DNA from: Streptomyces sp. TLI_235
Lineage (GTDB): Bacteria > Actinomycetota > Actinomycetes > Streptomycetales > Streptomycetaceae
Length of the DNA: 64,000 nt
NCBI GenBank assembly: GCA_002300355.1
Contig: NSGV01000001.1
Location: forward strand, 434,001 to 498,000
Direction of reading: 5' to 3'
Part shown: in pieces, positions 1 through 64,000 of the stretch
Layout of the letters: every line of letters begins with the position of its first letter
Numbering within the stretch: the stretch's first letter is position 1
Notes under the pieces: generated by a model
Database searches by the model: none
The model's input: only the letters and a program-made list of their open reading frames with translations
What the model was told of the DNA's origin: nothing
Translations under genes and position numbers: made by a program

Positions 1-703
1 CCAGTCCGATCGTGATGAACAGCGCGTCGATGAGGGCGATCAGGGTGGTGCCGCGCATGAACCCGGCGGTCGCGGCGAAGGCCTGCCGGCCGCAGGCGAT
101 CACGGTCTCGGCCGGGCCGGGCGGCAGCCAGCCGCGGACGGCGTCGGCGGTGCGGTGGCCGTCCCGGAGGAAGAAGAAGACCAGGGCGAGGGTGAGCACC
201 GCGCCGGTGAGCAGCTGGGTGGCCAGCCCGAGGCCGGAGAGCACGCCGTTGGCGAGCGAGTTGACCAGGTCGCTGCCCGAGCCGGAGCTCTGTTCGAGCG
301 CGTACTGGATCTTCTGTCCGAGCGGGCCGAGCCAGTCGGCGATCCGCCGGCCGGCCTCGCTGAGCGCGGCGGCGATGTCGGGCGCGCTGTGCACCAGGGA
401 GTTGACCAGCAGTGCGATCACCCCGCAGACGGCGAGCACCAGCACCGTGCAGGTGAGGCCGGCGGCGGCGCCCCGGCGCAGGCCGCGGCGGACCAGCCAG
501 GGCATCACGGGTTCGAGCAGGGCGGTGCCGAGCAGGGCGACGACGACCGGGACGGTGGCCGCCTGCAGTTCCACCATCGCCCACACCAGCAGCGCGGCGA
601 CCGCGACGACGAGCAGGACGGCGGCCGACCAGGAGGCGGCCAGCCGCACCGCCCGGGGCGGCGCGGCTGGCCCGTCCTCGGCGTCCGGGGGCTCGGCCGG
701 CAT
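1..703 (-). CDS. AI-2E family transporter (PerM/YhhT-like), 3' end outside window
   Basis: Read from ATG at 703 to the window edge, this gives 234 residues with no stop, so the C-terminus is missing. After a short acidic start come two hydrophobic helices (about residues 22-65), a soluble stretch rich in Ala and Ser, another helix pair containing LTLALVFFFLRDG, and then FMRGTTLIALIDALFITIGL as the window ends. Order and spacing fit the AI-2E (PF01594) permease family, whose members carry about eight helices and 350-400 residues. Substrates of actinobacterial members are mostly unknown; the family name should not be taken as proof of AI-2 export. It is separated by 95 bp from the next minus-strand gene and looks monocistronic within what is visible. 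Confidence 0.85.
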   Translation of the reverse strand, partial: MPAEPPDAEDGPAAPPRAVRLAASWSAAVLLVVAVAALLVWAMVELQAATVPVVVALLGTALLEPVMPWLVRRGLRRGAAAGLTCTVLVLAVCGVIALLVNSLVHSAPDIAAALSEAGRRIADWLGPLGQKIQYALEQSSGSGSDLVNSLANGVLSGLGLATQLLTGAVLTLALVFFFLRDGHRTADAVRGWLPPGPAETVIACGRQAFAATAGFMRGTTLIALIDALFITIGL

Positions 704-798
704 CGCACCTCCGGGGTGGGCAGCCACTCTCGACTCGACCCCATATCAGCACACAAGCCGATGAATCAGGCGATTGGACGGCGACCGGCGCGCCCCGC

Positions 799-1917
799 TC
801 ACTCCGCCGGAAGGACCACCACCCGGCCGTCCGGCGTGCCGCCGAAGGCCAGCACCCGGGCGCCCTCCTCCTCGACACCGGCCAGCGCGGCCCGCGGCAG
901 CGGCGCGAACGGACGGACCGTCAGCACGTCCTCCTCGGTCTTCCAGCTGCCGGCCACCGAGCCGTCGACCAGCACCGTACCGAGCACGATCCCGTTCACC
1001 GTCATCACCCGTGGGCGGTACGCCTCGGGCAGCACCCGGGTCCGGTCAGCGTGCGACAGCAGCAGGTTGTCGAAGGGCGCGAGCAGCCGGACGGGGGCGG
1101 GCGCCGAGGCGTCCGGCCGCGGCGCCTCCGGCAGGTCGTACAGGGTGCGGCCCTGCTCGTCGCGCAGCCGTACCAGGCGGTCGCCGAGCCGGGTCAGCAC
1201 CGGGCCCAGCCGGGTGAGGCCGGACCACTTCTGCACGTCGGCGGCGGTGGCCGGGCCGAAGGCGGCGAGGTAGCGCAGCACCAGGCCGTCCAGCGCCGGC
1301 GCCGGGTCGAGCGGGCGGCCGAGCCAGTGCTCGGCGGTGGTGTGCGCGGCCGGGCCGCCGCGCCCCCACAGGCCGCGCGGCGGCACCTGGACGAGCGGCA
1401 GCGCGCAGCGGGCCGCCTGGGCGAGCGCGGCCGGCTCGCTCCCCGGATAGGCCGGGGCGAGCAGCGGGCCGAGCTGTTGGAAGGTCAGCGGTTCGGCCTC
1501 GACCAGGAGCCGGGCGCGCGCCGCCAGCGCGGCCAGGTCGCCGGCGGGGTCGGCCGGGTCGGTGAGGTCGAGGCCGGGCAGCCGCTTGGCGTACGTGGTC
1601 CGCAGCCCGCGGTCGAGTACGGGCTGCAGCAGCGGACGCAGGGTCAGGCAGTCCTCGGCGGTGACGAGGTGGATGGTGCCGCGCTGCAGGGCGATCCGGA
1701 CGGCGCCGCGGTCCTCCAGCAGGGCAGTGAGCTGCTCGGGGGCGAAGCCCTCGAGCCGGCTGTGCAGCCCGAGGTAGGGCGGCTCCGGGGCTGCCTGGGC
1801 CTGCAGGCCGACCAGGTGGCGGACCATCGCCGCGGCGTCCAGGGTGCTGCGCTGCAGCAGGTGCTGACGGGCCAGCAGCGCGCGGCCGAGGGCGCGGGCG
1901 GTCAGCGGGGCGCTCAC
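799..1917 (-). CDS. winged helix DNA-binding domain protein (HTH_42/YcaQ-like family)
   Basis: 372 residues from a GTG start that overlaps the stop of the upstream phosphodiesterase gene by 4 bp (GTGA), so the two are translationally coupled. The start LTARALGRALLARQHLL, the motif LVGLQAQAAPEPPYLGL near residue 35 and the C-terminal LLAPFDNLLLSHADRTRVL are the hallmarks of the winged-helix DNA-binding protein family PF06224 common in Streptomyces. Related proteins YcaQ and AlkX-type glycosylases unhook interstrand crosslinks, so a DNA-repair role is possible, but I infer family only. The same frame stays open upstream through the GDPD gene, which is a shadow. Last gene of the three-gene operon TOBE-GDPD-winged helix. 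Confidence 0.85.
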   Translation of the reverse strand: MSAPLTARALGRALLARQHLLQRSTLDAAAMVRHLVGLQAQAAPEPPYLGLHSRLEGFAPEQLTALLEDRGAVRIALQRGTIHLVTAEDCLTLRPLLQPVLDRGLRTTYAKRLPGLDLTDPADPAGDLAALAARARLLVEAEPLTFQQLGPLLAPAYPGSEPAALAQAARCALPLVQVPPRGLWGRGGPAAHTTAEHWLGRPLDPAPALDGLVLRYLAAFGPATAADVQKWSGLTRLGPVLTRLGDRLVRLRDEQGRTLYDLPEAPRPDASAPAPVRLLAPFDNLLLSHADRTRVLPEAYRPRVMTVNGIVLGTVLVDGSVAGSWKTEEDVLTVRPFAPLPRAALAGVEEEGARVLAFGGTPDGRVVVLPAE

Positions 1918-2612
1918 CCGGCGAGCTCCCGGCGCAGCATGCCGATCCGGTTGCTGGTCAGCGAGTCGACACCGGCCAGCAGCATCCGGCGCACGGTGCG
2001 GCGCAGGTCGACCGTCCAGGTGGAGACCAGCAGGCCGGCGTCGTGGGCGGCGCCGACCAGGCGGGGCTCGACCATGCCGAACGGCGGGTTGAGGTACCGC
2101 GGCCGCAGGTCGTCGAGGAGCGTCCGGCCGGGCAGCCGGGGCTGACGCCAGGTCAGGGCGATCTCCGCCTCGGGGTCGAGCTCGCGGACGGCGAGCATCG
2201 CGGCGGTCGGGCCGCACCAGGCGACGTTCGGCCGGGCTCCGAGGTCGGCGACCGCGCGGTACGCGGCGGCGGCCGGGCCGCGCTCGTCCAGGTCGATCAT
2301 CAGGCGGGTGCCGGGTGTCTCGGCGACGGCCTTGAGCGCCTCGGTGAGGGTCGGGATCCGGGGGCCGCCGGGTTCGCCGATCCCGGCGAGGTCGTCGAGG
2401 GTGAGCCGGTCCAGCGGCCGGGGGTCGCCCCACAGCCGTTCCAGGGTGGCGTCGTGCAGCAGCACGGGGACGCCGTCGCGGGTCAGCCGGACGTCCACCT
2501 CCACGGCGTCGGCCCCGGCGGCGGCGGCCGACTCGACGGAGCGCAGGGTGTTCTCGCGGAACCGGTAGGGGTCGCCGCGGTGGGCGACGGCGAGCACGGC
2601 GGGACGGCTCAT
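1914..2612 (-). CDS. glycerophosphodiester phosphodiesterase
   Basis: 232 residues from ATG at 2612. The N-terminal AHRGDPYRFRENT is the GDPD signature (HRG...ENT) and VEVDVRLTRDGVPVLLHD carries the metal-binding Glu and Asp plus the second catalytic His. No signal peptide is visible, so this is a cytosolic glycerophosphodiesterase releasing glycerol-3-phosphate from glycerophosphodiesters. It follows the TOBE-domain gene by 35 bp and overlaps the winged-helix gene by 4 bp, so all three are probably cotranscribed. Length is near the usual 230-250 residues for cytosolic actinobacterial GDPDs. Confidence 0.92.
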   Translation of the reverse strand: MSRPAVLAVAHRGDPYRFRENTLRSVESAAAAGADAVEVDVRLTRDGVPVLLHDATLERLWGDPRPLDRLTLDDLAGIGEPGGPRIPTLTEALKAVAETPGTRLMIDLDERGPAAAAYRAVADLGARPNVAWCGPTAAMLAVRELDPEAEIALTWRQPRLPGRTLLDDLRPRYLNPPFGMVEPRLVGAAHDAGLLVSTWTVDLRRTVRRMLLAGVDSLTSNRIGMLRRELAG

Positions 2613-2647
2613 GGGGCGGGGCGTCTCCTCGGACGGCTCGGCGCTGG

Positions 2648-3064
2648 TCAGCGCCGCTCGACGACCACGTTGGTGGACTTGATGACGGCGGTGGCGGGCG
2701 CGCCGGGCACCAGGGCGAGCTCCTCGGCCGACTCCCGGCTGATCAGCGAGACCACCCGGAACGGCCCGGCCTGGATCTCGACCTGGGCGGCGACATCGCC
2801 GAGCACGACGTCGGTGACGATGCCGGGGAAGCGGTTCCGGGCCGACGACGGCCGGCCCTCGGCCTCGGCGTTCTCGGGCCTGGCGAGTTCGCGGGCGAAC
2901 GCGGCGAGCCGGTCGCCGGGGATGATCCGGTGGCCGTGGTCGTCGCGGGTGGCGGCGAGCCGCCCGGCGTCGACCCAGCGGCGCATGGTGTCGGCGCTGA
3001 CGCCCAGCATCGCGGCGGCCTCGCCGATGCGGTAGGGGTGGACCGGCCGGTCGGGCTGGGCCAT
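2648..3064 (-). CDS. TOBE domain protein with MerR/excisionase-type helix-turn-helix
   Basis: 138 residues from ATG at 3064. Residues 12-60 (YRIGEAAAMLGVSADTMRRW and following) form a MerR/excisionase-like helix-turn-helix; residues 75-138 form one TOBE/Mop-like molybdate-binding domain (NRFPGIVTDVVLGDVAAQVE and VIKSTNVVVER). This HTH-TOBE arrangement is widespread in actinobacteria and is thought to sense molybdate or related oxyanions. No modABC genes lie next to it, so the link to molybdate is by family only. It heads the operon with the GDPD and winged-helix genes. A longer N-terminus reaching 3139 is possible, but MAQPDRP has a good RBS-like GGAGAG upstream and fits the family start. Confidence 0.85.
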   Translation of the reverse strand: MAQPDRPVHPYRIGEAAAMLGVSADTMRRWVDAGRLAATRDDHGHRIIPGDRLAAFARELARPENAEAEGRPSSARNRFPGIVTDVVLGDVAAQVEIQAGPFRVVSLISRESAEELALVPGAPATAVIKSTNVVVERR

Positions 3065-3299
3065 GGGGCTCTCCTGGCGTGTGGTTCGAGCGGTGCACCG
3101 GTACGGGCGCCTGCCGCGCACCGGGATGTCCGCCGCCATCCTGCCCTACCCGACCGCGCCCGGGCGAAGCGGAACCCGCCCGCACCGTCCGAACCCCACG
3201 GCGAACTCCCGCGGCACGCCGCCCGGGCCGGCGTCGGATGCCCGGCGACACGGCAACGACGCCCCCGGTGAGCACGGTGGCGGGCGCCCGGGCCGCGGG

Positions 3300-4499
3300 T
3301 CAGGCGCCGCCGAAGAGGTCGCGGCGGACGGCGTCGCCGGCGGTGAGGACGGCGCCGGCGAGGACGGCGCCGCCGCCGGCGGTGCCGGCGCGGACCTCGG
3401 TGCGGAGCGGGACGAGGCGGGCGATCTCGCGTTCGACGCGGCTCGCCAGTCGCGGGCCGCCGGCCCGGCCGATCTCGCCGCCGAGCACCACGCAGCCGGG
3501 GTCGAGCACCACGCAGACGGAGGCCGCGCCGAGCGCGATCCGCCGGGCGTAGGCGTCGAGGAAGGTGTCGGCCTCCGGTCCGCCGTCGGCCGCGGCGCGG
3601 CGCAGCACCTCCTCGCCGAGGGGCGCGCTGACGGGCAGTTCGGCCGGGTCGGGGACGGGCAGGCCGTGCTCGCGGGCGAGGTCGCAGACGGCGGCGGAGG
3701 AGACCAGGGTGTGGAAGCCGCCTGAGGCGCAGCCGCCGTCGCCGCTCGGCAGTCCGGAGCCGTACACCGGGAGGTAGCCGATCTCGCCGGTGCCGCCGGT
3801 GGCGCCGCGCCTGAGCCGGCCGTCGAGGACGACGGCGGCGCCGACGCCGTGGCTGAGCCAGATCAGGACGAAGGTGTCGCGGTCCCGGGCGGCGCCGATC
3901 CGGTGTTCGGCGATGCCGGCGAGGTTGACCTCGTTGTCGACGATCACCTCGGTGTGCGGGTCGGCGCGCAGGGCGGAGATCAGTTCGGTCTGGCGGCGGG
4001 AGAGGGCGCCGGAGTTCTGGTGCTCACCGGTGGCGGGGTCGAAGAGGCCGGGGGCACCGATGGCGACGGTGTGCAGGAGTTCGGCGCCGGCCTCGCGGGC
4101 GGCGCGGCCGAGGGCGTCGAGGGTGCGTTCGGCGAGCTGCTCGTCGCCGCCGGCGACGGTGGCGGTGGCGGTGGCCCGGGTGCGGCCGGTCAGGTCGGCG
4201 ACCACCAGGTCGACGCCGGTGGTGCGGACGTCGAGGCCGGCGAGGAAGGCGCGGTCGGCGACCAGGGCGTAGAGGCGGGCGTTGGGTCCGCGCCGCTGCT
4301 CGCCGCTCTCGCCGACGACGGCGACCAGGCCGGCCCGCTGCAGCCGGTCGAGGAGGTCGGCGACGGTGGGGCGGGAGAGCCCGGTGAGGCCGCGCAGTTC
4401 GGTGGCGGTCAGCGGCCCGCTCTCCAGCAGGAGGTCGAGCGCCAGCCGGTCGTTGATGGCCCGGGCGGTGCTGGGCGTCGCCGTGCGCGCGGTCGTCAT
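3300..4499 (-). CDS. ROK family transcriptional regulator
   Basis: 399 residues. Residues 14-70 are a winged HTH (RAINDRLALDLLLESGPLTA; TELRGLTGLSRPTVADLL). The rest is a ROK sugar-kinase-like domain with VIVDNEVNLAGIAEHRIG, GVGAAVVLDGRLRRGATGG and GTGEIGYLPVYG. The usual ROK zinc-binding GxCxCGxxGC motif is reduced to GDGGCASGG and the conserved His after GTGEIG is Tyr, so it is probably a regulator without kinase activity. It is divergent from an MFS permease gene and the short space between them contains a 7-7-7 inverted repeat. The natural model is a ligand-released repressor of itself and of the permease. Ligand unknown, probably a sugar by family. Confidence 0.92.
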   Translation of the reverse strand: MTTARTATPSTARAINDRLALDLLLESGPLTATELRGLTGLSRPTVADLLDRLQRAGLVAVVGESGEQRRGPNARLYALVADRAFLAGLDVRTTGVDLVVADLTGRTRATATATVAGGDEQLAERTLDALGRAAREAGAELLHTVAIGAPGLFDPATGEHQNSGALSRRQTELISALRADPHTEVIVDNEVNLAGIAEHRIGAARDRDTFVLIWLSHGVGAAVVLDGRLRRGATGGTGEIGYLPVYGSGLPSGDGGCASGGFHTLVSSAAVCDLAREHGLPVPDPAELPVSAPLGEEVLRRAAADGGPEADTFLDAYARRIALGAASVCVVLDPGCVVLGGEIGRAGGPRLASRVEREIARLVPLRTEVRAGTAGGGAVLAGAVLTAGDAVRRDLFGGA

Positions 4500-4524
4500 G
4501 GAAGCGAATCCTTCCAGAGGTTTT

Positions 4525-4545
4525 TATCAGGTTCCCTTCCTGATA
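4525..4545. promoter_or_regulatory. inverted repeat, putative ROK operator
   Basis: TATCAGG at 4525-4531 and CCTGATA at 4539-4545 are perfect inverted copies separated by seven bases. They lie 25 bp upstream of the ROK start and 43 bp upstream of the MFS start chosen here, in an AT-rich patch of an otherwise GC-rich region. Position and symmetry suggest binding by a ROK dimer; not tested. Confidence 0.65.
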
Positions 4546-4588
4546 GTTTATCGGAGTCATGCTGGACAGAACCGGAGAGGACGAGCGC

Positions 4589-5779
4589 ATGGCAGACGAT
4601 CTGCACGGCGTACGGCGCGCCAGAGTGGGCATCGCCCTGGTCTTCGCCGTGCACGGCGCGGTGACGGGTACCTTCGCCACCCGCATCCCCTGGCTCCAGG
4701 ACCACCTGGACCTCGGCCCCGGCGAGCTGGGCCTCGCGCTGATCGCCCCGGCGGTGGGCTCCTTCCTCGCCATGCCGCTGGCCGGCCGCATCGTGCACCG
4801 CTACGGCGAACGGGCCGCCGTCCGCGGCCTGCTGATGGCCTGGACGCTCGCCCTCGCACTGCCCGCGCTCGCCCCCGACCTCGCGGTGCTCTGGCTCGCC
4901 CTGTTCGTGTACGGCGCCAGCGCCGGCATGTCCGACGTGGCGATGAACGCCCAGGGCGTGGCGGTCGAGGAGCGGCTCGGGCGCTCCGTCATGTCCGGCC
5001 TGCACGGCATGTGGTGCGTCGGCGGCCTGGTCGCCTCCGGCTTCGGCGTGCTCGCCGCGCACCGCGGCGTCGACGCCCGGGTGCAGTTCGCGATCGCCGC
5101 CGCCGTCCTCACCTGCCTCGCGGTGGTCGTCTGCCGCCCGCTGCTGGACGTCCGCCCCGAGCCGGAGGAGGAGGCGCCGCCGCGCTTCGCCCTGCCGCCG
5201 CGCTCGGCCCTGGTGATCGGCCTGGTCGGCTTCTGCGCGGTCTTCGCGGAGGGCGCCAGCATGGACTGGGGCGGCGTCTACCTGAGGGACGTCACCGGCG
5301 CCTCGGCCGGCACCGCGGCCGCCTGCTACTCCGCCTTCGCGGCGACCATGGCCGCGGCCCGGCTGGCCGGCGACGCCGTCGTGCAGCGGCTCGGGCCGGT
5401 CCGGACCGTCCGGATCGGCGGCACGATCGCCACCGCCGGCGGCCTGCTGGTGGTCTTCTCCGGCACCCCGGCCCTGGCCATCCCGGGCTTCGCGCTGATC
5501 GGCATCGGCATCGCCGTCGTCGTCCCGCTGGCCTTCGCCGCGGCCGGCAAGTCCGGCGGCAACGCCAGCCAGGCCATCGCGGGCGTCGCCACCGTCACCT
5601 ACACCTCCGGCCTGGTCGCCCCGGCGATCGTCGGTGGCATCGCCCAGGCCACCTCGCTCACCGTCTCCTTCGCCGTGGTGACGGCACTGGCCGCCGCCCT
5701 CGTCCCGTCCGCCGGCGCACTGCGCCGCAGGACCACGGTGGACCGCACCCCCGCCCGCGTCCCCGCCCGCGTCGACTGA
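4589..5779 (+). CDS. MFS transporter, YbjJ-like
   Basis: 396 residues with about 12 hydrophobic helices, beginning VGIALVFAVHGAVTGTFATR. The motif NAQGVAVEERLGR in the first half and EGASMDWGGVYLRD in the second are typical of the YbjJ/fucose-permease-like branch of the major facilitator superfamily. I chose ATG 4589 because GGAGAGG sits eight bases before it; an in-frame ATG at 4559 has only GGAG two bases away. It is divergent from the ROK regulator, which probably controls it. It is followed by a 15-bp-stem hairpin. Substrate and direction are unknown; the regulator family makes a sugar or sugar acid plausible. Confidence 0.88.
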   Translation: MADDLHGVRRARVGIALVFAVHGAVTGTFATRIPWLQDHLDLGPGELGLALIAPAVGSFLAMPLAGRIVHRYGERAAVRGLLMAWTLALALPALAPDLAVLWLALFVYGASAGMSDVAMNAQGVAVEERLGRSVMSGLHGMWCVGGLVASGFGVLAAHRGVDARVQFAIAAAVLTCLAVVVCRPLLDVRPEPEEEAPPRFALPPRSALVIGLVGFCAVFAEGASMDWGGVYLRDVTGASAGTAAACYSAFAATMAAARLAGDAVVQRLGPVRTVRIGGTIATAGGLLVVFSGTPALAIPGFALIGIGIAVVVPLAFAAAGKSGGNASQAIAGVATVTYTSGLVAPAIVGGIAQATSLTVSFAVVTALAAALVPSAGALRRRTTVDRTPARVPARVD

Positions 5780-5797
5780 CGCCTCCGGCACCCCCTC

Positions 5798-5832
5798 GGG
5801 GGCGGTGGCGGGCCGGGCCCGCCACCGCCCCC
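5798..5832. terminator. bidirectional hairpin terminator
   Basis: A perfect 15-bp stem (5798-5812 pairing with 5818-5832, starting GGGGGCGGTGGCGGG) with a 5-base loop lies between the convergent MFS and P450 genes. There is no T-run, as is usual in actinobacteria. Confidence 0.8.
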
Positions 5833-5877
5833 TTCGGTGTCCGATCTCCGGCCCGGCCGACGGGTGAGGCCCGGGCG

Positions 5878-7128
5878 TCACACCGAGACGGGCAGCGCGG
5901 TCAGGCAGCGGCTGCGCAGCGACCGCCGCCAGGTCAGCCGCTCGGGGTCGGCGTCGAGGGCCAGCCGCGGGAAGCGCCGCAGCAGACCCCCGACGGCGAT
6001 CTCGTTCTCCGCCCGGGCCAGCGCCGCACCGACGCAGAAGTGCGGGCCGCGGCCGAAGGCCAGGTGCGGCGGGCCCTGCCGGGCGGGGTCGAAGGTGTCG
6101 GGGTCGGGGAAGGCCCCGGGGTCGCGGTTGGCCGCGGCCCAGGACAGCCAGACGCGGTCGCCGGCGCCGATCCGCGTGCCCGCGACGTCGAGGTCCTCGG
6201 TCGGGAAGCGGCGGACGGCCAGCATGGCCGGCGGGTTCCACCGCAGCACCTCCTCCGTCACGGCCCCGAGGCCGAGGCTCCCCGCGCGGACGGCGGCGAG
6301 CTGCCGCGGGTGGGTGAGCAGGGCCAGCACGGTGCTGGACACCAGGCCGACGGTGTTGTGATACCCGGCGAAGAGCACCAGGAAGGCCGTCGCGAGCAGT
6401 TCGCGCTCGGTCGCCTGCCCGTCCCGTACCGCGCCGAGCAGCTCGGAGAGCAGGTCGTCGGCGGGCACCGCCCGCTTGAGGGCGATCAGCTCGCTGAGGA
6501 AGCCGTGCATGGCCCGCATGGCCTCGCGCGAGCGCCGCGGAGCTCCCGGGTCGGGCGAGAGCAGGGTGTCCGTCCAGGCCCGGAAGTCCACCCGGCGGTC
6601 GGCGGGCACGCCCAGGAGGTCGCAGATCACCGTGATGGAGAGCGGGGCGGCCAGGTCGGCCACCACATCGGCCCTGCCGCGCGACTCGACCCGGTCGAGG
6701 AGGGAATCCGCGGTCTGCCGGATCCGTCCGCGCAGCAGATCGGTACGCCGCGGCCCGAAGGCCGGCGCCACCAGGCGGCGCAGCCGGGCGTGGTCGGCGC
6801 CGTCGGCGTTGAGCAGATGTGCGTCGAGTTCGGGCGGCAGCGAGTCACCGGCCGTGCCGCCGCTGCGGGCGTGCCGCTTGTCCAGGGCGAGCCGGGTGTC
6901 GGCGGCGGCCGCCCGGGCCTGCTCGTACCCGGTGATCAGCCACACCGGTGCGGCGTCCGGGGCGACCGCCCGGTGCACCGCCCCTCGCCCTCGCAGCGCC
7001 GCACAGACGCCGTGCGGATCGGCGAGGAAGTCCTCGTCCAGATGTGCGGGCGCCGGCGGGCCGGGGCGCGGCCGCCCGGTGGCGTCGCCCGGCCTGCCCG
7101 GGTCGGCGGTGAAGGGTTCGACGGCCAC
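5878..7128 (-). CDS. cytochrome P450 with atypical I-helix
   Basis: 416 residues, a normal length for a bacterial class I P450. The haem-binding loop is FGRGPHFCVGAALAR (Cys365 as thiolate ligand) and the K-helix ExxR is E293-R296. The I-helix, usually AGxE/DTT, reads A254-G-Y-H-N-T259: the acidic residue is His and the first Thr is Asn, so the usual proton-delivery pair is changed. Such changes occur in P450s with unusual chemistry or substrate-assisted catalysis. No ferredoxin or reductase gene is adjacent, and no biosynthetic partner is obvious. It is divergent from the endonuclease IV gene by 86 bp. Substrate unknown. Confidence 0.93.
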   Translation of the reverse strand: MAVEPFTADPGRPGDATGRPRPGPPAPAHLDEDFLADPHGVCAALRGRGAVHRAVAPDAAPVWLITGYEQARAAAADTRLALDKRHARSGGTAGDSLPPELDAHLLNADGADHARLRRLVAPAFGPRRTDLLRGRIRQTADSLLDRVESRGRADVVADLAAPLSITVICDLLGVPADRRVDFRAWTDTLLSPDPGAPRRSREAMRAMHGFLSELIALKRAVPADDLLSELLGAVRDGQATERELLATAFLVLFAGYHNTVGLVSSTVLALLTHPRQLAAVRAGSLGLGAVTEEVLRWNPPAMLAVRRFPTEDLDVAGTRIGAGDRVWLSWAAANRDPGAFPDPDTFDPARQGPPHLAFGRGPHFCVGAALARAENEIAVGGLLRRFPRLALDADPERLTWRRSLRSRCLTALPVSV

Positions 7129-7214
7129 CCCGGCATGATCGCAGAGCCGGCGGACGGCCGGGCCCGCCGGGGCCGATTTCCGCCCGCGGTCCCCGATCGG
7201 GCATGCTCGCCGCC

Positions 7215-8135
7215 ATGGATCTCCCCGTGCCCGTGCAGCGCAACCCGGTCGGCGCCCATGTGCCCGTGGCGGGCCGCGGGCTGGTCGGCACCGGGCTGGC
7301 CTACGCGGCCCGGGTCGGCGCCGAGGCGGTGCAGGTCTTCGTCGCCAATCCGCGTGGCTGGGCCACCCCGCCCGGCGACCCGCGGCAGGACGAGGCCTTC
7401 CGCACCGCCTGTACGGAGCTGGGTGTCCCGGCGTACGTGCACGCCCCCTACCTGATCAACTTCGGTTCGGGGTCGGCGGCCACCCGCGAGCGCTCCGCCA
7501 CCTCGCTGCGGCACTCGCTGCACCGCGCGCACGCGATCGGCGCCCTCGGCGTGGTGGTGCACACCGGGTCGGCGCTCTGCGGTCCGCGCGCGGAGGCGCT
7601 GGCGCACGTCCGGGCGCAGGTGCTGCCGCTGCTCGACGAGTTGGCGGCGCTCGGCCCCGGCGCGCCGTGGCTGCTGCTGGAGCCGACCGCCGGCCAGGGC
7701 AGCTCGCTGTGCGGGCGGATGTCCGACCTCGGCGACTACGTCGACGCGCTGGACCGCCACCCGCTGCTCGGCGTCTGCCTGGACACCTGCCACGCCTTCG
7801 CCGCCGGGCACGACCTGGCCACCCCGGGCGGCACGGCCGCCATGCTGGCGGAGCTGACCGACGCCGTCGGCCCGGGGCGGCTGAGGCTCGTCCACGCCAA
7901 CGACTCCGAGGACGTGCTCGGCGCCCGCAAGGACCGGCACGCCAACATCGGGGCCGGCCACATCGGCGCGGCAGCCTTCGGCGAGCTGCTCGCCCACCCG
8001 GACACGGCCGGCGTCCCGCTGATCATCGAGACCCCGGACGGCCGCCACGACCCCGACCGGGTCGAGGGCGCCCGGCACGGCCAGGACATCCGGCGGCTCA
8101 AGGACCTGCGCGCCGCCGCCGGAGTGCCCGCATGA
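7215..8135 (+). CDS. nfo: deoxyribonuclease IV (AP endonuclease)
   Basis: 306 residues, TIM-barrel endonuclease IV family. GAHVPVAGRGL near the start, YVHAPYLINFGS, VVHTGSALCG, LLLEPTAGQGSSLCG, GVCLDTCHAFAAGHDL, RLVHANDSEDVLGARKDRHANIG and IIETPD supply the His, Glu and Asp ligands of the three-zinc centre. It cleaves DNA 5' of abasic sites in base excision repair. The start at 7215 is chosen because the family begins a few residues before NPVGAHV; ATG at 7203 would add four residues and neither has a good ribosome site. Its stop overlaps the next gene by 4 bp (ATGA). Confidence 0.93.
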   Translation: MDLPVPVQRNPVGAHVPVAGRGLVGTGLAYAARVGAEAVQVFVANPRGWATPPGDPRQDEAFRTACTELGVPAYVHAPYLINFGSGSAATRERSATSLRHSLHRAHAIGALGVVVHTGSALCGPRAEALAHVRAQVLPLLDELAALGPGAPWLLLEPTAGQGSSLCGRMSDLGDYVDALDRHPLLGVCLDTCHAFAAGHDLATPGGTAAMLAELTDAVGPGRLRLVHANDSEDVLGARKDRHANIGAGHIGAAAFGELLAHPDTAGVPLIIETPDGRHDPDRVEGARHGQDIRRLKDLRAAAGVPA

Positions 8136-8827
8136 CCGGACGGACGGCCGCCGCCGAGCCCACCTGCACGGGCGAGCCGTCCGGCACGGGGAGGCCCGCG
8201 GCGTGGCTGCGGCCCGTCCTGCTGGTGCTGGTGCTCGCCGCCACGGGCGCCTCGCTGCTGCTGTGGAGCCCGGTCGACGCGCTCGGCGGCGGCCACGGGC
8301 CGTGGCGGCTGCCGGTCGCGCTCGCGGTGTACACCGTGGGCACCCTGGCCTTCGTCCCCAAGCCGGCGCTCAACGCGGCCACCGGGCTGCTGCTCGGCGT
8401 CGCGGTCGGTCTGCCGCTCGCCGTCGCCGGGACGACCCTGGGCGCGGCGGCGGCGTTCTGGCTGGGCCGCGCGCTCGGCCGGGACACGCTGCGTCCGCTG
8501 CTGCGCGCCCGGGCGGCGGCCGCGGTCGACCGGCGGCTCACCGAGCAGGGCTTCCGCAGCGTCCTGCTGCTGCGGCTGGTGCCGGGCGTGCCCTTCCAGC
8601 CCGCCAACTACGCCTGCGCGCTCTCCGGCGTGCGCTCCGCGCCCTACCTCGCCGCGACCGCCCTCGGTGTGCTTCCGGGCACCGCGGCCTCGGTGGTGGC
8701 CGGAGCCAGCGCCGGTTCGCCGACCTCGCCGGCGTTCCTGATCTCCACCGGGGTGATCGTGCTGATGACCGCTGCCAGCGGTGTCTCGCTGCTCCGCGCC
8801 CGCCGCTCGGCCGCGACGGCCGGCTGA
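8132..8827 (+). CDS. TVP38/TMEM64 family (DedA-like) membrane protein
   Basis: 231 residues. After a 25-residue polar start there are about five hydrophobic segments. FVPKPALNAATGLLLGV, the glycine-rich AAAFWLGRALGRDTL and the motif FRSVLLLRLVPGVPFQPANY (the VTT-domain R-x-x-P-x-x-P region) place it in the SNARE-assoc/VTT family (PF09335). Members are flippase-like or lipid-scrambling membrane proteins; the exact role in actinobacteria is not settled. It starts inside the stop codon of nfo, so the two are translationally coupled, though no functional link is evident. A 9-bp tandem repeat begins ten bases after its stop. Confidence 0.88.
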   Translation: MTGRTAAAEPTCTGEPSGTGRPAAWLRPVLLVLVLAATGASLLLWSPVDALGGGHGPWRLPVALAVYTVGTLAFVPKPALNAATGLLLGVAVGLPLAVAGTTLGAAAAFWLGRALGRDTLRPLLRARAAAAVDRRLTEQGFRSVLLLRLVPGVPFQPANYACALSGVRSAPYLAATALGVLPGTAASVVAGASAGSPTSPAFLISTGVIVLMTAASGVSLLRARRSAATAG

Positions 8828-8836
8828 GGCCCTGGA

Positions 8837-8908
8837 CCGGTCGGGCCGGTCGGGCCGGTCGGGCGGGTCGGGCGGGTCGGACGGTTCGGACGGTTCGGAC
8901 GGTTCGGG
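8837..8908. repeat. eight-copy 9-bp tandem repeat
   Basis: Eight consecutive nonamers follow the TVP38-like gene: three CCGGTCGGG, then CGGGTCGGG, CGGGTCGGA, two CGGTTCGGA and CGGTTCGGG. The stepwise changes suggest slippage-driven expansion. The repeat is in a 154-bp space before the DinB gene and falls outside any gene I accept. Confidence 0.85.
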
Positions 8909-8981
8909 CCGGCAGCATCCGGCGCGGACACGCCGGTTAATCGGTGGCGGCCGTTCCCGACGCTGCCTCAGGATGTCCGGC

Positions 8982-9491
8982 ATGACGACCGAACGCATCG
9001 ATCCGCCCTACGCCGCCGACGAGACCACCATGCTCACCAGCTGGCTGGAGTACCACCGCGCCACCCTGCTGCTGAAGACCGAGGGCCTCGGCCACGACCA
9101 GCTCCGCCTGCGCTCGGTGGAGCCGTCCTCGCTCAGCCTGCTCGGCCTCGTCCGGCACATGGCCGAGGTGGAGCGGCACTGGTTCCTCGGCGTCCTCCAG
9201 GGCCAGGAGTTCGAGGAGGGCATCTACTGGAACAAGGACGACGAGGACGGCGACTTCAACCAGGTCGACACCGCCGACGTCGAGGCCGACTTCGCGACCT
9301 TCCGCACCCAGGTCGAGCTGGCCCGCGCGGCCGCCGCCGGGCTGCCGCCGGAGACGGTCGGCAAGCGGCTGCGCCGCGGCGAGGAGGTCACGCTGCGCTG
9401 GATCCTCGTCCACATGATCGAGGAGTACGCGCGGCACAACGGACACGCCGATCTGATCCGCGAGCGGATCGACGGCGCCACCGGGGAGTGA
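8982..9491 (+). CDS. DinB family protein (DUF664 type)
   Basis: 169 residues, four-helix DinB-like fold. LVRHMAEVERHWF carries the first metal-binding His and HMIEEYARHNGHADLIRE the C-terminal His pair, the usual DUF664 signature. Family members are metal-dependent, often mycothiol- or bacillithiol-dependent transferases, and many are unassigned. An alternative ATG at 8973 would add three residues. It stands alone on the plus strand, separated from its neighbours by a tandem repeat upstream and a long promoter region downstream. Confidence 0.9.
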   Translation: MTTERIDPPYAADETTMLTSWLEYHRATLLLKTEGLGHDQLRLRSVEPSSLSLLGLVRHMAEVERHWFLGVLQGQEFEEGIYWNKDDEDGDFNQVDTADVEADFATFRTQVELARAAAAGLPPETVGKRLRRGEEVTLRWILVHMIEEYARHNGHADLIRERIDGATGE

Positions 9492-9517
9492 CCGGGGACT
9501 GACGCTGTTACAGCTTC

Positions 9518-9534
9518 GTTGACGGATCGTCAAC
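9518..9534. promoter_or_regulatory. inverted repeat upstream of sepF paralogue
   Basis: GTTGACG (9518-9524) and CGTCAAC (9528-9534) are perfect inverted copies around GAT, about 240 bp before the sepF-like start. The left arm contains TTGACG, a good -35-like hexamer, and CATATTGT at 9553 could be the -10, though the spacing is not ideal. Operator or promoter element, unproven. Confidence 0.4.
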
Positions 9535-9710
9535 TTCCCGAATCTGCTCCCCCATATTGTCTACACGCGGAACCGTCCGGCGACCTGCGGCGTCGCACCG
9601 AACGTCGGGATCTCCCGGCGATCGGGCGCGCCACGACCCGGACGGCGGTCGCGTGCGGGCACCGAACCGGTGATCAGTGCGATACTCGGACAGTTCCAAC
9701 AAGTGGATGA

Positions 9711-9727
9711 CGTGTCAAAAAGACACG
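9711..9727. promoter_or_regulatory. short A-loop hairpin in the sepF-like leader
   Basis: CGTGTC (9711-9716), five A residues, then GACACG (9722-9727) form a small perfect inverted repeat 43 bp upstream of the sepF-like ATG. It could be an operator or an RNA hairpin in the 5' leader. Confidence 0.3.
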
Positions 9728-9770
9728 CCCACGGGGGGCGCGTACCGGGTCGGGAGAGGGAGGCGCGGCA

Positions 9771-10166
9771 ATGGGAGCACTTCGCGACGAGCACCACAAC
9801 GGGTGGCTGATGCCCTCCGGGAACTACCCCGCTGCGGTGTACGAGGACGCGTGGGACACCGAGGACACCCTGCCGTCCGTGCCGGCGCCCGCGGCCCGGA
9901 TCATCTCGCTGAAGCCGACCGGCTTCGAGGCGGCCCGCACCGTCGGCGAGCACATCCGCACCGGCACGCCGGTGGTCATGGACCTCAGCGAGATGGAGGA
10001 CCCGGAGGCCAAGCGCATGGTCGACTTCGCGTCCGGCCTGATCTTCGGCACCCGCGGCGGCATCGAGCGGATCGCCCGCCGGGTCTTCCTGCTCACCCCG
10101 GCGGACGTCGAGGTGACGGTGATCGACCGCCCGCTCGACACCGGCGGCTTCTACAACCAGAGCTGA
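9771..10166 (+). CDS. SepF-like cell division protein (paralogue)
   Basis: 131 residues with the SepF/DUF552 domain at about 40-125: RIISLKPTGFEAARTVGEHI, PVVMDLSEMEDPEAKRMVDF, ASGLIFGTRGGIERIARRVF and LLTPADVEVTV. SepF anchors FtsZ polymers to the membrane through an N-terminal amphipathic helix. Here the N-terminus (MGALRDEHHNGWLMPSG) is not the usual hydrophobic anchor. No ftsZ, ylmD/E or divIVA genes are nearby, so this is probably one of the SepF-like paralogues (SflA/SflB type) that modulate sporulation septa, rather than the canonical dcw-cluster SepF. GGAGAGGGAGG provides the ribosome site and a hairpin terminator follows. Confidence 0.85.
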   Translation: MGALRDEHHNGWLMPSGNYPAAVYEDAWDTEDTLPSVPAPAARIISLKPTGFEAARTVGEHIRTGTPVVMDLSEMEDPEAKRMVDFASGLIFGTRGGIERIARRVFLLTPADVEVTVIDRPLDTGGFYNQS

Positions 10167-10180
10167 CCCACCCCTCCCCG

Positions 10181-10211
10181 ACCGGGGGCGGCCCCTGCCG
10201 TCCCCGGTTTT
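10181..10211 (+). terminator. intrinsic terminator after sepF-like gene
   Basis: ACCGGGGGCGG (10181-10191) pairs with CCGTCCCCGGT (10198-10208) with one mismatch and a six-base loop, followed by a short T-run. It lies 15 bp after the stop codon. Confidence 0.8.
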
Positions 10212-10276
10212 CTGTTGCCCGGATCCGGGCGCGGCACGGCAGAAGACCGTCTCATTCACGATTCACCGCTCGCTTT

Positions 10277-10294
10277 TGAGACATCAATGTCTCA
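10277..10294. promoter_or_regulatory. 18-bp palindrome, probable TetR operator
   Basis: TGAGACAT (10277-10284), CA, ATGTCTCA (10287-10294) form a perfect palindrome 20 bp before the ATG of the TetR gene. A -10-like TATGGT begins at its right edge, so bound repressor would block the promoter of the tetR-efflux operon. Confidence 0.7.
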
Positions 10295-10313
10295 TATGGT
10301 CTACACTCGGCTC

Positions 10314-10868
10314 ATGGCCACCGACCGCGACTCCGTCCTCGAGGCAGCCGTTGGCGTGCTCTCCCGCCGCCCCACCGCCCACCTCGACGAGATCGCGCGC
10401 GCCGCCGGGATCAGCCGTGCCACGCTGCACCGGATCTTCCCCGGCCGCGAGGCGCTGATCATCGAGGTCGGCATGCTGAGCCTGCGGAAGTTCGCGGCCG
10501 CCTGCGACACCGCCGCGATCGAGGACGGCCCCGCGGACGCCGCACTGCGGCGCCTGGTGGACGCGGTCGTGCCCGACGCCGCGCTGTGCGCCTTCCTCGC
10601 CGGCGAGAACCAGCTCTACGACGATCCCGAGATCAACGACCTCTGGGAGGCCCACGACGCCCGCGTCCGCGCGCTCTTCCTGCGCGGCCAGCAACAGGGC
10701 GTCTTCCGGATCGAACTCTCGGCCGCCTGGCTCAGCGAAGCCTTCTTCGACCTCGTCGCCGGCGTCGGCTGGGCCGTCCAGGACGGACGCCTGGCCCCAC
10801 GCGACGGCACGTACTCGCTCACCGAGCTCTTCCTCGGCGGAGCACTCAGGAGATCGGAACCCTCATGA
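10314..10868 (+). CDS. TetR family regulator of adjacent DHA2 efflux pump
   Basis: 184 residues. The N-terminal HTH spans about 8-50 (LDEIARAAGISRATLHRIFPGREALI), followed by a ligand-binding helical domain with a TetR_C-type end. The start ATG lies only about 14 bases beyond a -10-like TATGGT, so the transcript has a very short leader or none. An 18-bp palindrome overlaps this promoter, consistent with autoregulation. The last four bases (ATGA) are also the start of the efflux gene, so repressor and pump are one operon. The inducing ligand is probably an antibiotic or other toxic hydrophobic compound exported by the pump. Confidence 0.92.
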   Translation: MATDRDSVLEAAVGVLSRRPTAHLDEIARAAGISRATLHRIFPGREALIIEVGMLSLRKFAAACDTAAIEDGPADAALRRLVDAVVPDAALCAFLAGENQLYDDPEINDLWEAHDARVRALFLRGQQQGVFRIELSAAWLSEAFFDLVAGVGWAVQDGRLAPRDGTYSLTELFLGGALRRSEPS

Positions 10869-12448
10869 CCGGCACCCGCGTCCAGGCCCGCGCGCAGCAC
10901 CGCTGGGCCGGCCTGGGCGTTCTCGTCCTCGCGGTCACCCTGGTCGCGCTCGATGCGACCGTGCTCTCCCTCGCCATCCCGTCCATCAGCGAGACGCTCC
11001 GCCCGAGCGGTACCCAGCTGCTGTGGATCGGCGACGCCTACTCCTTCGTCCTCGCCGGCCTGCTGGTCAGCATGGGCGCACTCAGCGACCGGATCGGCCG
11101 AAAGCGGCTGCTGCTGCTCGGCTCCAGCGCGTTCGGCGCCGCCTCGCTGCTCGCCGCCTACGCGCCCAGCGCCGGCTGGCTGATCCTGGCCCGCGCCCTG
11201 CTCGGCGTTGCGGGCGCCACCATCATGCCCTCCACGCTGTCGCTGATCCGCGCGCTGTTCCCGGACGCCCGGGAGCGGGCCACCGCGATCGGCATCTGGG
11301 GCGCGGGCGCCACCGCCGGCGCCGCGCTCGGCCCGCTGGTCGGCGGCATGCTGCTGGAGCACTTCTGGTGGGGCTCGGTCTTCCTGCTCAACCTGCCGGT
11401 GCTGGCCCTGCTGCTCGTCCTCGGCGCCTGGCTGCTGCCCGAGTCCCGCGACCCGCGCCCGGGCCGCTGGGACGTCGCGTCCGTCGTGCTGTCGATGGCC
11501 GGTGTGATCGGTGTCGTCTACGCGGTCAAGGAGGCCGCGGCGCACGGCCCGCTCGCGCACTGGACGGTGCCCGCCGTGTTCGTCCTGGGCGCCACGGCGC
11601 TGATCCTCTTCGTCCGCCGCCAGCTGCGGCTGGACACCCCGCTGCTGGACGTCCGGCTCTTCGCCGACCGCCGGTTCACCGCGGCCGTGGTGGCCACGCT
11701 GACCTCGCTGATCGGACTCTCCGGCGTGATCTTCTTCATGTCGCAGTACCTGCAGCTGGTCCGCGGGCTGTCCCCGCTGGCGGCCGGTGTCGCCGAACTC
11801 CCGGCCTTCGCCGGAGCCGTCGTCGGCGGCCTGCTGACCGTCCGGGCGGCCCGCAGGTTCGGCACCCGGGCCACCCTGACGGCCGGTCTGCTCGCCATGG
11901 GCGCGGGCATCGCCGTCCTCGGCGTGATGCACCGCGACAGCACCTACCTGCTGCTCGGCGTCTCGTTCCTGGCCGTCGGCACCGCCGAGGGCATCGTCTA
12001 CACCCTCTCCTCCGACCTGGTGCTCGGCGCCGCGCCGGCGGAGAAGTCCGGCGCAGCCTCGGCCGTCTCGGAGACCGCCTACGAGCTGGGCACCGCACTC
12101 GGCATCGCCCTGGTCGGCTCGGTGGTCACCGCGATCTACGCCGGTGCGGTGACCGTCCCGGCCGGGGTCGGCGCGGCCGCCGCCGAGCAGGCCCGCGAGT
12201 CGATCGGCGGCGCGACCGAGACCGCGGCCGCCCTGCCCGGTCCGCTCGGCGCCCGCCTGCTCGACGACGCCCAGCTCGCCTTCGTGCACGGCGTCAACAT
12301 CGCCGCCTGGCTCGCCGGCGCGCTGCTGCTGACGGCCGCGGCCACCGCCTGGTGGCTGCTGCGCACCCGTTCCCGGGCGGCAGTGGTGGAGCCCGCCGGG
12401 GCCGTCCCCGGGCGGGCCGAGCCCCGGGAGTGCCAGAAGGTCGGCTGA
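10865..12448 (+). CDS. DHA2 family MFS multidrug efflux transporter (14 TM)
   Basis: 527 residues, about 14 hydrophobic helices. LDATVLSLAIPSISETL in helix 1 is the DHA2 motif D1-type start, GALSDRIGRKRLLLLG is MFS motif A, and GVAGATIMPSTLSLIRALF plus ALGPLVGGMLLEHFWWGSVF (motif C) confirm the EmrB/QacA branch. It is a proton-coupled drug exporter in the cytoplasmic membrane. Translation is coupled to the preceding TetR gene by a 4-bp overlap. A 24-bp fully palindromic hairpin follows. Specific substrates cannot be read from sequence. Confidence 0.93.
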   Translation: MTGTRVQARAQHRWAGLGVLVLAVTLVALDATVLSLAIPSISETLRPSGTQLLWIGDAYSFVLAGLLVSMGALSDRIGRKRLLLLGSSAFGAASLLAAYAPSAGWLILARALLGVAGATIMPSTLSLIRALFPDARERATAIGIWGAGATAGAALGPLVGGMLLEHFWWGSVFLLNLPVLALLLVLGAWLLPESRDPRPGRWDVASVVLSMAGVIGVVYAVKEAAAHGPLAHWTVPAVFVLGATALILFVRRQLRLDTPLLDVRLFADRRFTAAVVATLTSLIGLSGVIFFMSQYLQLVRGLSPLAAGVAELPAFAGAVVGGLLTVRAARRFGTRATLTAGLLAMGAGIAVLGVMHRDSTYLLLGVSFLAVGTAEGIVYTLSSDLVLGAAPAEKSGAASAVSETAYELGTALGIALVGSVVTAIYAGAVTVPAGVGAAAAEQARESIGGATETAAALPGPLGARLLDDAQLAFVHGVNIAAWLAGALLLTAAATAWWLLRTRSRAAVVEPAGAVPGRAEPRECQKVG

Positions 12449-12450
12449 GC

Positions 12451-12474
12451 AGTCCCGGGGCCGGCCCCGGGACT
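12451..12474. terminator. palindromic bidirectional terminator
   Basis: A 24-bp perfect palindrome beginning AGTCCCGGGGCC starts three bases after the efflux stop and lies between convergent genes. It can fold into a tight GC hairpin on either strand. Confidence 0.75.
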
Positions 12475-12505
12475 GTCCTTGGGCCGGCCCCGGGGAGCCG
12501 CGGTG

Positions 12506-13819
12506 TCAGGCGAACTTCGAGCTGGGCACCGGCCCGGCCGAGCGGACCCGGTCGCGGGGGCCGCCGAGCCAACCGCCCCGCACCCGGGCGGCGAACGCCG
12601 CGAGCAGCTCGTCCGGGTCGGCCGGGGTCTCGCCGTCGCCCTCGTCGGGCTCGGGCTCCGCGGCGCGGATCTCCTCGGCCAGTTCCTCGGCCGACCGCTC
12701 GTCGGCCGGGGTGCGCTCGGGCTCACCCGCGTCGCCGATCCGCATCGACGGCTCCCAGGGCGCGACATTGTGCTGCACCAGCAGGGTGGACACGTCCGCG
12801 GAGACCGCCGGCGGGTCCGTCCAGCAGGTGGCGTGCTCGAACAGCACCTCGCCGTCCGCGCGTTCGCGCAGGGCGGCGAGCACCTCCGGGTCGCACTCGT
12901 TCAGGTCGTACGCCACCACCAGCGTGTCCGGGGTGCCCCGCCGGTACGGGGCCGTGGGCAGCCCGAGCAGTCCGGCGGCGGCCAGGCCGAGCGCCCGGCT
13001 GCCGCGGTCGGGCAGCAGCGCCACCGAGGCGGGCCGCCGGCCGGTGGCCTCCAGCACCGTGCCGAGCCGGTCGAGACCGCGCCGGCAGGAGTCGAAGCCG
13101 TCCTGGTAGTACGCCCAGCGGCCGGTCATCCCGGCGGCGAAGCCGTACGGCGAGAGCGTGGTCAGCAGGCCGCCGGTCAGCGTGAAGTGCCAGCCGCGCA
13201 GGTCGCGCAGGTCGGCCGGCGCGGCGAGCCCGGAGCGTCGCAGGGTGCGGCGGACGCGGTCGGCGGCCGGACGCCAGGTCTCCGAGGGCTCGCCGAGCGC
13301 GGCGAACACCCGGCCGGCGGTGTCGAGCCGGCCGGCCATGAGCGCGTTGTGGACCAGCAGGTAGCGGCCCGGCCAGTCGGCCAGCAGGCCGTCGTGCTCG
13401 GTCAGCAGCTCGACGGCGGCGGCGTGCCGCTGCTCGTCCTCGAGGGCGACCGCGAGCTCCAACAGGATCTGCTGCGGCGCGTACGTCGGCTTGGGCGCCC
13501 GGCCGAACAGGCCGCCGCGGCGCGGCGCCAGGGCCAGCCGCAGGGCCTCGCGCAGCGCGGGCACGGCCAGCGCGGACACCCCGCGCTCGATGCACGCGTA
13601 CCCGTAGTCGTACAGCGCGTCCGGCCGGTCGGGGCGCGCGGCGAGCGCGGCCGCGGCCTCGGCGAGGTCGTCGAAGCCGGCGCCCTCGGCGAGCCGGCCG
13701 ACCAGCGGCGCGCAGTCCGCCGGTGCCAGTGCGTCGGCGGCGAGACGCAGGGTGCGCATCGCGCCCTGCGGATCACCCGAGACGAGCAGTTCTCGGGCCT
13801 TGGACAGTTCGGTGCTCAT
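12506..13819 (-). CDS. hypothetical protein with TPR-like N-terminus
   Basis: 437 residues from ATG at 13819. I do not recognise a named family. The first 170 residues are alpha-helical with TPR-like spacing (ALYDYGYACIERGVSALAVP; LLELAVALEDEQRHAAAVEL; YLLVHNALMAGRLDTAGRVF). The middle region (FTLTGGLLTTLSPYGFAAGM; ASVALLPDRGSRALGLAAAG; TLVVAYDLNECDPEVLAALR) looks like a mixed alpha/beta domain, and the last 60 residues are acidic and probably disordered. No signal peptide or membrane segment is seen. It is on the same strand as the decarboxylase-ligase locus upstream but separated from it by 295 bp with a hairpin, so I treat it as independent. Confidence 0.75.
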   Translation of the reverse strand: MSTELSKARELLVSGDPQGAMRTLRLAADALAPADCAPLVGRLAEGAGFDDLAEAAAALAARPDRPDALYDYGYACIERGVSALAVPALREALRLALAPRRGGLFGRAPKPTYAPQQILLELAVALEDEQRHAAAVELLTEHDGLLADWPGRYLLVHNALMAGRLDTAGRVFAALGEPSETWRPAADRVRRTLRRSGLAAPADLRDLRGWHFTLTGGLLTTLSPYGFAAGMTGRWAYYQDGFDSCRRGLDRLGTVLEATGRRPASVALLPDRGSRALGLAAAGLLGLPTAPYRRGTPDTLVVAYDLNECDPEVLAALRERADGEVLFEHATCWTDPPAVSADVSTLLVQHNVAPWEPSMRIGDAGEPERTPADERSAEELAEEIRAAEPEPDEGDGETPADPDELLAAFAARVRGGWLGGPRDRVRSAGPVPSSKFA

Positions 13820-14086
13820 GCAGGTACTCCGGAGTGGACGGGCGGGCATCCGCGTCCCGCTCTTCGGGTGGGACACGGACGCGACGGCGCGCCGGACAAG
13901 GTGCCGCCGGCCCTCGCGGGCCGCGACACACCGGCGCTCAACGGAACGGGCGGCAGCCGCCCTTCCGGTCGTGGTCGCACATGCGGCCGATCATGTCGGG
14001 CCGCCTCCACGCCGGGCAACCCGATTTCCCCGCGCCCGGGAGCGGCGCCGCTCGCGCGACGCCGACGACTCCCCTGCTCCCGGAGC

Positions 14087-14107
14087 GGGCCGGACCGGGT
14101 CCGGCCC
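14087..14107 (-). terminator. hairpin terminator after citrate-synthase-like gene
   Basis: GGGCCGGACC (14087-14096) and GGTCCGGCCC (14098-14107) are perfect inverted copies with a single-base gap, eight bases past the stop codon of the minus-strand gene. The rest of the 13820-14114 space shows no gene. Confidence 0.7.
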
Positions 14108-14114
14108 GGCCGGT

Positions 14115-15137
14115 TCAGGCTGCGGTCGGAACCGGGTGGCGGGTGCGGTTCTGGTCGAGGATGTGGGCGGACCAGTCGGCGGTGCGGCCGCAGATGGCGA
14201 GGGCGGTGAAGAGGTGGACGGGGACGTCGGCGGAGTCCAGCAGGACGGCGGCCCAGAACTGGGGGCCGGCCGTGGCCGGAACGGGGGCGGCGCCGACCTC
14301 GGCGAGCAGTTCTGCGGCGGCCTCCTCCAGCCGGGCCGCGGCCTCGTACCGGGGGGCGCCCACCCGCAGCACGGCCTCCCGCAGCACGCGGGCACGTTCG
14401 GCGGCCGCCCCGGTCGGGGGTGCGGCGAACAGCGGCAGCGCCTCGCCGCCGACCAGCGCGGACCGCACCACCGCCCGGACGTCCGTGCCGTGTTCGGCCT
14501 CGGCGACCAGCCGCAGCACGGCCGCCGGGACGGCCCCGTGCCGGGGCCCGCCCATCGCGGCGACCGCGCCGGACAGGCAGGTGGCGACGTCCGCGCCGGT
14601 GGAGGCGATCAGCCGGGCCGTACTGCTGGCCGCGTCGACCGGGTGGACGGCGACGGAGCACCAGTAGGCGTCGACGGCTCGGACGTGCTGTGGTTCGGCG
14701 GTGCCGCGCCAGCGCAGCAGGAAGCGTTCGGCGGCGCTGCCGCCCGCCTCGATCGCCCAGTACGGCACGGTCGGCAGGTGCAGGCCGCGGACGGACTGGG
14801 CGACGAAGGCGTGGGTGGCGAGGGTGGCGCGTTCCAGGTCCTCGCGGGCCTGTTCGTCGCCGATGTCCTGCAGCGGGCCGAGTCCCCAGGCGGGGCCGAG
14901 GGCGGCGAGCGCGCTCTGGGTGTCCACCCGGACGTCGCCGTGCCGCATCGGCAGGGTCAGCGGCTCGCCCGGGCCGAGGCCCGGCCACGGTCTGCCGTCG
15001 ACGAGGACTCCCCAGACCTCGTCGAAGGTGTGACGGCCGATCAGCGCGGCCGGGTCGGGCCCGACGACGTCGAAGCCGGGCAGGTCGGGGATGGACAGGT
15101 CGGGGGCATCGAGGCCGGGGGCGGCGGGGTCGGGCAT
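14115..15137 (-). CDS. citrate synthase-like protein with degenerate active site
   Basis: 340 residues, shorter than the usual 370-430. The C-terminal two thirds fit the citrate synthase large domain: SSTARLIASTGADVATCLSG, AMGGPRHGAVPAAVLRLV (H200 aligned with the first catalytic His in GPxHG), FWAAVLLDSADVPVHLFTAL and ICGRTADWSAHILDQ (conserved substrate-binding Arg kept). The second catalytic His motif, normally GxGHPxY, is GEALPLF (231-237), with Leu at the His position. The catalytic Asp before the FW pair is Gln293. So it should not work as an ordinary citrate synthase; a changed condensation, a hydrolytic activity or a regulatory role are all open. A good GAGGAG site precedes ATG 15137. 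It is downstream of the EamA gene, with a strong hairpin between. Confidence 0.78.
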   Translation of the reverse strand: MPDPAAPGLDAPDLSIPDLPGFDVVGPDPAALIGRHTFDEVWGVLVDGRPWPGLGPGEPLTLPMRHGDVRVDTQSALAALGPAWGLGPLQDIGDEQAREDLERATLATHAFVAQSVRGLHLPTVPYWAIEAGGSAAERFLLRWRGTAEPQHVRAVDAYWCSVAVHPVDAASSTARLIASTGADVATCLSGAVAAMGGPRHGAVPAAVLRLVAEAEHGTDVRAVVRSALVGGEALPLFAAPPTGAAAERARVLREAVLRVGAPRYEAAARLEEAAAELLAEVGAAPVPATAGPQFWAAVLLDSADVPVHLFTALAICGRTADWSAHILDQNRTRHPVPTAA

Positions 15138-15257
15138 GGACGACTCCTCGGTCCGGACCGGCTGCTGCGGTCCGGCTGGTGCGGTCGTGGGGCTGTGCGG
15201 CCGTACGGCCGTGACGGTGCCGTCCGGGCCGTGTGGTGCGGTCCGGGGACGGCGGAT

Positions 15258-15303
15258 GGGCACCGCCCGCCGACGGCCACGAGGGCCGGCGGGGACGGTG
15301 CCC
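15258..15303 (-). terminator. long hairpin between EamA and citrate-synthase-like genes
   Basis: GGGCACCG (15258-15265) and CGGTGCCC (15296-15303) end a stem that continues inward with the GC-rich arms CCCGCCG and CGGCGGG, about 20 bp after the EamA stop. It may terminate or attenuate transcription before the citrate-synthase-like gene. Confidence 0.6.
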
Positions 15304-15323
15304 GGGGTGTGCTCCGGTGCGGC

Positions 15324-16340
15324 TCAGCGGCCGGCGGTGGCCGACTGCTCGGCCGGACGCCGCTCGGCGGCCGGTGCGGCGGCCACGGGTGCGGCCGGTG
15401 CCGGTGCCTGAGCGGCGGCCCGGCGCCGCAGGTAGAGGTTGTTGAGGACGAGGGCGGACGCGGTGAACAGCGCGCCGACCACCTGCATGCCGGCCGGGAT
15501 GACACCGGTCAGCGCGGAGATGGTGAAGGCGGTGATCGGGACGACGTCCATGAACAGCACGCCGTTGAGCGGGCCGAGGTTGCGGTTGCCGATGTTCCAG
15601 GCGAGCACGCCGCCGAAGCCGGCGATGAGGCTCATGTAGGCGAGCTCGGGCAGGATCGTGACGACCGCGCCGCCGGTCGGCACCGCGACCGCGCCGGTGG
15701 CGAGCAGCACCGCGGTGATGACCACGGCGCTGCCGAGGCCCAGCACGGTGGTGACGGTCGTGTACTTGATGGGTGACCAGGTCGGGAAGTATGTCGCGCC
15801 GGAGGTGTAGATCACCCAGCAGAGGGCGGCGAAGAGCAGCAGGGCGTCGGCGCCGAAGTTCTGCGGGGTGTTGACCAGCGAGGCCAGGTCGCCCTTGGTG
15901 ACGACGAGGATCACGCCGACGAAGGACAGTCCGATGAAGGCGAAGGACCACCGGGGCGGCACGACCTTGCGCAGCACCCAGTTCACCAGGAAGCCCATCA
16001 TCGGCATGGTGGCCATCATGATGGAGGCGATCAGCGCGCCCTGCTCGCCGATCAGGTCCTGGCCGAAGAAGACCAGGAACTGGAAGCCTGCGAATCCGGC
16101 GGTGCCGAACAGCCAGGCCAGGCCGACCCGCTCGCCCTTGAGGCGCAGCCCGGCGGCGCCCTCGCGGCTGCGCAGGACGACCAGGAAGATCAGGCCGGCG
16201 ATCCCGTAGCGCAGGCAGGTGAAGGTGAAGGGGTCGATGTGCTTCAGCGTCACGTCCATGAGGGGGAACATCGCGCCCCACGAGAGCGTGGCCGCGAGGC
16301 AGAGCAGAACCCCTCGGGCGTACTTCTTCTGGTCGTTCAC
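15324..16340 (-). CDS. EamA/DMT superfamily transporter
   Basis: 338 residues from a GTG start preceded by AGGAG at five bases. Ten hydrophobic segments in two EamA halves can be followed: GVLLCLAATLSWGAMFPLMD and FTCLRYGIAGLIFLVVL in the first, LLLFAALCWVIYTSGA to IPAGMQVVGALFTASALVLN in the second. The C-terminal 40 residues are Ala/Pro/Arg-rich and cytosolic. DMT exporters of this type move amino acids, amines and small metabolites outward. It is 52 bp downstream of the (frame-restored) AMP ligase stop, in the same direction as the decarboxylase, so it is likely the exporter for the product of this locus. Confidence 0.85.
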   Translation of the reverse strand: MNDQKKYARGVLLCLAATLSWGAMFPLMDVTLKHIDPFTFTCLRYGIAGLIFLVVLRSREGAAGLRLKGERVGLAWLFGTAGFAGFQFLVFFGQDLIGEQGALIASIMMATMPMMGFLVNWVLRKVVPPRWSFAFIGLSFVGVILVVTKGDLASLVNTPQNFGADALLLFAALCWVIYTSGATYFPTWSPIKYTTVTTVLGLGSAVVITAVLLATGAVAVPTGGAVVTILPELAYMSLIAGFGGVLAWNIGNRNLGPLNGVLFMDVVPITAFTISALTGVIPAGMQVVGALFTASALVLNNLYLRRRAAAQAPAPAAPVAAAPAAERRPAEQSATAGR

Positions 16341-16392
16341 AATTCTCCTGTCAGGGAGTCGGGGTGAGGTGGTGCGGCACGCAGGATTCGGG

Positions 16393-18005
16393 TCATGCCG
16401 TCGTCAGCTCCATGCGGTCGGCCGTCGCGGCCGAGTCCTCCTGCCCGATCAGGTCGAGGACGGTCGACAGCAGCTGCGCGGTGCGCACCTTGCCGGTCGG
16501 GCTGTAGGGGATCTCGGGACGGTCACGACGCGCGCGGGCAACTGCGGTGCGCGGCGCAGGCACGCGGCGAGGACGGCACGGGAGCCGCTCGCCTCGCGCT
16601 CGGGGGAGATGGGGGCGAAGGCGGCGACCAGCGTCGGACCCTCGTCGGGGAGGTCGACCTTGAGGACGGCGGTCTCCCGGACGCAGGGGAGGCCGGTGAG
16701 TTCGTCCTCGAGGGCGAAGATGTTGACGTCCAGCGGGTGCCGGCCCTCGGCCTTGGTGACGCCGTCGTTGCGGGCGCTGAGCTCGATGCGGCCGCCCTCG
16801 TCCATGACGCCGCTGTCGCCGGTGAGCAGGTACTTCTGTGTCCGGCCGGCGTGCTCGATGTGCAGGAAGTCGGGCTCGGCGGCGGCGTAGCTGTCCATCA
16901 GCTGGTAGCTGGCGATGGCGATCCGGCCGAGCCGGCCCTTGGGCAGCGGGCGGTGCTCCGGGTCGAGGACGAGGATGGTGCTGCCTGGCATCGGCCGGCC
17001 GGAGCGGGCCGGGGCGACGTGCAGCTCCTCGGGGCCGATCATGGTGTTGAGGCCGGTCTCGGTGGTGCCGTAGTACAGGTGCAGGACGGGGCCGAGGCGG
17101 TCCCAGGTCTGGTTGATGACCCAGCGGTTGAGGTGGCGTCCGCCGGAGAGCAGGAAGCGCAGCCGGGAGGTCTTGTGCAGGTGCTCGGAGGCCGGGTGCG
17201 AGATCAGCCGGTTGAGCACCGGCGGCACCATCAGGGTGGTGGAGACGCCCTCGGAGACGATCAGTTCGGCCATCTTCCCGGCGTCCTCGTACGGGCTGAG
17301 CACGACCGTGCCGCCGAGCGAGAGGGAGATCCGGGCCCAGCCGGGGCCGGAGGAGTGGTAGAGCGGGACGGTGACCATGTGGACGTCGTCCTCGTCGAAG
17401 GAGAACTGGTCGACGAGGTCGGAGAGCCGGCGCGCCTCGAACGAGGAGTTGCGGATGACCAGCTTCGGGATGCCGCTGGTGCCGGAGGTGAAGGAGAACG
17501 CGGTGAACGGCTGCTCGACCGGGGTGGTCGGGACGGCCTCGAAGGAGGCCAGCGCCTGGTAGCAGACGGCGCCGGGTGCGGCCGGGCCGGTGTCGTAGTC
17601 GTCGTTCTCCGGGCCGGCCAGGTGGATGCTGAGGACGTCGCGCCCGCCCGGCCAGCCGGACTGCTCCAGCAGCGGGCGGCGCAGCGGGGTGCTGATCAGC
17701 ACGGTCGGCTGCAGCTGTTCCAGGGCGCCGGCGGTGGCCTCGGGGGTGGTCGTGTAGTCGAGGCCTATGCAGGGCACGCCGAGGGTGGCGCAGGCGGCCA
17801 TGACGACCACCAGCTCCCAGCTGTTGCACGACATGAAGGCGGCCCGGGCGGGGCGCTCGGCGGGCAGGTGGTGGGCCAGGCCGGAGGCCACCCGGGCGAC
17901 CTGCTCGGCGAGTTCGGCCCAGGTGAGACGGAAGTCGCGGTCCACCACGGCCACGTGGTCGGGGCGCCGCGCGGCGTGCTTGCGGATGTCGTCGAGCTTG
18001 ATCAT
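16393..18005 (-). CDS. class I adenylate-forming enzyme (AMP ligase), frameshifted near the C-terminus
   Basis: The uninterrupted frame is 16449-18005 (518 residues), but its last 26 residues are out-of-frame sequence. Shifting one base at 16511-16520 restores EIPYSPTGKVRTAQLL and a stop at 16393, giving about 537 residues. Core motifs are intact: FTSGTSGIPKLVIR (A3), LYYGTTETG (A5), YLLTGDSG (A7) and ARNDGVTKAEG (A8 hinge). The A10 Lys (PYSPTGKVR), needed for adenylate formation, is only in the shifted frame. So either one base in the CCCG run was lost (sequencing error or mutation) or expression needs frameshifting. It starts three bases after the decarboxylase stop. The substrate carboxylate is unknown; no carrier-protein domain is fused. 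Confidence 0.82.
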
Positions 18006-18008
18006 GCG

Positions 18009-19553
18009 TTACTCCGATGCTGCGGTGGTGGCGGATGCCGTCTCGGGGTCCCGGGCGGCGGCGGGTTGCGGCTGGTAGAGCGTGTAGATCTCGCTGCCGC
18101 TGGCGCGCAGCGCCCGGATCTCGGCGCGGGTCGCGTCGCAGAGCTTCTCGCCGGGCACGGTGATGGGGATGCCGGGCGGGTAGGCGATGATGAAGTGGTC
18201 GGCGCTGTCCTCGTGCAGGGCCGCCGAGGTCGTCCGGTAGGTGCGCTGGATGACCCGCAGGGCCTCCAGGAGGCGCAGCAGGGTGCCCTCGTCGACGCCG
18301 ATGTGGACGTGGAAGAGGACGGCGCCGCCGCTCTCCCGGGCCACGTAGAGGGCGTACTCGTCGAAGAGGATGCGGCGGAAGTCGGCGGCGGTGATGCCGA
18401 GGGCGCGGATGTCGACCAGGACACGGGTGGGGTCGTCGGAGACCAGCATCGCCGGGTCGGTGAGGTGGCCCTCGGGGCCGAGGGTGCGGTAGGCGGAGAG
18501 CCGGGGGTCGGTGGCGATCTCGTTGCGCAGGGTGCGGGCGAGCATCAGGGACCGGTCCAGCAGCACCTCGCCCTCGTGCTCGGCCTGCAGCCGGGCGAGG
18601 TCGAGGCTGGCCAGCACCGGGAAGCTGGGCGAGGTGGTGTGGTGCTGGAAGAGGGCCTGCGCGGTGCGCTCCTGCGCCTCCCGATCGCCCACGAGGTGCA
18701 GGTACGAGCCCTGCCGCAGCGCGGACATCGACTTGTGCGCGGAGTGCGTGACGGCGACCGTCATGGGCAGTGACGGGTCGTCGGCGCGGAGCTGTTCGAC
18801 GGCGGCGAGCGCGGTCAGCGGACGCAGCTGCGGGTGGAAGCGGTGGATGGCGCCCCAGGCCTCGTCCACCAGGACGTTGACCGCGGGGTGGAGCCGGGAC
18901 ATCTCGGCGAGCAGGGTGGGCAGGTCGTAGCGGACGCCGTCGTAGGAGACCGCGGACAGCACCACGGTGTCGTACGGGCGGCCCTCGGCGGCGGCCTGGG
19001 CGAAGCTGTGCAGCAGCACCGGGAGGTCGGCGAAGGTGCGCGGGCAGCTGTCGCAGCAGCGCCGCATCGGCGCGTAGTCGACGGCGACGTCGAGGGAGCC
19101 GAGGGCGAAGTGCACGGACTGGTGGCAGCTGCGGTCGGCGAGGACCCGGCCGCCGGGTCGGGTGAGCGCGGCGAGCGCGACCCGGTTGGCGGTCGAGGTG
19201 CCGGCGGACAGGAAGAGCGTGGTGTCCGCGCCGAAGGTCCTGGCGGCCAGCCGCTGGGCCTCGCGCAGCGGCCCGTGCGGGCGGAAGAACGAGTCGAGCA
19301 TGGTGCCGCTGTAGGACACGTCGGCGGCCAGCTGCGCCTGCCCGAAGAGGGCCTCGTACACGGCCTTGGTCCGGGAGTTGAGGATGGACCGGCCGTGCGA
19401 GAGGGGCAGCGCGTGGAAGGACGCGATGTCCCGTCTGGCGACGCGCAGGACGGCGTCGGCGAGCGGGGTGGCGCTCGGCTCCGGGGGGCCGAGCTCCGAC
19501 ACGGCCTGCGGGACGGCTTCCGGCCCGAGGGCGGTGCTGCTGGCTGGGGTCAT
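18009..19553 (-). CDS. Orn/Lys/Arg decarboxylase-family PLP enzyme (fold type I, group III)
   Basis: 514 residues. Phosphate-binding LSAGTSTANRVAL (115-127), cofactor-stacking RSCHQSVHFAL (141-151), VLVDEAWGAIHRFHP (227-241) with the ring-nitrogen Asp, and THSAHKSMSALRQGSYLHL (269-287) with PLP-linked Lys274 are the group III decarboxylase signature. The C-terminal domain has IAYPPGIPITVPGE, as in ornithine, lysine and arginine decarboxylases. Expected product is a diamine or agmatine, though some relatives act on other amino acids. It heads the four-gene minus-strand locus with an AMP ligase, DMT exporter and citrate-synthase-like protein. The first 30 residues are a low-complexity leader. 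Confidence 0.9.
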   Translation of the reverse strand: MTPASSTALGPEAVPQAVSELGPPEPSATPLADAVLRVARRDIASFHALPLSHGRSILNSRTKAVYEALFGQAQLAADVSYSGTMLDSFFRPHGPLREAQRLAARTFGADTTLFLSAGTSTANRVALAALTRPGGRVLADRSCHQSVHFALGSLDVAVDYAPMRRCCDSCPRTFADLPVLLHSFAQAAAEGRPYDTVVLSAVSYDGVRYDLPTLLAEMSRLHPAVNVLVDEAWGAIHRFHPQLRPLTALAAVEQLRADDPSLPMTVAVTHSAHKSMSALRQGSYLHLVGDREAQERTAQALFQHHTTSPSFPVLASLDLARLQAEHEGEVLLDRSLMLARTLRNEIATDPRLSAYRTLGPEGHLTDPAMLVSDDPTRVLVDIRALGITAADFRRILFDEYALYVARESGGAVLFHVHIGVDEGTLLRLLEALRVIQRTYRTTSAALHEDSADHFIIAYPPGIPITVPGEKLCDATRAEIRALRASGSEIYTLYQPQPAAARDPETASATTAASE

Positions 19554-20039
19554 GGGTGTGCACTCCAGAGGGGTATCGGAGCACCCGGGAGAGGGCGTGG
19601 GCTGAGTGCCTCGACTCCATGAAATAAAACCTTCGCGGCGGTATCAAATGGCATCGAGAATTCTGATGACCCAACGAACTTCTCGCAAGAGGGCTTGCGC
19701 CGGCGCGCGGTGTACGGATGGGACGCCGGAGGCCCCTGAGGGGAGCGATGACAGATCCGCGCGCCGCTTCTGCGGATTCACGCACGTCAGTGCCGAGCTG
19801 CACGCGCAACGACGAACCGACCGACAGTCCGATGCGGCGCCGCGCCGCACTCGTTCCTTCACGGAGGATTTGACGGACCGTCGATGGTTCGCATGGTAAG
19901 TGCGATGATCTATGGAAACGGTGGGGCAGCCGACCTGCCGCGTCAGCGGTTTCCGACCGATCGGTCTGAAGCCGGAGGGCCGCGGGCGACGCCGGAGCAG
20001 GACGGCGCTCGGGTGTCGGAGCAGGACGGTGCTCGGGTG
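19554..20039. other. 486-bp intergenic region upstream of the decarboxylase locus
   Basis: No gene is supported here. The first 130 bp include an unusually AT-rich patch around 19617-19690 (GAAATAAAACC; CGAGAATTCTGATG), which probably holds the promoter of the decarboxylase operon. I could not define matching -35/-10 boxes with confidence. The last 45 bp carry a 24-bp tandem repeat that runs into the 3' end of the LRR gene. Confidence 0.6.
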
Positions 20040-20056
20040 TCAGAGCAGGACGGTGC
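19993..20056. repeat. 24-bp tandem repeat at the 3' end of the LRR gene
   Basis: A 24-bp unit starting CGGAGCAGGACGG occurs at 19993-20016 and 20017-20040, with a third partial copy to 20056 inside the LRR coding end. On the minus strand the unit encodes HPSTVLLR-type octapeptides, which would follow the LRR stop codon if it were read through. Confidence 0.8.
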
Positions 20057-21008
20057 AGCCGCGCTCGCGGAGGGCCGGCAGCCAGTCGGGCAGCGTCTCC
20101 GGCTTCGTCCAGCGCAGGTCGAGCTTCTCCAGGTCGGGCAGGTCTGCCAGCCCGGCGGGGAGGTCGGTGATCCGGGTGGCCCGCAGGTCGAGCTGGCGCA
20201 GGCGGCGGAGCGCACCGACGGACTCCGGCAGGCGGCGCAGCGGGTTGTTCCGCAGGTCGATCACCCGCAGGTCCGTCAGACCGCCGATGCTCGCGGGCAG
20301 TTCGGTGATCCGGTTGTCGGCCAGGTGCAGCTCGCGCAGCGCGGTGAGCCGGCCGAGGGTGTCCGGCAGCTCGGTCAGCCGGTTGCGGTAGAGCCGGAGT
20401 TCGCGGAGCGCCGCCAGTGAGCCCAGGGACGCGGGCAGGGTGGTGAGCCGGTTGTCCGTCAGATTGAGGTAGCCGAGGCGGTCCAGTCGGCCGAGGCTCG
20501 CCGGGACGGCGGTGAAGCCGTTGTCGCTGAGGTAGAGGTAGTCGGTGAGGTACGACAGGTCGCCGATGACCGCCGGGATGTGGTCGAGCCGGTTGTGGCC
20601 GAGGTCGAGCATCCGCAGCCCGGTGAGGGCGCCGATGCCGTCGGGCACTCCGGTCAGCTCGTTCTCGGCCAGGTTGAGCGAGTGCAGGCCGGTCAGCCGC
20701 CAGAGCCGGTCCGGCAGTTCGGCGAGGCCGTTGCCGCCCAGGCTGAGGTGGCGCAGGGCCGGTGCGTCGCCCAGCTCGGACGGCACACTGCCGATCCGGT
20801 TCCCGTACAGCAGCAGGGTGTGCAGCGCGGGCAGCCCGGCGACCGCCGCCGGCAGCTCGGTCAGGCGGTTGCCGTCGAGGTCGATCAGCCGGAGGCCGCG
20901 CAGTGCGGCGAGGTCCTCGGGCCAGTGGGTGAGGCCGGCGTGCGGTGCGCGCAGGGCGACCGGGGTGCCGTCCGGGTCACGGCGGAGGGAGTTCGGGGGA
21001 AGGGGCAT
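20040..21008 (-). CDS. leucine-rich repeat protein
   Basis: 322 residues, nearly all leucine-rich repeats: about eleven 23-residue units of the form LRxLdLxxNxLtxLPxxi from residue 30 to 305 (for example GLRLIDLDGNRLTELPAAVA, DLRVIDLRNNPLRRLPESVG). This is the bacterial SDS22/plant-intracellular-like class expected to form a solenoid for protein binding. No enzyme domain, signal peptide or membrane segment is seen. It is 59 bp downstream of the pentapeptide-like membrane gene and on the same strand as the protease-NTPase block, so it may be part of that module. Its stop codon falls in a 24-bp tandem repeat. Confidence 0.9.
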   Translation of the reverse strand: MPLPPNSLRRDPDGTPVALRAPHAGLTHWPEDLAALRGLRLIDLDGNRLTELPAAVAGLPALHTLLLYGNRIGSVPSELGDAPALRHLSLGGNGLAELPDRLWRLTGLHSLNLAENELTGVPDGIGALTGLRMLDLGHNRLDHIPAVIGDLSYLTDYLYLSDNGFTAVPASLGRLDRLGYLNLTDNRLTTLPASLGSLAALRELRLYRNRLTELPDTLGRLTALRELHLADNRITELPASIGGLTDLRVIDLRNNPLRRLPESVGALRRLRQLDLRATRITDLPAGLADLPDLEKLDLRWTKPETLPDWLPALRERGCTVLL

Positions 21009-21067
21009 CACGGCACCTGCGTTCGGATTCGGGGGTGCGGTCGAGCGGCCGGCTTCAGGCGGTCGGC

Positions 21068-22543
21068 TCAGGTCCGGTTGAGCGAGCGGGTGACACCGGC
21101 CAGGGTCGCCGTGGTGAGCAGCCAGCCGGCCGCGATGAGGCCGTAGCCGAGCCACTGGTGGAGGCCGGTCCAGTACCAGGCGGTGCGCTGGCCGAAGCCG
21201 CCGATGGGTATCAGCAGGTCCATCGTGTATATCAGCGCGTTGAACGGCGCCCCCTGCCCGGACTGGACGGCGGTGGGCGTGCCGTGGCTGAACGCCGCGG
21301 TGCCGGCCGCGATCAGGGCGACCAGCCACAGCGCGGCCTGCCACGGCCGGTAGCCGTAGCCGACGGTCGCGTCGAGCAGCCGGCCCCAGGCGCGGCCCAG
21401 CACACCGAGGGTGCGCCGGCGGCGGCGCTGCTTGGCGAGCAGCACCCGGCGGGCGTCGTCGTCGTGGCCGATCCGCCGGTACCAGGCCGCGAGTTGCTCG
21501 TACGGCTGCGGGGTGTAGCCGGAGCTGTGCTGCAGCCAGGCAAGGCGGTCGGCGAGGCCGGTGGCGCCCTGCAGGGAGACGTAGGCGAGGCCGTCCAGGC
21601 GGGTGTCTGCGGCGCGGGCGACTGCGTTGTCGTGCAGGACGGCGACCTGGGCCGCACTCAGATCGACCGCGCCCTGCGGGGCGGCGGCGGGAGTGAGGTG
21701 CAGGTCGCCGGCGGTGAGGCGGGTCGCGTCCAGGGCGGTGGTGCCGTCGCCGTGCAGCGTCGCACCGTCGAGGGAGAGACGGCTGCGGACGGTCGCGCCG
21801 GGCAGCCGGATCGCGCCGCGGGCGGTGAAACCGTCCGTGAGGATCATGGTGGACGCGGTGAGGTCGTCGCCGGACAACGCATCGCCGCCGGGGTTGTCGA
21901 GCTCCGCGCCCTCCATGAACAGCCCGCCGCCGAAGGTCGCCCCGACCAGCCGCAGACCGCCCCGGCAGCGGAACCCCTTCCGCGCGAAGCAGCCGCCCTC
22001 CATGACCAGCCCGCCGGCCCAGAACGCCCAGGCCGGCGCGGGCTGTTCCCCGGGCGCGGAGGGCTCCAACAGCTCGGACGCCGTCAACCGGACACCGCTG
22101 AGCCGGAGTTCGCCGGTGATGTGCGCCCGGGTGAGGGTGAGGCGGCCCTCGATGACCGAGTCCTCGAAGAACAGGTTGCCGTCCACCCGCAGCAGCCAGC
22201 CGTCCAGCCCGCGCAGGCGGCAGCCCAGGAAGGAGGTCGAGCGCATCGTCGCGCCGCGCAGCAGCACCCGCTGCTCGAACTCGCACTCCCGCAGCTGCAC
22301 CGGCAACTCGACGCCCGCCCCGGTCAGATCCACCTGCCCGGTGACGGTGGCCCCGGTGAGCCGCACCCCGCCGACCCTCCCCCGCACGGCGGCCGGCCCG
22401 CCGCCCAGCAGCAGCGCCGCCAGCACCTCCGCCCGCACGACCCGATCGGCGGCACCCCGCAGGTCCAACTCCTCCCCGCGCGGGAACGCCTCCCACAGCC
22501 GCCGCTCCGCCTCACCCAGCTCCTCGTACGCCGGCACCGCCAC
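21068..22543 (-). CDS. membrane protein with pentapeptide-like repeats
   Basis: 491 residues. Residues 50-340 have a right-handed beta-helix pattern of repeated hydrophobic-Gly-Ala units (VRLTGATVTGQVDLTGAGVE, LRLVGATFGGGLFMEGAELD, IRLPGATVRSRLSLDGATLH). Residues 360-395 are basic and helical, then come two to three transmembrane helices (WQAALWLVALIAAGTAAFSH; WLGYGLIAAGWLLTTATLAG). Streptomyces homologues are often labelled membrane-associated oxidoreductase, but I see no cofactor motif that supports oxidoreductase activity. It lies 82 bp after the protease-NTPase-TPR gene, probably in the same transcription unit. Confidence 0.82.
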   Translation of the reverse strand: MAVPAYEELGEAERRLWEAFPRGEELDLRGAADRVVRAEVLAALLLGGGPAAVRGRVGGVRLTGATVTGQVDLTGAGVELPVQLRECEFEQRVLLRGATMRSTSFLGCRLRGLDGWLLRVDGNLFFEDSVIEGRLTLTRAHITGELRLSGVRLTASELLEPSAPGEQPAPAWAFWAGGLVMEGGCFARKGFRCRGGLRLVGATFGGGLFMEGAELDNPGGDALSGDDLTASTMILTDGFTARGAIRLPGATVRSRLSLDGATLHGDGTTALDATRLTAGDLHLTPAAAPQGAVDLSAAQVAVLHDNAVARAADTRLDGLAYVSLQGATGLADRLAWLQHSSGYTPQPYEQLAAWYRRIGHDDDARRVLLAKQRRRRRTLGVLGRAWGRLLDATVGYGYRPWQAALWLVALIAAGTAAFSHGTPTAVQSGQGAPFNALIYTMDLLIPIGGFGQRTAWYWTGLHQWLGYGLIAAGWLLTTATLAGVTRSLNRT

Positions 22544-22625
22544 TCCCCCACCCGATTGACACCGGGTCAGGAGCGTAGTGGACGGTGGGCAGGCACCGGC
22601 CTTCCCGGCGACAGATCGGACGCGG

Positions 22626-25600
22626 TCAACCGCGGAGGCGCTTCCGGATGTCGGCGATCCTGCCCGTCATCTGCTCCACCAGGCCAGGCTGTTCCCCCCT
22701 CAGGATCTCCAGAAGATCCGTCAGCTCGTCCAGCGCGGCCGACGCGATCGCGGCCTCCCGGCCGGCGCGGGCCCGGACATCGGCGGAGACACCGAGCGCC
22801 TCGACGAGTTCGAACAGGTGGACACGCCGGTCGGTGTCGGCCGACTTCCGTGCCAGCAGCAGAGCTTCGTCAACGAGCGGAAGGCCCTCCTCGGCGCGGC
22901 CGGCCTCGGCGAGCCGCATGCCGTGCTGGGCCACCGCACGGGTGAGGTTGGCACGTCCGCCCACCGGATCTGCTGCCCAGAGCCCACGGCAGATGGCCAG
23001 TGCTTCGGTGGTCGCCTCCACCGCCTGTTGCGGATCGGCCGGTTCGAGTGCGAGGGCCGCGCCCAGCCCTCCGAGGCAGCTGGCCATGAGGATCTCGTAC
23101 CCGGGCTCCTGTGCCTCCGCGTGAGGTCGGCAGAGGGCGACCGCCCGCCGGAGGCAGGCAAGTGCCTCGTCGCGCTGCTCGTCGTCGACCAGCAGCGACC
23201 CGGCCATGAGGAGAGCCGCCAGAAGGACGGGTGTCCGCTCCGGGGCGAACTCGGCGATCTCTTCGGCGGTGAGCACGTACTCCCGCGCGAAGGAGAGTGC
23301 CTCGTCCCTGCGCCCGACGACGTACAGGAGTTGGCCTCGCAAGCGGTGGGCCTGCACGAGCGTCACTCGGTGGGCGGCCGCCTCCTCGGCCGAGAGCTTC
23401 CCCTCCTCTTCCTGCACCAGGTCGAGGGTCGCCAGCGCCTCGGACACCCCCGCGCGCATCATCATGATCTCGGCGAGTCCGGCCAACTCCATGACGAGCT
23501 GGACCCGCTCGGCGGTCCCGCCCCGCTCGGCGAGCCTGCCCCGGACCTCGACCGCCCGGCGGGCCGCCTCCTCGGCCTCGTCGATGCGGTCCACCAGGAA
23601 GAGCAGGTTCCTGGCGTTCCCCAGTACGTCGGCGAGCTCCCCTTCGTACCGCTGCGGATCGTCCAGCGCGAGCTGCCGCATTAGCTCGGCCTGCTCCACC
23701 TTTGCATCCGCAGCCTCGCCGGACCGGCCGGCGCCGAAGGCGATCGCGCTGAGGAACCCCAGCCGCTGGACCAGCTCGGCCGGCCCGGGCCCGGAAGGCC
23801 GGGCGGCCGCCCGCCTCGCGAGTTCCACCACCTTGCGCATCGGCTCGACGGCCTCGTCCCGGTGCCCCGACGAGTAGAGGCACATCGTGCGCCCGATCAG
23901 CAGCTCCACCGTCACGGGATGGACCGCGTCGGCCCGGTGGCCCTCGGGGTCGGCGTAGGTCCCTAGCGCCTCGTCGATGAGATCCATGGCGTCCGCCGTA
24001 CGGTCCGCGGCCTGCAGGTAGAGCCGCAGATTGTGCAGGACGACCACGAAGTACTTGGCGATCGGGGCCGGGCCCGACTCGGCGAGCCGCCGGAAGATCG
24101 CCACGGCTTCGAAGGAGCGCTCGATCGCCTCGTCCGACCGTCCCAACTCGATGAGACAACTTGCCACGGTGCCCAGGCTCATGGCCCGGTCCGCGGCGAA
24201 CACCCCGGGAAGAGCCTCGTCCAGGTCGGTGTAGATGCGACAGGCCTCCTCGGCCGCGGCCAGCGCACCATCGACGTCGTCGGCGGCATCACGCTGATTG
24301 GCCAGCGTGTTGAGCGCCATTGCCAGTTCGGCCCGATGGCCGTCCGCATGCGACCCGGCCAGCTCGCGGTAGAGCAGCACCGACCGCTCGGCCGTCGCCA
24401 CCGCCTCCGCGGCGTGACCCGCCGTTCCGTGGTCGATCGCCAGTGAGTTGAGCCCCTGGGCGAGGCTGTGCCGGTGGGCCTCGGGGTGTTCCCGGTAGAG
24501 CTTCTCGCGGAGCGCCACGCACCGGCGGGCCAACTCCAAGCTCCTGCCGTGGTCTCCGAGGTCGCCGTAACAGCTGGCCAGAGTGCCCAGCACCCGGTCC
24601 AGGTCCTGCAGGTAGGCGTCCGGGTACTGCTCGGCGAGCGGTTCGCACAGCGCCACCGCCTCGCCGGCCGCCTCGAACGCCGCCCGGTAACCGCCCGCCT
24701 CGGTGTGACGGACGGAGAGGTTGTTGAGCTGCGACACGAGTCCGATCGCCGCCTCGGGCCCGCCGTCCGGAACCAACTCCCTCTGGGCCTTCACCGCCTC
24801 GACCACGGTGTCGAGCGCATCCTCGTGGCGGCCGAGCTGGCTCTGCACCGCCGAGAGGCCGCTCAGCGCACGCACCAGCTGACTGCGGGCCTCCTCAGGG
24901 ACCGGCTCGGCATCGACGACGATGCGGTACTGCTCCACCGCCTGCTCGGCCGGCTCGAGGGCCTCACCGCGCCTGCCCAGCGTGGCCAGGCACATGGACC
25001 GGTTGTTCAGGACGGCGGCCAGGTGGAGCCGGACGCCCGGCGGGTCGCTGTCCAGCAGGGGCCGCAGCAGCTCGGCGGCCTGCTCCGTGGCCGTGAGGGC
25101 CTCGGCCGGCCGGCCGACGTCCGAGAGCCGCTTGCCCAGACGACGGTACTCGATGCCGAGGGCGATCCTCTCCTGGACCGTGGCCGTTCCGCCGTCCCGT
25201 CGCAGCTCGACCAACCGCTCCACCAACCGCAGCGCCCAGTCCGCCAGGACGCGCGACGTCCTCGGCAGCCGGTCGGCGAGGTCTGCCAGCTCGGCGAGCG
25301 ACGTCGCCGGGTCCTCGGTGCGCCTCCACAGTGCGTCGACCAGCGGCTGCGGCCGCTCCACTTGGGTGGCCACATCCATGGTGGCCGTCCCGAGGCTGCC
25401 GCCGTGCCGGGTGCAGACCTCGGTGATCAGGCCGTCGAGCCTGCCGATCAGCGGCGGATGGGCGGCGGCGCGGGCGAGCACGGTGAGCGCCCGGACCGCC
25501 ATCCGGCCGGGACCCACCCCGGCCAGCAGGCCGTCAGCGAGCTCGGGGTCGGACAGGACGTGCCGGCCGACGAATCGCTCGGCGAGCCGGTCGGGCTGCA

Positions 25601-27407
25601 GGACCTCCCAGGGATTCTCGGTGGCCACCGGGTAGACGGCCTCGACCCATTCGCGGACGGGCCTGATCTCGTGCGCCCGGAGGTCGGCGAGGACGGGTGA
25701 GCGGCGCAGCAGCGCCTCCCGCTCCCGGCCGCTCAGCGGTACGCCGCCGAGCAGCGCGACCGTGGCCAGCGCGTCGGCCGGTGCTCCGCCCTCGCCGAGT
25801 CCGTGCGGAAGCGGCCGCTCGTGTGCGACCTGGGCCCAGTACAGCCGCTCGTGTTCGAGGATGCGGTCCTCGGCGTCCTGCCCGGCGTCGTCCAGGACCG
25901 GCTCTCCGTCCCCGACGGCCTTGTCCAGCAGGTCGGCCAGCGCCGTCATGTGCAGGGTCAGGACGTTGCCGGACGCCAGTGCCGCGGGCCGGGGCGCGGC
26001 GAGCTCCGCCGCGCGGTCGTGCCAGGTCCCGCCCTCGGCCGTGTCCGTCGGGGCGGGCAGCCGTTCGGCGAAGGCGGTCAGCGCCTGCCGGTACAGGAGT
26101 GCGCGCGTTTCGCGGTCGGGCGCGAGGGCGGGGAGCTCTTCGGCGGGTGCCCGGCGCAGCACGGCGCCGTCGGCTGCCCACTTCGCGCTGTCCCACCAGC
26201 CGCCGGCGGTCCGGGCGAGGAGCAGCACCTTGAGCGGAACGCCGCCCCGGTGGGACTGGCCGGCTCGCAGCAGTCCGGACAGTTGCTCGCGCCGTGCCTC
26301 CGCGTAGTCGAGGACGACCAGGACGGGTCCGGTGCTGTCCCGCACCGCCGCCAGTTCGTCCGGTGAGGCGGCCGGGTCCGGCCACAGCACGGTCCACCGG
26401 GGGTCGTCCTGCCGGAGCGTCTCCGCGAGGCGGGCGGCGAGCCTGGTCTTGCCCTGGCCGCCGGGCCCGTGCAGCAGCCGGACGCCGAAGCCGGGCGGCT
26501 CGCACCACCCCCGGAGTCGGTCCAGGATGTCCTCGCGGCCGTGGAAGCCGACGACCTCCCGGCCGGCCTGCAGCAGGGCGGCGGGCGGCAGCGGGCCGGT
26601 CGAGGGGGTGGGGACGTCATGCCGGTGGAGGCGGTCGAACTCCGCCTGCCCCAGGGTGGACGAGTCGGCCCCGTGCTCCTTCAGTGCTGCCACGAAGCTG
26701 CCGTCGGCGTGCAGCACGTAGGCGGGGACGACCTCCAGCATCCCGTGGCCGAAGGTCAGCATGTCCGCCTTGACCACGCCGATCAGCAGTCCGTTGCACA
26801 CCACCGCGGCACCGGACAGACCGGCCCACGGCACTCCGGTGCCGGCCCACTGCGCGAAGCCGTGGTCGGACAGGGTGAGGAAGTGACGCTCCCGGACGTA
26901 GCCGGTGCCCGGGTTGACGGTTCCGCTGAGCTGCATGGCCTCGGCGGTGCCGCCGTCCTGGATCGCCCACGGGACGCCCCAGGTCTCGACCGGTTGGCCG
27001 GGTCGCATGGTGGCCAGCTGTCCCCACGGCTCGGCCGTGCCCTCCGGTCCCTGCCACACGGCGGGCTCCACCCGCACCAGGGCCGCGTCGGTGCCGCCGT
27101 CCGGGTCGCCGCGCCAGACCACCGTCGAGCGGTACCGGGGCCGTCGGCCCGGCTGCAGCACCCGTGCTGTCGTCCCCACCCCGCCGACGACGTGCGCCGA
27201 GGTGAGGACCAGGCGCGGGCCGATCAGGTACCCGGTCCCCCGGTTGTCCTCGCCGACGACCTCGACCAGCCGCTCGCGGTCCACCACTCCCCCTGCATGC
27301 TCGTCACCGCCCGGCGGCTGCCGTTCCCGAGCCTCCCGGAGGGCTCGGGTGCAGTCCGGCGGACCGGGGCCGGGCGGTCGAGGTGTGGTGGCTCCCGGGC
27401 CCGCCAT
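22626..27407 (-). CDS. trypsin-like protease - STAND-type NTPase - TPR protein
   Basis: 1593 residues from ATG 27407; GTG 27287, just before DRERLVEVVGEDNRGTGYLI, is an alternative start that fits the protease domain better. Residues 50-230 are a trypsin-like protease: His72 (LTSAHVV), Asp107 (GTDAALVRV), Ser198 (WAGLSGAAVV). Residues 285-560 are a P-loop NTPase: Walker A GPGGQGKT (314-321), Walker B VLVVLDYAE (362-370). From about 750 to the end are many tetratricopeptide repeats (for example LNNRSMCLATLGRRGEALEP). This effector-switch-sensor layout is that of actinobacterial NTP-dependent conflict systems: TPRs would sense a signal, the NTPase would oligomerise and the protease would cut targets. 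No signal peptide is seen. It follows a trypco2 gene by eight bases. Confidence 0.9.
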   Translation of the reverse strand: MAGPGATTPRPPGPGPPDCTRALREARERQPPGGDEHAGGVVDRERLVEVVGEDNRGTGYLIGPRLVLTSAHVVGGVGTTARVLQPGRRPRYRSTVVWRGDPDGGTDAALVRVEPAVWQGPEGTAEPWGQLATMRPGQPVETWGVPWAIQDGGTAEAMQLSGTVNPGTGYVRERHFLTLSDHGFAQWAGTGVPWAGLSGAAVVCNGLLIGVVKADMLTFGHGMLEVVPAYVLHADGSFVAALKEHGADSSTLGQAEFDRLHRHDVPTPSTGPLPPAALLQAGREVVGFHGREDILDRLRGWCEPPGFGVRLLHGPGGQGKTRLAARLAETLRQDDPRWTVLWPDPAASPDELAAVRDSTGPVLVVLDYAEARREQLSGLLRAGQSHRGGVPLKVLLLARTAGGWWDSAKWAADGAVLRRAPAEELPALAPDRETRALLYRQALTAFAERLPAPTDTAEGGTWHDRAAELAAPRPAALASGNVLTLHMTALADLLDKAVGDGEPVLDDAGQDAEDRILEHERLYWAQVAHERPLPHGLGEGGAPADALATVALLGGVPLSGREREALLRRSPVLADLRAHEIRPVREWVEAVYPVATENPWEVLQPDRLAERFVGRHVLSDPELADGLLAGVGPGRMAVRALTVLARAAAHPPLIGRLDGLITEVCTRHGGSLGTATMDVATQVERPQPLVDALWRRTEDPATSLAELADLADRLPRTSRVLADWALRLVERLVELRRDGGTATVQERIALGIEYRRLGKRLSDVGRPAEALTATEQAAELLRPLLDSDPPGVRLHLAAVLNNRSMCLATLGRRGEALEPAEQAVEQYRIVVDAEPVPEEARSQLVRALSGLSAVQSQLGRHEDALDTVVEAVKAQRELVPDGGPEAAIGLVSQLNNLSVRHTEAGGYRAAFEAAGEAVALCEPLAEQYPDAYLQDLDRVLGTLASCYGDLGDHGRSLELARRCVALREKLYREHPEAHRHSLAQGLNSLAIDHGTAGHAAEAVATAERSVLLYRELAGSHADGHRAELAMALNTLANQRDAADDVDGALAAAEEACRIYTDLDEALPGVFAADRAMSLGTVASCLIELGRSDEAIERSFEAVAIFRRLAESGPAPIAKYFVVVLHNLRLYLQAADRTADAMDLIDEALGTYADPEGHRADAVHPVTVELLIGRTMCLYSSGHRDEAVEPMRKVVELARRAAARPSGPGPAELVQRLGFLSAIAFGAGRSGEAADAKVEQAELMRQLALDDPQRYEGELADVLGNARNLLFLVDRIDEAEEAARRAVEVRGRLAERGGTAERVQLVMELAGLAEIMMMRAGVSEALATLDLVQEEEGKLSAEEAAAHRVTLVQAHRLRGQLLYVVGRRDEALSFAREYVLTAEEIAEFAPERTPVLLAALLMAGSLLVDDEQRDEALACLRRAVALCRPHAEAQEPGYEILMASCLGGLGAALALEPADPQQAVEATTEALAICRGLWAADPVGGRANLTRAVAQHGMRLAEAGRAEEGLPLVDEALLLARKSADTDRRVHLFELVEALGVSADVRARAGREAAIASAALDELTDLLEILRGEQPGLVEQMTGRIADIRKRLRG

Positions 27408-27415
27408 GGGCGGCG

Positions 27416-27733
27416 TCAGTCGACGTCGTCCTCGTGGGGGCCGTTGTACGTGACGCGGTCGCCGATGTTCACCTTCGCCGCGTCGGTGCCGCGCGGCGTC
27501 AGCGTGAACGCCACCCGGTGGGTGCGGCCGCGGGACACGCCGGCCTCGGTCTCGGCGGAGACGACCCAGGCCTTGAACTTGCCGCCGGCCTTGGCCTCCG
27601 CGCGCAGCTCGATCTCGAACTCCATCTCGATCGGGCCGACTTCGAACGAGAGCGACTGGCCCGCTCCCCTGGCGGCCGCCTCCAGCAGCTCCTCGCGCAC
27701 CGCGTCGACCGCGTCGGCCAGCCCGATCTCCAT
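27416..27733 (-). CDS. trypsin-co-occurring domain 2 (trypco2) protein
   Basis: 105 residues from ATG 27733, preceded by GGGGGTGGGG. The pattern MEIGLADAVDAVREELLEAA, then SLSFEVGPIEMEFEIELRAE, FKAWVVSAETEAG and RTHRVAFTLTPRG matches the trypco2 family named for its constant linkage to trypsin-like proteases in predicted biological conflict systems. It ends eight bases before the protease-NTPase-TPR start chosen here, so the pair is one unit. A role as inhibitor, adaptor or sensor for the protease is inference; no catalytic residues are apparent. An upstream in-frame start at 27778 is possible but would add a Pro/Gly-rich leader. Confidence 0.85.
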   Translation of the reverse strand: MEIGLADAVDAVREELLEAAARGAGQSLSFEVGPIEMEFEIELRAEAKAGGKFKAWVVSAETEAGVSRGRTHRVAFTLTPRGTDAAKVNIGDRVTYNGPHEDDVD

Positions 27734-27853
27734 GACCCCACCCCCACACACGCCGGGCCGTGTCGGACGCCCGGTCAACTCGCAGTCACGCTAGCGGGAA
27801 TCGGCATCCGACAGATGCCACTTGGCGGAGTTGTCCGTGGCTGTGCTAAGGCG

Positions 27854-29416
27854 TCAGCCCGCAGCAGCAGCGATCTCCTCGACGGCCGGGCGGGCGCGGT
27901 CGGCGTCGGCCGGGACGAGGCCGATGCGGGTGCGGCGGTGGAGGACGTCCTCGGCGTCGAGGGCGCCTTCGTGGGTGAGGGCGTAGGCGATCTCGGCGCG
28001 GGTGACGTCGATGCCTTCGGCGACCGTCTCCAGGGGCCGGGAGACCGCGGCGGCGGCCACGTCCGCCGACAGGCCGCCGTGCCGGGCGACGAGGGAGGCG
28101 GGCAGGCCGTCGACGGGGCGGCTGTCGCTGCGGCCGGGGGCGCCGATCAGCGGCAGGCGGCGGGTGAGGCAGGGCCCTGCGGAGAGTCCGCGGCGGCGCA
28201 CGGCGGTGTCGACGGCGTCCTCGGCCATCTGCCGGTAGGTGGTGAGTTTGCCGCCGACGACGGTGATGAGGCCGTTCGGCGATTCGAGGACGGCGTGCTT
28301 GCGGGAGAGGTCGGCGGTCGCGCCGCCGCCGGTGTCGATGAGTGGGCGCAGGCCGGCGAAGGCGCCGCGGACGTCCTCGCGGGTGAGTGCGGTCCGCAGC
28401 GCGGTGTTCACGGTGTCCAGCAGGAAGCCGATCTCGGTCTCGGTGGGCTGCGGCTCGTCCGGGATCGGTCCGGGGGCGTCCTCGTCGGTGAGGCCGACGG
28501 CGATCCGGCCGAGTTGTTGGGGCAGGGCGAAGACGAAGCGGCTGGTGGAGCCGGGCACGGGCACGGTGAGGGCGGCGCGGGGGTGTCCGAGCGCGGCGGC
28601 GTCGAGGACCAGGTGGGTGCCGCGGCTGGGCCGCAGCCGGACGGTGTCGTCGACCTCGCCCGCCCAGACGCCGGCGGAGTTGACGACGGCCCGGGCGGTG
28701 AGGGTGAGCGTTTCGCCGGTGAGGGTGTCGGTGAGCCGGGCGGAGCCGCCGGTGACCTGTTCGGCGCGGACCCGGGTGAGGACGGTCGCGCCGTGGTGCG
28801 CGGCCGTCCGGGCGATGGCGACCACGAGCCGGGCGTCGTCGACGAGTTGGCCGTCGTGGGCGACGAGTGCGCCGGACAGCCCCGCGGTGCGGACTCCGGG
28901 CACCAGCCGGACGGTCTCTTCGGCGCCGATCCGCCGTACCCGGGGCAGCACCGCGGCGGGTGTGCCGGCCACGGCCCGCAGGGCGTCGCCGGCGAGGAAG
29001 CCGGCCCGGACGAGGGCTGCCTGGCCGCGTCCGACGGAGGGCAGCAGCGGGACGAGCTGGGGCAGCGCGCGCACCAGGTGCGGGGCGGTGCGGGTCATCA
29101 GGATGCCGCGTTCGACGGCGCTCTCGCGGGCGACGCCGATCCGGCCGGAGGCGAGGTAGCGCAGGCCGCCGTGGACGAGTTTGGAGCTCCAGCGGCTGGT
29201 GCCGAAGGCGAGGTCGCGGGAGTCGACGAGGACGGCGCGCAGGCCGCGCGCGGCGGCGTCGAGGGCGATGCCGGCGCCCGTCACGCCGCCGCCGACGACG
29301 AGCAGGTCGACGGCCGGGAAGTCGCCGAGGGCGGCGAGTTCGGCCGTCCGGCGGTGGGCGTTGAGGGCGCTGGTTCCGGCGAACCCGGCGGCGGAGGCGG
29401 CGTCAGCAGAAGTCAC
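27854..29416 (-). CDS. glpD: FAD-dependent glycerol-3-phosphate dehydrogenase
   Basis: 520 residues from a GTG start that overlaps the TetR stop by 4 bp (GTGA). DLLVVGGGVTGAGIALDAAA is the FAD-binding Rossmann motif; FGTSRWSSKLVHGGLRYLA is the GlpD/GlpA signature; GGKLTTYRQMAEDAVD is the conserved C-terminal FAD contact. It oxidises sn-glycerol-3-phosphate to dihydroxyacetone phosphate, passing electrons to the respiratory chain at the membrane. Streptomyces usually has more than one paralogue. This one is linked to an alkyl-DHAP-synthase-like flavoenzyme and a lipid kinase, so it may supply DHAP to lipid metabolism rather than serve bulk glycerol catabolism. No glpF or glpK is adjacent. Confidence 0.93.
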   Translation of the reverse strand: MTSADAASAAGFAGTSALNAHRRTAELAALGDFPAVDLLVVGGGVTGAGIALDAAARGLRAVLVDSRDLAFGTSRWSSKLVHGGLRYLASGRIGVARESAVERGILMTRTAPHLVRALPQLVPLLPSVGRGQAALVRAGFLAGDALRAVAGTPAAVLPRVRRIGAEETVRLVPGVRTAGLSGALVAHDGQLVDDARLVVAIARTAAHHGATVLTRVRAEQVTGGSARLTDTLTGETLTLTARAVVNSAGVWAGEVDDTVRLRPSRGTHLVLDAAALGHPRAALTVPVPGSTSRFVFALPQQLGRIAVGLTDEDAPGPIPDEPQPTETEIGFLLDTVNTALRTALTREDVRGAFAGLRPLIDTGGGATADLSRKHAVLESPNGLITVVGGKLTTYRQMAEDAVDTAVRRRGLSAGPCLTRRLPLIGAPGRSDSRPVDGLPASLVARHGGLSADVAAAAVSRPLETVAEGIDVTRAEIAYALTHEGALDAEDVLHRRTRIGLVPADADRARPAVEEIAAAAG

Positions 29417-30009
29417 GGCGCGAGGTATCCGTTCAGGGCGCGGGCCAGTTCGCGGCGCCAGGCCTGCTCGGGCAGCAGCTGCGCGACCATGCGGTGCGAC
29501 TGGACGGTGGACTGGGCGATGAGCAGGACCATGGCGGCCAGCTCGGTGGGCTCGCCGGCGCGGATGGAGCCGTGCCGCTGGCCTTGCCGGACGGCGGTGC
29601 CGATGGCGTCGAGCAGGCCGCGCTGGCTGGTGCCGAGGCGTTCGACGACGTATTCGACGATGGTGTCGGAGTGCAGCAGGGCGCCGACCACGGGGTGGTC
29701 GCGCAGTCGGACGGCGACCTCGACGACGGCGTCGACGAAGGCCTCGCGGTCCTCGCCGGTGAGCTCGACCTGCTCCTGGGTGCGGCGGATCTCGCGGGTC
29801 AGCAGGGCGCCGATGATCGCGCGGACGTCCGGCCAGCGGCGGTAGACGGTCGGCCGGCTGACCCCGGCGCGGCGTGCGATCTCCGCCAACTGGGTCCGCT
29901 GGACGCCGAGATGGACGATCAGGTGGGCGGCGGCGTCGAGGATCGCGTCGTCGGTGCTCGTCGCCGGGGTGCCCGCGTCCGACTGACCGGTGTCGTTACT
30001 GCTTGACAT
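29413..30009 (-). CDS. TetR family transcriptional regulator
   Basis: 198 residues. HTH at about 22-65 (DAILDAAAHLIVHLGVQRTQ; LAEIARRAGVSRPTVYRRW), then a helical ligand-binding domain. It is translationally coupled to glpD (GTGA overlap) and divergent from the FAD-binding oxidase with just 20 bp between the two ATG codons. That gap holds an inverted repeat, ATGCGT-N9-ACGCAT. It is therefore very likely the regulator of both divergent units. Given the targets, an acyl-CoA or lipid ligand is plausible, but this is inference. Confidence 0.9.
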   Translation of the reverse strand: MSSSNDTGQSDAGTPATSTDDAILDAAAHLIVHLGVQRTQLAEIARRAGVSRPTVYRRWPDVRAIIGALLTREIRRTQEQVELTGEDREAFVDAVVEVAVRLRDHPVVGALLHSDTIVEYVVERLGTSQRGLLDAIGTAVRQGQRHGSIRAGEPTELAAMVLLIAQSTVQSHRMVAQLLPEQAWRRELARALNGYLAP

Positions 30010-30010
30010 A

Positions 30011-30031
30011 ATGCGTAATACTGTAACGCAT
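30011..30031. promoter_or_regulatory. inverted repeat filling the divergent tetR / AGPS-like gap
   Basis: ATGCGT (30011-30016) and ACGCAT (30026-30031) flank nine bases. The right arm includes the first two bases of the AGPS-like ATG and the left arm begins two bases from the TetR start. With so little room, both messages are probably leaderless or their promoters lie inside the opposite gene. Confidence 0.6.
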
Positions 30032-31661
30032 GGCATCTGAGACGCAAGCAGGTCAGGACGGCGGCGCCGCCCTGCCGCTCCCCCCGATGAAGTGGGACGC
30101 CTGGGGCGACCCGGCCCTCGCCAAGCCGCTCCCCGAGGACATCAAGGGCCTGCTGGCCGCCGCCCTCGGCGTGTCCGCGGACGCCGCCGCCGCGCCGCTC
30201 GCCGCCGAGGACGTCCGGCTGCGGCCCTCCGCGCTGTCCGCCGAGGACCTCGCCGCGCTCACGGCCGTGGTCGGCGCCGGGCACATCTCCACCGCGGACG
30301 CCGACCGGCTGCCCCGGGCGGGCGGCAAGTCCACGCCCGACCTGCTGCGCCGCCGCAGCCGCGAGCCGCAGGACGCGCCGGACGCGGTGCTGCTGCCCGG
30401 CGGCGAGGAGGAGATCGCCGCCGTTCTCGCGGTCTGCGCCGAACGCCGGATCGCCGTGGTGCCCTTCGGCGGCGGTACGAGTGTGGTCGGCGGCCTCGAC
30501 CCGGTCCGCGGCTCCTTCTCGGCCGTCGTCTCGCTCGACCTGCGCCGCCTGGACGCCCTGCACTCCCTGGACGAGGTCTCCGGCGAGGCGGTGCTCGGCG
30601 CCGGCCTCACCGGCCCGCGTGCCGAGGAGCTCCTCGCCGAGCGCGGCTGGGAGCTCGGCCACTACCCGCAGAGCTTCCGCTTCGCGACCATCGGCGGCTT
30701 CGCCGCCACCCGCTCCTCCGGCCAGGACTCGGCCGGCCACGGCCGCTTCGACGAGATGGTCCGCGGCCTGCGCGTGGTCACCCCGGCCGGGGTGCTGGAC
30801 CTCGGCCGCGCCCCCGCCTCCGCCGCCGGCCCGGACCTGCGCGAGCTGTTCCTCGGCTCCGAGGGCGCCTTCGGCGTCATCACCCGGGTCCAGGTGCGCA
30901 TCCACCCGCTGCCCGCCGCCAAGGTCCACGAGGCCTGGAGCTTCCCCGACTTCGCCACCGGCGCCGCCGCGCTGCGCGCGGTCGAGCAGCAGGGCACCGG
31001 CGCGACGGTGATCCGGCTCTCCGACGAGGCCGAGACCGCGATCAACCTCGCCATGACGGAGAAGATCGGCGGTACCCAGGTGACCGGCGGCTGCCTCGCC
31101 GTCACCGTCTTCGAGGGCACCAAGGAGCAGGCCGAAGCCCGCCACGAGCGGACCCGGGCCGTGCTGCTCGCCGCCGGAGGCACCTCGCTCGGCGCCGAAC
31201 CCGCGGCCGGCTGGGAGCACGGCCGGTTCTCCGCCCCGTACCTGCGCGACGCGCTGCTCGACGGCGGCGCGCTCTGCGAGACCCTGGAGACCGCCACCGA
31301 CTGGGCGAACCTGGCCCGGCTGCGGACGGCCGTCACCGCCGCGCTGCAGGGCGCCCTCGGCGCCAACAGCCTGGTGCTCTGCCACATCTCGCACGTCTAC
31401 CCGACCGGCGCCTCGCTCTACTTCACCGTGGTCGGCGCCCAGCAGGGCGACCCGATCGCCCAGTGGGGCGCGGCCAAGCGCGCCGCCTGCGACGCCATCA
31501 TGGCCAACGGCGGCACCATCACCCACCACCACGCGGTCGGCGCCGACCACCGCCCCTGGATGGAGCAGGAGATCGGCGACCTCGGGGTGCGGATCCTCCG
31601 TGCCGTCAAGGACGCCGTCGACCCGGTCGGCATCCTCAACCCCGGCAAGCTGATCCCGTGA
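30030..31661 (+). CDS. FAD-binding oxidase, alkyldihydroxyacetonephosphate synthase-like
   Basis: 543 residues (524 if translation starts at ATG 30087, just before KWDAWGD where family similarity begins). PMT-type FAD domain: VVPFGGGTSVVGGLDPVRG and SFRFATIGGFAATRSSGQDS. The His-rich ITHHHAVGADHRPWMEQEIG near the C-terminus is the active-site loop of alkyl-DHAP synthase. In eukaryotes AGPS exchanges the acyl chain of acyl-DHAP for a fatty alcohol, making ether lipids; many actinobacterial homologues are uncharacterised and may oxidise other 2-hydroxy acids. GTGA overlap couples it to the lipid kinase gene, and the GlpD/TetR genes are divergent. Confidence 0.88.
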   Translation: MASETQAGQDGGAALPLPPMKWDAWGDPALAKPLPEDIKGLLAAALGVSADAAAAPLAAEDVRLRPSALSAEDLAALTAVVGAGHISTADADRLPRAGGKSTPDLLRRRSREPQDAPDAVLLPGGEEEIAAVLAVCAERRIAVVPFGGGTSVVGGLDPVRGSFSAVVSLDLRRLDALHSLDEVSGEAVLGAGLTGPRAEELLAERGWELGHYPQSFRFATIGGFAATRSSGQDSAGHGRFDEMVRGLRVVTPAGVLDLGRAPASAAGPDLRELFLGSEGAFGVITRVQVRIHPLPAAKVHEAWSFPDFATGAAALRAVEQQGTGATVIRLSDEAETAINLAMTEKIGGTQVTGGCLAVTVFEGTKEQAEARHERTRAVLLAAGGTSLGAEPAAGWEHGRFSAPYLRDALLDGGALCETLETATDWANLARLRTAVTAALQGALGANSLVLCHISHVYPTGASLYFTVVGAQQGDPIAQWGAAKRAACDAIMANGGTITHHHAVGADHRPWMEQEIGDLGVRILRAVKDAVDPVGILNPGKLIP

Positions 31662-32602
31662 CCGCCGCCGCGACCGGCCGCCCGCCGCGCACCGTCATGG
31701 TCCTCACCAACCCGGCGGCGGGCGGTGGCCACGCCGACAAGGCGGCCCGCCGGGCCACCGTCCGGCTGCGCGAGCACGGCATCGAGGTGCTGAACACCGC
31801 GGGTGCCGACCCCGAGGACGCCGTCCGGCTCGCCCGGGAGGCGGTCGGCCGCGGTGTGGACGCCCTGGTCACCGCCGGCGGCGACGGCATGATCAGCCTC
31901 GCGCTGCAGGCCCTGGCCGGCACCGACACCCCGCTCGGCATCGTCCCCGCGGGCACCGGCAACGACCATGCCCGCGAGTACGGGCTGCCGCTCGGCGACC
32001 CGGAGGCGGCCGCCGACATCGTCGCAGCCGGGCACACCGCCACCGTCGACCTGGGCCGGGCCACCACCGCGGACGGCACCGAGCGCTGGTTCGGCTCGGT
32101 GCTCGCCACCGGCTTCGACTCGCTGGTCAGCGACCGCACCAACCGGCTGCGCTGGCCGCGCGGCCGGATGCGCTACAACCTGGCGATCCTGGCCGAGTTC
32201 GCCAACCTGCGGCCGCTGCCGTTCCGGCTGGTGCTGGCGGACGGCACGGTGATCGAGCGCGACCTCGTGCTCGCCGCCGTCGGCAACACCCGCAGCTACG
32301 GCGGCGGCATGCTGATCTGCCCGGACGCCGACCACACCGACGGCCTCTTCGACCTGACGGTCGTTCGGGCGATGCCGCGCCTCAAGGTGGCCCGGTTCTT
32401 CCCGACGGTCTTCAAGGGCACCCATGTGCAGCACGAGGAGGTCGAGACCTACCGCACGGCCTCGCTGCGCATCGCGTCCGCGGGCATCACCGCCTACGCC
32501 GACGGCGAGTTCATCGGCCCGCTGCCGGTGGACGTCCGGATGGTGCCGGGCGCCCTGCGCCTGCTGGTACCGGCCGGCCACCGGGCCGCGGCCGGTGGGT
32601 GA
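31658..32602 (+). CDS. diacylglycerol kinase family lipid kinase
   Basis: 314 residues from GTG overlapping the upstream stop. VMVLTNPAAGGGHADKA is the DAGK catalytic start, LVTAGGDGMISLALQAL the nucleotide-binding GGDG loop and LGIVPAGTGNDHAREYGLP the GTGND motif. It should phosphorylate diacylglycerol or a related lipid (DgkB/YegS/BmrU type) at the membrane surface. Cotranscription with the AGPS-like gene, and glpD in divergent orientation, suggests a lipid-precursor pathway. A strong hairpin follows the stop. Confidence 0.92.
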   Translation: MTAAATGRPPRTVMVLTNPAAGGGHADKAARRATVRLREHGIEVLNTAGADPEDAVRLAREAVGRGVDALVTAGGDGMISLALQALAGTDTPLGIVPAGTGNDHAREYGLPLGDPEAAADIVAAGHTATVDLGRATTADGTERWFGSVLATGFDSLVSDRTNRLRWPRGRMRYNLAILAEFANLRPLPFRLVLADGTVIERDLVLAAVGNTRSYGGGMLICPDADHTDGLFDLTVVRAMPRLKVARFFPTVFKGTHVQHEEVETYRTASLRIASAGITAYADGEFIGPLPVDVRMVPGALRLLVPAGHRAAAGG

Positions 32603-32609
32603 CCGCGGC

Positions 32610-32651
32610 GCCGCTCCGACGGCCCCGCCCCGGCCGGGCTGTCGGAGCGGC
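32610..32651 (+). terminator. hairpin after the lipid kinase gene
   Basis: GCCGCTCCGAC (32610-32620) pairs perfectly with GTCGGAGCGGC (32641-32651), and the stem extends inward by about five further pairs. It ends 16 bp before the next ATG, so the promoter of the MmcQ gene must overlap it. Confidence 0.7.
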
Positions 32652-32667
32652 CGGGCAGACTGGGGGC

Positions 32668-33051
32668 ATGACACCCGACGTCCTCAAGACAGCCTGCCTG
32701 GCCCTGAACGGAGCGGAGGAGACCTTTCCGTTCAACGCCGAGACCTCGGTGTTCAAGGTCGGCGGCAAGATGTTCGCACTCAGCGCGCTGGAGGGGAGCC
32801 CGCTGAGCGTGAGCCTCAAGTGCGATCCGGAACTGGCCGTCCGGCTGCGCGCCGAGTACCCGGCCGTCACCGGCGGCTGGCACCTGAACAAGCGGCACTG
32901 GAACAGCGTGCTGCTGGACGGCTCGGTGCCCGAGCGGCTGGTCCTCGACATGATCGAGGACTCGTACGACCTGGTGGTCTCCTCGCTGCCGCGCGCCGAG
33001 CAGCTCCGGCTGGACTGGCCGGGCGTCAGGTCCCGCCCCCAGGAGGGGTGA
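32668..33051 (+). CDS. MmcQ/YjbR family DNA-binding-fold protein
   Basis: 127 residues. The pattern LKTACLALNGAEETFPF, VFKVGGKMFALSAL, VSLKCDPELAVRLRAEYPAV and WNSVLLDGSVPERLVLDMIE is typical of the YjbR/CyaY-like fold family PF04237. Function is poorly known; E. coli YjbR is proposed to bind DNA, but evidence is limited. Full length for the family. It converges on the next gene, with only six bases between stop codons. Confidence 0.9.
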   Translation: MTPDVLKTACLALNGAEETFPFNAETSVFKVGGKMFALSALEGSPLSVSLKCDPELAVRLRAEYPAVTGGWHLNKRHWNSVLLDGSVPERLVLDMIEDSYDLVVSSLPRAEQLRLDWPGVRSRPQEG

Positions 33052-33057
33052 CGGCGG

Positions 33058-33558
33058 CTACGGCCAGAACTTGTGGCCCTTCACCCGGACGGAGGGCCGG
33101 CCGTCGCCCGCGACCGCCGCAGCTTGTTGAGCCCGGTGTGGGCACGGCCGACCTTGAAGGGTTGTCGGGCCGCCGATGAACGAGACCGCCGCGAGGCCGA
33201 CCAGGACGCCCATGGTGGCGACGGTCGAGTCCGCCTGGTCCTCGTCGACGGTCTGGCCGCCGTGGTGCACCACCATCGACACCGAGAGCAGCAGCAGGGC
33301 GAGCAGCACCGCGCCGACCACCAGGCAGGTGAGCCGCTCGGCCCGGGCCTTGCCCACGCTCTCCACCCGGACGGTGAAGTCCAGCCCGCAGGTCGGGCAG
33401 CGGAAGGCTGCCGAGGCGGTGCCCTCCCGGGGGCGGAGGAACTCGGGCGAGGACAGGTGGTGGACGTTCCACTTGGTGGTGATGAGGGTCCCGGCCGACT
33501 TCACTTCGGCCAGACAGGCGAACGGCAGCGTGTACCGCTCCTCGAGGTGCACGGGCAT
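33058..33558 (-). CDS. hypothetical membrane protein with a CxxC ribbon
   Basis: 166 residues from ATG 33558. Family not recognised. FRCPTCGLDFTVRVESVGK (about residues 52-70) gives one CxxC, half of a zinc-ribbon. Two hydrophobic helices follow (LTCLVVGAVLLALLLLSVSM and ATMGVLVGLAAVSFIGG), with a short acidic loop between. The C-terminal 40 residues are basic. The frame extends upstream to a TTG at 33678, but the ATG has AAGGG upstream and starts the conserved-looking part. Probably an integral membrane protein of unknown function. Confidence 0.7.
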   Translation of the reverse strand: MPVHLEERYTLPFACLAEVKSAGTLITTKWNVHHLSSPEFLRPREGTASAAFRCPTCGLDFTVRVESVGKARAERLTCLVVGAVLLALLLLSVSMVVHHGGQTVDEDQADSTVATMGVLVGLAAVSFIGGPTTLQGRPCPHRAQQAAAVAGDGRPSVRVKGHKFWP

Positions 33559-33678
33559 GCGCACGGCTGCCCTTCTGCCGCCGACGGTGGTCCGTGCCGC
33601 GCCCGGCTCGGTGCGCGGAGGTCCATCGTCGGGCACCTGAGGCGCCGTTGTGCGGGAACCGGCGAATCGCTCGAACAA

Positions 33679-36150
33679 CTATCCGGCTCGGTAGGGAAGT
33701 TCGACCTCGGCCCAGACCACCTTGCCCTCCTTGGTGGGGCGGGTGCCCCAGCGGTGGGCGAGTTCGCTGACCAGGTGCATCCCGCGCCCGCCCTCGTCCT
33801 CCTCGGCGGAGGTGCGCAGCCGCGGCGACTGGGCGCCGGCGTCGGAGACCTCGACGGTCAGCGTCCGGTCGTCGCGGTAGAGCCGCAGCCGGCGCGGCGC
33901 GTCGGCGTGCAGCAGGGCGTTGGTGACGAGTTCACTGACCATCAGCTCGGCGAAGTCGGAGTGCCCGACGAGGCCCCAGGCCTGCAGGGTGGCGCGGGTG
34001 AAGCGGCGGGCCTGGGCGGGCAGCGGGCCCTCGCCGGGCAGGTCGAGGGTGGCGATCCGCTCGGCGGGGACGGGCAGCGCGCGGGCGAGGATCATCGCGA
34101 TGTCGTCGTCGGTGCCCTCGGCGACCAGGGCGGCGAGCACCGCGTCGGCGCTCTCCTCCAGGGTGCGGGGGCGGCCGGACAGGGTGCGGGCGAGCACAGC
34201 GATGCCCTCGTCGATGTCCTGGCCGCGGCGTTCGATCAGTCCGTCGGTGTAGAGGGCGACGGTCGCGCCGACGGGCAGGGTGAACTCGACGCTCTCGAAG
34301 CCTGCGCCGCCGATGCCGAGCGGGATGCCGGGCGGCAGTTCGACCGTGCTGGAGGTGCCGTCGGGGGCGATCCGGACGGGCGGCAGGTGCCCGGCCGAGG
34401 CGACCGTGCAGGTGCGGTCCACGGGGTCGTAGACCAGGCAGATGCAGGTGGCGAACTGGCCCTCGCCGATGGCGTTCGCGGTCTCGTCGAGGCGGGTCAG
34501 CACCTGCTCGGGCGGCAGGTCGAGGGTGGCCAGGGTGCGGGCGACGGTACGCAGCTGGCCCATCGTGGCGGCGGCCCGGATGCCGTGTCCCATCACGTCG
34601 CCGACGACCAGGGCGACCCGCCCGCAGGAGAGCGGCACCACGTCGAACCAGTCGCCGCCGACCTCGGAGACCAGGCTGCTCGGCAGGTAGCGGTGGGCGA
34701 TCTCCAGGCCGAGGGTGCGGTGGATCTCCTGCGGCAGCAGGCTGCGCTGCAGGGTGAGGGCGGTCTCGCGTTCGCGCCGGTAGAGCCGGGCGTTGTCGAT
34801 GGCGAGGGCGGCCCGGGCGACGAGTTCCTCGGCGAGGGCGACGTCGGCGGCGGTGAACGGCTCGGGGTTGCGGGTGCGGACGAACTCGGCGCCGCCGAGC
34901 ACCATGCCGCGGGCGAGCACCGGCACCATCAGGTAGGAGTGGACACCGGCCGCGACGCCGGGGCCGACCCGGTCGGTGGTGGGCACCAGGCCGCGCAGCA
35001 CCTCCTCGTCGACGTGCGAGCGCAGCAGCGGCCGGCCGCTGCGCAGGCACTGGGTGTAGACCCGCTGGGCGTCGTACTCGCTGATCGCGCCGACCGCGTC
35101 GGCGGCCCGGGTGAGCCCGGCCTCGTAGGCCTCGCCGACGGCGACGGCGCGGACCAGGATCGGCTTGTCGGGCTGGATGGGGGCGGGTTCCTCGCCGCGC
35201 AGCACGGGCTCCAGCAGGTCGACGGTGGCGAAGTCGGCGAACCGCGGGATGACCGCCTCGATCAGCTCCTCGGCGGTGCGCTGCAGGTCGAGGGTGGTGC
35301 CGATCCGGGCGGTGGCCTCGGCGAGCAGGGCGAGGCGCTCCTGGGCGCGGGCGGCGCGGGCCTCGGCCTGGAAGCGCTCGGTGACGTCGATGAGCGAGGA
35401 GCTGACGCCGAGCACCCGGCCGGTGGAGTCCTCCAGCCGGAAGTAGGAGGCGGACCAGGCGCGGTCGCGGCGCGGTTCGCCGGGGGTGCGGCCGTGCGAG
35501 CGGGCGTCGACGATCGGGCGGCCGGTGGTGAGCACCTGGCGCATCACGGCCTCGATCTCGGCACTGTTGAGGCCGGGCAGGACGCTGGAGACCCGGCGGC
35601 CGATGTGGTCGTCGACCGGCACGCCGTTGATCTTGGAGAGGGCGTTGTTGAGCCGGACGTAGCGCAGGTCGGTGTCGTAGACCGCCATGCCGATCGGGGA
35701 CTGGTTGAAGATGCCGTCGAGGACGGCGAGGTCGGCCTCGACCTGGCGCAGCGCGCGGACGTCGGAGCCGGTGACCAGCAGCAGGCGCTGTCCGCCGGGC
35801 CCGGCGATCGGGTAGGTGTGGAACTCGATCTCGACGTCGGTGCCGTCCCGGTGCCGGATCGCCTGGATGCCGGACCAGCCGGAGCCCGCCATGATCTGCT
35901 TGAACAGCTCGTTGGCCCGGTGCCGCCTGCTCTCGGGGACGAGCAGGTCGGCCGCGTAGGAGCCGACGGCTTCCTCGGCGGGGTGGCCGGAGAGCGCCTC
36001 GGCCTCCTCGCTCCAGTGCAGGATGCGACCGTCCTCCTGCAGGAGGGCGGTGGCGAGGGGCACCAGCCGGTGGCCGGCCAGGCGCGCCGAGGCGGCGCCC
36101 GCCTCACCGCGGCCGGCGCCGTCGGTCGCGGTCCAGTCGAATCCGTGCAT
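33679..36150 (-). CDS. PAS-PAS-GAF-SpoIIE phosphatase-HATPase regulatory protein
   Basis: 823 residues from ATG 36150 with AGGTGA ten bases upstream. Domain order: PAS 1 (about 25-140), PAS 2 (about 145-265), GAF (about 285-455), SpoIIE/PP2C phosphatase (about 480-690; EVGGDWFDVV and GDVMGHGIRAAATM hold metal-binding Asp residues) and a GHKL HATPase (about 705-823; ELMVSELVTNALLHA and GGRGMHLV). This multi-domain phosphatase/anti-sigma-type kinase fusion is common in Streptomyces and acts on STAS-domain anti-anti-sigma proteins in the cytosol in response to ligands or redox state. Its partner sigma or STAS protein is not nearby. It is followed within 6 bp of its stop by the CxxC membrane gene upstream coordinate, with no sign of coupling. 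Confidence 0.9.
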   Translation of the reverse strand: MHGFDWTATDGAGRGEAGAASARLAGHRLVPLATALLQEDGRILHWSEEAEALSGHPAEEAVGSYAADLLVPESRRHRANELFKQIMAGSGWSGIQAIRHRDGTDVEIEFHTYPIAGPGGQRLLLVTGSDVRALRQVEADLAVLDGIFNQSPIGMAVYDTDLRYVRLNNALSKINGVPVDDHIGRRVSSVLPGLNSAEIEAVMRQVLTTGRPIVDARSHGRTPGEPRRDRAWSASYFRLEDSTGRVLGVSSSLIDVTERFQAEARAARAQERLALLAEATARIGTTLDLQRTAEELIEAVIPRFADFATVDLLEPVLRGEEPAPIQPDKPILVRAVAVGEAYEAGLTRAADAVGAISEYDAQRVYTQCLRSGRPLLRSHVDEEVLRGLVPTTDRVGPGVAAGVHSYLMVPVLARGMVLGGAEFVRTRNPEPFTAADVALAEELVARAALAIDNARLYRRERETALTLQRSLLPQEIHRTLGLEIAHRYLPSSLVSEVGGDWFDVVPLSCGRVALVVGDVMGHGIRAAATMGQLRTVARTLATLDLPPEQVLTRLDETANAIGEGQFATCICLVYDPVDRTCTVASAGHLPPVRIAPDGTSSTVELPPGIPLGIGGAGFESVEFTLPVGATVALYTDGLIERRGQDIDEGIAVLARTLSGRPRTLEESADAVLAALVAEGTDDDIAMILARALPVPAERIATLDLPGEGPLPAQARRFTRATLQAWGLVGHSDFAELMVSELVTNALLHADAPRRLRLYRDDRTLTVEVSDAGAQSPRLRTSAEEDEGGRGMHLVSELAHRWGTRPTKEGKVVWAEVELPYRAG

Positions 36151-36280
36151 CTTCAGGAGTTCACCTGCCCGGTACCTTCCCGGTGGGAGGCCGGCCAATC
36201 CGGTCCCCACCAGACTGCACAAAGCCCGGCCGGTCGGCGACTGCTGGTCGCCGCCCGGTCCGGGCGCGGTCTGTTCGTGC

Positions 36281-36925
36281 TCAGCACACCGGTCTCCCGC
36301 CACCCGGTCCGCCGTCGGCCAGCGCGGCCTCCAGCAGGCCGGCCCACTGCCGGACGATGCCGGCCCGGCGGGCCCCGTCGTCGGTCAGCAGGTTGGCCAG
36401 GCCGAGGCCGCGGGCCATGTCCATCGTGGCCTGGACGGTCTCCCGCACCCCGGGCCGGGACTCGTCGGCGCCGAGGAACTCCACGGCGGCCCGGTGGGAC
36501 TCCCGGCCGACGTGGTTCTCCAGGGCGACGATCCGCTCGCGCAGCGCGTCCTCGGTCGCGGCGGCCACCCACAGGTGCAGCGCGGCGCGGAACAGCGGCC
36601 CGGTGTACAGCCGGACGATCATGGAGACCACGGCCTCGGTGCGGCCCGGCCCGGCCGGCGGCAGCTGCTCGGCGCTGGCCCGCACCTGGGCGAGCCGCTC
36701 GGCGGCGACGTGCTCGACGGCCGCCGTGAAGAGGTCCTCGCGGGTCGGGAAGTGGTGCTGGGCGGCGCCCCGCGTCACTCCGGCCCGCTCGGCGACCACG
36801 GCGACCGTCGAGCCCTGCCAGCCCAGCTCGGCCAGGCACTCCACGGCGGCCTCCAGCAAGCGGCGGCGGGTGGCGCGGCTTCGGTCCTGCTGCGGGGTGC
36901 GCAGGGCGGCGGCGTGGGCGGTCAT
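36281..36925 (-). CDS. TetR family regulator of the AtuA-like catabolic operon
   Basis: 214 residues. HTH at about 20-62 (TRRRLLEAAVECLAELGWQG; VAVVAERAGVTRGAAQHHF), with a TetR_C-type ligand domain. It lies 46 bp after the AMP ligase stop at the end of the minus-strand operon that starts with the AtuA-like gene. A 16-bp palindrome in front of that operon is the best candidate operator, making it an autoregulating repressor whose ligand would be an acyl-CoA intermediate. Its recognition of that palindrome is inference. Confidence 0.9.
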   Translation of the reverse strand: MTAHAAALRTPQQDRSRATRRRLLEAAVECLAELGWQGSTVAVVAERAGVTRGAAQHHFPTREDLFTAAVEHVAAERLAQVRASAEQLPPAGPGRTEAVVSMIVRLYTGPLFRAALHLWVAAATEDALRERIVALENHVGRESHRAAVEFLGADESRPGVRETVQATMDMARGLGLANLLTDDGARRAGIVRQWAGLLEAALADGGPGGGRPVC

Positions 36926-36971
36926 GGCCTTGGCTTTCCGGTGGCGGTCGACGGCGGGTGGGCCGATCCTC

Positions 36972-38570
36972 TCAGATCGCCGCCGCCCCGGTGGAGGACG
37001 GGCGGGCCCGCAACTCGCGGCGGAGGATCTTGCCGCTGGCGGACTTGGGCACCGCGTCGAGGAACTCCACCGCCCGTACTTTCTTGTACGGCGCGACCTG
37101 GGCCGCCACGTACTCCTGCACCTGGTCGCCGGTCAGCCCGCTGCCGGGGGTGCGGACGACGAACGCCTTGGGGCGCTCGGTGCCGTCCTCGCCGGTGACA
37201 CCGACCACCGCGGCGTCGGCGATCTCGGGGTGGGTGAGCAGCAGGGCCTCCAGCTCGGCGGGGGCGACCTGGTAGCCCTTGTACTTGATGAGCTCCTTCA
37301 CCCGGTCGACGACGAAGAGGTAGCCCTGCTCGTCGACGTGGCCGACGTCGCCGGTGTGCAGCCAGCCGTCGGCGTCGAGCATCGCGTCGGTCTCCGACTG
37401 GCGGCCGAAGTAGCCCTTCATGACCTGCGGGCCGCGGAAGAGCAGTTCGCCGCTCTGCCCGGCCGGCAGGTCGGTGTCCGGGTCGTCTAGGGAGACGATG
37501 CGCAGCTCGGTGGAGGCGACCATCTTCCCGACGGTGCCGGGCGGCGGCGCCGGGTCGTCCAGCGGGACGACGTGGGTGACCGGGGAGAGCTCGGTCATGC
37601 CGTAGCCCTGGTGGATCCGCGGTAGACCGAGCCGGCGGGCGGCGGCGTCGGCGAGCTCGGCGTCGAGCGGGGCCGCGGCACTGAGCACGTACTTGACCGA
37701 GGAGAGGTCGTAGCGGTCGACCAGCGGGTGCTTGGCGAGCGCCAGGACGATCGGCGGGGCGGCGAAGACGCCCTCGATCCGCTGCTCCTGGATGGTGCGC
37801 AGGAACTGCTCCAGGTCGAAGCGGGGCAGCACGACGACGGTGGAACCGCACCGCAGCGGGTGGTTGAGCAGGGCCGTCAGTCCGTAGATGTGGAAGAACG
37901 GCAGCACCGCGATGATCCGCTCGCCGGCCGCGGTGGCGTGCACCGAGTCGGTCTGCGCCAGATTCGAGCCGATCGAGCGGTGGGTGAGCATGACGCCCTT
38001 GGGCAGGCCGGTGGTGCCGCTGGAGTAGGGCAGCACGGCGAGGTCGCCGGGGTCGATCCGCGGGGCCGGCTCGGCGGCGGTGGTCGCGGCGAGGTCGGTG
38101 AGCGAGCGGTGGCCGGGGGCCTGGTCGCCGACGAAGATCTCGGCGATCGGGCGGCCGTCGGCGGCGAGTGCGGCGGCCGCCTCGGTGGCGACCGGCAGGA
38201 AGGCGGCGATGGTGACGATCCAGCGGGCACCGCTGTCGCGCAGCTGACCGGTGAGTTCGCCCGCGGTGGCGAGGGAGCTGACCGTGGTGACGGTGGCGCC
38301 GGTGCGGGTGGCGGCGTAGAAGGCGACGGGGTAGGCGATGGTGTTCGGGCTGTACAGCGCGACCACGTCGCCCTGGCGGACGCCTGCCTCGGCGAGGCCG
38401 GCCGCGGTCCGGCGGGAGGCGAGGTCGAGCTCGGCGTAGCTGAGGGTGCGCCCGGTGATGCCGTCGACCAGCGCGGGCAGGTCGGCCCGGCCGTTCAGGT
38501 CGCCGAGGACGGCGTCGTGGATCGGCACGTCGACGGGCTCGATCTCGGGGTGGTCGCTGCGGAACACCAT
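36972..38570 (-). CDS. 4-coumarate:CoA ligase-like acyl-CoA ligase
   Basis: 532 residues from ATG 38570 with GGAGG five bases upstream. LPYSSGTTGLPKGVMLTH (A3), HQGYGMTELSPVTHV (A5), GWLHTGDVGHVDEQG (A7), VDRVKELIKYKGYQVAPAEL (A8) and PKSASGKILRREL (A10 Lys) are all intact. It activates a carboxylic acid as acyl-AMP and transfers it to CoA. In this operon it would prepare the substrate for acyl-CoA dehydrogenase and the biotin-dependent carboxylase. A 197-bp space with a hairpin separates it from the dehydrogenase gene. Which acid it uses is not readable from sequence. Confidence 0.92.
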   Translation of the reverse strand: MVFRSDHPEIEPVDVPIHDAVLGDLNGRADLPALVDGITGRTLSYAELDLASRRTAAGLAEAGVRQGDVVALYSPNTIAYPVAFYAATRTGATVTTVSSLATAGELTGQLRDSGARWIVTIAAFLPVATEAAAALAADGRPIAEIFVGDQAPGHRSLTDLAATTAAEPAPRIDPGDLAVLPYSSGTTGLPKGVMLTHRSIGSNLAQTDSVHATAAGERIIAVLPFFHIYGLTALLNHPLRCGSTVVVLPRFDLEQFLRTIQEQRIEGVFAAPPIVLALAKHPLVDRYDLSSVKYVLSAAAPLDAELADAAARRLGLPRIHQGYGMTELSPVTHVVPLDDPAPPPGTVGKMVASTELRIVSLDDPDTDLPAGQSGELLFRGPQVMKGYFGRQSETDAMLDADGWLHTGDVGHVDEQGYLFVVDRVKELIKYKGYQVAPAELEALLLTHPEIADAAVVGVTGEDGTERPKAFVVRTPGSGLTGDQVQEYVAAQVAPYKKVRAVEFLDAVPKSASGKILRRELRARPSSTGAAAI

Positions 38571-38713
38571 GCATACCTCCGGCGGGGTGGTGGGAGCTCG
38601 CGGTGCTGCGGAGTCGCCAGGTGACAGCCTGCCCGCTTTCCGCCCCACAGCCCAGAGGGCGTACAGCAATCCTTGCGCGGACGGGCACCTCAACAGGGGC
38701 GGGCAACCACTCA

Positions 38714-38742
38714 GGGGCGCCGGGAGGTGCCCCCGGCGCCCC
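38714..38742 (-). terminator. hairpin between acyl-CoA dehydrogenase and ligase genes
   Basis: GGGGCGCCGGG (38714-38724) pairs with CCCGGCGCCCC (38732-38742) over 11 bp, 26 bp past the dehydrogenase stop. It may partially terminate or set mRNA ratios within the operon. Confidence 0.6.
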
Positions 38743-38767
38743 GATGCGGCTGCCCCTGAGTCGACTC

Positions 38768-39949
38768 CTAGTAGGACCGCGGGAGGCCGAGGGTGTGCTG
38801 GGCGACGTAGTTGAGGATCATCTCGCGGCTGACCGGGGCGACCCGGCCGACCCGGGTGACGGTGAGCAGTGAGGCGAGGCCGTACTCCTGGGTGAGGCCG
38901 TTGCCGCCAAGGGTCTGGACGGCCTGGTCGACGGCCCGGCAGGCGGCCTCGCCGGCCGCGTACTTGGCCATGTTGGCGGCCTCTCCGGCGGCGGGGTCGT
39001 CGCCGGTGTCGTACAGGTGGGCGGCCTTCTGGGTCATCAGCCGGGCGAGTTCGACCTCGATGGCGCACTGGGCGAGCGGGTGCGCGATGCCCTGGTGGGC
39101 GCCGATCGGGGTGTCCCAGACGGTCCGGGTGCGGGCGTAGTCGACGGCGGTGTCCAGGGCGCGGCGGGCGGCGCCGATGGAGAACGCGGCCGTCATGATC
39201 CGCTCGGGGTTGAGGCCGGCGAAGAGCTGGAGGAGCCCGGCGTCCTCGTCGCCGACCAGGGCGTCGGCGGGCAGCCGGACGTCGTCCAGGAAGACCTGGA
39301 ACTGCTTCTCGGCGGCGACCAGCTCCATCGGGATCGCCCGGTACTCGAAGCCGGGGGTGTCCCGCGGGACGACGAACAGGGAGGGCCGCAGCCGGCCGGT
39401 GCGAGCGTCCTCGGTGCGGGCGACGAAGAGCACGGCGTCGGCGTGGTCGATGCCGGAGATGAAGACCTTGCGGCCGGTGAGCAGCCAGTCCTCGCCGTCG
39501 CGGCGGGCGACGGTGGAGATCCGGTGGGAGTTGGAGCCGGCGTCCGGTTCGGTGATGCCGAAGGCCATCCGGCGGGTGCCGTCGGCGAGGCCTGGCAGCC
39601 AGCGGCGGCGCTGCTCCTCGGTGCCGTAGCGGGCGATGACGGTGCCGCAGATGGCGGGCGAGACGACGAGCATCAGCAGCGGGCAGCCGCCCGCGCCGAG
39701 CTCTTCGAGGACGATGGCGAGCTCGGTGATGCCGGCGCCTCCGCCGCCGTACTCGGCGGGCAGGTTGACGCCCAGGTAGCCGAGCTTGCCGGCCTCGGCC
39801 CACAGTTCGTCGGCGTACTCGCCGGCGCGGGCCTTGGCCTGGAACCAGGCGGGGCCGAAGCGGGCGGCGAGGTCGGCGACGGCCCGGCGCAGGGCCTGCT
39901 GTTCGGGGGTCTCGACGAGGGTGCCTGCGGTGGTGCGCGGTGCGGACAT
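38768..39949 (-). CDS. acyl-CoA dehydrogenase
   Basis: 393 residues, the usual length. MAFGITEPDAGSNSHRISTV and LLTGRKVFISGIDHADA form the FAD/substrate region, and VQTLGGNGLTQEYGLASLLT is the C-terminal signature, with RVAPVSREMILNYVAQH at the end. The catalytic base in short-chain dehydrogenases is a Glu in this region, where GLTQEYG supplies one. It introduces the alpha-beta double bond in an acyl-CoA, which in isoprenoid or leucine breakdown makes the substrate for the carboxylase encoded upstream. It follows the carboxylase alpha gene by 52 bp. Confidence 0.93.
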   Translation of the reverse strand: MSAPRTTAGTLVETPEQQALRRAVADLAARFGPAWFQAKARAGEYADELWAEAGKLGYLGVNLPAEYGGGGAGITELAIVLEELGAGGCPLLMLVVSPAICGTVIARYGTEEQRRRWLPGLADGTRRMAFGITEPDAGSNSHRISTVARRDGEDWLLTGRKVFISGIDHADAVLFVARTEDARTGRLRPSLFVVPRDTPGFEYRAIPMELVAAEKQFQVFLDDVRLPADALVGDEDAGLLQLFAGLNPERIMTAAFSIGAARRALDTAVDYARTRTVWDTPIGAHQGIAHPLAQCAIEVELARLMTQKAAHLYDTGDDPAAGEAANMAKYAAGEAACRAVDQAVQTLGGNGLTQEYGLASLLTVTRVGRVAPVSREMILNYVAQHTLGLPRSY

Positions 39950-40001
39950 GCGGCGTCCTTCCGGGCGGTGAGGGTGGGTACGGCGTTCGGCAGACAGGCG
40001 G

Positions 40002-41930
40002 TCAGGCGGGCTGGACGACGGCGAGGACGGCCCCGGGCTCGACCGGCTGGCCGGGGGCGACGCGGAGTTCGGTGAGCAGCCCGTCGGCGGGCGCGGTGAC
40101 CTGGTGCTCCATCTTCATCGCCTCCAGCCAGAGCAGCGGCTGTCCGGCGGTGACGGTGTCGCCGGGGGCGGCGGCGGTGCGGACGACGGTGCCGGGCATG
40201 GGGGCGAGCAGCGCGCCGGGGTCGGTGCGCTGCAAGGGGTCGGGGAAGCGGTCGAGCGCGGTGAGGGCGGCGGCGCCGTGCGGGCCGTCGACCCAGACGG
40301 CGGTGCCGTGGGCGGCGATGTGGAAGGTCTGCCGGAGGGTGCCCGTCTCCAGGACGACCAGGTCGGAGGCGGATTCGACGAGCCGGGTGCCGGGGTGGCC
40401 CTCGGCGTCCAGGCCGGCCCGGCCGATCCGGTAGCGGACCTCCCATTCGCCGCCGTCGGCGGCCCGGTACCGCTTGACCTGCGGCTGGGAGGGCAGGTTG
40501 CGCCAGCCGGAAGGCAGTGCGGTGCGGCGGGCGGCGGCGTCGGCGAGCGCGGCGGCGAGGGCGGCGAGCGGGGTGTCCTTGCCGTCGGGGGCGGTGAGGT
40601 CGGCGGCGTGTTCGGTGAGGAAGCCGGTGTGCAGCCGGGCGTCCAGGAAGGCGGGGTGGCGCAGCGCGCGGACGAGCGGCTCGCGGTTGGTGGCGGGGCC
40701 GTGGATGCGGGCGCGGGCGAGTGCGTCGGCGAGCCGGCGGGCGGCGGCGGCCCGGGTGGGCGCCCAGGCGACGGCCTTGGCCAGCATGGCGTCGTAGTGC
40801 ACGGTGACGGTGGTGCCGTCGGTGACGCCGGAGTCGAGGCGCAGCCCGGCGGGGGCGGCGGCGGTGGCGAACTCGGTGTGCGGGTGGGCGAGGGTGAGGC
40901 GGTGCAGGGTGCCGGTCTGCGGCTGCCAGTCGCGGGCCGGGTCCTCGGCGTACAGCCGGGCCTCGATGGCGTGGCCGGTGGTGGCGGGCGGCTCGTCGGG
41001 CAGGGCGTCGCCCTCGGCGACGGCGATCTGCAAGGCGACCAGGTCGAGGCCGGTGACGCATTCGGTGACGGGGTGTTCGACCTGGAGGCGGGTGTTCATC
41101 TCCAGGAAGGCGAGCCGGCCGTCGGGGGCGAGCAGGAATTCGGCGGTGCCGGCGCCGACGTAGCCGATGGCCTTCGCCGCGTCGACGGCGGCCCGGTGCA
41201 GGTCCGCGCGCTGCCGGTCGGTGAGGTCGGGTGCGGGCGCCTCCTCGATCACCTTCTGGTGGCGGCGCTGCAGCGAGCAGTCGCGGTCGCCGACGGCCCA
41301 CACGGTGCCGTGGGTGTCGGCCATCAGCTGGACTTCGACGTGCCGCCCGGTGGGCAGGTAGGGCTCGCAGAAGACCTCGTCGGAGCCGAACGCGGAGAGT
41401 GCCTCGGCGCGGGCGGCGGCGAGGGCGGCGGGCAGCTCGGCGAGGTCGCGGACGATCCGCATGCCGCGTCCGCCGCCGCCGGCCGCGGCTTTGACGAGCA
41501 GCGGCAGGTCGGTCTCGGTCGGGTGCTCGCCGACGGTGAGGACGGGCACCCCGGCCTCGGCCATCAGCCGTTTGGCGCCGGTCTTGGAGCCCATGGCGGC
41601 GATCGCGGCGGGCGGCGGGCCGATCCAGGTGAGGCCGGCGTCGAGGACGGCCTGCGCGAAGTCGGCGTTCTCGGAGAGGAAGCCGTAGCCGGGGTGGACG
41701 GCGTCGGCGCCGGCGGCGCGGGCGGCGTCGATCAGCAGGTCGGCGCGGAGGTAGGTGTCGGCGGGGGCGGCGCCGGGCAGCCGGACGGCGGTGTCGGCCT
41801 CCCGGACGTGCGGGGCGCCGGCGTCCGGGTCGGAGTGCACGGCGACGGTGGCGATGCCGAGGTCCCGGCAGGTGCGGAAGATCCGCCGGGCGATCTCGCC
41901 GCGGTTGGCGACCAGCAGAGAGGTGATCAC
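40002..41930 (-). CDS. acyl-CoA carboxylase alpha subunit (biotin carboxylase-BCCP)
   Basis: 642 residues from GTG 41930, with GGAGG ten bases upstream. LLVANRGEIARRIFRTCRDL opens the biotin carboxylase domain; the ATP-grasp loop is LLVKAAAGGGGRGMRIV; FLEMNTRLQVEHPVTE is the catalytic strand. The C-terminal biotin carrier domain has WLEAMKMEHQVTAPADG with the biotinyl Lys in AMKM. It carboxylates its biotin with ATP and bicarbonate, then hands CO2 to the beta subunit. The subunit order beta-alpha with acyl-CoA dehydrogenase downstream matches methylcrotonyl/geranyl-CoA carboxylase operons. Confidence 0.94.
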   Translation of the reverse strand: MITSLLVANRGEIARRIFRTCRDLGIATVAVHSDPDAGAPHVREADTAVRLPGAAPADTYLRADLLIDAARAAGADAVHPGYGFLSENADFAQAVLDAGLTWIGPPPAAIAAMGSKTGAKRLMAEAGVPVLTVGEHPTETDLPLLVKAAAGGGGRGMRIVRDLAELPAALAAARAEALSAFGSDEVFCEPYLPTGRHVEVQLMADTHGTVWAVGDRDCSLQRRHQKVIEEAPAPDLTDRQRADLHRAAVDAAKAIGYVGAGTAEFLLAPDGRLAFLEMNTRLQVEHPVTECVTGLDLVALQIAVAEGDALPDEPPATTGHAIEARLYAEDPARDWQPQTGTLHRLTLAHPHTEFATAAAPAGLRLDSGVTDGTTVTVHYDAMLAKAVAWAPTRAAAARRLADALARARIHGPATNREPLVRALRHPAFLDARLHTGFLTEHAADLTAPDGKDTPLAALAAALADAAARRTALPSGWRNLPSQPQVKRYRAADGGEWEVRYRIGRAGLDAEGHPGTRLVESASDLVVLETGTLRQTFHIAAHGTAVWVDGPHGAAALTALDRFPDPLQRTDPGALLAPMPGTVVRTAAAPGDTVTAGQPLLWLEAMKMEHQVTAPADGLLTELRVAPGQPVEPGAVLAVVQPA

Positions 41931-41953
41931 GTGGGTCGTTCCTCCACAAGAAG

Positions 41954-43552
41954 CTACATCCGGAAGACGCCGTAGCCGCGGGCGCCCTCGACGGGGCCGC
42001 TGTGCACGGCGGAGAGGCAGAGTCCGAGCACCGTCCTGGTGTCCCGCGGGTCGATGACGCCGTCGTCGTAGAGCCGTCCGGAGAGGAAGGCGGGCAGCGA
42101 CTCGGCCTCGATCTGCTGCTCGACCATGGCGCGGACCGCCGCGTCGGCGTCCTCGTCGTACGGGGTGCCCTTGGCGGCGGCGGACTGCCGGGCGACGATG
42201 GACAGCACCCCGGCGAGCTGCTGCGGGCCCATGACGGCGGACTTGGCGCTCGGCCAGGCGAACAGGAAGCGCGGCTCGTAGGCCCGGCCGCACATGCCGT
42301 AGTGCCCGGCGCCGTAGGAGGCGCCCATCAGCACGGACAGGTGCGGGACGCGGGAGTTCGCGACCGCGTTGATCATCATGGCGCCGTGCTTGATGATGCC
42401 GCCCTGCTCGTAGGCCTCGCCGACCATGTAGCCGGTGGTGTTGTGCAGGAAGAGCAGCGGGATGTCGCGCTGGTTGGCGAGCTGGATGAACTGGGCGGCC
42501 TTCTGCGACTCGGCGCTGAAGAGCACGCCCTGGGCGTTGGCGAGGATGCCGACGGGGTAGCCGTGCACGGTGGCCCAGCCGGTGGCGAGGCTCGGCCCGT
42601 ACAGCGGTTTGAACTCGTCGAAGTCGGAGCCGTCGACGATCCGGGCGATCACCTCGCGCGGGTCGAAGGGCACCCGCAGGTCGCCGGGGACGATACCGAG
42701 CAGCTCCTCCTCGTCGTACTTCGGCGGTTCGGCGGCGAGGTCGGGCAGCGGGCCGCGGCGCTGCCAGTGCAGGCGTTTGACGATCCGGCGGGCGATCCGG
42801 CAGGCGTCGGGTTCGTCCTCGGCGACGTGGTCGGCGAGGCCGGAGGTGCGGGCGTGCATGTCGGCGCCGCCGAGCCGTTCCTCGTCGGCCTCCTCGCCGG
42901 TGGCCATCTTCACCAGCGGCGGCCCGCCGAGGAATACCTTGGCGCGCTCCCGCACCAGCACGGTGTGGTCGGACATGCCGGGCACGTAGGCGCCGCCGGC
43001 GGTGGAGTTGCCGAAGACCACGGCGACGGTCGGGATGCCGGCGGCGGAGAGCCGGGTGAGATCGCGGAAGAGCGCCCCGCCGGGGATGAAGATCTCCTTC
43101 TGGCTGGGCAGGTCGGCGCCACCGGACTCGACCAGGTTCACCAGCGGCAGCCGGTTGTGCAGGGCGATCTCGTTGGCCCGCAGCGCCTTCTTCAGCGTCC
43201 ACGGGTTGCTGGCGCCGCCGCGCACGGTCGGGTCGTTGGCGGTGATGACGCAGACCGTGCCCTCGATCACGCCGATGCCGGTGACCAGGGCGGCGCCGAC
43301 GGGGTGGTCGCTTCCCCAGGCGGCGAGCGGGGAGAGCTCCAGGAACGGCGAGTCCTGGTCGAGCAGCAGCTCGATCCGCTCGCGGGCGAGCAGCTTGCCG
43401 CGGCCGCGGTGCCGTTCGACGTAGCGGGGTCCGCCACCGGCGAGCGCCTTGGTGTGCTCGGCGTCGAGGGCGGCGAGCTTCGCCAGCATCGCGTCCCGGT
43501 GGGCGGTGTGCTCGGCGCCGCCGGGGTCGAGGCGGGTGGGGAGGACGGTCAC
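41954..43552 (-). CDS. acyl-CoA carboxylase beta subunit (carboxyltransferase)
   Basis: 532 residues from GTG 43552, overlapping the AtuA-like stop by 4 bp. Two crotonase-like carboxyltransferase halves are clear: NLVESGGADLPSQKEIFIPG and VVFGNSTAGGAYVPGMSDHT, then PLLFLHNTTGYMVGEAYEQG with oxyanion-type ASYGAGHYGMCGRAYEPRF. The LHNTTGYMVG motif is typical of methylcrotonyl-CoA and geranyl-CoA carboxyltransferases rather than propionyl-CoA carboxylase. With the AtuA-like protein next to it, an isoprenoid or 3-methyl-branched acyl-CoA is the likely substrate. Confidence 0.93.
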   Translation of the reverse strand: MTVLPTRLDPGGAEHTAHRDAMLAKLAALDAEHTKALAGGGPRYVERHRGRGKLLARERIELLLDQDSPFLELSPLAAWGSDHPVGAALVTGIGVIEGTVCVITANDPTVRGGASNPWTLKKALRANEIALHNRLPLVNLVESGGADLPSQKEIFIPGGALFRDLTRLSAAGIPTVAVVFGNSTAGGAYVPGMSDHTVLVRERAKVFLGGPPLVKMATGEEADEERLGGADMHARTSGLADHVAEDEPDACRIARRIVKRLHWQRRGPLPDLAAEPPKYDEEELLGIVPGDLRVPFDPREVIARIVDGSDFDEFKPLYGPSLATGWATVHGYPVGILANAQGVLFSAESQKAAQFIQLANQRDIPLLFLHNTTGYMVGEAYEQGGIIKHGAMMINAVANSRVPHLSVLMGASYGAGHYGMCGRAYEPRFLFAWPSAKSAVMGPQQLAGVLSIVARQSAAAKGTPYDEDADAAVRAMVEQQIEAESLPAFLSGRLYDDGVIDPRDTRTVLGLCLSAVHSGPVEGARGYGVFRM

Positions 43553-45246
43553 AGGAGGGCCTCCGGGATGTCGAGGTGCCGGGAGCGCAGCCACTCCCCC
43601 AGCGCCTTGGCCTGCGGGTCGAAGCGGGCCTGCGCGGCGACTCCCTCGCCGAGCAGTCCGGCGATGGTGAAGTTCACGGCGCGCAGATTGGGCAGCAGGT
43701 GCCGTTCCACCGTCAGGCCGGCGGTCTCGGGGAGCAGTCGGCGCAGCAGATCGGTGGTGAGGGCGTGGGCGAGCCAGCGCCAGCCGTCCTCGGTGCGGGC
43801 CCAGACGCCGAGGTTGGCGTCGCCGCCCTTGTCGCCGCTGCGGGCGCCGGCGACCAGGCCGAGCGGGGCGCGGCGGGTGGGCCCGGCGGGCAGCGGTTCG
43901 GGCAGCGGCGGTTCGGCGAGCGGCTCCAGCGGGCGGGTGCGATCGGGCGCCGGGACGGCGAGGCGGGTGCCGTCGGGCAGCACCGCGGTGTGCGGGACGC
44001 CGCGCCGGTCGGTGTACGCGGTCTCGAAGACGCCGTACGGGGTGCCGGGGCCGGGTGGCGCGGTGAGGTGGAAGCCGGGGTAGCCGGCCAGGCCGAGTTC
44101 GACGGCGGCGGCGCCGACGGCCCGGCCGACGGTCCGCTCGTCCGGGTCGCGGACGGTGAGGCGGAGCAGCGCGGAGGCGCTCTCCTCGGTGTCGGCGTCC
44201 TGGTGGTCGGTGCGGGCGAGGGTCCAGCGCAGTTCGGCCGGTCGCCGGGCGAGCGCGCCCTCGAACTGGCGGCGTACCAGGTCGGCCTTGGCCTCGATGT
44301 CGAGGCCGGTGAGGACGAAGACGATTTCGTTGCGGTGGCCGCCGAGCCGGTTGAGGCCGACCTTGAGGTCGGGTGGCGGGGCCTCGCCGCGCACCCCTTC
44401 GACGAGCACCCGGTCGGGGCTCTGCTGGGCGAGCCGGACGGTGTCCAGGCGGGCCGTCACATCCGGTCCGGCGTAGCGGGGTCCGGCGGTCTCGTAGAGC
44501 AGTTGGGCGGTGACGGTCTCGACGGTGACGGCGCCGCCGGTGCCGGGGTGTTTGGTGATGACGCTGCTGCCGTCGGCGTGGATCTCGGCGAGCGGAAAGC
44601 CGGGGCGCGGGTCGGTGCCGGGGCCGAGGTGCTCCCGGAAGAAGGCGTAGTTGCCGCCGGTGGCCTGGGCGCCGCACTCGAGGACGTGGCCGGCGACGAC
44701 GGCCCCGGCGAGCGCGTCGAGGTCGTCCGGGCCCCAGCCGAAGTGGGCCATGGCGGGGCCGGTGACGAGGGCGGCGTCGGTGACCCGGCCGGTGACGACG
44801 ATGTCGGCGCCGCCGCGCAGGCAGGCGGCGATGCCGGCCCCGCCGAGGTAGGCGTTGGCGGCGAGCAGACCGGGCCGGGGGCCGAACTCCGCGGCGCGGG
44901 CGAGCAGGTCGTCGCCGAGGACGTGGCCGACGCGCAGCGCGAGGCCCTGCTTGGCGGCGAGTTCGGCGACCGCCTCGGCGAGCCGGGCGGGGTTGAGGCC
45001 GCCGGCGTTGACGACGAGTTTGACGCCCCGTTCGGCGGCGAGGGCGAGGCACTGTTCGGCCTGCCGCAGGAAGGTCTTGGCGTAGCCGAGGCCCGGGTCC
45101 TTGAGCCGGTCCCGGGCGAGGATGAGCATGGTCAGCTCGGCGAGGTAGTCGCCGGTCAGCACGTCCAGCGGTCCGCCGGTGAGCATCTTCTCGAACGCGG
45201 CGAACCGGTCGCCGTAGAACCCGGACGCGTTGCCGATCCGCAGCAT
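43549..45246 (-). CDS. acyclic terpene utilization AtuA family protein (DUF1446, fused C-terminal domain)
   Basis: 565 residues. RIGNASGFYGDRFAAFEKML, LTGDYLAELTMLILARDR and VVNAGGLNPARLAEAV open the AtuA/DUF1446 domain, with GADIVVTGRVTDAALVTGPA and ECGAQATGGNYAFF in the centre. Residues 460-565 (ARSGDKGGDANLGVWAR and following) are the separate small AtuA-linked domain, fused here. AtuA is essential for citronellol/geraniol use in Pseudomonas, but its reaction remains unclear. It is the first gene of the operon, with GGGGAGG before the ATG and a 16-bp palindrome about 60 bp upstream. Confidence 0.92.
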   Translation of the reverse strand: MLRIGNASGFYGDRFAAFEKMLTGGPLDVLTGDYLAELTMLILARDRLKDPGLGYAKTFLRQAEQCLALAAERGVKLVVNAGGLNPARLAEAVAELAAKQGLALRVGHVLGDDLLARAAEFGPRPGLLAANAYLGGAGIAACLRGGADIVVTGRVTDAALVTGPAMAHFGWGPDDLDALAGAVVAGHVLECGAQATGGNYAFFREHLGPGTDPRPGFPLAEIHADGSSVITKHPGTGGAVTVETVTAQLLYETAGPRYAGPDVTARLDTVRLAQQSPDRVLVEGVRGEAPPPDLKVGLNRLGGHRNEIVFVLTGLDIEAKADLVRRQFEGALARRPAELRWTLARTDHQDADTEESASALLRLTVRDPDERTVGRAVGAAAVELGLAGYPGFHLTAPPGPGTPYGVFETAYTDRRGVPHTAVLPDGTRLAVPAPDRTRPLEPLAEPPLPEPLPAGPTRRAPLGLVAGARSGDKGGDANLGVWARTEDGWRWLAHALTTDLLRRLLPETAGLTVERHLLPNLRAVNFTIAGLLGEGVAAQARFDPQAKALGEWLRSRHLDIPEALL

Positions 45247-45634
45247 GCCCGCCTCCCCTGCTCTGGTCGTGCAGCAGCCTGGCAGCGGCCCATGAATAAA
45301 TCAAGCATGCATGCTTGTTTTTCTCCGCGACCCGTCCGGGCGGGGCGCCGCGGCGGAACGGTTCGTCCGGCGAGGGACGGCGCCGTACGGGGGTGGTGCG
45401 GGCCCGAATCCGACGACCCGTCACAGCCCGTAACCAGCAGCGGGGGTCCCGGTACCGCCGATGGCCCAGTGTTCGTGAAGATTCCCACCCGAGCGGAGGA
45501 ACCTCGCGCGTGCCCGGAGGGCCGTTTCGTCTCGCCGTGCCAAGACTGGGTGGCGGGCACCGCCCTGCCGGCAAGCCGCCGGCCCGGCGCCCGGGTTCCA
45601 CCCAGGAACGTCCCCTCCCGAATTGGAGAAGACC
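45247..45634. other. 388-bp divergent region between AtuA-like and chaplin genes
   Basis: No gene is supported. The left 80 bp hold the AT-rich promoter/operator of the AtuA-like operon, with a 16-bp palindrome at 45302-45317. The right part should hold the chaplin promoter and a long leader; I see no clear match to a BldN-type promoter and no repeat apart from GC-rich short inverted copies. Confidence 0.6.
45302..45317. promoter_or_regulatory. 16-bp palindrome, putative TetR operator of catabolic operon
   Basis: CAAGCATGCATGCTTG is a perfect palindrome next to AT-rich ATTTATTCAT on the AtuA-like side, 56 bp before that gene's ATG. The TetR gene at the end of the operon is the likely binder. 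Confidence 0.65.
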
Positions 45635-45874
45635 GTGAAGGACATCCGCAGGGCTCTCGCGCTGGCCGGCGCCGCCGGTGCTCTCGTGCTCGGCACCGCC
45701 GGTGTGGCCAACGCAGACGCGAGCGCCGTCGGCACGGCCACCGACTCCCCGGGCCTGCTGTCCGGCAACGTGGTTCAGGTCCCGATCCACATTCCCGTCA
45801 ACGTCTGCGGGAACAGCATCAACCTGATCGGCCTGCTGAACCCGACGTCCGGCAACGCCTGCACCAACAGCTGA
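45635..45874 (+). CDS. short chaplin (hydrophobic aerial hyphae coat protein)
   Basis: 79 residues from GTG with GGAG six bases upstream. A signal peptide (KDIRRALALAGAAGALVLGT AGVANA) precedes a single chaplin domain: GLLSGNVVQVPIHIPVNVCG and LNPTSGNACTNS, with the conserved Cys pair. Short chaplins (ChpD-H type) are secreted, form amyloid fibrils and make aerial hyphae and spores water-repellent. There is no LPXTG sorting signal, so it is not one of the long cell-wall-anchored forms. It stands alone with a terminator behind it. This gene is strong evidence for a streptomycete-like host. Confidence 0.95.
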   Translation: MKDIRRALALAGAAGALVLGTAGVANADASAVGTATDSPGLLSGNVVQVPIHIPVNVCGNSINLIGLLNPTSGNACTNS

Positions 45875-45886
45875 GCCTCGCGCACG

Positions 45887-45930
45887 GGTGCCCCCGGCGC
45901 GGCCCGAACAAGGGCCGTCCCGGGGGCACC
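45887..45930. terminator. bidirectional terminator after chaplin gene
   Basis: GGTGCCCCCGG (45887-45897) and CCGGGGGCACC (45920-45930) are perfect 11-bp inverted copies. An inner GGCCC/GGGCC pair extends the stem. It lies between the convergent chaplin and oxidoreductase genes. Confidence 0.85.
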
Positions 45931-45955
45931 GCCGCGAGTGCGGGCCGGCGGTCCG

Positions 45956-46885
45956 TCAGGCCTGCGCCTCGATCTGCGCCACCACGTGCTCGCACAGCTC
46001 GTGGGTGCGCAGTGCGTCCCGCGCGGAGAGCACCTTGCCGGCCCTGACGGACTCCAGGAAGGACAGCACGGTCTGCTCGATGCCGCGCTGGCGGGCGACC
46101 GACACCCAGTCGCCGCGGCGGCGGACGGTCGGCTGGCCGCGGAAGTCGACGACCTCGGCGAGGTTGATGACGCTCCGCTTGGAGTCGCCGCCGGAGACCT
46201 CCAGCACCTCCTCGGTGGCGCCGCTCATCCGGTTCATGATGCCGAGCGCGGTGAAGCCCTGGCCGGCCAGGGTGAGCACGACGTGCTCCATCAGCCCGTC
46301 GCGGCTGCGCGAGCGGACGTCCACGTGCTCGATCTCACCGGGCACCAGGAAGCGCAGGGTGTCGACCACATGGATGAAGTCGTCGAAGACGGCGGTGCGG
46401 GCGGCCTCCGGCAGCCCCTCGCGGTGCTTCTGAAGCACGATCAGATCGCGCGGGCGCTCCATGGCGAGCAGGTAGCCGGGGGCGTGGCGGCGGTTGAAGC
46501 CGACCAGCAGCGAACGGCCGGACTGCTCGGCCAGGTCGACCAGCCGGCGGGCACCGTCCAGGGTGTGGTCCAGCGGCTTGTCCACGTACACGTCGACACC
46601 CGCGGTGAGCAGCTGCTCGACGATCGGCACGTGCTGGCTGGTGGCGGCGTGCACGAAGGCGGCGCGGATGCCGCTGTCGATGACCTCGCCGAGGTCGGTG
46701 TAGCGGTGCCGGATCCGGTAGGAGTCGCCGAGGCGGTCCAGCTTGGCGCGGTCACGGGTCATCAGCCGCAGGTCGAGGCCGGGCTGGGCGGTGAGCACCG
46801 GGAGGTAGGCCTTCTGGGCGATGTCACCGAGTCCGATCACCGCCACCGGCAGGGGTGCGGCATCGATGTCGTGGTCGTGGCTCAC
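45956..46885 (-). CDS. Gfo/Idh/MocA family oxidoreductase
   Basis: 309 residues from GTG 46885 with AGGAG upstream. PVAVIGLGDIAQKAYLPVL is the NAD(P)-binding start and VYVDKPLDHTLDGARRLVD contains the DKP motif (EKP in most members). The C-terminal domain begins near RHAPGYLLAMERP. Substrates in this family are sugars, inositols or related polyols; the Asp for Glu in the DKP motif is a minor difference. It is divergent from an alpha/beta hydrolase, sharing a 187-bp region that contains a 25-bp palindrome. Confidence 0.9.
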   Translation of the reverse strand: MSHDHDIDAAPLPVAVIGLGDIAQKAYLPVLTAQPGLDLRLMTRDRAKLDRLGDSYRIRHRYTDLGEVIDSGIRAAFVHAATSQHVPIVEQLLTAGVDVYVDKPLDHTLDGARRLVDLAEQSGRSLLVGFNRRHAPGYLLAMERPRDLIVLQKHREGLPEAARTAVFDDFIHVVDTLRFLVPGEIEHVDVRSRSRDGLMEHVVLTLAGQGFTALGIMNRMSGATEEVLEVSGGDSKRSVINLAEVVDFRGQPTVRRRGDWVSVARQRGIEQTVLSFLESVRAGKVLSARDALRTHELCEHVVAQIEAQA

Positions 46886-46990
46886 GTGCTCTCCTGCTGA
46901 GGGTGTGGTGGCCCCCGGGGGTGGCCCGGGGGCCTGGCCGCCCAGCAGCATATGCCAGCCATGCCGTTGAGCAGTGCGGATGCGGAAGAT

Positions 46991-47015
46991 CCGGTCCGAC
47001 GGACCGTCGGACCGG
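46991..47015. promoter_or_regulatory. 25-bp perfect palindrome in divergent promoter region
   Basis: CCGGTCCGACGG (46991-47002), A, CCGTCGGACCGG (47004-47015) are exact inverted copies. It is 106 bp before the oxidoreductase start and 58 bp before the hydrolase start. It may be an operator shared by the two genes; no regulator gene is adjacent. Confidence 0.55.
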
Positions 47016-47072
47016 CCCCTGGCGGCGCCTCGGCGCGCCGGTACCGTGGGAGACAGGAGAGGAGGCAGCAAG

Positions 47073-47942
47073 ATGGCCGAGCGCATGGTCGAGGCGGACG
47101 GCGTCGAGCTGTGCACCGAGTCCTTCGGCGACCCGTCGGATCCGCCCGTCCTGCTCGTCATGGGCACCGGGGCCTCGATGCTCTGGTGGGAGGAGGGCTT
47201 CTGCCGGATGCTCGCCGAGGGCGGGCGCTTCGTGATCCGCTACGACCACCGCGACACCGGCCGCTCGACCACCTACGAGCCGGGCCACCCCGGCTACACC
47301 GGCGCGGACCTGGTCGCCGACGCCGCCCGGGTGCTCGACGGCCACGGGATCCCGGCCGCGCACGTCGTGGGTGTCTCGGCCGGCGGGGCACTGGCGCAGC
47401 TGCTCGCGCTCGACGACCCCGGCCGCGTCCTCTCCCTCGTCCTGATCAGCACCACCTCGGCCGTGCCCGGCGGCACCGGCGGACTCCCGCCGCCGACCGA
47501 GGAGTTCATGGCCTTCGTCTCGACCGCGGACGCCGACCCGCCCGGCGCCGACGCGGTGGCCGACCACCAGGTGGCCTACGCCCGCCTGCTCGCAGGCGGG
47601 CGGCGCCCGTTCGACGAGGCCGCCGCCCGCAGCCTCGTCCGCCGCGACGTCGAGCGCGCGCACGACATCGCCGCGGCCCGCAACCACGACGTGCTCGCGG
47701 AGGGCGAGCACACCCGGGCACCGCTGTCCTCGATCAGGGTGCCCACGTTGGTGATCCACGGAACCGCCGACCCGATGTTCCCGTTCCCCCATGGCCAGGC
47801 CCTCGCGGAACGGATCCCCGGGGCCCGGCTGCTGGCCCTGGAGGACGCCGGCCACGGGGTCGACCGCGCCGACCGGGCAACGGTCGTCCGCGCGATCCTC
47901 GACCACACCGCTGCCGGCAGCGGGGGCCGGGCCGCCGGGTAA
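47073..47942 (+). CDS. alpha/beta hydrolase
   Basis: 289 residues from ATG 47073 with GGAGG seven bases upstream. LVMGTGASMLWWEEGF is the oxyanion-hole loop, YDHRDTGRSTTYEPG the family-specific strand, and VVGVSAGGALAQLLALDD the nucleophile elbow (GVSAGG, Ser). Later IHGTADPMFPFPHG gives the acid Asp and LEDAGHGVDR the catalytic His. This branch resembles AclC/RdmC-type esterases and other hydrolases of Streptomyces. Substrate unknown. An upstream in-frame ATG at 46974 would pass through the palindrome and lacks a ribosome site. Confidence 0.9.
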   Translation: MAERMVEADGVELCTESFGDPSDPPVLLVMGTGASMLWWEEGFCRMLAEGGRFVIRYDHRDTGRSTTYEPGHPGYTGADLVADAARVLDGHGIPAAHVVGVSAGGALAQLLALDDPGRVLSLVLISTTSAVPGGTGGLPPPTEEFMAFVSTADADPPGADAVADHQVAYARLLAGGRRPFDEAAARSLVRRDVERAHDIAAARNHDVLAEGEHTRAPLSSIRVPTLVIHGTADPMFPFPHGQALAERIPGARLLALEDAGHGVDRADRATVVRAILDHTAAGSGGRAAG

Positions 47943-47986
47943 CGCACCCGATGAACGTTCCCCGGCTCGGCACCCGGGCCCGGTAC

Positions 47987-48637
47987 TCAGGCCCGGAGGA
48001 ACCGGAGGACCGCCAGCACCCGCCGGTGGGTCTCCTCCGCCGGGGGCAGGTCCAGCTTCATCAGGATGTTGCCGATGTGCTTGCCGACGGCCGCCTCGGA
48101 GACCACCAGCTCGCGGCAGATCGCCGCGTTGGACCTGCCCTCGGCCATCAGCGCCAGCACCTCGCGCTCACGCGGGGTCAGCCGTTCCAGGGGATCGCGT
48201 CGGCGCCGCAGCAGGTGGCGCACCACCTCCGGATCCACCACGGTACCGCCGGCCGCCACCGTTGCGACCGCCGCGAGGAACTCCTCGACCTGCCCGATCC
48301 GGTCCTTCAGCAGGTACCCCACACCGGAACCGTCCCCGGAGTCCAGCAGCTCGGCGGCGTACGAGCGCTGCACGTACTGGCTGAGCACCAGCACCGGGAG
48401 GCCCGGACGCCCGGCACGCAGCGCGACGGCGGCGCGCAGGCCCTCGTCGGTCTGGCCGGGCGGCATCCGGACGTCGGTGATGACGATGTCCGGCCCGTGC
48501 GCGTCGACGGCCGCGCTCAGGGCGTCGGCGTCCCCGACTGCGGCGACGACCCGGTGGCCGAAGCGGTCCAACAGACCGAGCAGGCCCTCGCGCAGAAGCA
48601 CGCTGTCCTCGGCGAGCACCACGCGGAGCGGCCTCAC
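47987..48637 (-). CDS. NarL/LuxR family response regulator
   Basis: 216 residues from GTG overlapping the sensor kinase stop by 4 bp. Receiver domain: VVLAEDSVLLREGLLGLL, phospho-acceptor Asp in DIVITDVRMPP, and GVGYLLKDRIG with the conserved Lys. The C-terminal LuxR-type HTH reads LTPREREVLALMAEGRSNAA then VGKHIGNILMKL. It is the cognate partner of the adjacent histidine kinase and may bind the GGTAGGG inverted repeat in front of the kinase/permease pair. The receiver insert GDGSGVG is unremarkable for this subfamily. Confidence 0.93.
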   Translation of the reverse strand: MRPLRVVLAEDSVLLREGLLGLLDRFGHRVVAAVGDADALSAAVDAHGPDIVITDVRMPPGQTDEGLRAAVALRAGRPGLPVLVLSQYVQRSYAAELLDSGDGSGVGYLLKDRIGQVEEFLAAVATVAAGGTVVDPEVVRHLLRRRRDPLERLTPREREVLALMAEGRSNAAICRELVVSEAAVGKHIGNILMKLDLPPAEETHRRVLAVLRFLRA

Positions 48638-49974
48638 GGGCTGTCCGGGGCGCACGGCAGGTCCGGGGTGCGCGGGCTGATCGGGGTGCGCGGGCCGATC
48701 AGGGTGCACGGGATCTCCACACGCAGCAGGGTCGGGCCCCCGCGCGGGCTGCTCACCGTCAGCGTCCCGTCGACGACGGAGACCCGGTCGGCCAGCCCGG
48801 TGAGGCCGGTGCCGCCCGCCGGATCGGCGCCGCCGCATCCGTCGTCCGACACCTCGATGGTCAACAGTCCGTCAGCGTACCGCCCGTCGACCCGGGCGGA
48901 GCGGGCACCGCTGTGCTTGGCGATGTTCGCCAGCGCCTCGGCCACCGCGAACCAGCCGGCCGACTCTACCGCGGCAGGCAGCCGCCCGGGCAGTGCGAAG
49001 GCGACGTCGACCGGCACCGGCGACCGGTCGGCGGTGTCCGCACAGGCATCCGGCAGGCCCCGGTCGGCGAGCACCCGCGGATGGATGCCGTTGATCAACT
49101 CTCGTAGCTCGGAGAGCACTTCGCCCGCCTCGCGGTGCGCCTGGGCCAGCCGGGCGGCGAGCGGGCTGCCGGGCTGCGCGTCCAGCCTGGCGAGTCCGAG
49201 CGTCATCGCCAGGGCGACCAGGCGTTGTTGGGCGCCGTCGTGCAGATCCCGCTCGATCCGACGCCGTTCCGCCTCGAAGGCGTCCACCAACCGGGCGCGC
49301 GAGCTGACCAGTTCACCGATCCGCAGCTCGTGGCCGCCCGGCGCCAGCACCGCCCGGACGAGTGCGGCCCGCCCCGCCGCCACCGCGGTCAGCGGATAGG
49401 CGAGCAGCGCCGCCGCCAGCACCCCGGCGAGCCCCAACGCCCCTGCCAGGTAGGGGGAGTGAACCTGCCAGAGTTTGAGAACGTTCACCTGTTCGCCGTC
49501 CAGCAGGAGCAGGGGCAGCGCCGCCACCAGGTACCCGGGCACCGCGAGTGCGCAGCCCGCGACGACCAGGTCGATCGGCCACAGGACGAAGGCGGCGAGC
49601 GCGGCGAAACCCAGCTCCCGCCAGGTGGCCCGCTCGCGGTAGCGCAGCCGCAGCCAGGCCGAGAGCCCGGGGCGGGCCGGCACCAGGTGCGGGCCGGGCA
49701 CCGGCGCACCGTCCAACAGCCGTACCAGCCACCGTTCCCACGCCGCGAACGGCACCCCGACCAGGCCCAGTCCCAGCAGCAGCGGCAGCCCGACCAGCAG
49801 CACGGCGAGCACCCCGGCGACCGTCACCGCCAGCAACAGCCCCGCGCAGAGCAGCAGCCCGGCCGTCCCGGAGGCGAGCAGATAGCGGGCCGCCCGCCAG
49901 GGCAGCGCGCCGCGCAGAAATCCGGGCCGGGCCCACGCCTCCCACAGCGCCCCGCCCCGCCCGTCCGCGTCCAT
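48634..49974 (-). CDS. sensor histidine kinase (HisKA_3 type)
   Basis: 446 residues. Four to six N-terminal transmembrane helices (LASGTAGLLLCAGLLLAVTV, VLAVLLVGLPLLLGLGLVGV, FAALAAFVLWPIDLVVAGC, ALGLAGVLAAALLAYPLTAV) lead to the dimerisation box EAERRRIERDLHDGAQQRLV with the phospho-His, and a HATPase with VAEALANIAKHSG and SDDGCGGADPAGGTGLTGL. The C-terminus has a short Pro-Arg-Thr-rich tail (IGPRTPISPRTP). It pairs with the response regulator. Signals are sensed by the membrane region; such kinases with divergent FtsX-type permeases often monitor cell-envelope stress or peptide antibiotics. Confidence 0.92.
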   Translation of the reverse strand: MDADGRGGALWEAWARPGFLRGALPWRAARYLLASGTAGLLLCAGLLLAVTVAGVLAVLLVGLPLLLGLGLVGVPFAAWERWLVRLLDGAPVPGPHLVPARPGLSAWLRLRYRERATWRELGFAALAAFVLWPIDLVVAGCALAVPGYLVAALPLLLLDGEQVNVLKLWQVHSPYLAGALGLAGVLAAALLAYPLTAVAAGRAALVRAVLAPGGHELRIGELVSSRARLVDAFEAERRRIERDLHDGAQQRLVALAMTLGLARLDAQPGSPLAARLAQAHREAGEVLSELRELINGIHPRVLADRGLPDACADTADRSPVPVDVAFALPGRLPAAVESAGWFAVAEALANIAKHSGARSARVDGRYADGLLTIEVSDDGCGGADPAGGTGLTGLADRVSVVDGTLTVSSPRGGPTLLRVEIPCTLIGPRTPISPRTPDLPCAPDSP

Positions 49975-50035
49975 CCGTCGCCTCTCCCCCCGTCCCGGTT
50001 CCCGCCCCACCCTAGGCCGCCCCGGCGGCCTGCAC

Positions 50036-50053
50036 GGTAGGGCTGGCCCTACC
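50036..50053. promoter_or_regulatory. inverted repeat between sensor kinase and permease genes
   Basis: GGTAGGG (50036-50042), CTGG, CCCTACC (50047-50053) are perfect inverted copies midway between the divergent starts. A natural binding site candidate for the response regulator, controlling both directions. Confidence 0.55.
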
Positions 50054-50111
50054 CCGGAAGGTGTGCCCTGGCCTGCTGATCCGGCCCGGCGCCGCGGGTT
50101 GGCTGGGCGGC

Positions 50112-52007
50112 ATGACAATGATGCGGATCGCGCTCAGGTCGCTGAGGGTGCGTTGGGTGTCGCTGCTGGGTGCGTTCACGGCCCTGGCGCTCGGAGTGGC
50201 CATGACGGCGGTGATGCTGCTCGGTCTGGCCACCGCGATGTCCTGGCCCGGCGGCGGCGAGGCCATGGTGTCGCTGGTCGCCGCGCTCGGCACGGCCGGC
50301 GGGGTGAGCGCCTTCGTCTCGGCGTTCGTCGTCGCCTCGACCTTCTCCTACACCGTCGCCCAGCGCCGTCGTGAGCTCGGCCTGCTGCGGCTGGCCGGCG
50401 CCACCCGGGCCCAGGTGCGGCGTGCGGTGCTGGCCGAGGCGGTCGTGCTCGGTGCCGTCGCCTCGGCCGCCGGGTGCGCATTGGGCCGGCTCGGCGCGCC
50501 CGGGATGGTGCGGTGGCTGGCGGACGTCGGGATGGCTCCGCCCGGGTTCACCGTCGGGCAAGGGATCTGGCCGCTCGTCGCCGCGTTCTGGACCGGCCTG
50601 CTGGTCGCCCTCGGCGGCGTCGCCGTCGCCGCCCGCCGCGCCGGGCGTCTCGGCCCGCTGGACGCGCTGCGCAGCACCGACCTGGACACCGGCGTGATGA
50701 CCGCCGGGCGCTGGTTCTGGGGCCTCGGGCTGCTGACGGCGGCGGCCGGGCTGATCGGCTCGGCGCTGCTGACGAACCCCGTCGACCTGCTGCACCGCAA
50801 GACCTACACCGTCCAGCCGATGGTGCTCGTCTCCGCCTGCGGACTGCTCGCGCCGGTCCTCGCCCGGCCGCTGCTGCGCTTGCTCGGCCGGCTGCCGGCC
50901 CGGCTGTCCCGCTGGTCGGGCCGCCTGATGCGGGAGAACGCCGCCGCCGCGCTGCGCCGCACCGGGGCGATCGCCGCGCCGGTGCTGGTGTCGGTGGCCC
51001 TGACCGGATCGCTGGCGGGCGCGCTGGACACGGTGAGTGCCTCCCGGACGGCCGAGGCCCGGGCACGGACCGCCGCCGACTTCGTCCTCACACCCGGTGC
51101 GGGCCGCCCCGGGCTGGTCGAGGCCCTGCAGGCCGTTCCCGGGGCTGTCGTCTCCCCCACCGGGCCGACCCGGCTCGCGGTGGTCGGGGCGGACGGCACC
51201 ACGGTCCGCTCCGAGGCGCGGACGGCCGATCCCGGCGCGCTGGCCGGCGTCGCCCGGCTGCCGGTGGTGACCGGATCGGTGGCCGCACTGACCGACGACG
51301 GCATCGTCCTGCCGCTGGAGTGGGGCCGCCGCGCCGTCGGCGACCCGGTGCCGGTCGTGCTCGCGGACGGCCACCGGGTGACCCTGAAGGTCGCCGCCGT
51401 GCTGCGGGACGGACTCGGCGACAACGGCCTGTACGTGACCGCGCGCAACGCACCGGGATCCCGGGTGGACCGCATCGACGTCCGGGCCGCCGCCGGGGCG
51501 GACCGGGTCGCACTGGAGGCGCGACTGCGCGCCGCGGCCACCGGGTTCGGCGCCCGGGTCGACACCCGCGAGCAGTGGCTTGCCGCCACCGCCCCCGCCA
51601 ACGGCCGGATCGCTTGGCTGCGGACCGTGCTGGTGCTCGGCCTCGCCCTGACGTACACCGGCATCGCGCTCGCCAACATCCTCGCGATGGCGACCGCCGA
51701 CCGCCGCCGGGAACTCGCCCTGCTGCGGCTCACCGGCGCCACCCGGGCGCAGGTGGTCGGGCTGGTGGCCGGCGAGTCGCTGCTCGTGGTGGCGGTGGGC
51801 GCACTGCTGGGCTGCGCGGTGGCGGCCGTCCAACTCGGGGCGATGAACGGCGCGCTGGCCCTGCTCGGCAGCCCCCCGCCGCTGGTGCTGCCGTGGCGGC
51901 CGGTCGGCGCGGTGACCGGCGCCTGCCTCCTGCTGACCGCCCCCTGCGCGGCCCTGGCCGCCCTCTGGTCCCTGCACCGGCGCCCGGTGGAGGCGGCGCT
52001 GGACTGA
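50112..52007 (+). CDS. FtsX-like ABC transporter permease
   Basis: 631 residues. Two FtsX/MacB permease halves: first around AFVSAFVVASTFSYTVAQRR and RELGLLRLAGATRAQVRRAV, second around LVLGLALTYTGIALANILAM and RRELALLRLTGATRAQVVGL, with about eight helices and an extracytoplasmic domain of some 220 residues (310-530). These permeases need a separate LolD/MacB-type ATPase, usually encoded just before them. No ATPase gene is present: the divergent two-component system is 137 bp upstream and a LysR gene follows. The start ATG at 50112 matches the family (MMRIALRSLR); the ribosome site is weak. Confidence 0.9.
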   Translation: MTMMRIALRSLRVRWVSLLGAFTALALGVAMTAVMLLGLATAMSWPGGGEAMVSLVAALGTAGGVSAFVSAFVVASTFSYTVAQRRRELGLLRLAGATRAQVRRAVLAEAVVLGAVASAAGCALGRLGAPGMVRWLADVGMAPPGFTVGQGIWPLVAAFWTGLLVALGGVAVAARRAGRLGPLDALRSTDLDTGVMTAGRWFWGLGLLTAAAGLIGSALLTNPVDLLHRKTYTVQPMVLVSACGLLAPVLARPLLRLLGRLPARLSRWSGRLMRENAAAALRRTGAIAAPVLVSVALTGSLAGALDTVSASRTAEARARTAADFVLTPGAGRPGLVEALQAVPGAVVSPTGPTRLAVVGADGTTVRSEARTADPGALAGVARLPVVTGSVAALTDDGIVLPLEWGRRAVGDPVPVVLADGHRVTLKVAAVLRDGLGDNGLYVTARNAPGSRVDRIDVRAAAGADRVALEARLRAAATGFGARVDTREQWLAATAPANGRIAWLRTVLVLGLALTYTGIALANILAMATADRRRELALLRLTGATRAQVVGLVAGESLLVVAVGALLGCAVAAVQLGAMNGALALLGSPPPLVLPWRPVGAVTGACLLLTAPCAALAALWSLHRRPVEAALD

Positions 52008-52051
52008 CGACGGGCGAGTCCGGGCAACCAAGCCGGGCCGGCCGGCCGTTC

Positions 52052-52076
52052 ACCCCGGGGCCGGTGGGCCCGGGGT
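52052..52076. terminator. bidirectional terminator after permease
   Basis: ACCCCGGG (52052-52059) and CCCGGGGT (52069-52076) are perfect inverted copies with a nine-base loop, between convergent permease and LysR genes. Confidence 0.7.
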
Positions 52077-52090
52077 TAACGGTCTGCGCG

Positions 52091-53008
52091 TCACTGGCTG
52101 TCGAGGCCCCGGGCGGCGGCGGTGAGGGCGGTCAGCACGGGGGCGATCAGCGGGTGGTGTTCGGCACCGGCGCGGACGGCGGCGAAGACCTTGCGGGTGG
52201 CGAGTTCGGTGTCCACCGGGCGGACGGCCACCGCGGTGAGGTCGGCGCCGCGCAGCGCGGAGCGCGGCACCAGTGCGACGCCGGCCCCCGCCGAGGCGAG
52301 GGCGATCACTGCACGGAAGTCGTCCGAGGAGTGCAGCAGCCGGGGCTGGAACCCGGCGTGCTCGCAGGCGAGCAGCACCACGTCGTGGCAGGGGTTGCCG
52401 GGGTACGGGCCGATCCACGGCTCGGCGGCCAGGTCGGCGACGGCGACCGGGCCCGCCCCGGCGGCCAGCGGGTGGCCGAGCGGCAGCACGGCGCGGAACG
52501 GCTCGGCGTACAGCGGGACGCGGGTCAGCCGCTGGTCGTCGGCGCGCGGCGCACCGCGGTACTCGACGGCGACGGCGATGTCGGCCTGGCCGTCCAGCAG
52601 CATCGGCAGGCTGGCGTCGCCCTCGGCGTCCAGGACCTTCAGCCGGACGCCGGGGGCGGCGGCGGCCAGCTCGGCGATCGCCGGGGCCAGGACGAGTGCG
52701 ATGCCGGTGGCGAAGGCGGCGACGGTGACCTCTCCGGCGACGCCCGCGCTGTAGGCGGCGAGGTCGGCCTCGGCCCGCTCCAGCTGGGCGAGCACCGCGT
52801 CCGCGTGGCCGAGCAGGATCTCGCCGGCCGCGGTGAGCCGCACCCCGCGACCGTCCCTGGCCAGCAGGTGGTGGCCGGTCTCCTGCTCCAGCGCGGCGAG
52901 CTGCTGCGAGACGGCGGAGGGGGTGAGGTACAGCGCGGCCGCGGCGGCCGTCACGGTCCGGTGGTCGGCCACGGCCCGCAGGGTCCGCAGCCGTCGTGCG
53001 TCGATCAC
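52091..53008 (-). CDS. LysR family transcriptional regulator
   Basis: 305 residues from GTG 53008. The HTH is at 3-60 (ARRLRTLRAVADHRTVTAAA; LTPSAVSQQLAALEQETGHH). The rest is the LysR substrate-binding fold (VTVAAFATGIALVLAPAIAE; GVALVPRSALRG). LysR genes usually lie divergent from their target, but here the upstream neighbour (the GT87-PAP2 gene) is in the same direction, so its target is not evident. Cytosolic tetramer by family. Confidence 0.93.
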   Translation of the reverse strand: MIDARRLRTLRAVADHRTVTAAAAALYLTPSAVSQQLAALEQETGHHLLARDGRGVRLTAAGEILLGHADAVLAQLERAEADLAAYSAGVAGEVTVAAFATGIALVLAPAIAELAAAAPGVRLKVLDAEGDASLPMLLDGQADIAVAVEYRGAPRADDQRLTRVPLYAEPFRAVLPLGHPLAAGAGPVAVADLAAEPWIGPYPGNPCHDVVLLACEHAGFQPRLLHSSDDFRAVIALASAGAGVALVPRSALRGADLTAVAVRPVDTELATRKVFAAVRAGAEHHPLIAPVLTALTAAARGLDSQ

Positions 53009-53073
53009 GGCTCAATTCTGCCAGCGCCCCGGAGCCTCCCGTTCACCCCGCACGGCCGGACGGGACACCCCGG

Positions 53074-55098
53074 TCACGGCTCCCGGCGGCGTTCGGCGGG
53101 TTCGGTGCTCGGGGCGGCGGGCGGGCCGGGGCCCGGTGCGGGGCCGGGGGGTGCGGGGCCGGGGGGCGCGGGGCCGGTCACGGTGTCCGGGTCGGGGCGG
53201 CCGGCGGGGCGCGGTGCCCCGGCCCAGGCACCGGCACGGACCGTCAGGGCGGCGGAGCGGTCCAGCAGCCGCCGCCCGGTCAGCACGTACTGGAAGAGGC
53301 AGCCCGCGAGGACGACGGCCACGCCGCCGACTGCGTCGAGCACCCAGTGGTTGGCGGTGGCGACCACCACGAGCAGGGTCAGCAGCGGGTAGAGCACCGC
53401 AATGGCCCACACCCAGCGGCGGCGGGTCGAAGCGATCACCGCCGCCGTGCACCAGAACGCCCAGGCGCAGTGCAGCGAGGGCATCGCCGCGAACTGGTTG
53501 GTCAGCGCGGTCAGCGCACCGAGCGGCGAGCTGTCGGGGGCGCCGAACGGGCTGTCGCGCAGGCCGAGGCCGGGGGTGAGCCGGGGCGGGGCCAGCGGGT
53601 AGCCCCAGAAGCCGAGCAGGGCGAGGCCGGTCGCGGTGAAGAGCACCGTGCGGCTCGTGCGGTAGCGGCGCGGGTGGCGCAGGTAGAGCCAGCCGAGCAC
53701 GGCCAGCGGCCCGATCAGGTGGAACGTCTTGTAGTACTGCAGCGACAGGTCGAGTATGGCGTGGGTGCGCAGCACCCATCCGTTGACCGCGCGCTCGACG
53801 TCCATCTGCAGGAACTGCTCCACGCCGTAGATGTCGCGCGCGTGGTCGACGGCGGCCTCGACCCGGTTCGGCGCGGCATTGCGGATCTTGGTGTAGATGC
53901 CGTAGCCGACCTGGATGAACAGCAGCTCCATCAGCAGGTTGGGCCGGCTGACCGGGCGCATCTTGGCGGGCAGCAGGGGCAGTCTGCGGCCGCCGAAGGG
54001 ATGGTGCGGGGTGGGTGCGGGCGTGCGGTGCAGCGTCCAGAGCGGGTCGGTGGTGCGGCGGAAGGGCAGCAGGGCGGCCGCCAGGGCGGCGGTCAGCGGG
54101 GCGGCGCCGCGCAGCAGGAAGGTCGTCACCGGTTCGATCTGGGGGTCGAGCATGCTGCTGGAGAGCAGCGCGACGGTCACGGCGACCACCGGCCACAGCG
54201 CGCGGTCCTCGGGGCGGCGGCCGAGGCGGCCGACCGCGGCGGCGAGCAGCCAGCCGAAGTCGGCCGGCCCGGTGAGCGGCGAGATCACGACGGCGGCGCA
54301 GCCGACCGTGCCGGCGGCGAGCAGGTGCTGCCCGTCCGCGGTGAAGGCCAGTCCGCGGCGGAGTGCCAGCGCGGCGACCAGGACGGCGGCGACCAGGAAG
54401 ACGGCGGCGAGCAGCGGCCCGCGCAGGCCGAGGCGGAGCAGCAGGCCGTAGGCCGACTGGTTGTCCGGCCCGACCGCGAGCAGCGGGTCGACCAGTTGCC
54501 GCCAGCCGCGGGCGGTCTGCACCGGACGGGCGGCCCAGGCCGCGGTGTTCAGGGCGAACGCGAGGACGAGGGCGTTGAGGGCGCGCCGGTGGGCCTTCCG
54601 GCAGATCAGCAGGACGGCGAAGAGGGCGAGCGCCGGTTCGAGGGCGATCGCCGCGCCGAGTGCGAGGCCTTCGGGCGCGCGGGCGCGCGGGAGCACCTCG
54701 GCGAGGGCGAGCGCGACGGCGGCGAGGCCGAGGACGGCGTCGACCGGCTGCCCGCGCAGGTCGGCACTGAACAGCAGGGCGCCGGCCGCGGCGGTGCCGG
54801 CCGCGCCGGGGTAGGGCAGACCGGGCGGCGGGTCGCGGGCGAGCAGCAGGCCGACGGCGAGGACGGAGACCAGTGCCGCCGCCAGCAGGACGGCCCGGGT
54901 GCCGATCGCGTACCAGCCGCCGAGGCCGGTCGCGGCGAGGTCGGCGACCGGGCTGGGCCGGCCGACGGGGACCGCCAGGGTGTTCCAGGTGACGGGGGCG
55001 CAGACGCCGAGCACGACGAGGGCCGTGGCCAGGGCGACCAGGCGGCCTGCGGAGGCGAACCGGGGCCGGGGCAGCGGCAGCGCGGGCACCGGTGGCAT
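53074..55098 (-). CDS. GT87-like / PAP2 phosphatase bifunctional membrane protein
   Basis: 674 residues from ATG 55098, with GAGGAG five bases upstream. Residues 15-330 are a GT87/GT-C-like polytopic half (RLVALATALVVLGVCAPVTW; ALALFAVLLICRKAHRRALN; VGPDNQSAYGLLLRLGL). Residues 375-605 are a PAP2-family phosphatase with AAMPSLHCAWAFW and ATANHWVLDAVGGVAV, holding the catalytic His residues. The last 50 residues are Pro/Gly/Ala repeats, likely disordered. The C-terminal half is like inositol-phosphorylceramide-synthase/PAP2_3-type proteins, so it could act on lipid-linked phosphates, perhaps for polyprenyl-phosphate sugar lipids. The fused arrangement is found in actinobacteria; substrate unknown. 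Confidence 0.85.
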   Translation of the reverse strand: MPPVPALPLPRPRFASAGRLVALATALVVLGVCAPVTWNTLAVPVGRPSPVADLAATGLGGWYAIGTRAVLLAAALVSVLAVGLLLARDPPPGLPYPGAAGTAAAGALLFSADLRGQPVDAVLGLAAVALALAEVLPRARAPEGLALGAAIALEPALALFAVLLICRKAHRRALNALVLAFALNTAAWAARPVQTARGWRQLVDPLLAVGPDNQSAYGLLLRLGLRGPLLAAVFLVAAVLVAALALRRGLAFTADGQHLLAAGTVGCAAVVISPLTGPADFGWLLAAAVGRLGRRPEDRALWPVVAVTVALLSSSMLDPQIEPVTTFLLRGAAPLTAALAAALLPFRRTTDPLWTLHRTPAPTPHHPFGGRRLPLLPAKMRPVSRPNLLMELLFIQVGYGIYTKIRNAAPNRVEAAVDHARDIYGVEQFLQMDVERAVNGWVLRTHAILDLSLQYYKTFHLIGPLAVLGWLYLRHPRRYRTSRTVLFTATGLALLGFWGYPLAPPRLTPGLGLRDSPFGAPDSSPLGALTALTNQFAAMPSLHCAWAFWCTAAVIASTRRRWVWAIAVLYPLLTLLVVVATANHWVLDAVGGVAVVLAGCLFQYVLTGRRLLDRSAALTVRAGAWAGAPRPAGRPDPDTVTGPAPPGPAPPGPAPGPGPPAAPSTEPAERRREP

Positions 55099-55333
55099 CC
55101 CTGCTCCTCTCGCCGCTCGCACCGGCCGGTGGTCCGGGTGCCGCGGGGAGGGCGACGGGCCGGCGGCCGGTCCTACCCTGCGACTGTCCAGCGGCGGGCG
55201 TCGGCACGCATCCCGTGGGCTGCCGGCCGGGTGGCGGGCGCGGCCCGGGGACGCGGTACGGCGGAGGGGACGCCGCCGGCCCGGCTGGGGAAGGCCGGGC
55301 CGACGACGGGGCGGGGCCGGGGGTTGCCCCGCA

Positions 55334-55362
55334 GGGGCGCGGTGAGGGTTGGGCCGCGCCCC
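55334..55362 (-). terminator. hairpin terminator after kbl
   Basis: GGGGCGCGG (55334-55342) pairs with CCGCGCCCC (55354-55362), 27 bp past the kbl stop on the minus strand. The remaining 55099-55333 space is GC-rich with no gene that I accept. Confidence 0.65.
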
Positions 55363-55389
55363 GGGAAGGTGGCTCGATCAGTGCAGCTG

Positions 55390-56583
55390 CTACTCGCCCA
55401 TGGCCGCGCGGGCGTCGATGAAGGCGGCGACGGCGCGCTCGACGTCCTCGGTCGAGTGGGCGGCGGACAGCTGCACGCGGATCCTGGCCTTGCCGTGCGG
55501 CACGACCGGGTAGGAGAAGCCGATCACGTACACGCCGCGCTCCAGCAGCAGCTCGGCCAGCCGGCCGGCCTTCGCCGCGTCGCCGATCATGACCGGGGCG
55601 ATGGCGTGCTCGCCCGGCAGGATCTCGAAGCCGGCCTCGGTCATCTTGGTGCGGAACAGGTGGGTGTTGGCCGCGAGTCGCTCGCGCAGGTCGCCGGACT
55701 GCTCCAGCAGGTCGAGCACGGTCAGCGAGGCGGCCGCGATCACCGGGGCGAGCGAGTTGGAGAACAGGTACGGGCGGGAGCGCTGGCGCAGCAGGGCGAC
55801 GATCTCGCGGCGGGCGGCGACGTAGCCGCCGGAGGCGCCGCCGAGGGCCTTGCCGAGGGTGCCGGTGATGATGTCGACGCGGTCCATGACGCCGTGCAGC
55901 TCGGGGGTGCCGCGGCCGGTCGGGCCTACGAAGCCGACCGCGTGCGAGTCGTCGACCATGACCATCGCGTCGTAGCGGTCGGCGAGGTCGCAGATCTCGC
56001 GCAGCGGGGCGATGTAGCCGTCCATGGAGAACACGCCGTCGGTGACGATCAGGCGGCGACGGGCGTCCTGGCTGGCCTTGAGCTGCTGCTCCAGGTCGGC
56101 GAGGTCGCGGTTGGCGTAGCGGTGGCGGCGGGCCTTGGACAGGCGGATGCCGTCGATGATGGAGGCGTGGTTGAGGGCGTCGGAGATGACCGCGTCGCGC
56201 TCGTCCAGCAGGGTCTCGAAGACGCCGCCGTTGGCGTCGAAGCAGGACGAGTAGAGGATCGTGTCCTCCTGGCCGAGGAAGTGCGAGAGGCGCTCCTCGA
56301 GCTGCTTGTGCACGTCCTGGGTGCCGCAGATGAAGCGGACGGAGGCCATGCCGTAGCCCCAGCGGTCCAGGGCGTCCTTGGCGGCGGCGACCACGGCGGG
56401 GTGGTCGGCGAGGCCCAGGTAGTTGTTGGCGCAGAAGTTCAGCACCTCGCCGGGGCGGCCGCCGCCGGTGACGGTGACCGCGGCGCTCTGCGGGGTGCCG
56501 ATGACCCGCTCGGGCTTGAAGAGGCCGGCCTCGCGGATCTCGTCGATGGTGGCGGCGAGGTCCTCGCGCACGTTGTCGAACAC
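55390..56583 (-). CDS. kbl: glycine C-acetyltransferase (2-amino-3-ketobutyrate CoA ligase)
   Basis: 397 residues from GTG 56583 with GGGAG upstream. [55 protein letters not shown] and [17 protein letters not shown] (PLP Lys) match the family closely. It cleaves 2-amino-3-oxobutyrate with CoA to glycine and acetyl-CoA, the second step of threonine catabolism. It follows tdh by 53 bp, so the two enzymes are made together. Full length. Confidence 0.96.
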
Positions 56584-56636
56584 GGGTGGTGTCTCCCAGA
56601 GTCGTGTGTCGCTGACGGTTCCGGACGGGTCCGGTC

Positions 56637-57665
56637 TCAGACCGTCCAGTCGAGGATGATCTTGCCGCAGTTGCCGCTCGCGGCCTCGTCGAAGGCCTGG
56701 TCGAAGTCGGCGGCGGCGTAGCGTCCGGTGATCACCGGGCTGAGGTCGAGACCGCCCTCCAGCAGGACGGACATCGCGTACCACGTCTCGAACATCTCGC
56801 GGCCGTAGATGCCCTTGATGGTGATCATCGAGGTGACGATCGACGCCCAGTCGACCGGGAACTCCTCGGCGGGCAGGCCGAGCATGGCGATCCTGCCGCC
56901 GTGCGTCATGTTGGCGATCATCGAGCGCATCGCCTCGGGGCGGCCGGACATCTCCAGGCCGATGTCGAAGCCCTCGCGCAGACCCAGCTGCTGCTGGCCC
57001 TCCTCGATGGTGTGCTGCGACACGTCCAGCGCCAGGGTCACGCCGACCTTGCGGGCGAGGTCCAGGCGGTACGGCGAGACGTCGGTGATCATGACGTTGC
57101 GGGCGCCGGCGTGCCGGGCCACCGCGGCGGCCATGATGCCGATCGGACCGGCGCCGGTGATCAGGACGTCCTCGCCGACCAGCGGGAAGGACAGCGCGGT
57201 GTGCACGGCGTTGCCGAACGGGTCGAAGATCGCGGCCACGTCCAGGTCGACCGGCACCCGGTGCACCCAGACGTTGGAGGCGGGCAGCGCCACGTACTCG
57301 GCGAAGGCGCCGTCGCGGCCCACGCCCAGGCCCACCGTGTTGCGGCACAGGTGCCGGCGGCCGGCCAGGCAGTTGCGGCACTTGCCGCAGACCAGGTGGC
57401 CCTCGCCGCTCACCAGGTCGCCCACCTCGACGTCGGCGACGGCGGCGCCGATCGCGGCGACCTCGCCGACGAACTCGTGGCCGACGGTCAGCGGGGTCCT
57501 GATGGTCTGCTGCGCCCAGCCGTCCCAGGAGCGGATGTGCAGGTCGGTGCCGCAGATGCCGGTGCGCAGCACCTTGATCAGCACGTCGCCGGGGCCGATC
57601 TCCGGCATGGGGACGTCCATCAGCCAGAGACCTGGCTCGGCCTTGTGCTTGACGAGTGCCTTCAC
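56637..57665 (-). CDS. tdh: L-threonine 3-dehydrogenase
   Basis: 342 residues from GTG 57665. Zinc MDR enzyme: [20 protein letters not shown] (catalytic Cys), [12 protein letters not shown], the structural zinc loop [15 protein letters not shown], and [20 protein letters not shown] for [16 protein letters not shown] and [14 protein letters not shown] complete the Tdh signature. It oxidises L-threonine to 2-amino-3-oxobutyrate. tdh-kbl form one operon on the minus strand. No nearby regulator can be assigned. Confidence 0.96.
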
Positions 57666-57919
57666 GGCGAGCGCTCCTGACGCGGGGTGGAACGGGAGCC
57701 CGGCGATGCAACCCCTGCCTCGCCGGGCACAGTGAAATCTGCCGGGTCGGAGCAGGTCAGGTCCATCGAGGAATTCTTAAGGGCGGTCGCAGCTGGGCTG
57801 AACGATCGTCCCCGAGGTCCCGCCGCCGCGCGCCCCGGCCGCCCCCGCGGCGTGCCGAGCGACCCCCGTACGGGCTAACCGGGCGGGCCGCCCTGCCGGC
57901 CCCGGACATCGTGCTCCGG

Positions 57920-58690
57920 TCACGGGCCGGTGGCGGCGGAGCCCTGCCGCGCATCGCGTCGCACCTGCGAGTGGGACTTCCCCACCAGCGGCGGCAGCAT
58001 CGGGAGAGGGCCGACTGCTCGGAGAGACCGAGGAGCGAGGCGATCTGGTACATCGGCAGGTCGCTGGTCACGAGGTACCGGCGAGCGGCATCCCGTCGTA
58101 CGTCGTCGAGGATCGTGGCGAACGCGGTGCCTTCGGCCGCCAGTCGGCGCTGGAGCGTGCGCGGGTGGACGGACAGCAGTCGGGCGACCGAGTCGATGTG
58201 GTAGGTGCCGGCTGCGCCCAGTGACTGCGCGAGAGCGGCACGGACCCGTGGCGCCAGCTCGGCAGCCGGTTCCGGGGCCTGCTGCGCGAGGTAGGCGAGG
58301 GCCAGCGCCCGCAGCGTTTCGTCGCCGTGGCTCAACGGCGACGACAGGAGGCCGCGGGGCATGCGCAGCAGCCCGTCCGGCCGGCGGAACCTCGTTTCGA
58401 CGCCGAAGAAGGACTCGTAGACACTGCTGTCGGCGAGCGGCGGGTGCGGCAACTCGACACTGCGGAGTCCGTAGGGAGCGCCCACCAGGGTCGCGATCAC
58501 ACGGTGGGTGAATCCGAGTGCCCGGTCCATGCTCTGGGCGGAGACCGGATGAGCGGCGTCTCCGCCGTACCGCACGGCGATCACGCCTTCCGTCCGGTGC
58601 GGGTCGGCCTCGACGGTGATCCGCAGCGATCGTCCGTGCAGGTACAGGTAGCGGGAGGTGCACTCCAGCCCGTCGCCGATGGTCCGGGGA
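57920..58690 (-). pseudogene. AraC family regulator, 5'-truncated and frameshifted
   Basis: The frame shows the second part of an arabinose-binding-type sensor domain (TIGDGLECTSRYLYLHGRSL; VSAQSMDRALGFTHRVIATL) and an AraC HTH pair (YHIDSVARLLSVHPRTLQRR; SDLPMYQIASLLGLSEQSAL). The first 100 or more residues of the usual N-terminus are missing; similarity ends at about 58690, where dehydrogenase sequence starts on the other strand. At 57980-57983 one base is lost in a C run: the next frame gives WWGKSHSQVRRDARQ and a stop at 57920, whereas the open frame runs on as low-complexity Arg/Gly/Pro to 57757. Probably non-functional. Confidence 0.75.
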
Positions 58691-59011
58691 CTGCACAAGG
58701 AGCAGCCTGGCTACGTCCTGAACTCGCTCCTCATCCCGATGCTTCACGCCGCCACCGAGCTGCTGCTCGACGGCGTCGCCGATCCTGCGACCATCGACAC
58801 CACGTGGAGGATCGGCACCAGCGCCGCCGTCGGCCCCTTCGAAATGATCGACAGGATCGGTCTGCGCACCGCACACGCCATCGCCACGGCGATGCCGGAT
58901 GACCGGGGGATGGCGTTCGCCCGTCACCTCGAGACCGAGTACCTGGAGAAGGGAAGGTTCGGTCTGGAATCCGGCGAGGGCTTCCACACGTACGGACCGA
59001 CCGACGCATGA
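58691..59011 (+). pseudogene. 3-hydroxyacyl-CoA dehydrogenase C-terminal fragment
   Basis: About 106 residues, starting LHKEQPGYVLNSLLIPMLHA and including DTTWRIGTSAAVGPFEMIDR and GRFGLESGEGFHTYG, which is the all-helical C-terminal domain of 3-hydroxyacyl/3-hydroxybutyryl-CoA dehydrogenase. The NAD-binding Rossmann half (some 185 residues) is absent. The only possible start codons (58658 or inside) lie in AraC sequence or within the domain. It is the partner of the truncated AraC gene at a deletion joint near 58690. Confidence 0.82.
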
Positions 59012-59063
59012 CGGCCGCACGGCCGGGATCTCCGGACGATCCGGCCGTCCCGTGCGCACCGCG

Positions 59064-60122
59064 TCAGCGGAGGATGTCCGCGAGGTCGTACGAGACCGGC
59101 TCCTCCAGCTGCGCATAGGTGCAGGTCTCGGGCTCGCGGTCCGGTCGCCAGCGGCGGAACTGGGTGGTGTGCCGGAACCGGGTGCCCTCCATGTGGTCGT
59201 ACGCGACCTCGACCACCCGGTCGGCGCGCAGCGGCACCCAGGAGAGGTCCTTGGTGCCCGTCCAGCGGCTGACCGCGCCGGGCAGCCGGGAGGAGGCCTG
59301 CGCGCTCTCGTCGGCCCAGGCCGCCCAGGGGTGGCCGGTGAGGTCGTCGAGCCGCAGCGGGGCGAGTTCCTCGACCAGTTCGCGGCGGCGGGCCATCGGG
59401 AAGGCGGCGCAGACGCCGACGTGCTGCAGCTGCCCGTCGCCGTCGTAGAGGCCGAGCAGCAGCGAGCCGACCACAGGGCCGCTCTTGTGCTCGCGGTAAC
59501 CGGCGAGCACGCAGTCGGCGGTCCGCTGGTGCTTGATCTTGAACAGGGTGCGCTCGCCGGGCGCGTACGGCTGGTCGAGCGGTTTGGCGACCACGCCGTC
59601 CAGGCCGGCGCCCTCGTACTGGGCGAACCAGGCGCGGGCGAGGTCGATGTCGGTCGCGGCGGGTGCCAGGTGGACGGGGGCGGAGGCGGCGGCCAGCGCC
59701 GACTCCAGGGCGCCGCGCCGTTCGCCGAGCGGGCGGTCGGCGAGGGCGGTGTCGTCGAGGGCGAGCAGGTCGAACGCGACGAAGGAGGCGGGGGTGCGCT
59801 CGGCCAGGGTGCGGACCCGCGAGGCCGCCGGGTGGATGCGCTCCAGCAGCTCCTCGAAGCGCAGCCGTCCCTCCCGGGCGATCACGATCTCGCCGTCGAC
59901 GACGCAGCGGGCTGGCAGCTCCCGACGGAAGGCCTCGACCAGCTCGGGGAAGTACCGGGTGAGCGGCTTGGTGGTGCGGCTGGCGATCTCGATCTCGTCG
60001 CCGTCGCGGAAGACGATCGCGCGGAAGCCGTCCCACTTGGCCTCGTACTGCATGCCGGGCGGGATCTCGGCCACCGACTTGGCGAGCATCGGCTGCACCG
60101 GCGGCATCACGGGAAGGTCCAT
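59064..60122 (-). CDS. ATP-dependent DNA ligase (LigC/LigD ligase-domain type)
   Basis: 352 residues from ATG 60122. YEAKWDGFRAIVFRDG carries the adenylated Lys (KWDG, motif I), CVVDGEIVIAREG is motif III, SFVAFDLLALDD motif IIIa, GLDGVVAKPLDQPY motif IV and FKIKHQRTADCVLAG motif V; the OB-fold follows. It seals nicks or double-strand ends with ATP. It is divergent from a LigD-type polymerase gene, an arrangement linked to non-homologous end joining in actinobacteria. No ku gene is in the window. The frame stays open far upstream through the polymerase shadow, so ATG 60122 is chosen on family start. Confidence 0.93.
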   Translation of the reverse strand: MDLPVMPPVQPMLAKSVAEIPPGMQYEAKWDGFRAIVFRDGDEIEIASRTTKPLTRYFPELVEAFRRELPARCVVDGEIVIAREGRLRFEELLERIHPAASRVRTLAERTPASFVAFDLLALDDTALADRPLGERRGALESALAAASAPVHLAPAATDIDLARAWFAQYEGAGLDGVVAKPLDQPYAPGERTLFKIKHQRTADCVLAGYREHKSGPVVGSLLLGLYDGDGQLQHVGVCAAFPMARRRELVEELAPLRLDDLTGHPWAAWADESAQASSRLPGAVSRWTGTKDLSWVPLRADRVVEVAYDHMEGTRFRHTTQFRRWRPDREPETCTYAQLEEPVSYDLADILR

Positions 60123-60140
60123 GCTCCGATCGTCGCCGCA

Positions 60141-60161
60141 CGGCGCGCGGCCCGCGCGCCG
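60141..60161. promoter_or_regulatory. 21-bp palindrome between ligase and polymerase genes
   Basis: CGGCGCGCGG (60141-60150), C, CCGCGCGCCG (60152-60161) are perfect inverted copies in the 69-bp divergent gap. A -10-like TAGCGT lies at 60179-60184, before the polymerase ATG. Operator or stem, unproven. Confidence 0.5.
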
Positions 60162-60191
60162 GATACCGGGGGCCCGCCTAGCGTGGGAGGC

Positions 60192-61190
60192 ATGGTCTCG
60201 ACAGCGGTGGAACTGGAGGTGGACGGCCGGCCGGTCCGGCTCTCCAACCCCGACAAGGTCTACTACCCGGCGCGCGGCTTCACCAAGCGGGACGTCGCCG
60301 AGTACTACCTGGCGGTCGCGCCCGGCGTGCTGCGCGGGCTGCGCGACCGGCCCACCACCCTGCAGCGCTTCCCGGACGGCGTCGAGGGCGAGTTCTTCTA
60401 CCAGAAGCGCGCCCCGAAGGGCCTGCCGGAGTGGCTGCCCACCGCCCGGATCGCCTTTCCGAGCGGGCGCACCGCCGACGAGATCTGCCCGAACGAGCCG
60501 GCCGCGGTGGTGTGGGCCGCCAACCTGGGCTGCCTGACCTTCCACCCGTGGCCGGTGCGCCGCGGCGACACCGAGCACCCGGACGAGCTGCGGATCGACC
60601 TGGACCCGCAGCCGGGCACCGACTTCCACGACGCGGTGACCGCCGCGCACGAGCTGCGCGCCCTGCTGGAGGAACAGGGGCTGCGCGGCTGGCCGAAGAC
60701 CTCCGGCGGCCGCGGGCTGCACATCTACGTGCCGGTGGAGCCGCGCTGGACCTTCACCGACTGCCGGCACGCGGTGATCGCGCTCGGCCGGGAGCTGGAG
60801 CGCCGGATGCCCGGGCGGGTGACCACCGCGTGGTGGAAGGAGGAACGTGGCGAGCGGATCTTCGTGGACTACAACCAGATGGCCCGCGACCGCACCATCG
60901 CCTCCCCCTACTCGCTGCGGGCCCGGGCCGAGGCCACCGCCTCCACCCCGCTGCGCTGGGAGGAGCTGGACGACGTCGTCCCGCTGGACTTCGACCTGCG
61001 GACGGTGCCGAAGCGCTTCGCCGAACTCGGCGACCTGCACGCAGACATGGACGAGCACGCCTTCGACCTGGAGCCGCTGCTGGAGCTCTTCGCGCACCAG
61101 GACGCCGGCGACCTGCCCTACCCGCCGGACCACCCGAAGATGCCGGGCGAGCCGATGCGGGTACAGCCCAGCCGGGCGAAGAAGGACTGA
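60192..61190 (+). CDS. LigD-type polymerase domain protein (AEP primase-polymerase)
   Basis: 332 residues from ATG 60192 with GGGAGG just upstream. LSNPDKVYYPARGFTKRDVA opens the PolDom; FYQKRAPKGLPEWL and TFHPWPVRRGDTEHPDELRI follow. The catalytic DLDPQPG (two Asp) and KTSGGRGLHIYVPVEP are intact, and the third Asp is in IFVDYNQMARDRT. It adds nucleotides, often ribonucleotides, to DNA ends in non-homologous end joining. Here the polymerase and ligase activities of LigD are on separate proteins, encoded divergently. No 3'-phosphoesterase domain is attached. Confidence 0.93.
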   Translation: MVSTAVELEVDGRPVRLSNPDKVYYPARGFTKRDVAEYYLAVAPGVLRGLRDRPTTLQRFPDGVEGEFFYQKRAPKGLPEWLPTARIAFPSGRTADEICPNEPAAVVWAANLGCLTFHPWPVRRGDTEHPDELRIDLDPQPGTDFHDAVTAAHELRALLEEQGLRGWPKTSGGRGLHIYVPVEPRWTFTDCRHAVIALGRELERRMPGRVTTAWWKEERGERIFVDYNQMARDRTIASPYSLRARAEATASTPLRWEELDDVVPLDFDLRTVPKRFAELGDLHADMDEHAFDLEPLLELFAHQDAGDLPYPPDHPKMPGEPMRVQPSRAKKD

Positions 61191-61321
61191 GGACGGAGAA
61201 CTCCGGCACCCGAGCGGTCGGCTGTGGTCGCTTGGCGCCGGTTCCGAAAGCCCCGCTTCGGCCGGCCGCGGGCGTGGCTACGCTCGCCGCACCTGACACC
61301 GGTTCGGAGGGGACGGCGACC

Positions 61322-61405
61322 ATGGGCGAGACCACCCGCTGCGCGACCTGCGCGGCCGTCGAGGAGCCGCGCAGGCGCTGCCCCGGCTGCGGCTGCAAGG
61401 GCTGA
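61322..61405 (+). CDS. 27-residue Cys-rich microprotein (possible zinc ribbon)
   Basis: ATG 61322 to TGA 61405 encodes 27 residues with five Cys: a CATC pair near residue 7 and CPGCGC near residue 20, spaced like a small zinc knuckle. GGAGGGG lies nine bases before the ATG, a strong ribosome site. The next gene starts with GTG nine bases after its stop, so the two may be translated from one message. I do not know the family. It may be a true microprotein or a leader peptide. Confidence 0.55.
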   Translation: MGETTRCATCAAVEEPRRRCPGCGCKG

Positions 61406-61413
61406 CCGGGCCG

Positions 61414-62124
61414 GTGGACGCCTACGAGGAGCTGCTGGCGCTGGCCCGCGGCACCGCCCGGACGCTGCTCGCCCAGGGGGTCGCGCCGCGGTCGTTCCGC
61501 GACGACGGCGGCAGCGCGGTCGAGGGCTGGGTGGTGGACCGGCTGCCCACCGGCGAGCAGGGCGGCGACGGGCTCCCGCTGCCGGCGTCCGACGTCCGCA
61601 GCAGCTGTGCGCTGGTGCTGGACGTGGACGGCCGTTTCCACCGCTACCGGGACAGTTCACGGCGGACGGCCGACAGCCGCGGACGGGCGGTGCTCACCCG
61701 TCGGCTGGAGCTCTCGCCCGCCACCCCGCGGACCCTGGTCGGCCTCGGCCCGGGCAGGCCCTTCGACCAGGCGACGGTGCTGTTGGAGCAACTGCCGTGG
61801 ACGGCGGTGGCACGACGTCCCGCGACCCGGCCGCTCCCGGCGGCCGCCGTCCGGACTCCGGCGCGGCCGTCGTGGGCGCAGCGCCCGGAGGTGGAGCCGG
61901 TGCCCGTCGTACCGGACGGAGGCACCGAGCGCGCCGGTGCGGCCGCCCGGCTGCTGTTCGGATTCGCCGGCGGCTGTGTCTGCGCCACCGCGGCCACCCT
62001 GGCCTGCGCCGCCCTCCTGGGCGACGCCGCCCGGCCGGTCGGCCTCACCACGGCCGGGGTCTGCGTGGCAGCCGGCACCGCGCTCGGGGCCCTCCGCGGC
62101 CGGCACGGTGCGGGGTCGGGCTGA
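61414..62124 (+). CDS. hypothetical protein with C-terminal membrane helices
   Basis: 236 residues from GTG 61414. Not recognised. The N-terminal 100 residues are mixed alpha/beta (VEGWVVDRLPTGEQGGDGLP; CALVLDVDGRFHRYRDSSRR), the middle is Pro/Arg-rich linker, and residues 175-225 hold two hydrophobic helices (LLFGFAGGCVCATAATLACA; GLTTAGVCVAAGTALGALRG). It is probably a membrane protein with a cytosolic domain, coupled to the preceding microprotein. No enzyme motif is seen. Confidence 0.7.
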   Translation: MDAYEELLALARGTARTLLAQGVAPRSFRDDGGSAVEGWVVDRLPTGEQGGDGLPLPASDVRSSCALVLDVDGRFHRYRDSSRRTADSRGRAVLTRRLELSPATPRTLVGLGPGRPFDQATVLLEQLPWTAVARRPATRPLPAAAVRTPARPSWAQRPEVEPVPVVPDGGTERAGAAARLLFGFAGGCVCATAATLACAALLGDAARPVGLTTAGVCVAAGTALGALRGRHGAGSG

Positions 62125-62238
62125 CGGGCGGGCGGGCGCGTACCTGAACCACCCGCCGCCGTCGGCCGTACCACTGACCCGTGCCGACCGCGGGCCGACG
62201 CATCACGCGGTGCCGAACGTCCGTCCGTTGTGGCGGCT

Positions 62239-62255
62239 GCGGCCCTGGGGGCCGC
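62239..62255. terminator. short hairpin between convergent genes
   Basis: GCGGCCC (62239-62245) and GGGCCGC (62249-62255) form a 7-bp stem with a three-base loop between convergent genes. Modest support. Confidence 0.4.
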
Positions 62256-62292
62256 CTCGTTCGTCCGGGCGACGCGACGCGGCGATGTCGGG

Positions 62293-63198
62293 TCAGGGCA
62301 GCAGGACGGCCTTGCCGTGGTTGCGGTGGGCCTCCAGGTCGGTGTGGGCCTGCGCGGCGTCGGCCAGGGGGTAGGTGCGCCAGATCGGCACGGTGAGCCT
62401 GCCCGCGGCGGCCAGCTGCACCAGCTCCGGCAGCACCTGGTCGCCCTCGTCGGCGGCGCCGGCGCTGAAGCGCACGCCGTGCTGCGCGGCGGACATGTCC
62501 GCGATGGTGATGACCTTCGCCGGGTCGCCGGTGAGGGCGACGGAGTCGGCGAGGATGCCGGCGCCGGAGGCGTCGAGGACGACGTCCACCCCGTCCGGGG
62601 CGGCGGCCTCCACCCGCTCCACCCAGCCGTCGCCGTAGCGGACGGCGGTGGCGCCGAGCGCGGTGACGCGCTCGATGTCGTGCTCGCCGACCGTGCCGAT
62701 GACGGTGATGCCGCGGGCGACGGCCAGTTGGACGGCGAGGAAGCCCACGCTGCCGCCGGCGCCGTGGACGAGCAGGGTCCGACCCGGCTGCACACCCAGC
62801 TGACCGAGAACGCGCGACGCCGTCCGGCCGACCGTGACCAGCGAGGCGGCGACCTCCCACGACAGGCTCCCGGGCTTGGCCACCGCCCGGTCGAGCAGGG
62901 CGTGTTCGCCGTAGCTGCCGCCGACCGTGGCACCGAGGACCTCGTCGCCTGCGGCCGCCTCGGCTCCCTCGCCGACGGAGTCGACGACACCGGCCGCGTC
63001 CAGGCCGGGGATCACGGGAAAGTGTGCTGGGACCTTGCCGGCCATCAGGCCGGACCGGATCTTCGTGTCGAGCGGGTTGACCGAGGCGGCCCGCACACGG
63101 ATCCGGACCTGACCCGGGCCCGGCTCCGGCGGGGTGACCTCGGACAGCCGGAGTACCTCTGGCGCGCCGTACTCGGAGAAGGTGATCGCTTTGGACAT
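62293..63198 (-). CDS. NADP-dependent quinone oxidoreductase-like MDR enzyme
   Basis: 301 residues. SEYGAPEVLRLSEVTPPEPG and VRIRVRAASVNPLDTKIRSG open the quinone-oxidoreductase branch of medium-chain dehydrogenases; LLVHGAGGSVGFLAVQLAVA is the NADPH-binding motif (AxxGGxG form). There are no zinc ligands. It reduces quinones or enones with NADPH. The gene is near the OYE-type reductase on the same strand; both remove reactive carbonyl compounds, so a shared detoxification role is possible. About 84 bp separate them. Confidence 0.93.
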   Translation of the reverse strand: MSKAITFSEYGAPEVLRLSEVTPPEPGPGQVRIRVRAASVNPLDTKIRSGLMAGKVPAHFPVIPGLDAAGVVDSVGEGAEAAAGDEVLGATVGGSYGEHALLDRAVAKPGSLSWEVAASLVTVGRTASRVLGQLGVQPGRTLLVHGAGGSVGFLAVQLAVARGITVIGTVGEHDIERVTALGATAVRYGDGWVERVEAAAPDGVDVVLDASGAGILADSVALTGDPAKVITIADMSAAQHGVRFSAGAADEGDQVLPELVQLAAAGRLTVPIWRTYPLADAAQAHTDLEAHRNHGKAVLLP

Positions 63199-63282
63199 CG
63201 GGAACTCCCAGGTGGAGACGGGTGGAAAGGGGAACCGCAGTCGCTCCGGCCGGCGGCGCGGCCACGGAGGCTGCTTCGCCGC

Positions 63283-64000
63283 TCAGGCGGTGAGGGTGGG
63301 GTAGTCGGTGAAGCCGCGGTGGTCGCCGCCGTAGAACGTGGACTGGTCCGGGGTGTTGAACGGACCGCCGGCGGCCAGGCGGGCCGGGAGGTCGGGGTTG
63401 GCCAGGAACAGCGCCCCGTAGGCGACCATGTCGGCCGTCCCGTCCTCGACCAGCTTGAGCGCGTCGGGGCCGGTGACGTCCGGATGCGTGAACGGGTTGA
63501 GGACGAACGTGCTCGGCCAGGCCTTGCGCAGCCGTGCCGTCAGATCGCCGTCCGGGCCTTCCATCAGGTGCAGGTAGGCCAGGTCCAGGCCGGCGAGGCG
63601 CGCCAGCAGCGCCTCGTAGACCTCACCCGGGCTGTCCTCGGCGATGTCGTTGAACGGGTTTCCGGGCGAGATCCGCAAGCCGACCCGGTGGCTCCCGATC
63701 GCCTCGGCCACCGCCGTGACGACCTCCACCGCGAACCGGATCCGGCCCTCGGTGCCGCCGCCCCAGGCGTCGGTGCGCCGGTTGGTGTTGGGGGCGAGGA
63801 ATTGGTGGATGAGGTAGCCGTTGGCGCCGTGGAGTTCCACGCCGTCGAACCCGGCCTCGACGGCGCCCCGGGCCGCTGCGGTGAAGTCGGCGATCGTCTG
63901 CCGGATCTCGGCCTCGCTCAGCTCCTTCGGCGTCACGAAGTCCTGCGGCCCCTCGTGGGTGTACACCTGGCCCTTGGCGGCCACAGCCGACGGCGCGACC
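63283..64000 (-). CDS. Old Yellow Enzyme-type alkene reductase, 5' end outside window
   Basis: The visible 239 residues are the C-terminal two thirds of an NADH:flavin oxidoreductase/OYE protein. QVYTHEGPQDFVTPKELSEA, GFDGVELHGANGYLIHQFLA, NTNRRTDAWGGGTEGRIRF and VGLRISPGNPFNDIAEDSPG are typical, and YGALFLANPDLPARLA near the end contacts FMN phosphate. HGANGYLIHQFLAP carries the substrate-binding His/Asn-type region. Reading continues past 63984 (an internal GTG) as VAPSA to the window edge, so the true start lies outside. It reduces activated alkenes with NADPH through FMN. Confidence 0.9.
   Translation of the reverse strand, partial: VAPSAVAAKGQVYTHEGPQDFVTPKELSEAEIRQTIADFTAAARGAVEAGFDGVELHGANGYLIHQFLAPNTNRRTDAWGGGTEGRIRFAVEVVTAVAEAIGSHRVGLRISPGNPFNDIAEDSPGEVYEALLARLAGLDLAYLHLMEGPDGDLTARLRKAWPSTFVLNPFTHPDVTGPDALKLVEDGTADMVAYGALFLANPDLPARLAAGGPFNTPDQSTFYGGDHRGFTDYPTLTA

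Follow-up and report, generated by a model that had tools for sequence, protein, structure and literature searches.

The products of the gaburedin genes gbnABC are a decarboxylase, a ligase and a transporter. In the excerpts of the published accounts drawn on here, gbnABC is repressed by GbnR and gbnB is required for gaburedins (PMC10971088), and in Streptomyces venezuelae three gaburedin genes adjoin a butyrolactone locus (PMC9769785); the mmf/mmy-type regulatory cassette was exploited in that species (PMC6335953). In the scl cluster, according to the latter account, the MmfL- and MmfP-like genes have a short gene resembling LysR in their midst (PMC6335953). Other partial accounts describe a butyrolactone region of S. 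sennicomposti GMY01 as 70% similar to the gaburedin cluster (PMC10458361) and S. bambergiensis as making gaburedins without identifiable gbnA or gbnB (PMC12402327).

Here we compare with these systems a locus in a 64,000-nucleotide stretch of DNA from Streptomyces sp. TLI_235 (the window), which is treated below as a Kitasatospora. It holds a PLP decarboxylase (DC), an AMP-forming ligase (LIG), an EamA-type exporter and a citrate-synthase-like protein (CIT). The locus is likely to be a gaburedin-type (gbnABC-like) operon under the control of an autoregulator response element (ARE), which would build small ureas out of one amino acid and one that has been decarboxylated (GABA being the likeliest) and export them.

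Results

Four minus-strand open reading frames lie at 14115-19553 (Table 1), and the list of open reading frames and the domain matches agree with the families that an earlier note on this DNA had named: OKR_DC_1 for DC (E-value 2.1e-51), AMP-binding for LIG (2.4e-56), EamA for the exporter (1.6e-20) and Citrate_synt for CIT (1.5e-34). The three-base gap that the note had described between DC and LIG was borne out, the DC frame ending at 18009 and the ATG of LIG lying at 18005. The start of CIT is likely 15137, not 15263. A sigma-70 and terminator scan of 13900-20100 found none.

Table 1. Position and assignment of the features of the locus in the window
Feature	Position	Strand	Assignment
DC (GbnA-like by inference)	18009..19553	minus	PLP decarboxylase, OKR fold, 514 aa
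LIG (GbnB-like by inference)	16393..18005	minus	AMP-forming ligase, reading frame broken
EamA/DMT-type exporter (GbnC-like by inference)	15324..16340	minus	
CIT	14115..15137	minus	citrate-synthase-like paralogue, genus-specific neighbour
ARE-type operator motif ATACCGCCGCGAAGGTTTT	19626..19644	minus	DC promoter; overlaps TTGATA hexamer

LIG adjoins DC in all 16 loci compared and EamA is present in 14 of them, being missing from L044 and L047; L072, L073 and L077 are further instances of the cassette, beyond the 16. The same gene order occurs in Streptomyces, Kitasatospora, a Lactobacillaceae MAG, another genome of the MAG's class and another actinomycete family. In both Azospirillum plasmids examined (of four listed) a LIG-EamA fusion follows DC by about 10 bp. 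The order of the cassette is kept across two phyla, and in a third two of its genes are fused. Neither a LIG nor an EamA neighbour was found at the DC relatives L074-L076. Orthologues of DC at an identity of at least 83% are present in 5 of the 70 genomes of the genus (some weaker match in 32 of 70), and, counting the query genomes, DC matches were obtained in 5/394 genomes of the class and 2/398 of the MAG's class; the counts for the two classes are possibly low, with the DC profile searches scoring only the first 3 candidates per genome (5 in another run). DC-LIG-EamA is a recurrent cassette, neither a chance grouping nor a four-gene pathway with CIT.

The PF01276 domain of DC has the PLP lysine, aspartate and histidine (K274, D230 and H144, all conserved), which are common to DC and to CadA, LdcC, AdiA, SpeF and the Rv2531c-type enzymes. 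Where lysine and ornithine decarboxylases carry E-K, DC has A405-R406. The glutamate at the CadA E526 position is shared by CadA, LdcC and SpeF, and we take its role to be binding of the distal amine of the substrate; it is missing in 18/18 members of the DC clade, which have A, S, N or T in its place and next to it a nearly invariant arginine. The arginine decarboxylase AdiA, with T-R at these positions, is also without the glutamate. A diamine product is disfavored because DC lacks the glutamate of the lysine/ornithine type and has the nearly invariant arginine beside the position, and the lysine/ornithine polyamine reading was dropped on this comparison of active sites. As predicted from these residues, the DC active site would be fitting for conversion of glutamate to GABA, with arginine still a possible substrate. 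PF00282 was the wrong Pfam family for DC and matched five other places instead.

DC forms a separate clade in the tree (support 100/100), in which long branches meet, the deepest groupings are uncertain and 2 changes are required to place the label for the trio. The solved structures closest to DC by sequence are 9n0o/9n0n, named Rv2531c, whose activity is described as unknown in the part of the account cited (PMC12910592). DC differs from the Rv2531c-type and OKR decarboxylases in its length of about 500 aa, in HQS instead of HKS and in A/S/N-R instead of E-K. A Rhizobium relative of DC sits inside a salicylate NRPS cluster; a siderophore reading was set aside for the window, the loci of the Rhizobium type being without the adjoining LIG-EamA pair and their subclade without the arginine.

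The listed frame of LIG stops at 16449, while its actual C-terminus is in another frame and ends at 16393. At about 16516-16518 a run of C in the window has one base fewer than its counterparts in L036 and L049, the close relatives used for comparison, which puts the A10 lysine motif (SPTGKVR) outside the listed frame; in 16/16 relatives, counting the SMSGKVK of L051, it is in frame. This frameshift may be real decay or an assembly error, and because of it the pathway may be dead in this strain. LIG has the PF00501 domain. None of the seven ligases scanned at E 0.001-0.01 matched PF13193 (AMP-binding_C), and alignments to models of full-length acyl-CoA ligases run on through the C-termini of the L036 and L078 ligases; the C-terminal domain of LIG appears to be diverged rather than absent. 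The best NCBIfam matches of LIG are acyl-CoA ligases, with scores far below the cut-offs.

The altered active site that the earlier note had seen in CIT is real: H265 is retained, and A stands in place of H306 and Q in place of D363 (E. coli GltA numbering from Met1), and the standard citrate synthases of the genus themselves carry E at 363. The L050 copy of CIT keeps both catalytic histidines and the G022 copy has lost H265 too. A standard copy, 50-52% identical to CIT, lies elsewhere in each of the 70 genus genomes. A second, closer copy is present in all five with a DC orthologue, where CIT lies behind EamA, and in none of the other 65; because the five genomes are related, the Fisher p of 8e-8 for this co-occurrence rests on observations that are not independent. 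The remaining 13 of the 16 cassette loci yielded no CIT, and neither did L072 or L073. Its frame stays open, with dN/dS of 0.28-0.45 for the window against L036, L049 and G022, and of 0.13 between L036 and L049. The best NCBIfam match, PRK12350, which presumably stands for SCO5831-like citrate synthases, scores 287 bits against a cut-off of 332 bits; CIT shares this best match with them, yet it falls below the cut-off and lacks H306 and D363. CIT is a duplicated, genus-specific paralogue that has lost catalytic residues, and is probably a pseudoenzyme.

An operator element is recognisable in 13 of 15 aligned promoters, those of L044 and L047 being without it. A matrix made from Streptomyces sites only scored the window site at 24.2, compared to 11.4 for the next-best site in the window and a top score of 10.9 in 20 mononucleotide shuffles. 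Matrix scores at AT-richer loci are not low (L051 18.7, L072 14.5), and the sites there are not comparably placed. Scanning the whole genome (9.25 Mb, at most 2 mismatches) gave 8 operator matches at 5 places, and 0 with the reversed-pattern control. The DC promoter is one of these places and the other four, the only others, surround an AfsA gene within C1:3,884,891-3,895,211. This AfsA/ScbR-like locus, which encodes an ScbR-like protein near C1:3.8887 Mb, is 3.4 Mb from the DC promoter; a further AfsA locus of the genome, at C1:1.60 Mb, gave no operator match. In 9 of 12 Streptomyces loci, an ScbR-family TetR, AfsA, a HAD hydrolase and a second TetR stand beside the cassette; the first TetR and AfsA of L040 are above NCBIfam equivalog cut-offs, and in several of the Streptomyces loci a short match to LysR lies between the AfsA and HAD genes. 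Beside the operon in the five Kitasatospora loci, neither AfsA nor HAD was matched within the stretches searched; in the window there are only weak matches to TetR and LysR, at distances of 17 kb and 33 kb from the operon. By motif match, the DC promoter has a predicted operator of the cassette-type TetR repressor, which suggests that it carries a control site of the gamma-butyrolactone type, with the same motif as the Streptomyces loci.

Discussion

The earlier note's gene set is real in that DC and the ligase are tightly coupled and EamA is with them. Synteny beyond one clade, which the note had proposed as a check, was found for DC, LIG and EamA; CIT, which it had counted into one set with them, was seen in the window's genus only. 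From these comparisons we infer how the operon would work. Transcription would begin upstream of DC, at the promoter with the ARE-type operator; since that operator is there, repression by an ScbR/MmfR-type gamma-butyrolactone receptor would be expected, to be lifted once the hormone appears. The receptor and hormone genes are neighbours of the cassette in most Streptomyces loci, and in this Kitasatospora the AfsA/ScbR-like locus would act in trans. DC would decarboxylate an amino acid other than lysine or ornithine, probably an acidic one and most likely glutamate; LIG, with its diverged C-terminal domain, would activate a carboxylate or carbamate and join two amino compounds, and EamA would export the product. 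CIT is an extra paralogue behind the cassette, with catalytic residues lost.

Could the cassette instead make a different amide or urea, with DC turning another substrate (for example aspartate, arginine or a neutral amino acid) into an amine that LIG acylates, as in N-acyl-amine natural products? OKR-family decarboxylases classically take basic amino acids, the T-R of AdiA leaves arginine possible, and the distant acyl-CoA ligase matches of LIG would suit an acylating enzyme. The glutamate of CadA, LdcC and SpeF is missing throughout the DC clade, however, and the neighbourhood and operator match the gaburedin system, so that we consider such a product unlikely. The same missing glutamate weighs against the acylated diamine or agmatine suggested in the earlier note, though AdiA is without it as well. 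A true four-gene pathway, with LIG activating a 2-hydroxy acid provided by CIT as that note proposed, is very improbable: the constant position of CIT behind EamA in the five DC-bearing Kitasatospora genomes, its open frame with the dN/dS values given above and the two histidines of the L050 copy speak for it, but most cassette loci have no CIT and the catalytic residues are lost in the window and, further, in G022. That unrelated genes came together by chance is scarcely credible for DC, LIG and EamA; although DC-type genes are rare and patchy in the genus and in both classes, the gene order across two phyla and the fusion in a third contradict it.

A gaburedin-type operon would give a seemingly uncharacterised locus a likely identity and extend the gaburedin-like gene set well beyond Streptomyces. 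It makes two predictions, that a hormone governs an unlinked operon by way of one conserved operator and that there is a family of AMP ligases which may form ureas, and the missing glutamate and nearly invariant arginine of DC offer a simple handle on substrate. A bolder interpretation, possible although we hold it to be doubtful, is that DC-LIG-EamA is a phylum-crossing module for a chemistry of which little is known, ATP-dependent urea formation by a family of AMP ligases with diverged C-terminus (Actinomycetota, Bacillota and, fused, Alphaproteobacteria), and that the Kitasatospora operon left the hormone cassette, is still wired in trans to a hormone receptor via the one operator 3.4 Mb away and took on a catalytically dead citrate synthase as a partner without enzymatic function.

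Literature searches under the family names gave nothing relevant among the matches listed, and no paper among the matches listed paired gaburedin with Kitasatospora or Azospirillum; neither result proves absence. The earlier note knew of no described pathway with its gene set, yet the three genes and the gamma-butyrolactone cassette fit the gaburedin gbnABC accounts, as far as the excerpts go. The methylenomycin and scleric acid cassettes (mmfR, mmfL, mmfP, mmyR; the sclM genes, sclL), also taken from excerpts and likened by gene kind, have the same kinds of gene as those beside the Streptomyces cassettes, whereas they control other biosynthetic genes and none was found adjoining the Kitasatospora operon. 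Unlike gbnABC, the operon of the window does not stand beside a hormone cassette, is followed by the probable pseudoenzyme CIT and has a frameshifted ligase. The putative correspondence to gbnABC is drawn from how many genes there are, from what adjoins them and from an antiSMASH result published for another strain; one of the loci compared (L045) belongs to S. sennicomposti. As in the S. venezuelae gbnABC of the partial accounts, where a butyrolactone locus adjoins and a TetR-type repressor controls, this is a three-gene operon. Its adjacent decarboxylase, AMP ligase and transporter genes resemble those of the gaburedin cluster, as gbnABC is generally understood, and the GABA-derived product given for gaburedin in those accounts suits a gene set of decarboxylase and AMP ligase.

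Results

The window occupies C1:434001-498000 of a 9.25-Mb genome, and the four minus-strand genes reported by the earlier note at 14115-19553 are present as described: a PLP decarboxylase, an AMP ligase, an EamA exporter and a citrate-synthase-like gene. One correction applies, to the ligase, whose reading frame is interrupted close to the end of the gene; a run of C there is one base shorter than in the related loci L036 and L049, and the conserved SPTGKVR segment runs on in another frame, to 16393. The ligase contains the PF00501 domain, and PF13193 was unmatched in all seven ligases scanned. Models of full-length acyl-CoA ligases nevertheless extend their alignment across the C-terminus in L036 and L078, so the C-terminal domain is, judged by sequence, probably diverged and not missing. 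Upstream of the decarboxylase lies a leucine-rich-repeat protein (20040-21035, minus strand), also found by the operon in L036 and L049 and without a match in L050. Downstream of the citrate-synthase-like gene is a 456-aa protein (12506-13876, minus strand) with 87% identity in L036 and L049; at a cut-off of 0.01 neither Pfam nor NCBIfam gave a match to it.

A decarboxylase scan of named genomes gave 16 loci, 15 from Streptomycetaceae and one from a Lactobacillaceae MAG. The four genes had been proposed to form one set, and three of them do recur, the ligase following the decarboxylase in 16/16 loci and EamA coming next in 14/16 (it was not found in L044 and L047), but the citrate-synthase-like gene is present in only 3/16, all from the genus of the window, and also in the genome G022. 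That genus is taken to be Kitasatospora, the name borne by the related loci L036 and L050. In the two Streptomyces loci L044 and L047 the decarboxylase-ligase pair, with neither EamA nor operator, lies a short way upstream of a region that by eye resembles FtsE/FtsX. The MAG keeps the order decarboxylase, ligase, EamA despite identities of 33, 29 and 43%. Profile searches scored only the first 3 to 5 candidates in each genome, so their counts may be low. At E 1e-60 they found the decarboxylase in at least 2/398 genomes in the class of the MAG and at least 5/394 in that of the window, and at 1e-80 in at least 6/297 genomes of the family, query genomes included. The full cassette, in order, is present in L072, which belongs to the same class as the MAG, and in L073, from a further actinomycete family; L074, L075 and L076 have the decarboxylase with no ligase or EamA match (tblastn at 1e-3). 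In L074 and L075, from two small actinomycete genomes (G820, G496), the decarboxylase relative adjoins a MiaB-like gene, named by eye.

Matches in plasmid records come mostly from Sinorhizobium and Rhizobium, and include four from Azospirillum with 45-46% identity to the decarboxylase. On the two Azospirillum plasmids examined, a protein of 852-853 aa with AMP-binding and EamA parts begins within about 10 bp after the decarboxylase, a fusion that ties ligase to exporter. LysR genes and a cysteine hydrolase are among its neighbours. Relatives of the decarboxylase with 37% identity occur in Rhizobium as members of a salicylate NRPS siderophore cluster, to which those of R. tumorigenes and R. etli may contribute an amine unit.

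Features located in related DNA and elsewhere in the genome
Feature	Coordinates	Context
Ligase-EamA fusion, Azospirillum plasmids	L078:9462-12020; L079:9435-11996	directly downstream of decarboxylase
Decarboxylase relative annotated hypothetical, salicylate NRPS siderophore cluster	L083:14980-16464; L084:19980-21461	Rhizobium tumorigenes, R. etli
788-aa decarboxylase-type protein, Rhizobium leguminosarum plasmid	L081:5530-7896	beside nif genes, biotin-carboxylase-like protein, C45 peptidase
Ligase paralogue	L118:4580-6208 = G000 C1:3,885,079-3,886,707	directly behind operator in AfsA/ScbR-like locus

Every one of 70 Kitasatospora genomes has one standard citrate-synthase-like copy, 50-52% identical to the window gene. 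A further, closer copy (57-100%) lies behind EamA in 5/5 genomes with a decarboxylase orthologue, and a copy closer than the standard one occurs in 0/65 genomes without. Compared with E. coli GltA (numbered from Met1), the window copy keeps H265 and has lost H306 and D363, the standard genus copies having E at the latter position; the G022 copy has lost H265 too, and that of L050 keeps both histidines. For the fourth gene, comparison of the window copy with those of L036, L049 and G022 gives dN/dS values of 0.28-0.45; the window-L050 pair gives 0.60 and the L036-L049 pair 0.13. The corresponding ranges are 0.07-0.35 in decarboxylase, ligase and EamA, and 0.03-0.18 among the standard copies. 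The fourth gene is a paralogue in the course of divergence, the constraint on it being mostly weaker, and its product most likely lacks citrate synthase activity.

DNA upstream of the decarboxylase was compared in 15 of 17 Streptomycetaceae loci (L046 and L049 were left out). Thirteen of the 15 show an element like TTGATACCTTCGCGAAGGTTTTATTTCATGG, a putative operator of the hormone-receptor type; the L050 copy is weaker, and L044 and L047 lack the element. The same core lies between the TetR and AfsA genes in at least eight loci and before the second TetR gene in at least seven. With a matrix built from 18 sites in nine Streptomyces loci only, the window operator scores 24.2, the next-best window site 11.4, the best of 20 mononucleotide-shuffled windows 10.9 and the L050 site 13.9; compared with its Streptomyces counterpart, the window operator has lower symmetry. 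At up to three mismatches the pattern occurs once in the window against 0.07 expected. At up to two, the whole genome holds eight matches at five places, which are the decarboxylase promoter (no mismatches) and four within C1:3,884,891-3,895,211, and the reversed operator gave none. That region holds one genomic AfsA locus, with two ScbR-like matches and one LysR-like match (tblastn); at the same two-mismatch limit no operator match falls in the remaining AfsA locus of the genome, at C1:1.60 Mb. The ligase paralogue in the 3.89-Mb locus is 55% identical to the window ligase, but neither its A3 motif nor its A10 motif, with the lysine, is preserved. Behind it, at L118:6262-6477, comes another short stretch that matches the ligase C-terminus. 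The placement of the motifs suggests that the receptor encoded at 3.89 Mb controls the window operon in trans.

Discussion

In a tree of 30 proteins the 18 decarboxylases of this type form one clade with 100/100 support, separate from the remaining decarboxylases in the tree, which come from E. coli, Bacillus and Kitasatospora; by the tree's own warning long branches meet, so that the branching inside the clade is unsure. The residues K274, D230 and H144 of the decarboxylase are conserved. All 18 clade members have A, S, N or T where CadA, LdcC and SpeF carry a glutamate (VEK/PEK) that contacts the distal amine of the substrate, lysine or ornithine; in 16 of the 18 an arginine comes directly after this position, the exceptions being the two Rhizobium NRPS proteins. 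AdiA also lacks the glutamate and also has arginine next, and therefore arginine is a possible substrate on active-site comparison alone. Given the link to gaburedins, our best guess for the reaction is glutamate to GABA.

In S. venezuelae gbnA codes for a decarboxylase, gbnB for a ligase and gbnC for a transporter. By gene set and neighbourhood, the Kitasatospora locus is likely to be an operon of the gaburedin type. In 9/12 Streptomyces loci (L037-L043, L045, L048) the cassette is flanked by genes for a TetR protein, AfsA, a HAD hydrolase and another TetR protein; these neighbours are absent in L044 and L047, and the L046 stretch ends early. In L040 the first TetR exceeds the NCBIfam equivalog cut-off for ScbR (218 vs 150 bits) and AfsA that for ScbA/BarX (280 vs 200 bits), and the second TetR, at 114 bits, is below the ScbR cut-off. 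Published reports state that in S. venezuelae GbnR silences gbnABC and deletion of gbnB abolishes gaburedins (PMC10971088), and that the butyrolactone locus RS20800-20805 adjoins the gaburedin genes RS20785-20795 (PMC9769785). For S. sennicomposti, the species of L045, one report gives strain GMY01 a single butyrolactone region with 70% similarity to the gaburedin cluster (PMC10458361). Gaburedins are also reported from a strain of another species, S. bambergiensis, in which gbnA and gbnB could not be identified (PMC12402327).

Within the stretches examined, 0/5 Kitasatospora loci have an AfsA or HAD match, and in the window weak TetR and LysR matches lie 17 and 33 kb away from the operon. The Kitasatospora operon is likely a variant of the gaburedin kind, in which the hormone cassette would be unlinked and a citrate-synthase-like pseudoenzyme added. 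One report describes the exploitation, in S. venezuelae, of a cassette of the mmyR/mmfR/mmfLHP type and lists for the scl cluster, which is related, a short LysR-like gene between its MmfL-like and MmfP-like genes (PMC6335953). Several of the Streptomyces loci resemble the scl cluster in having a partial LysR match at the corresponding place.
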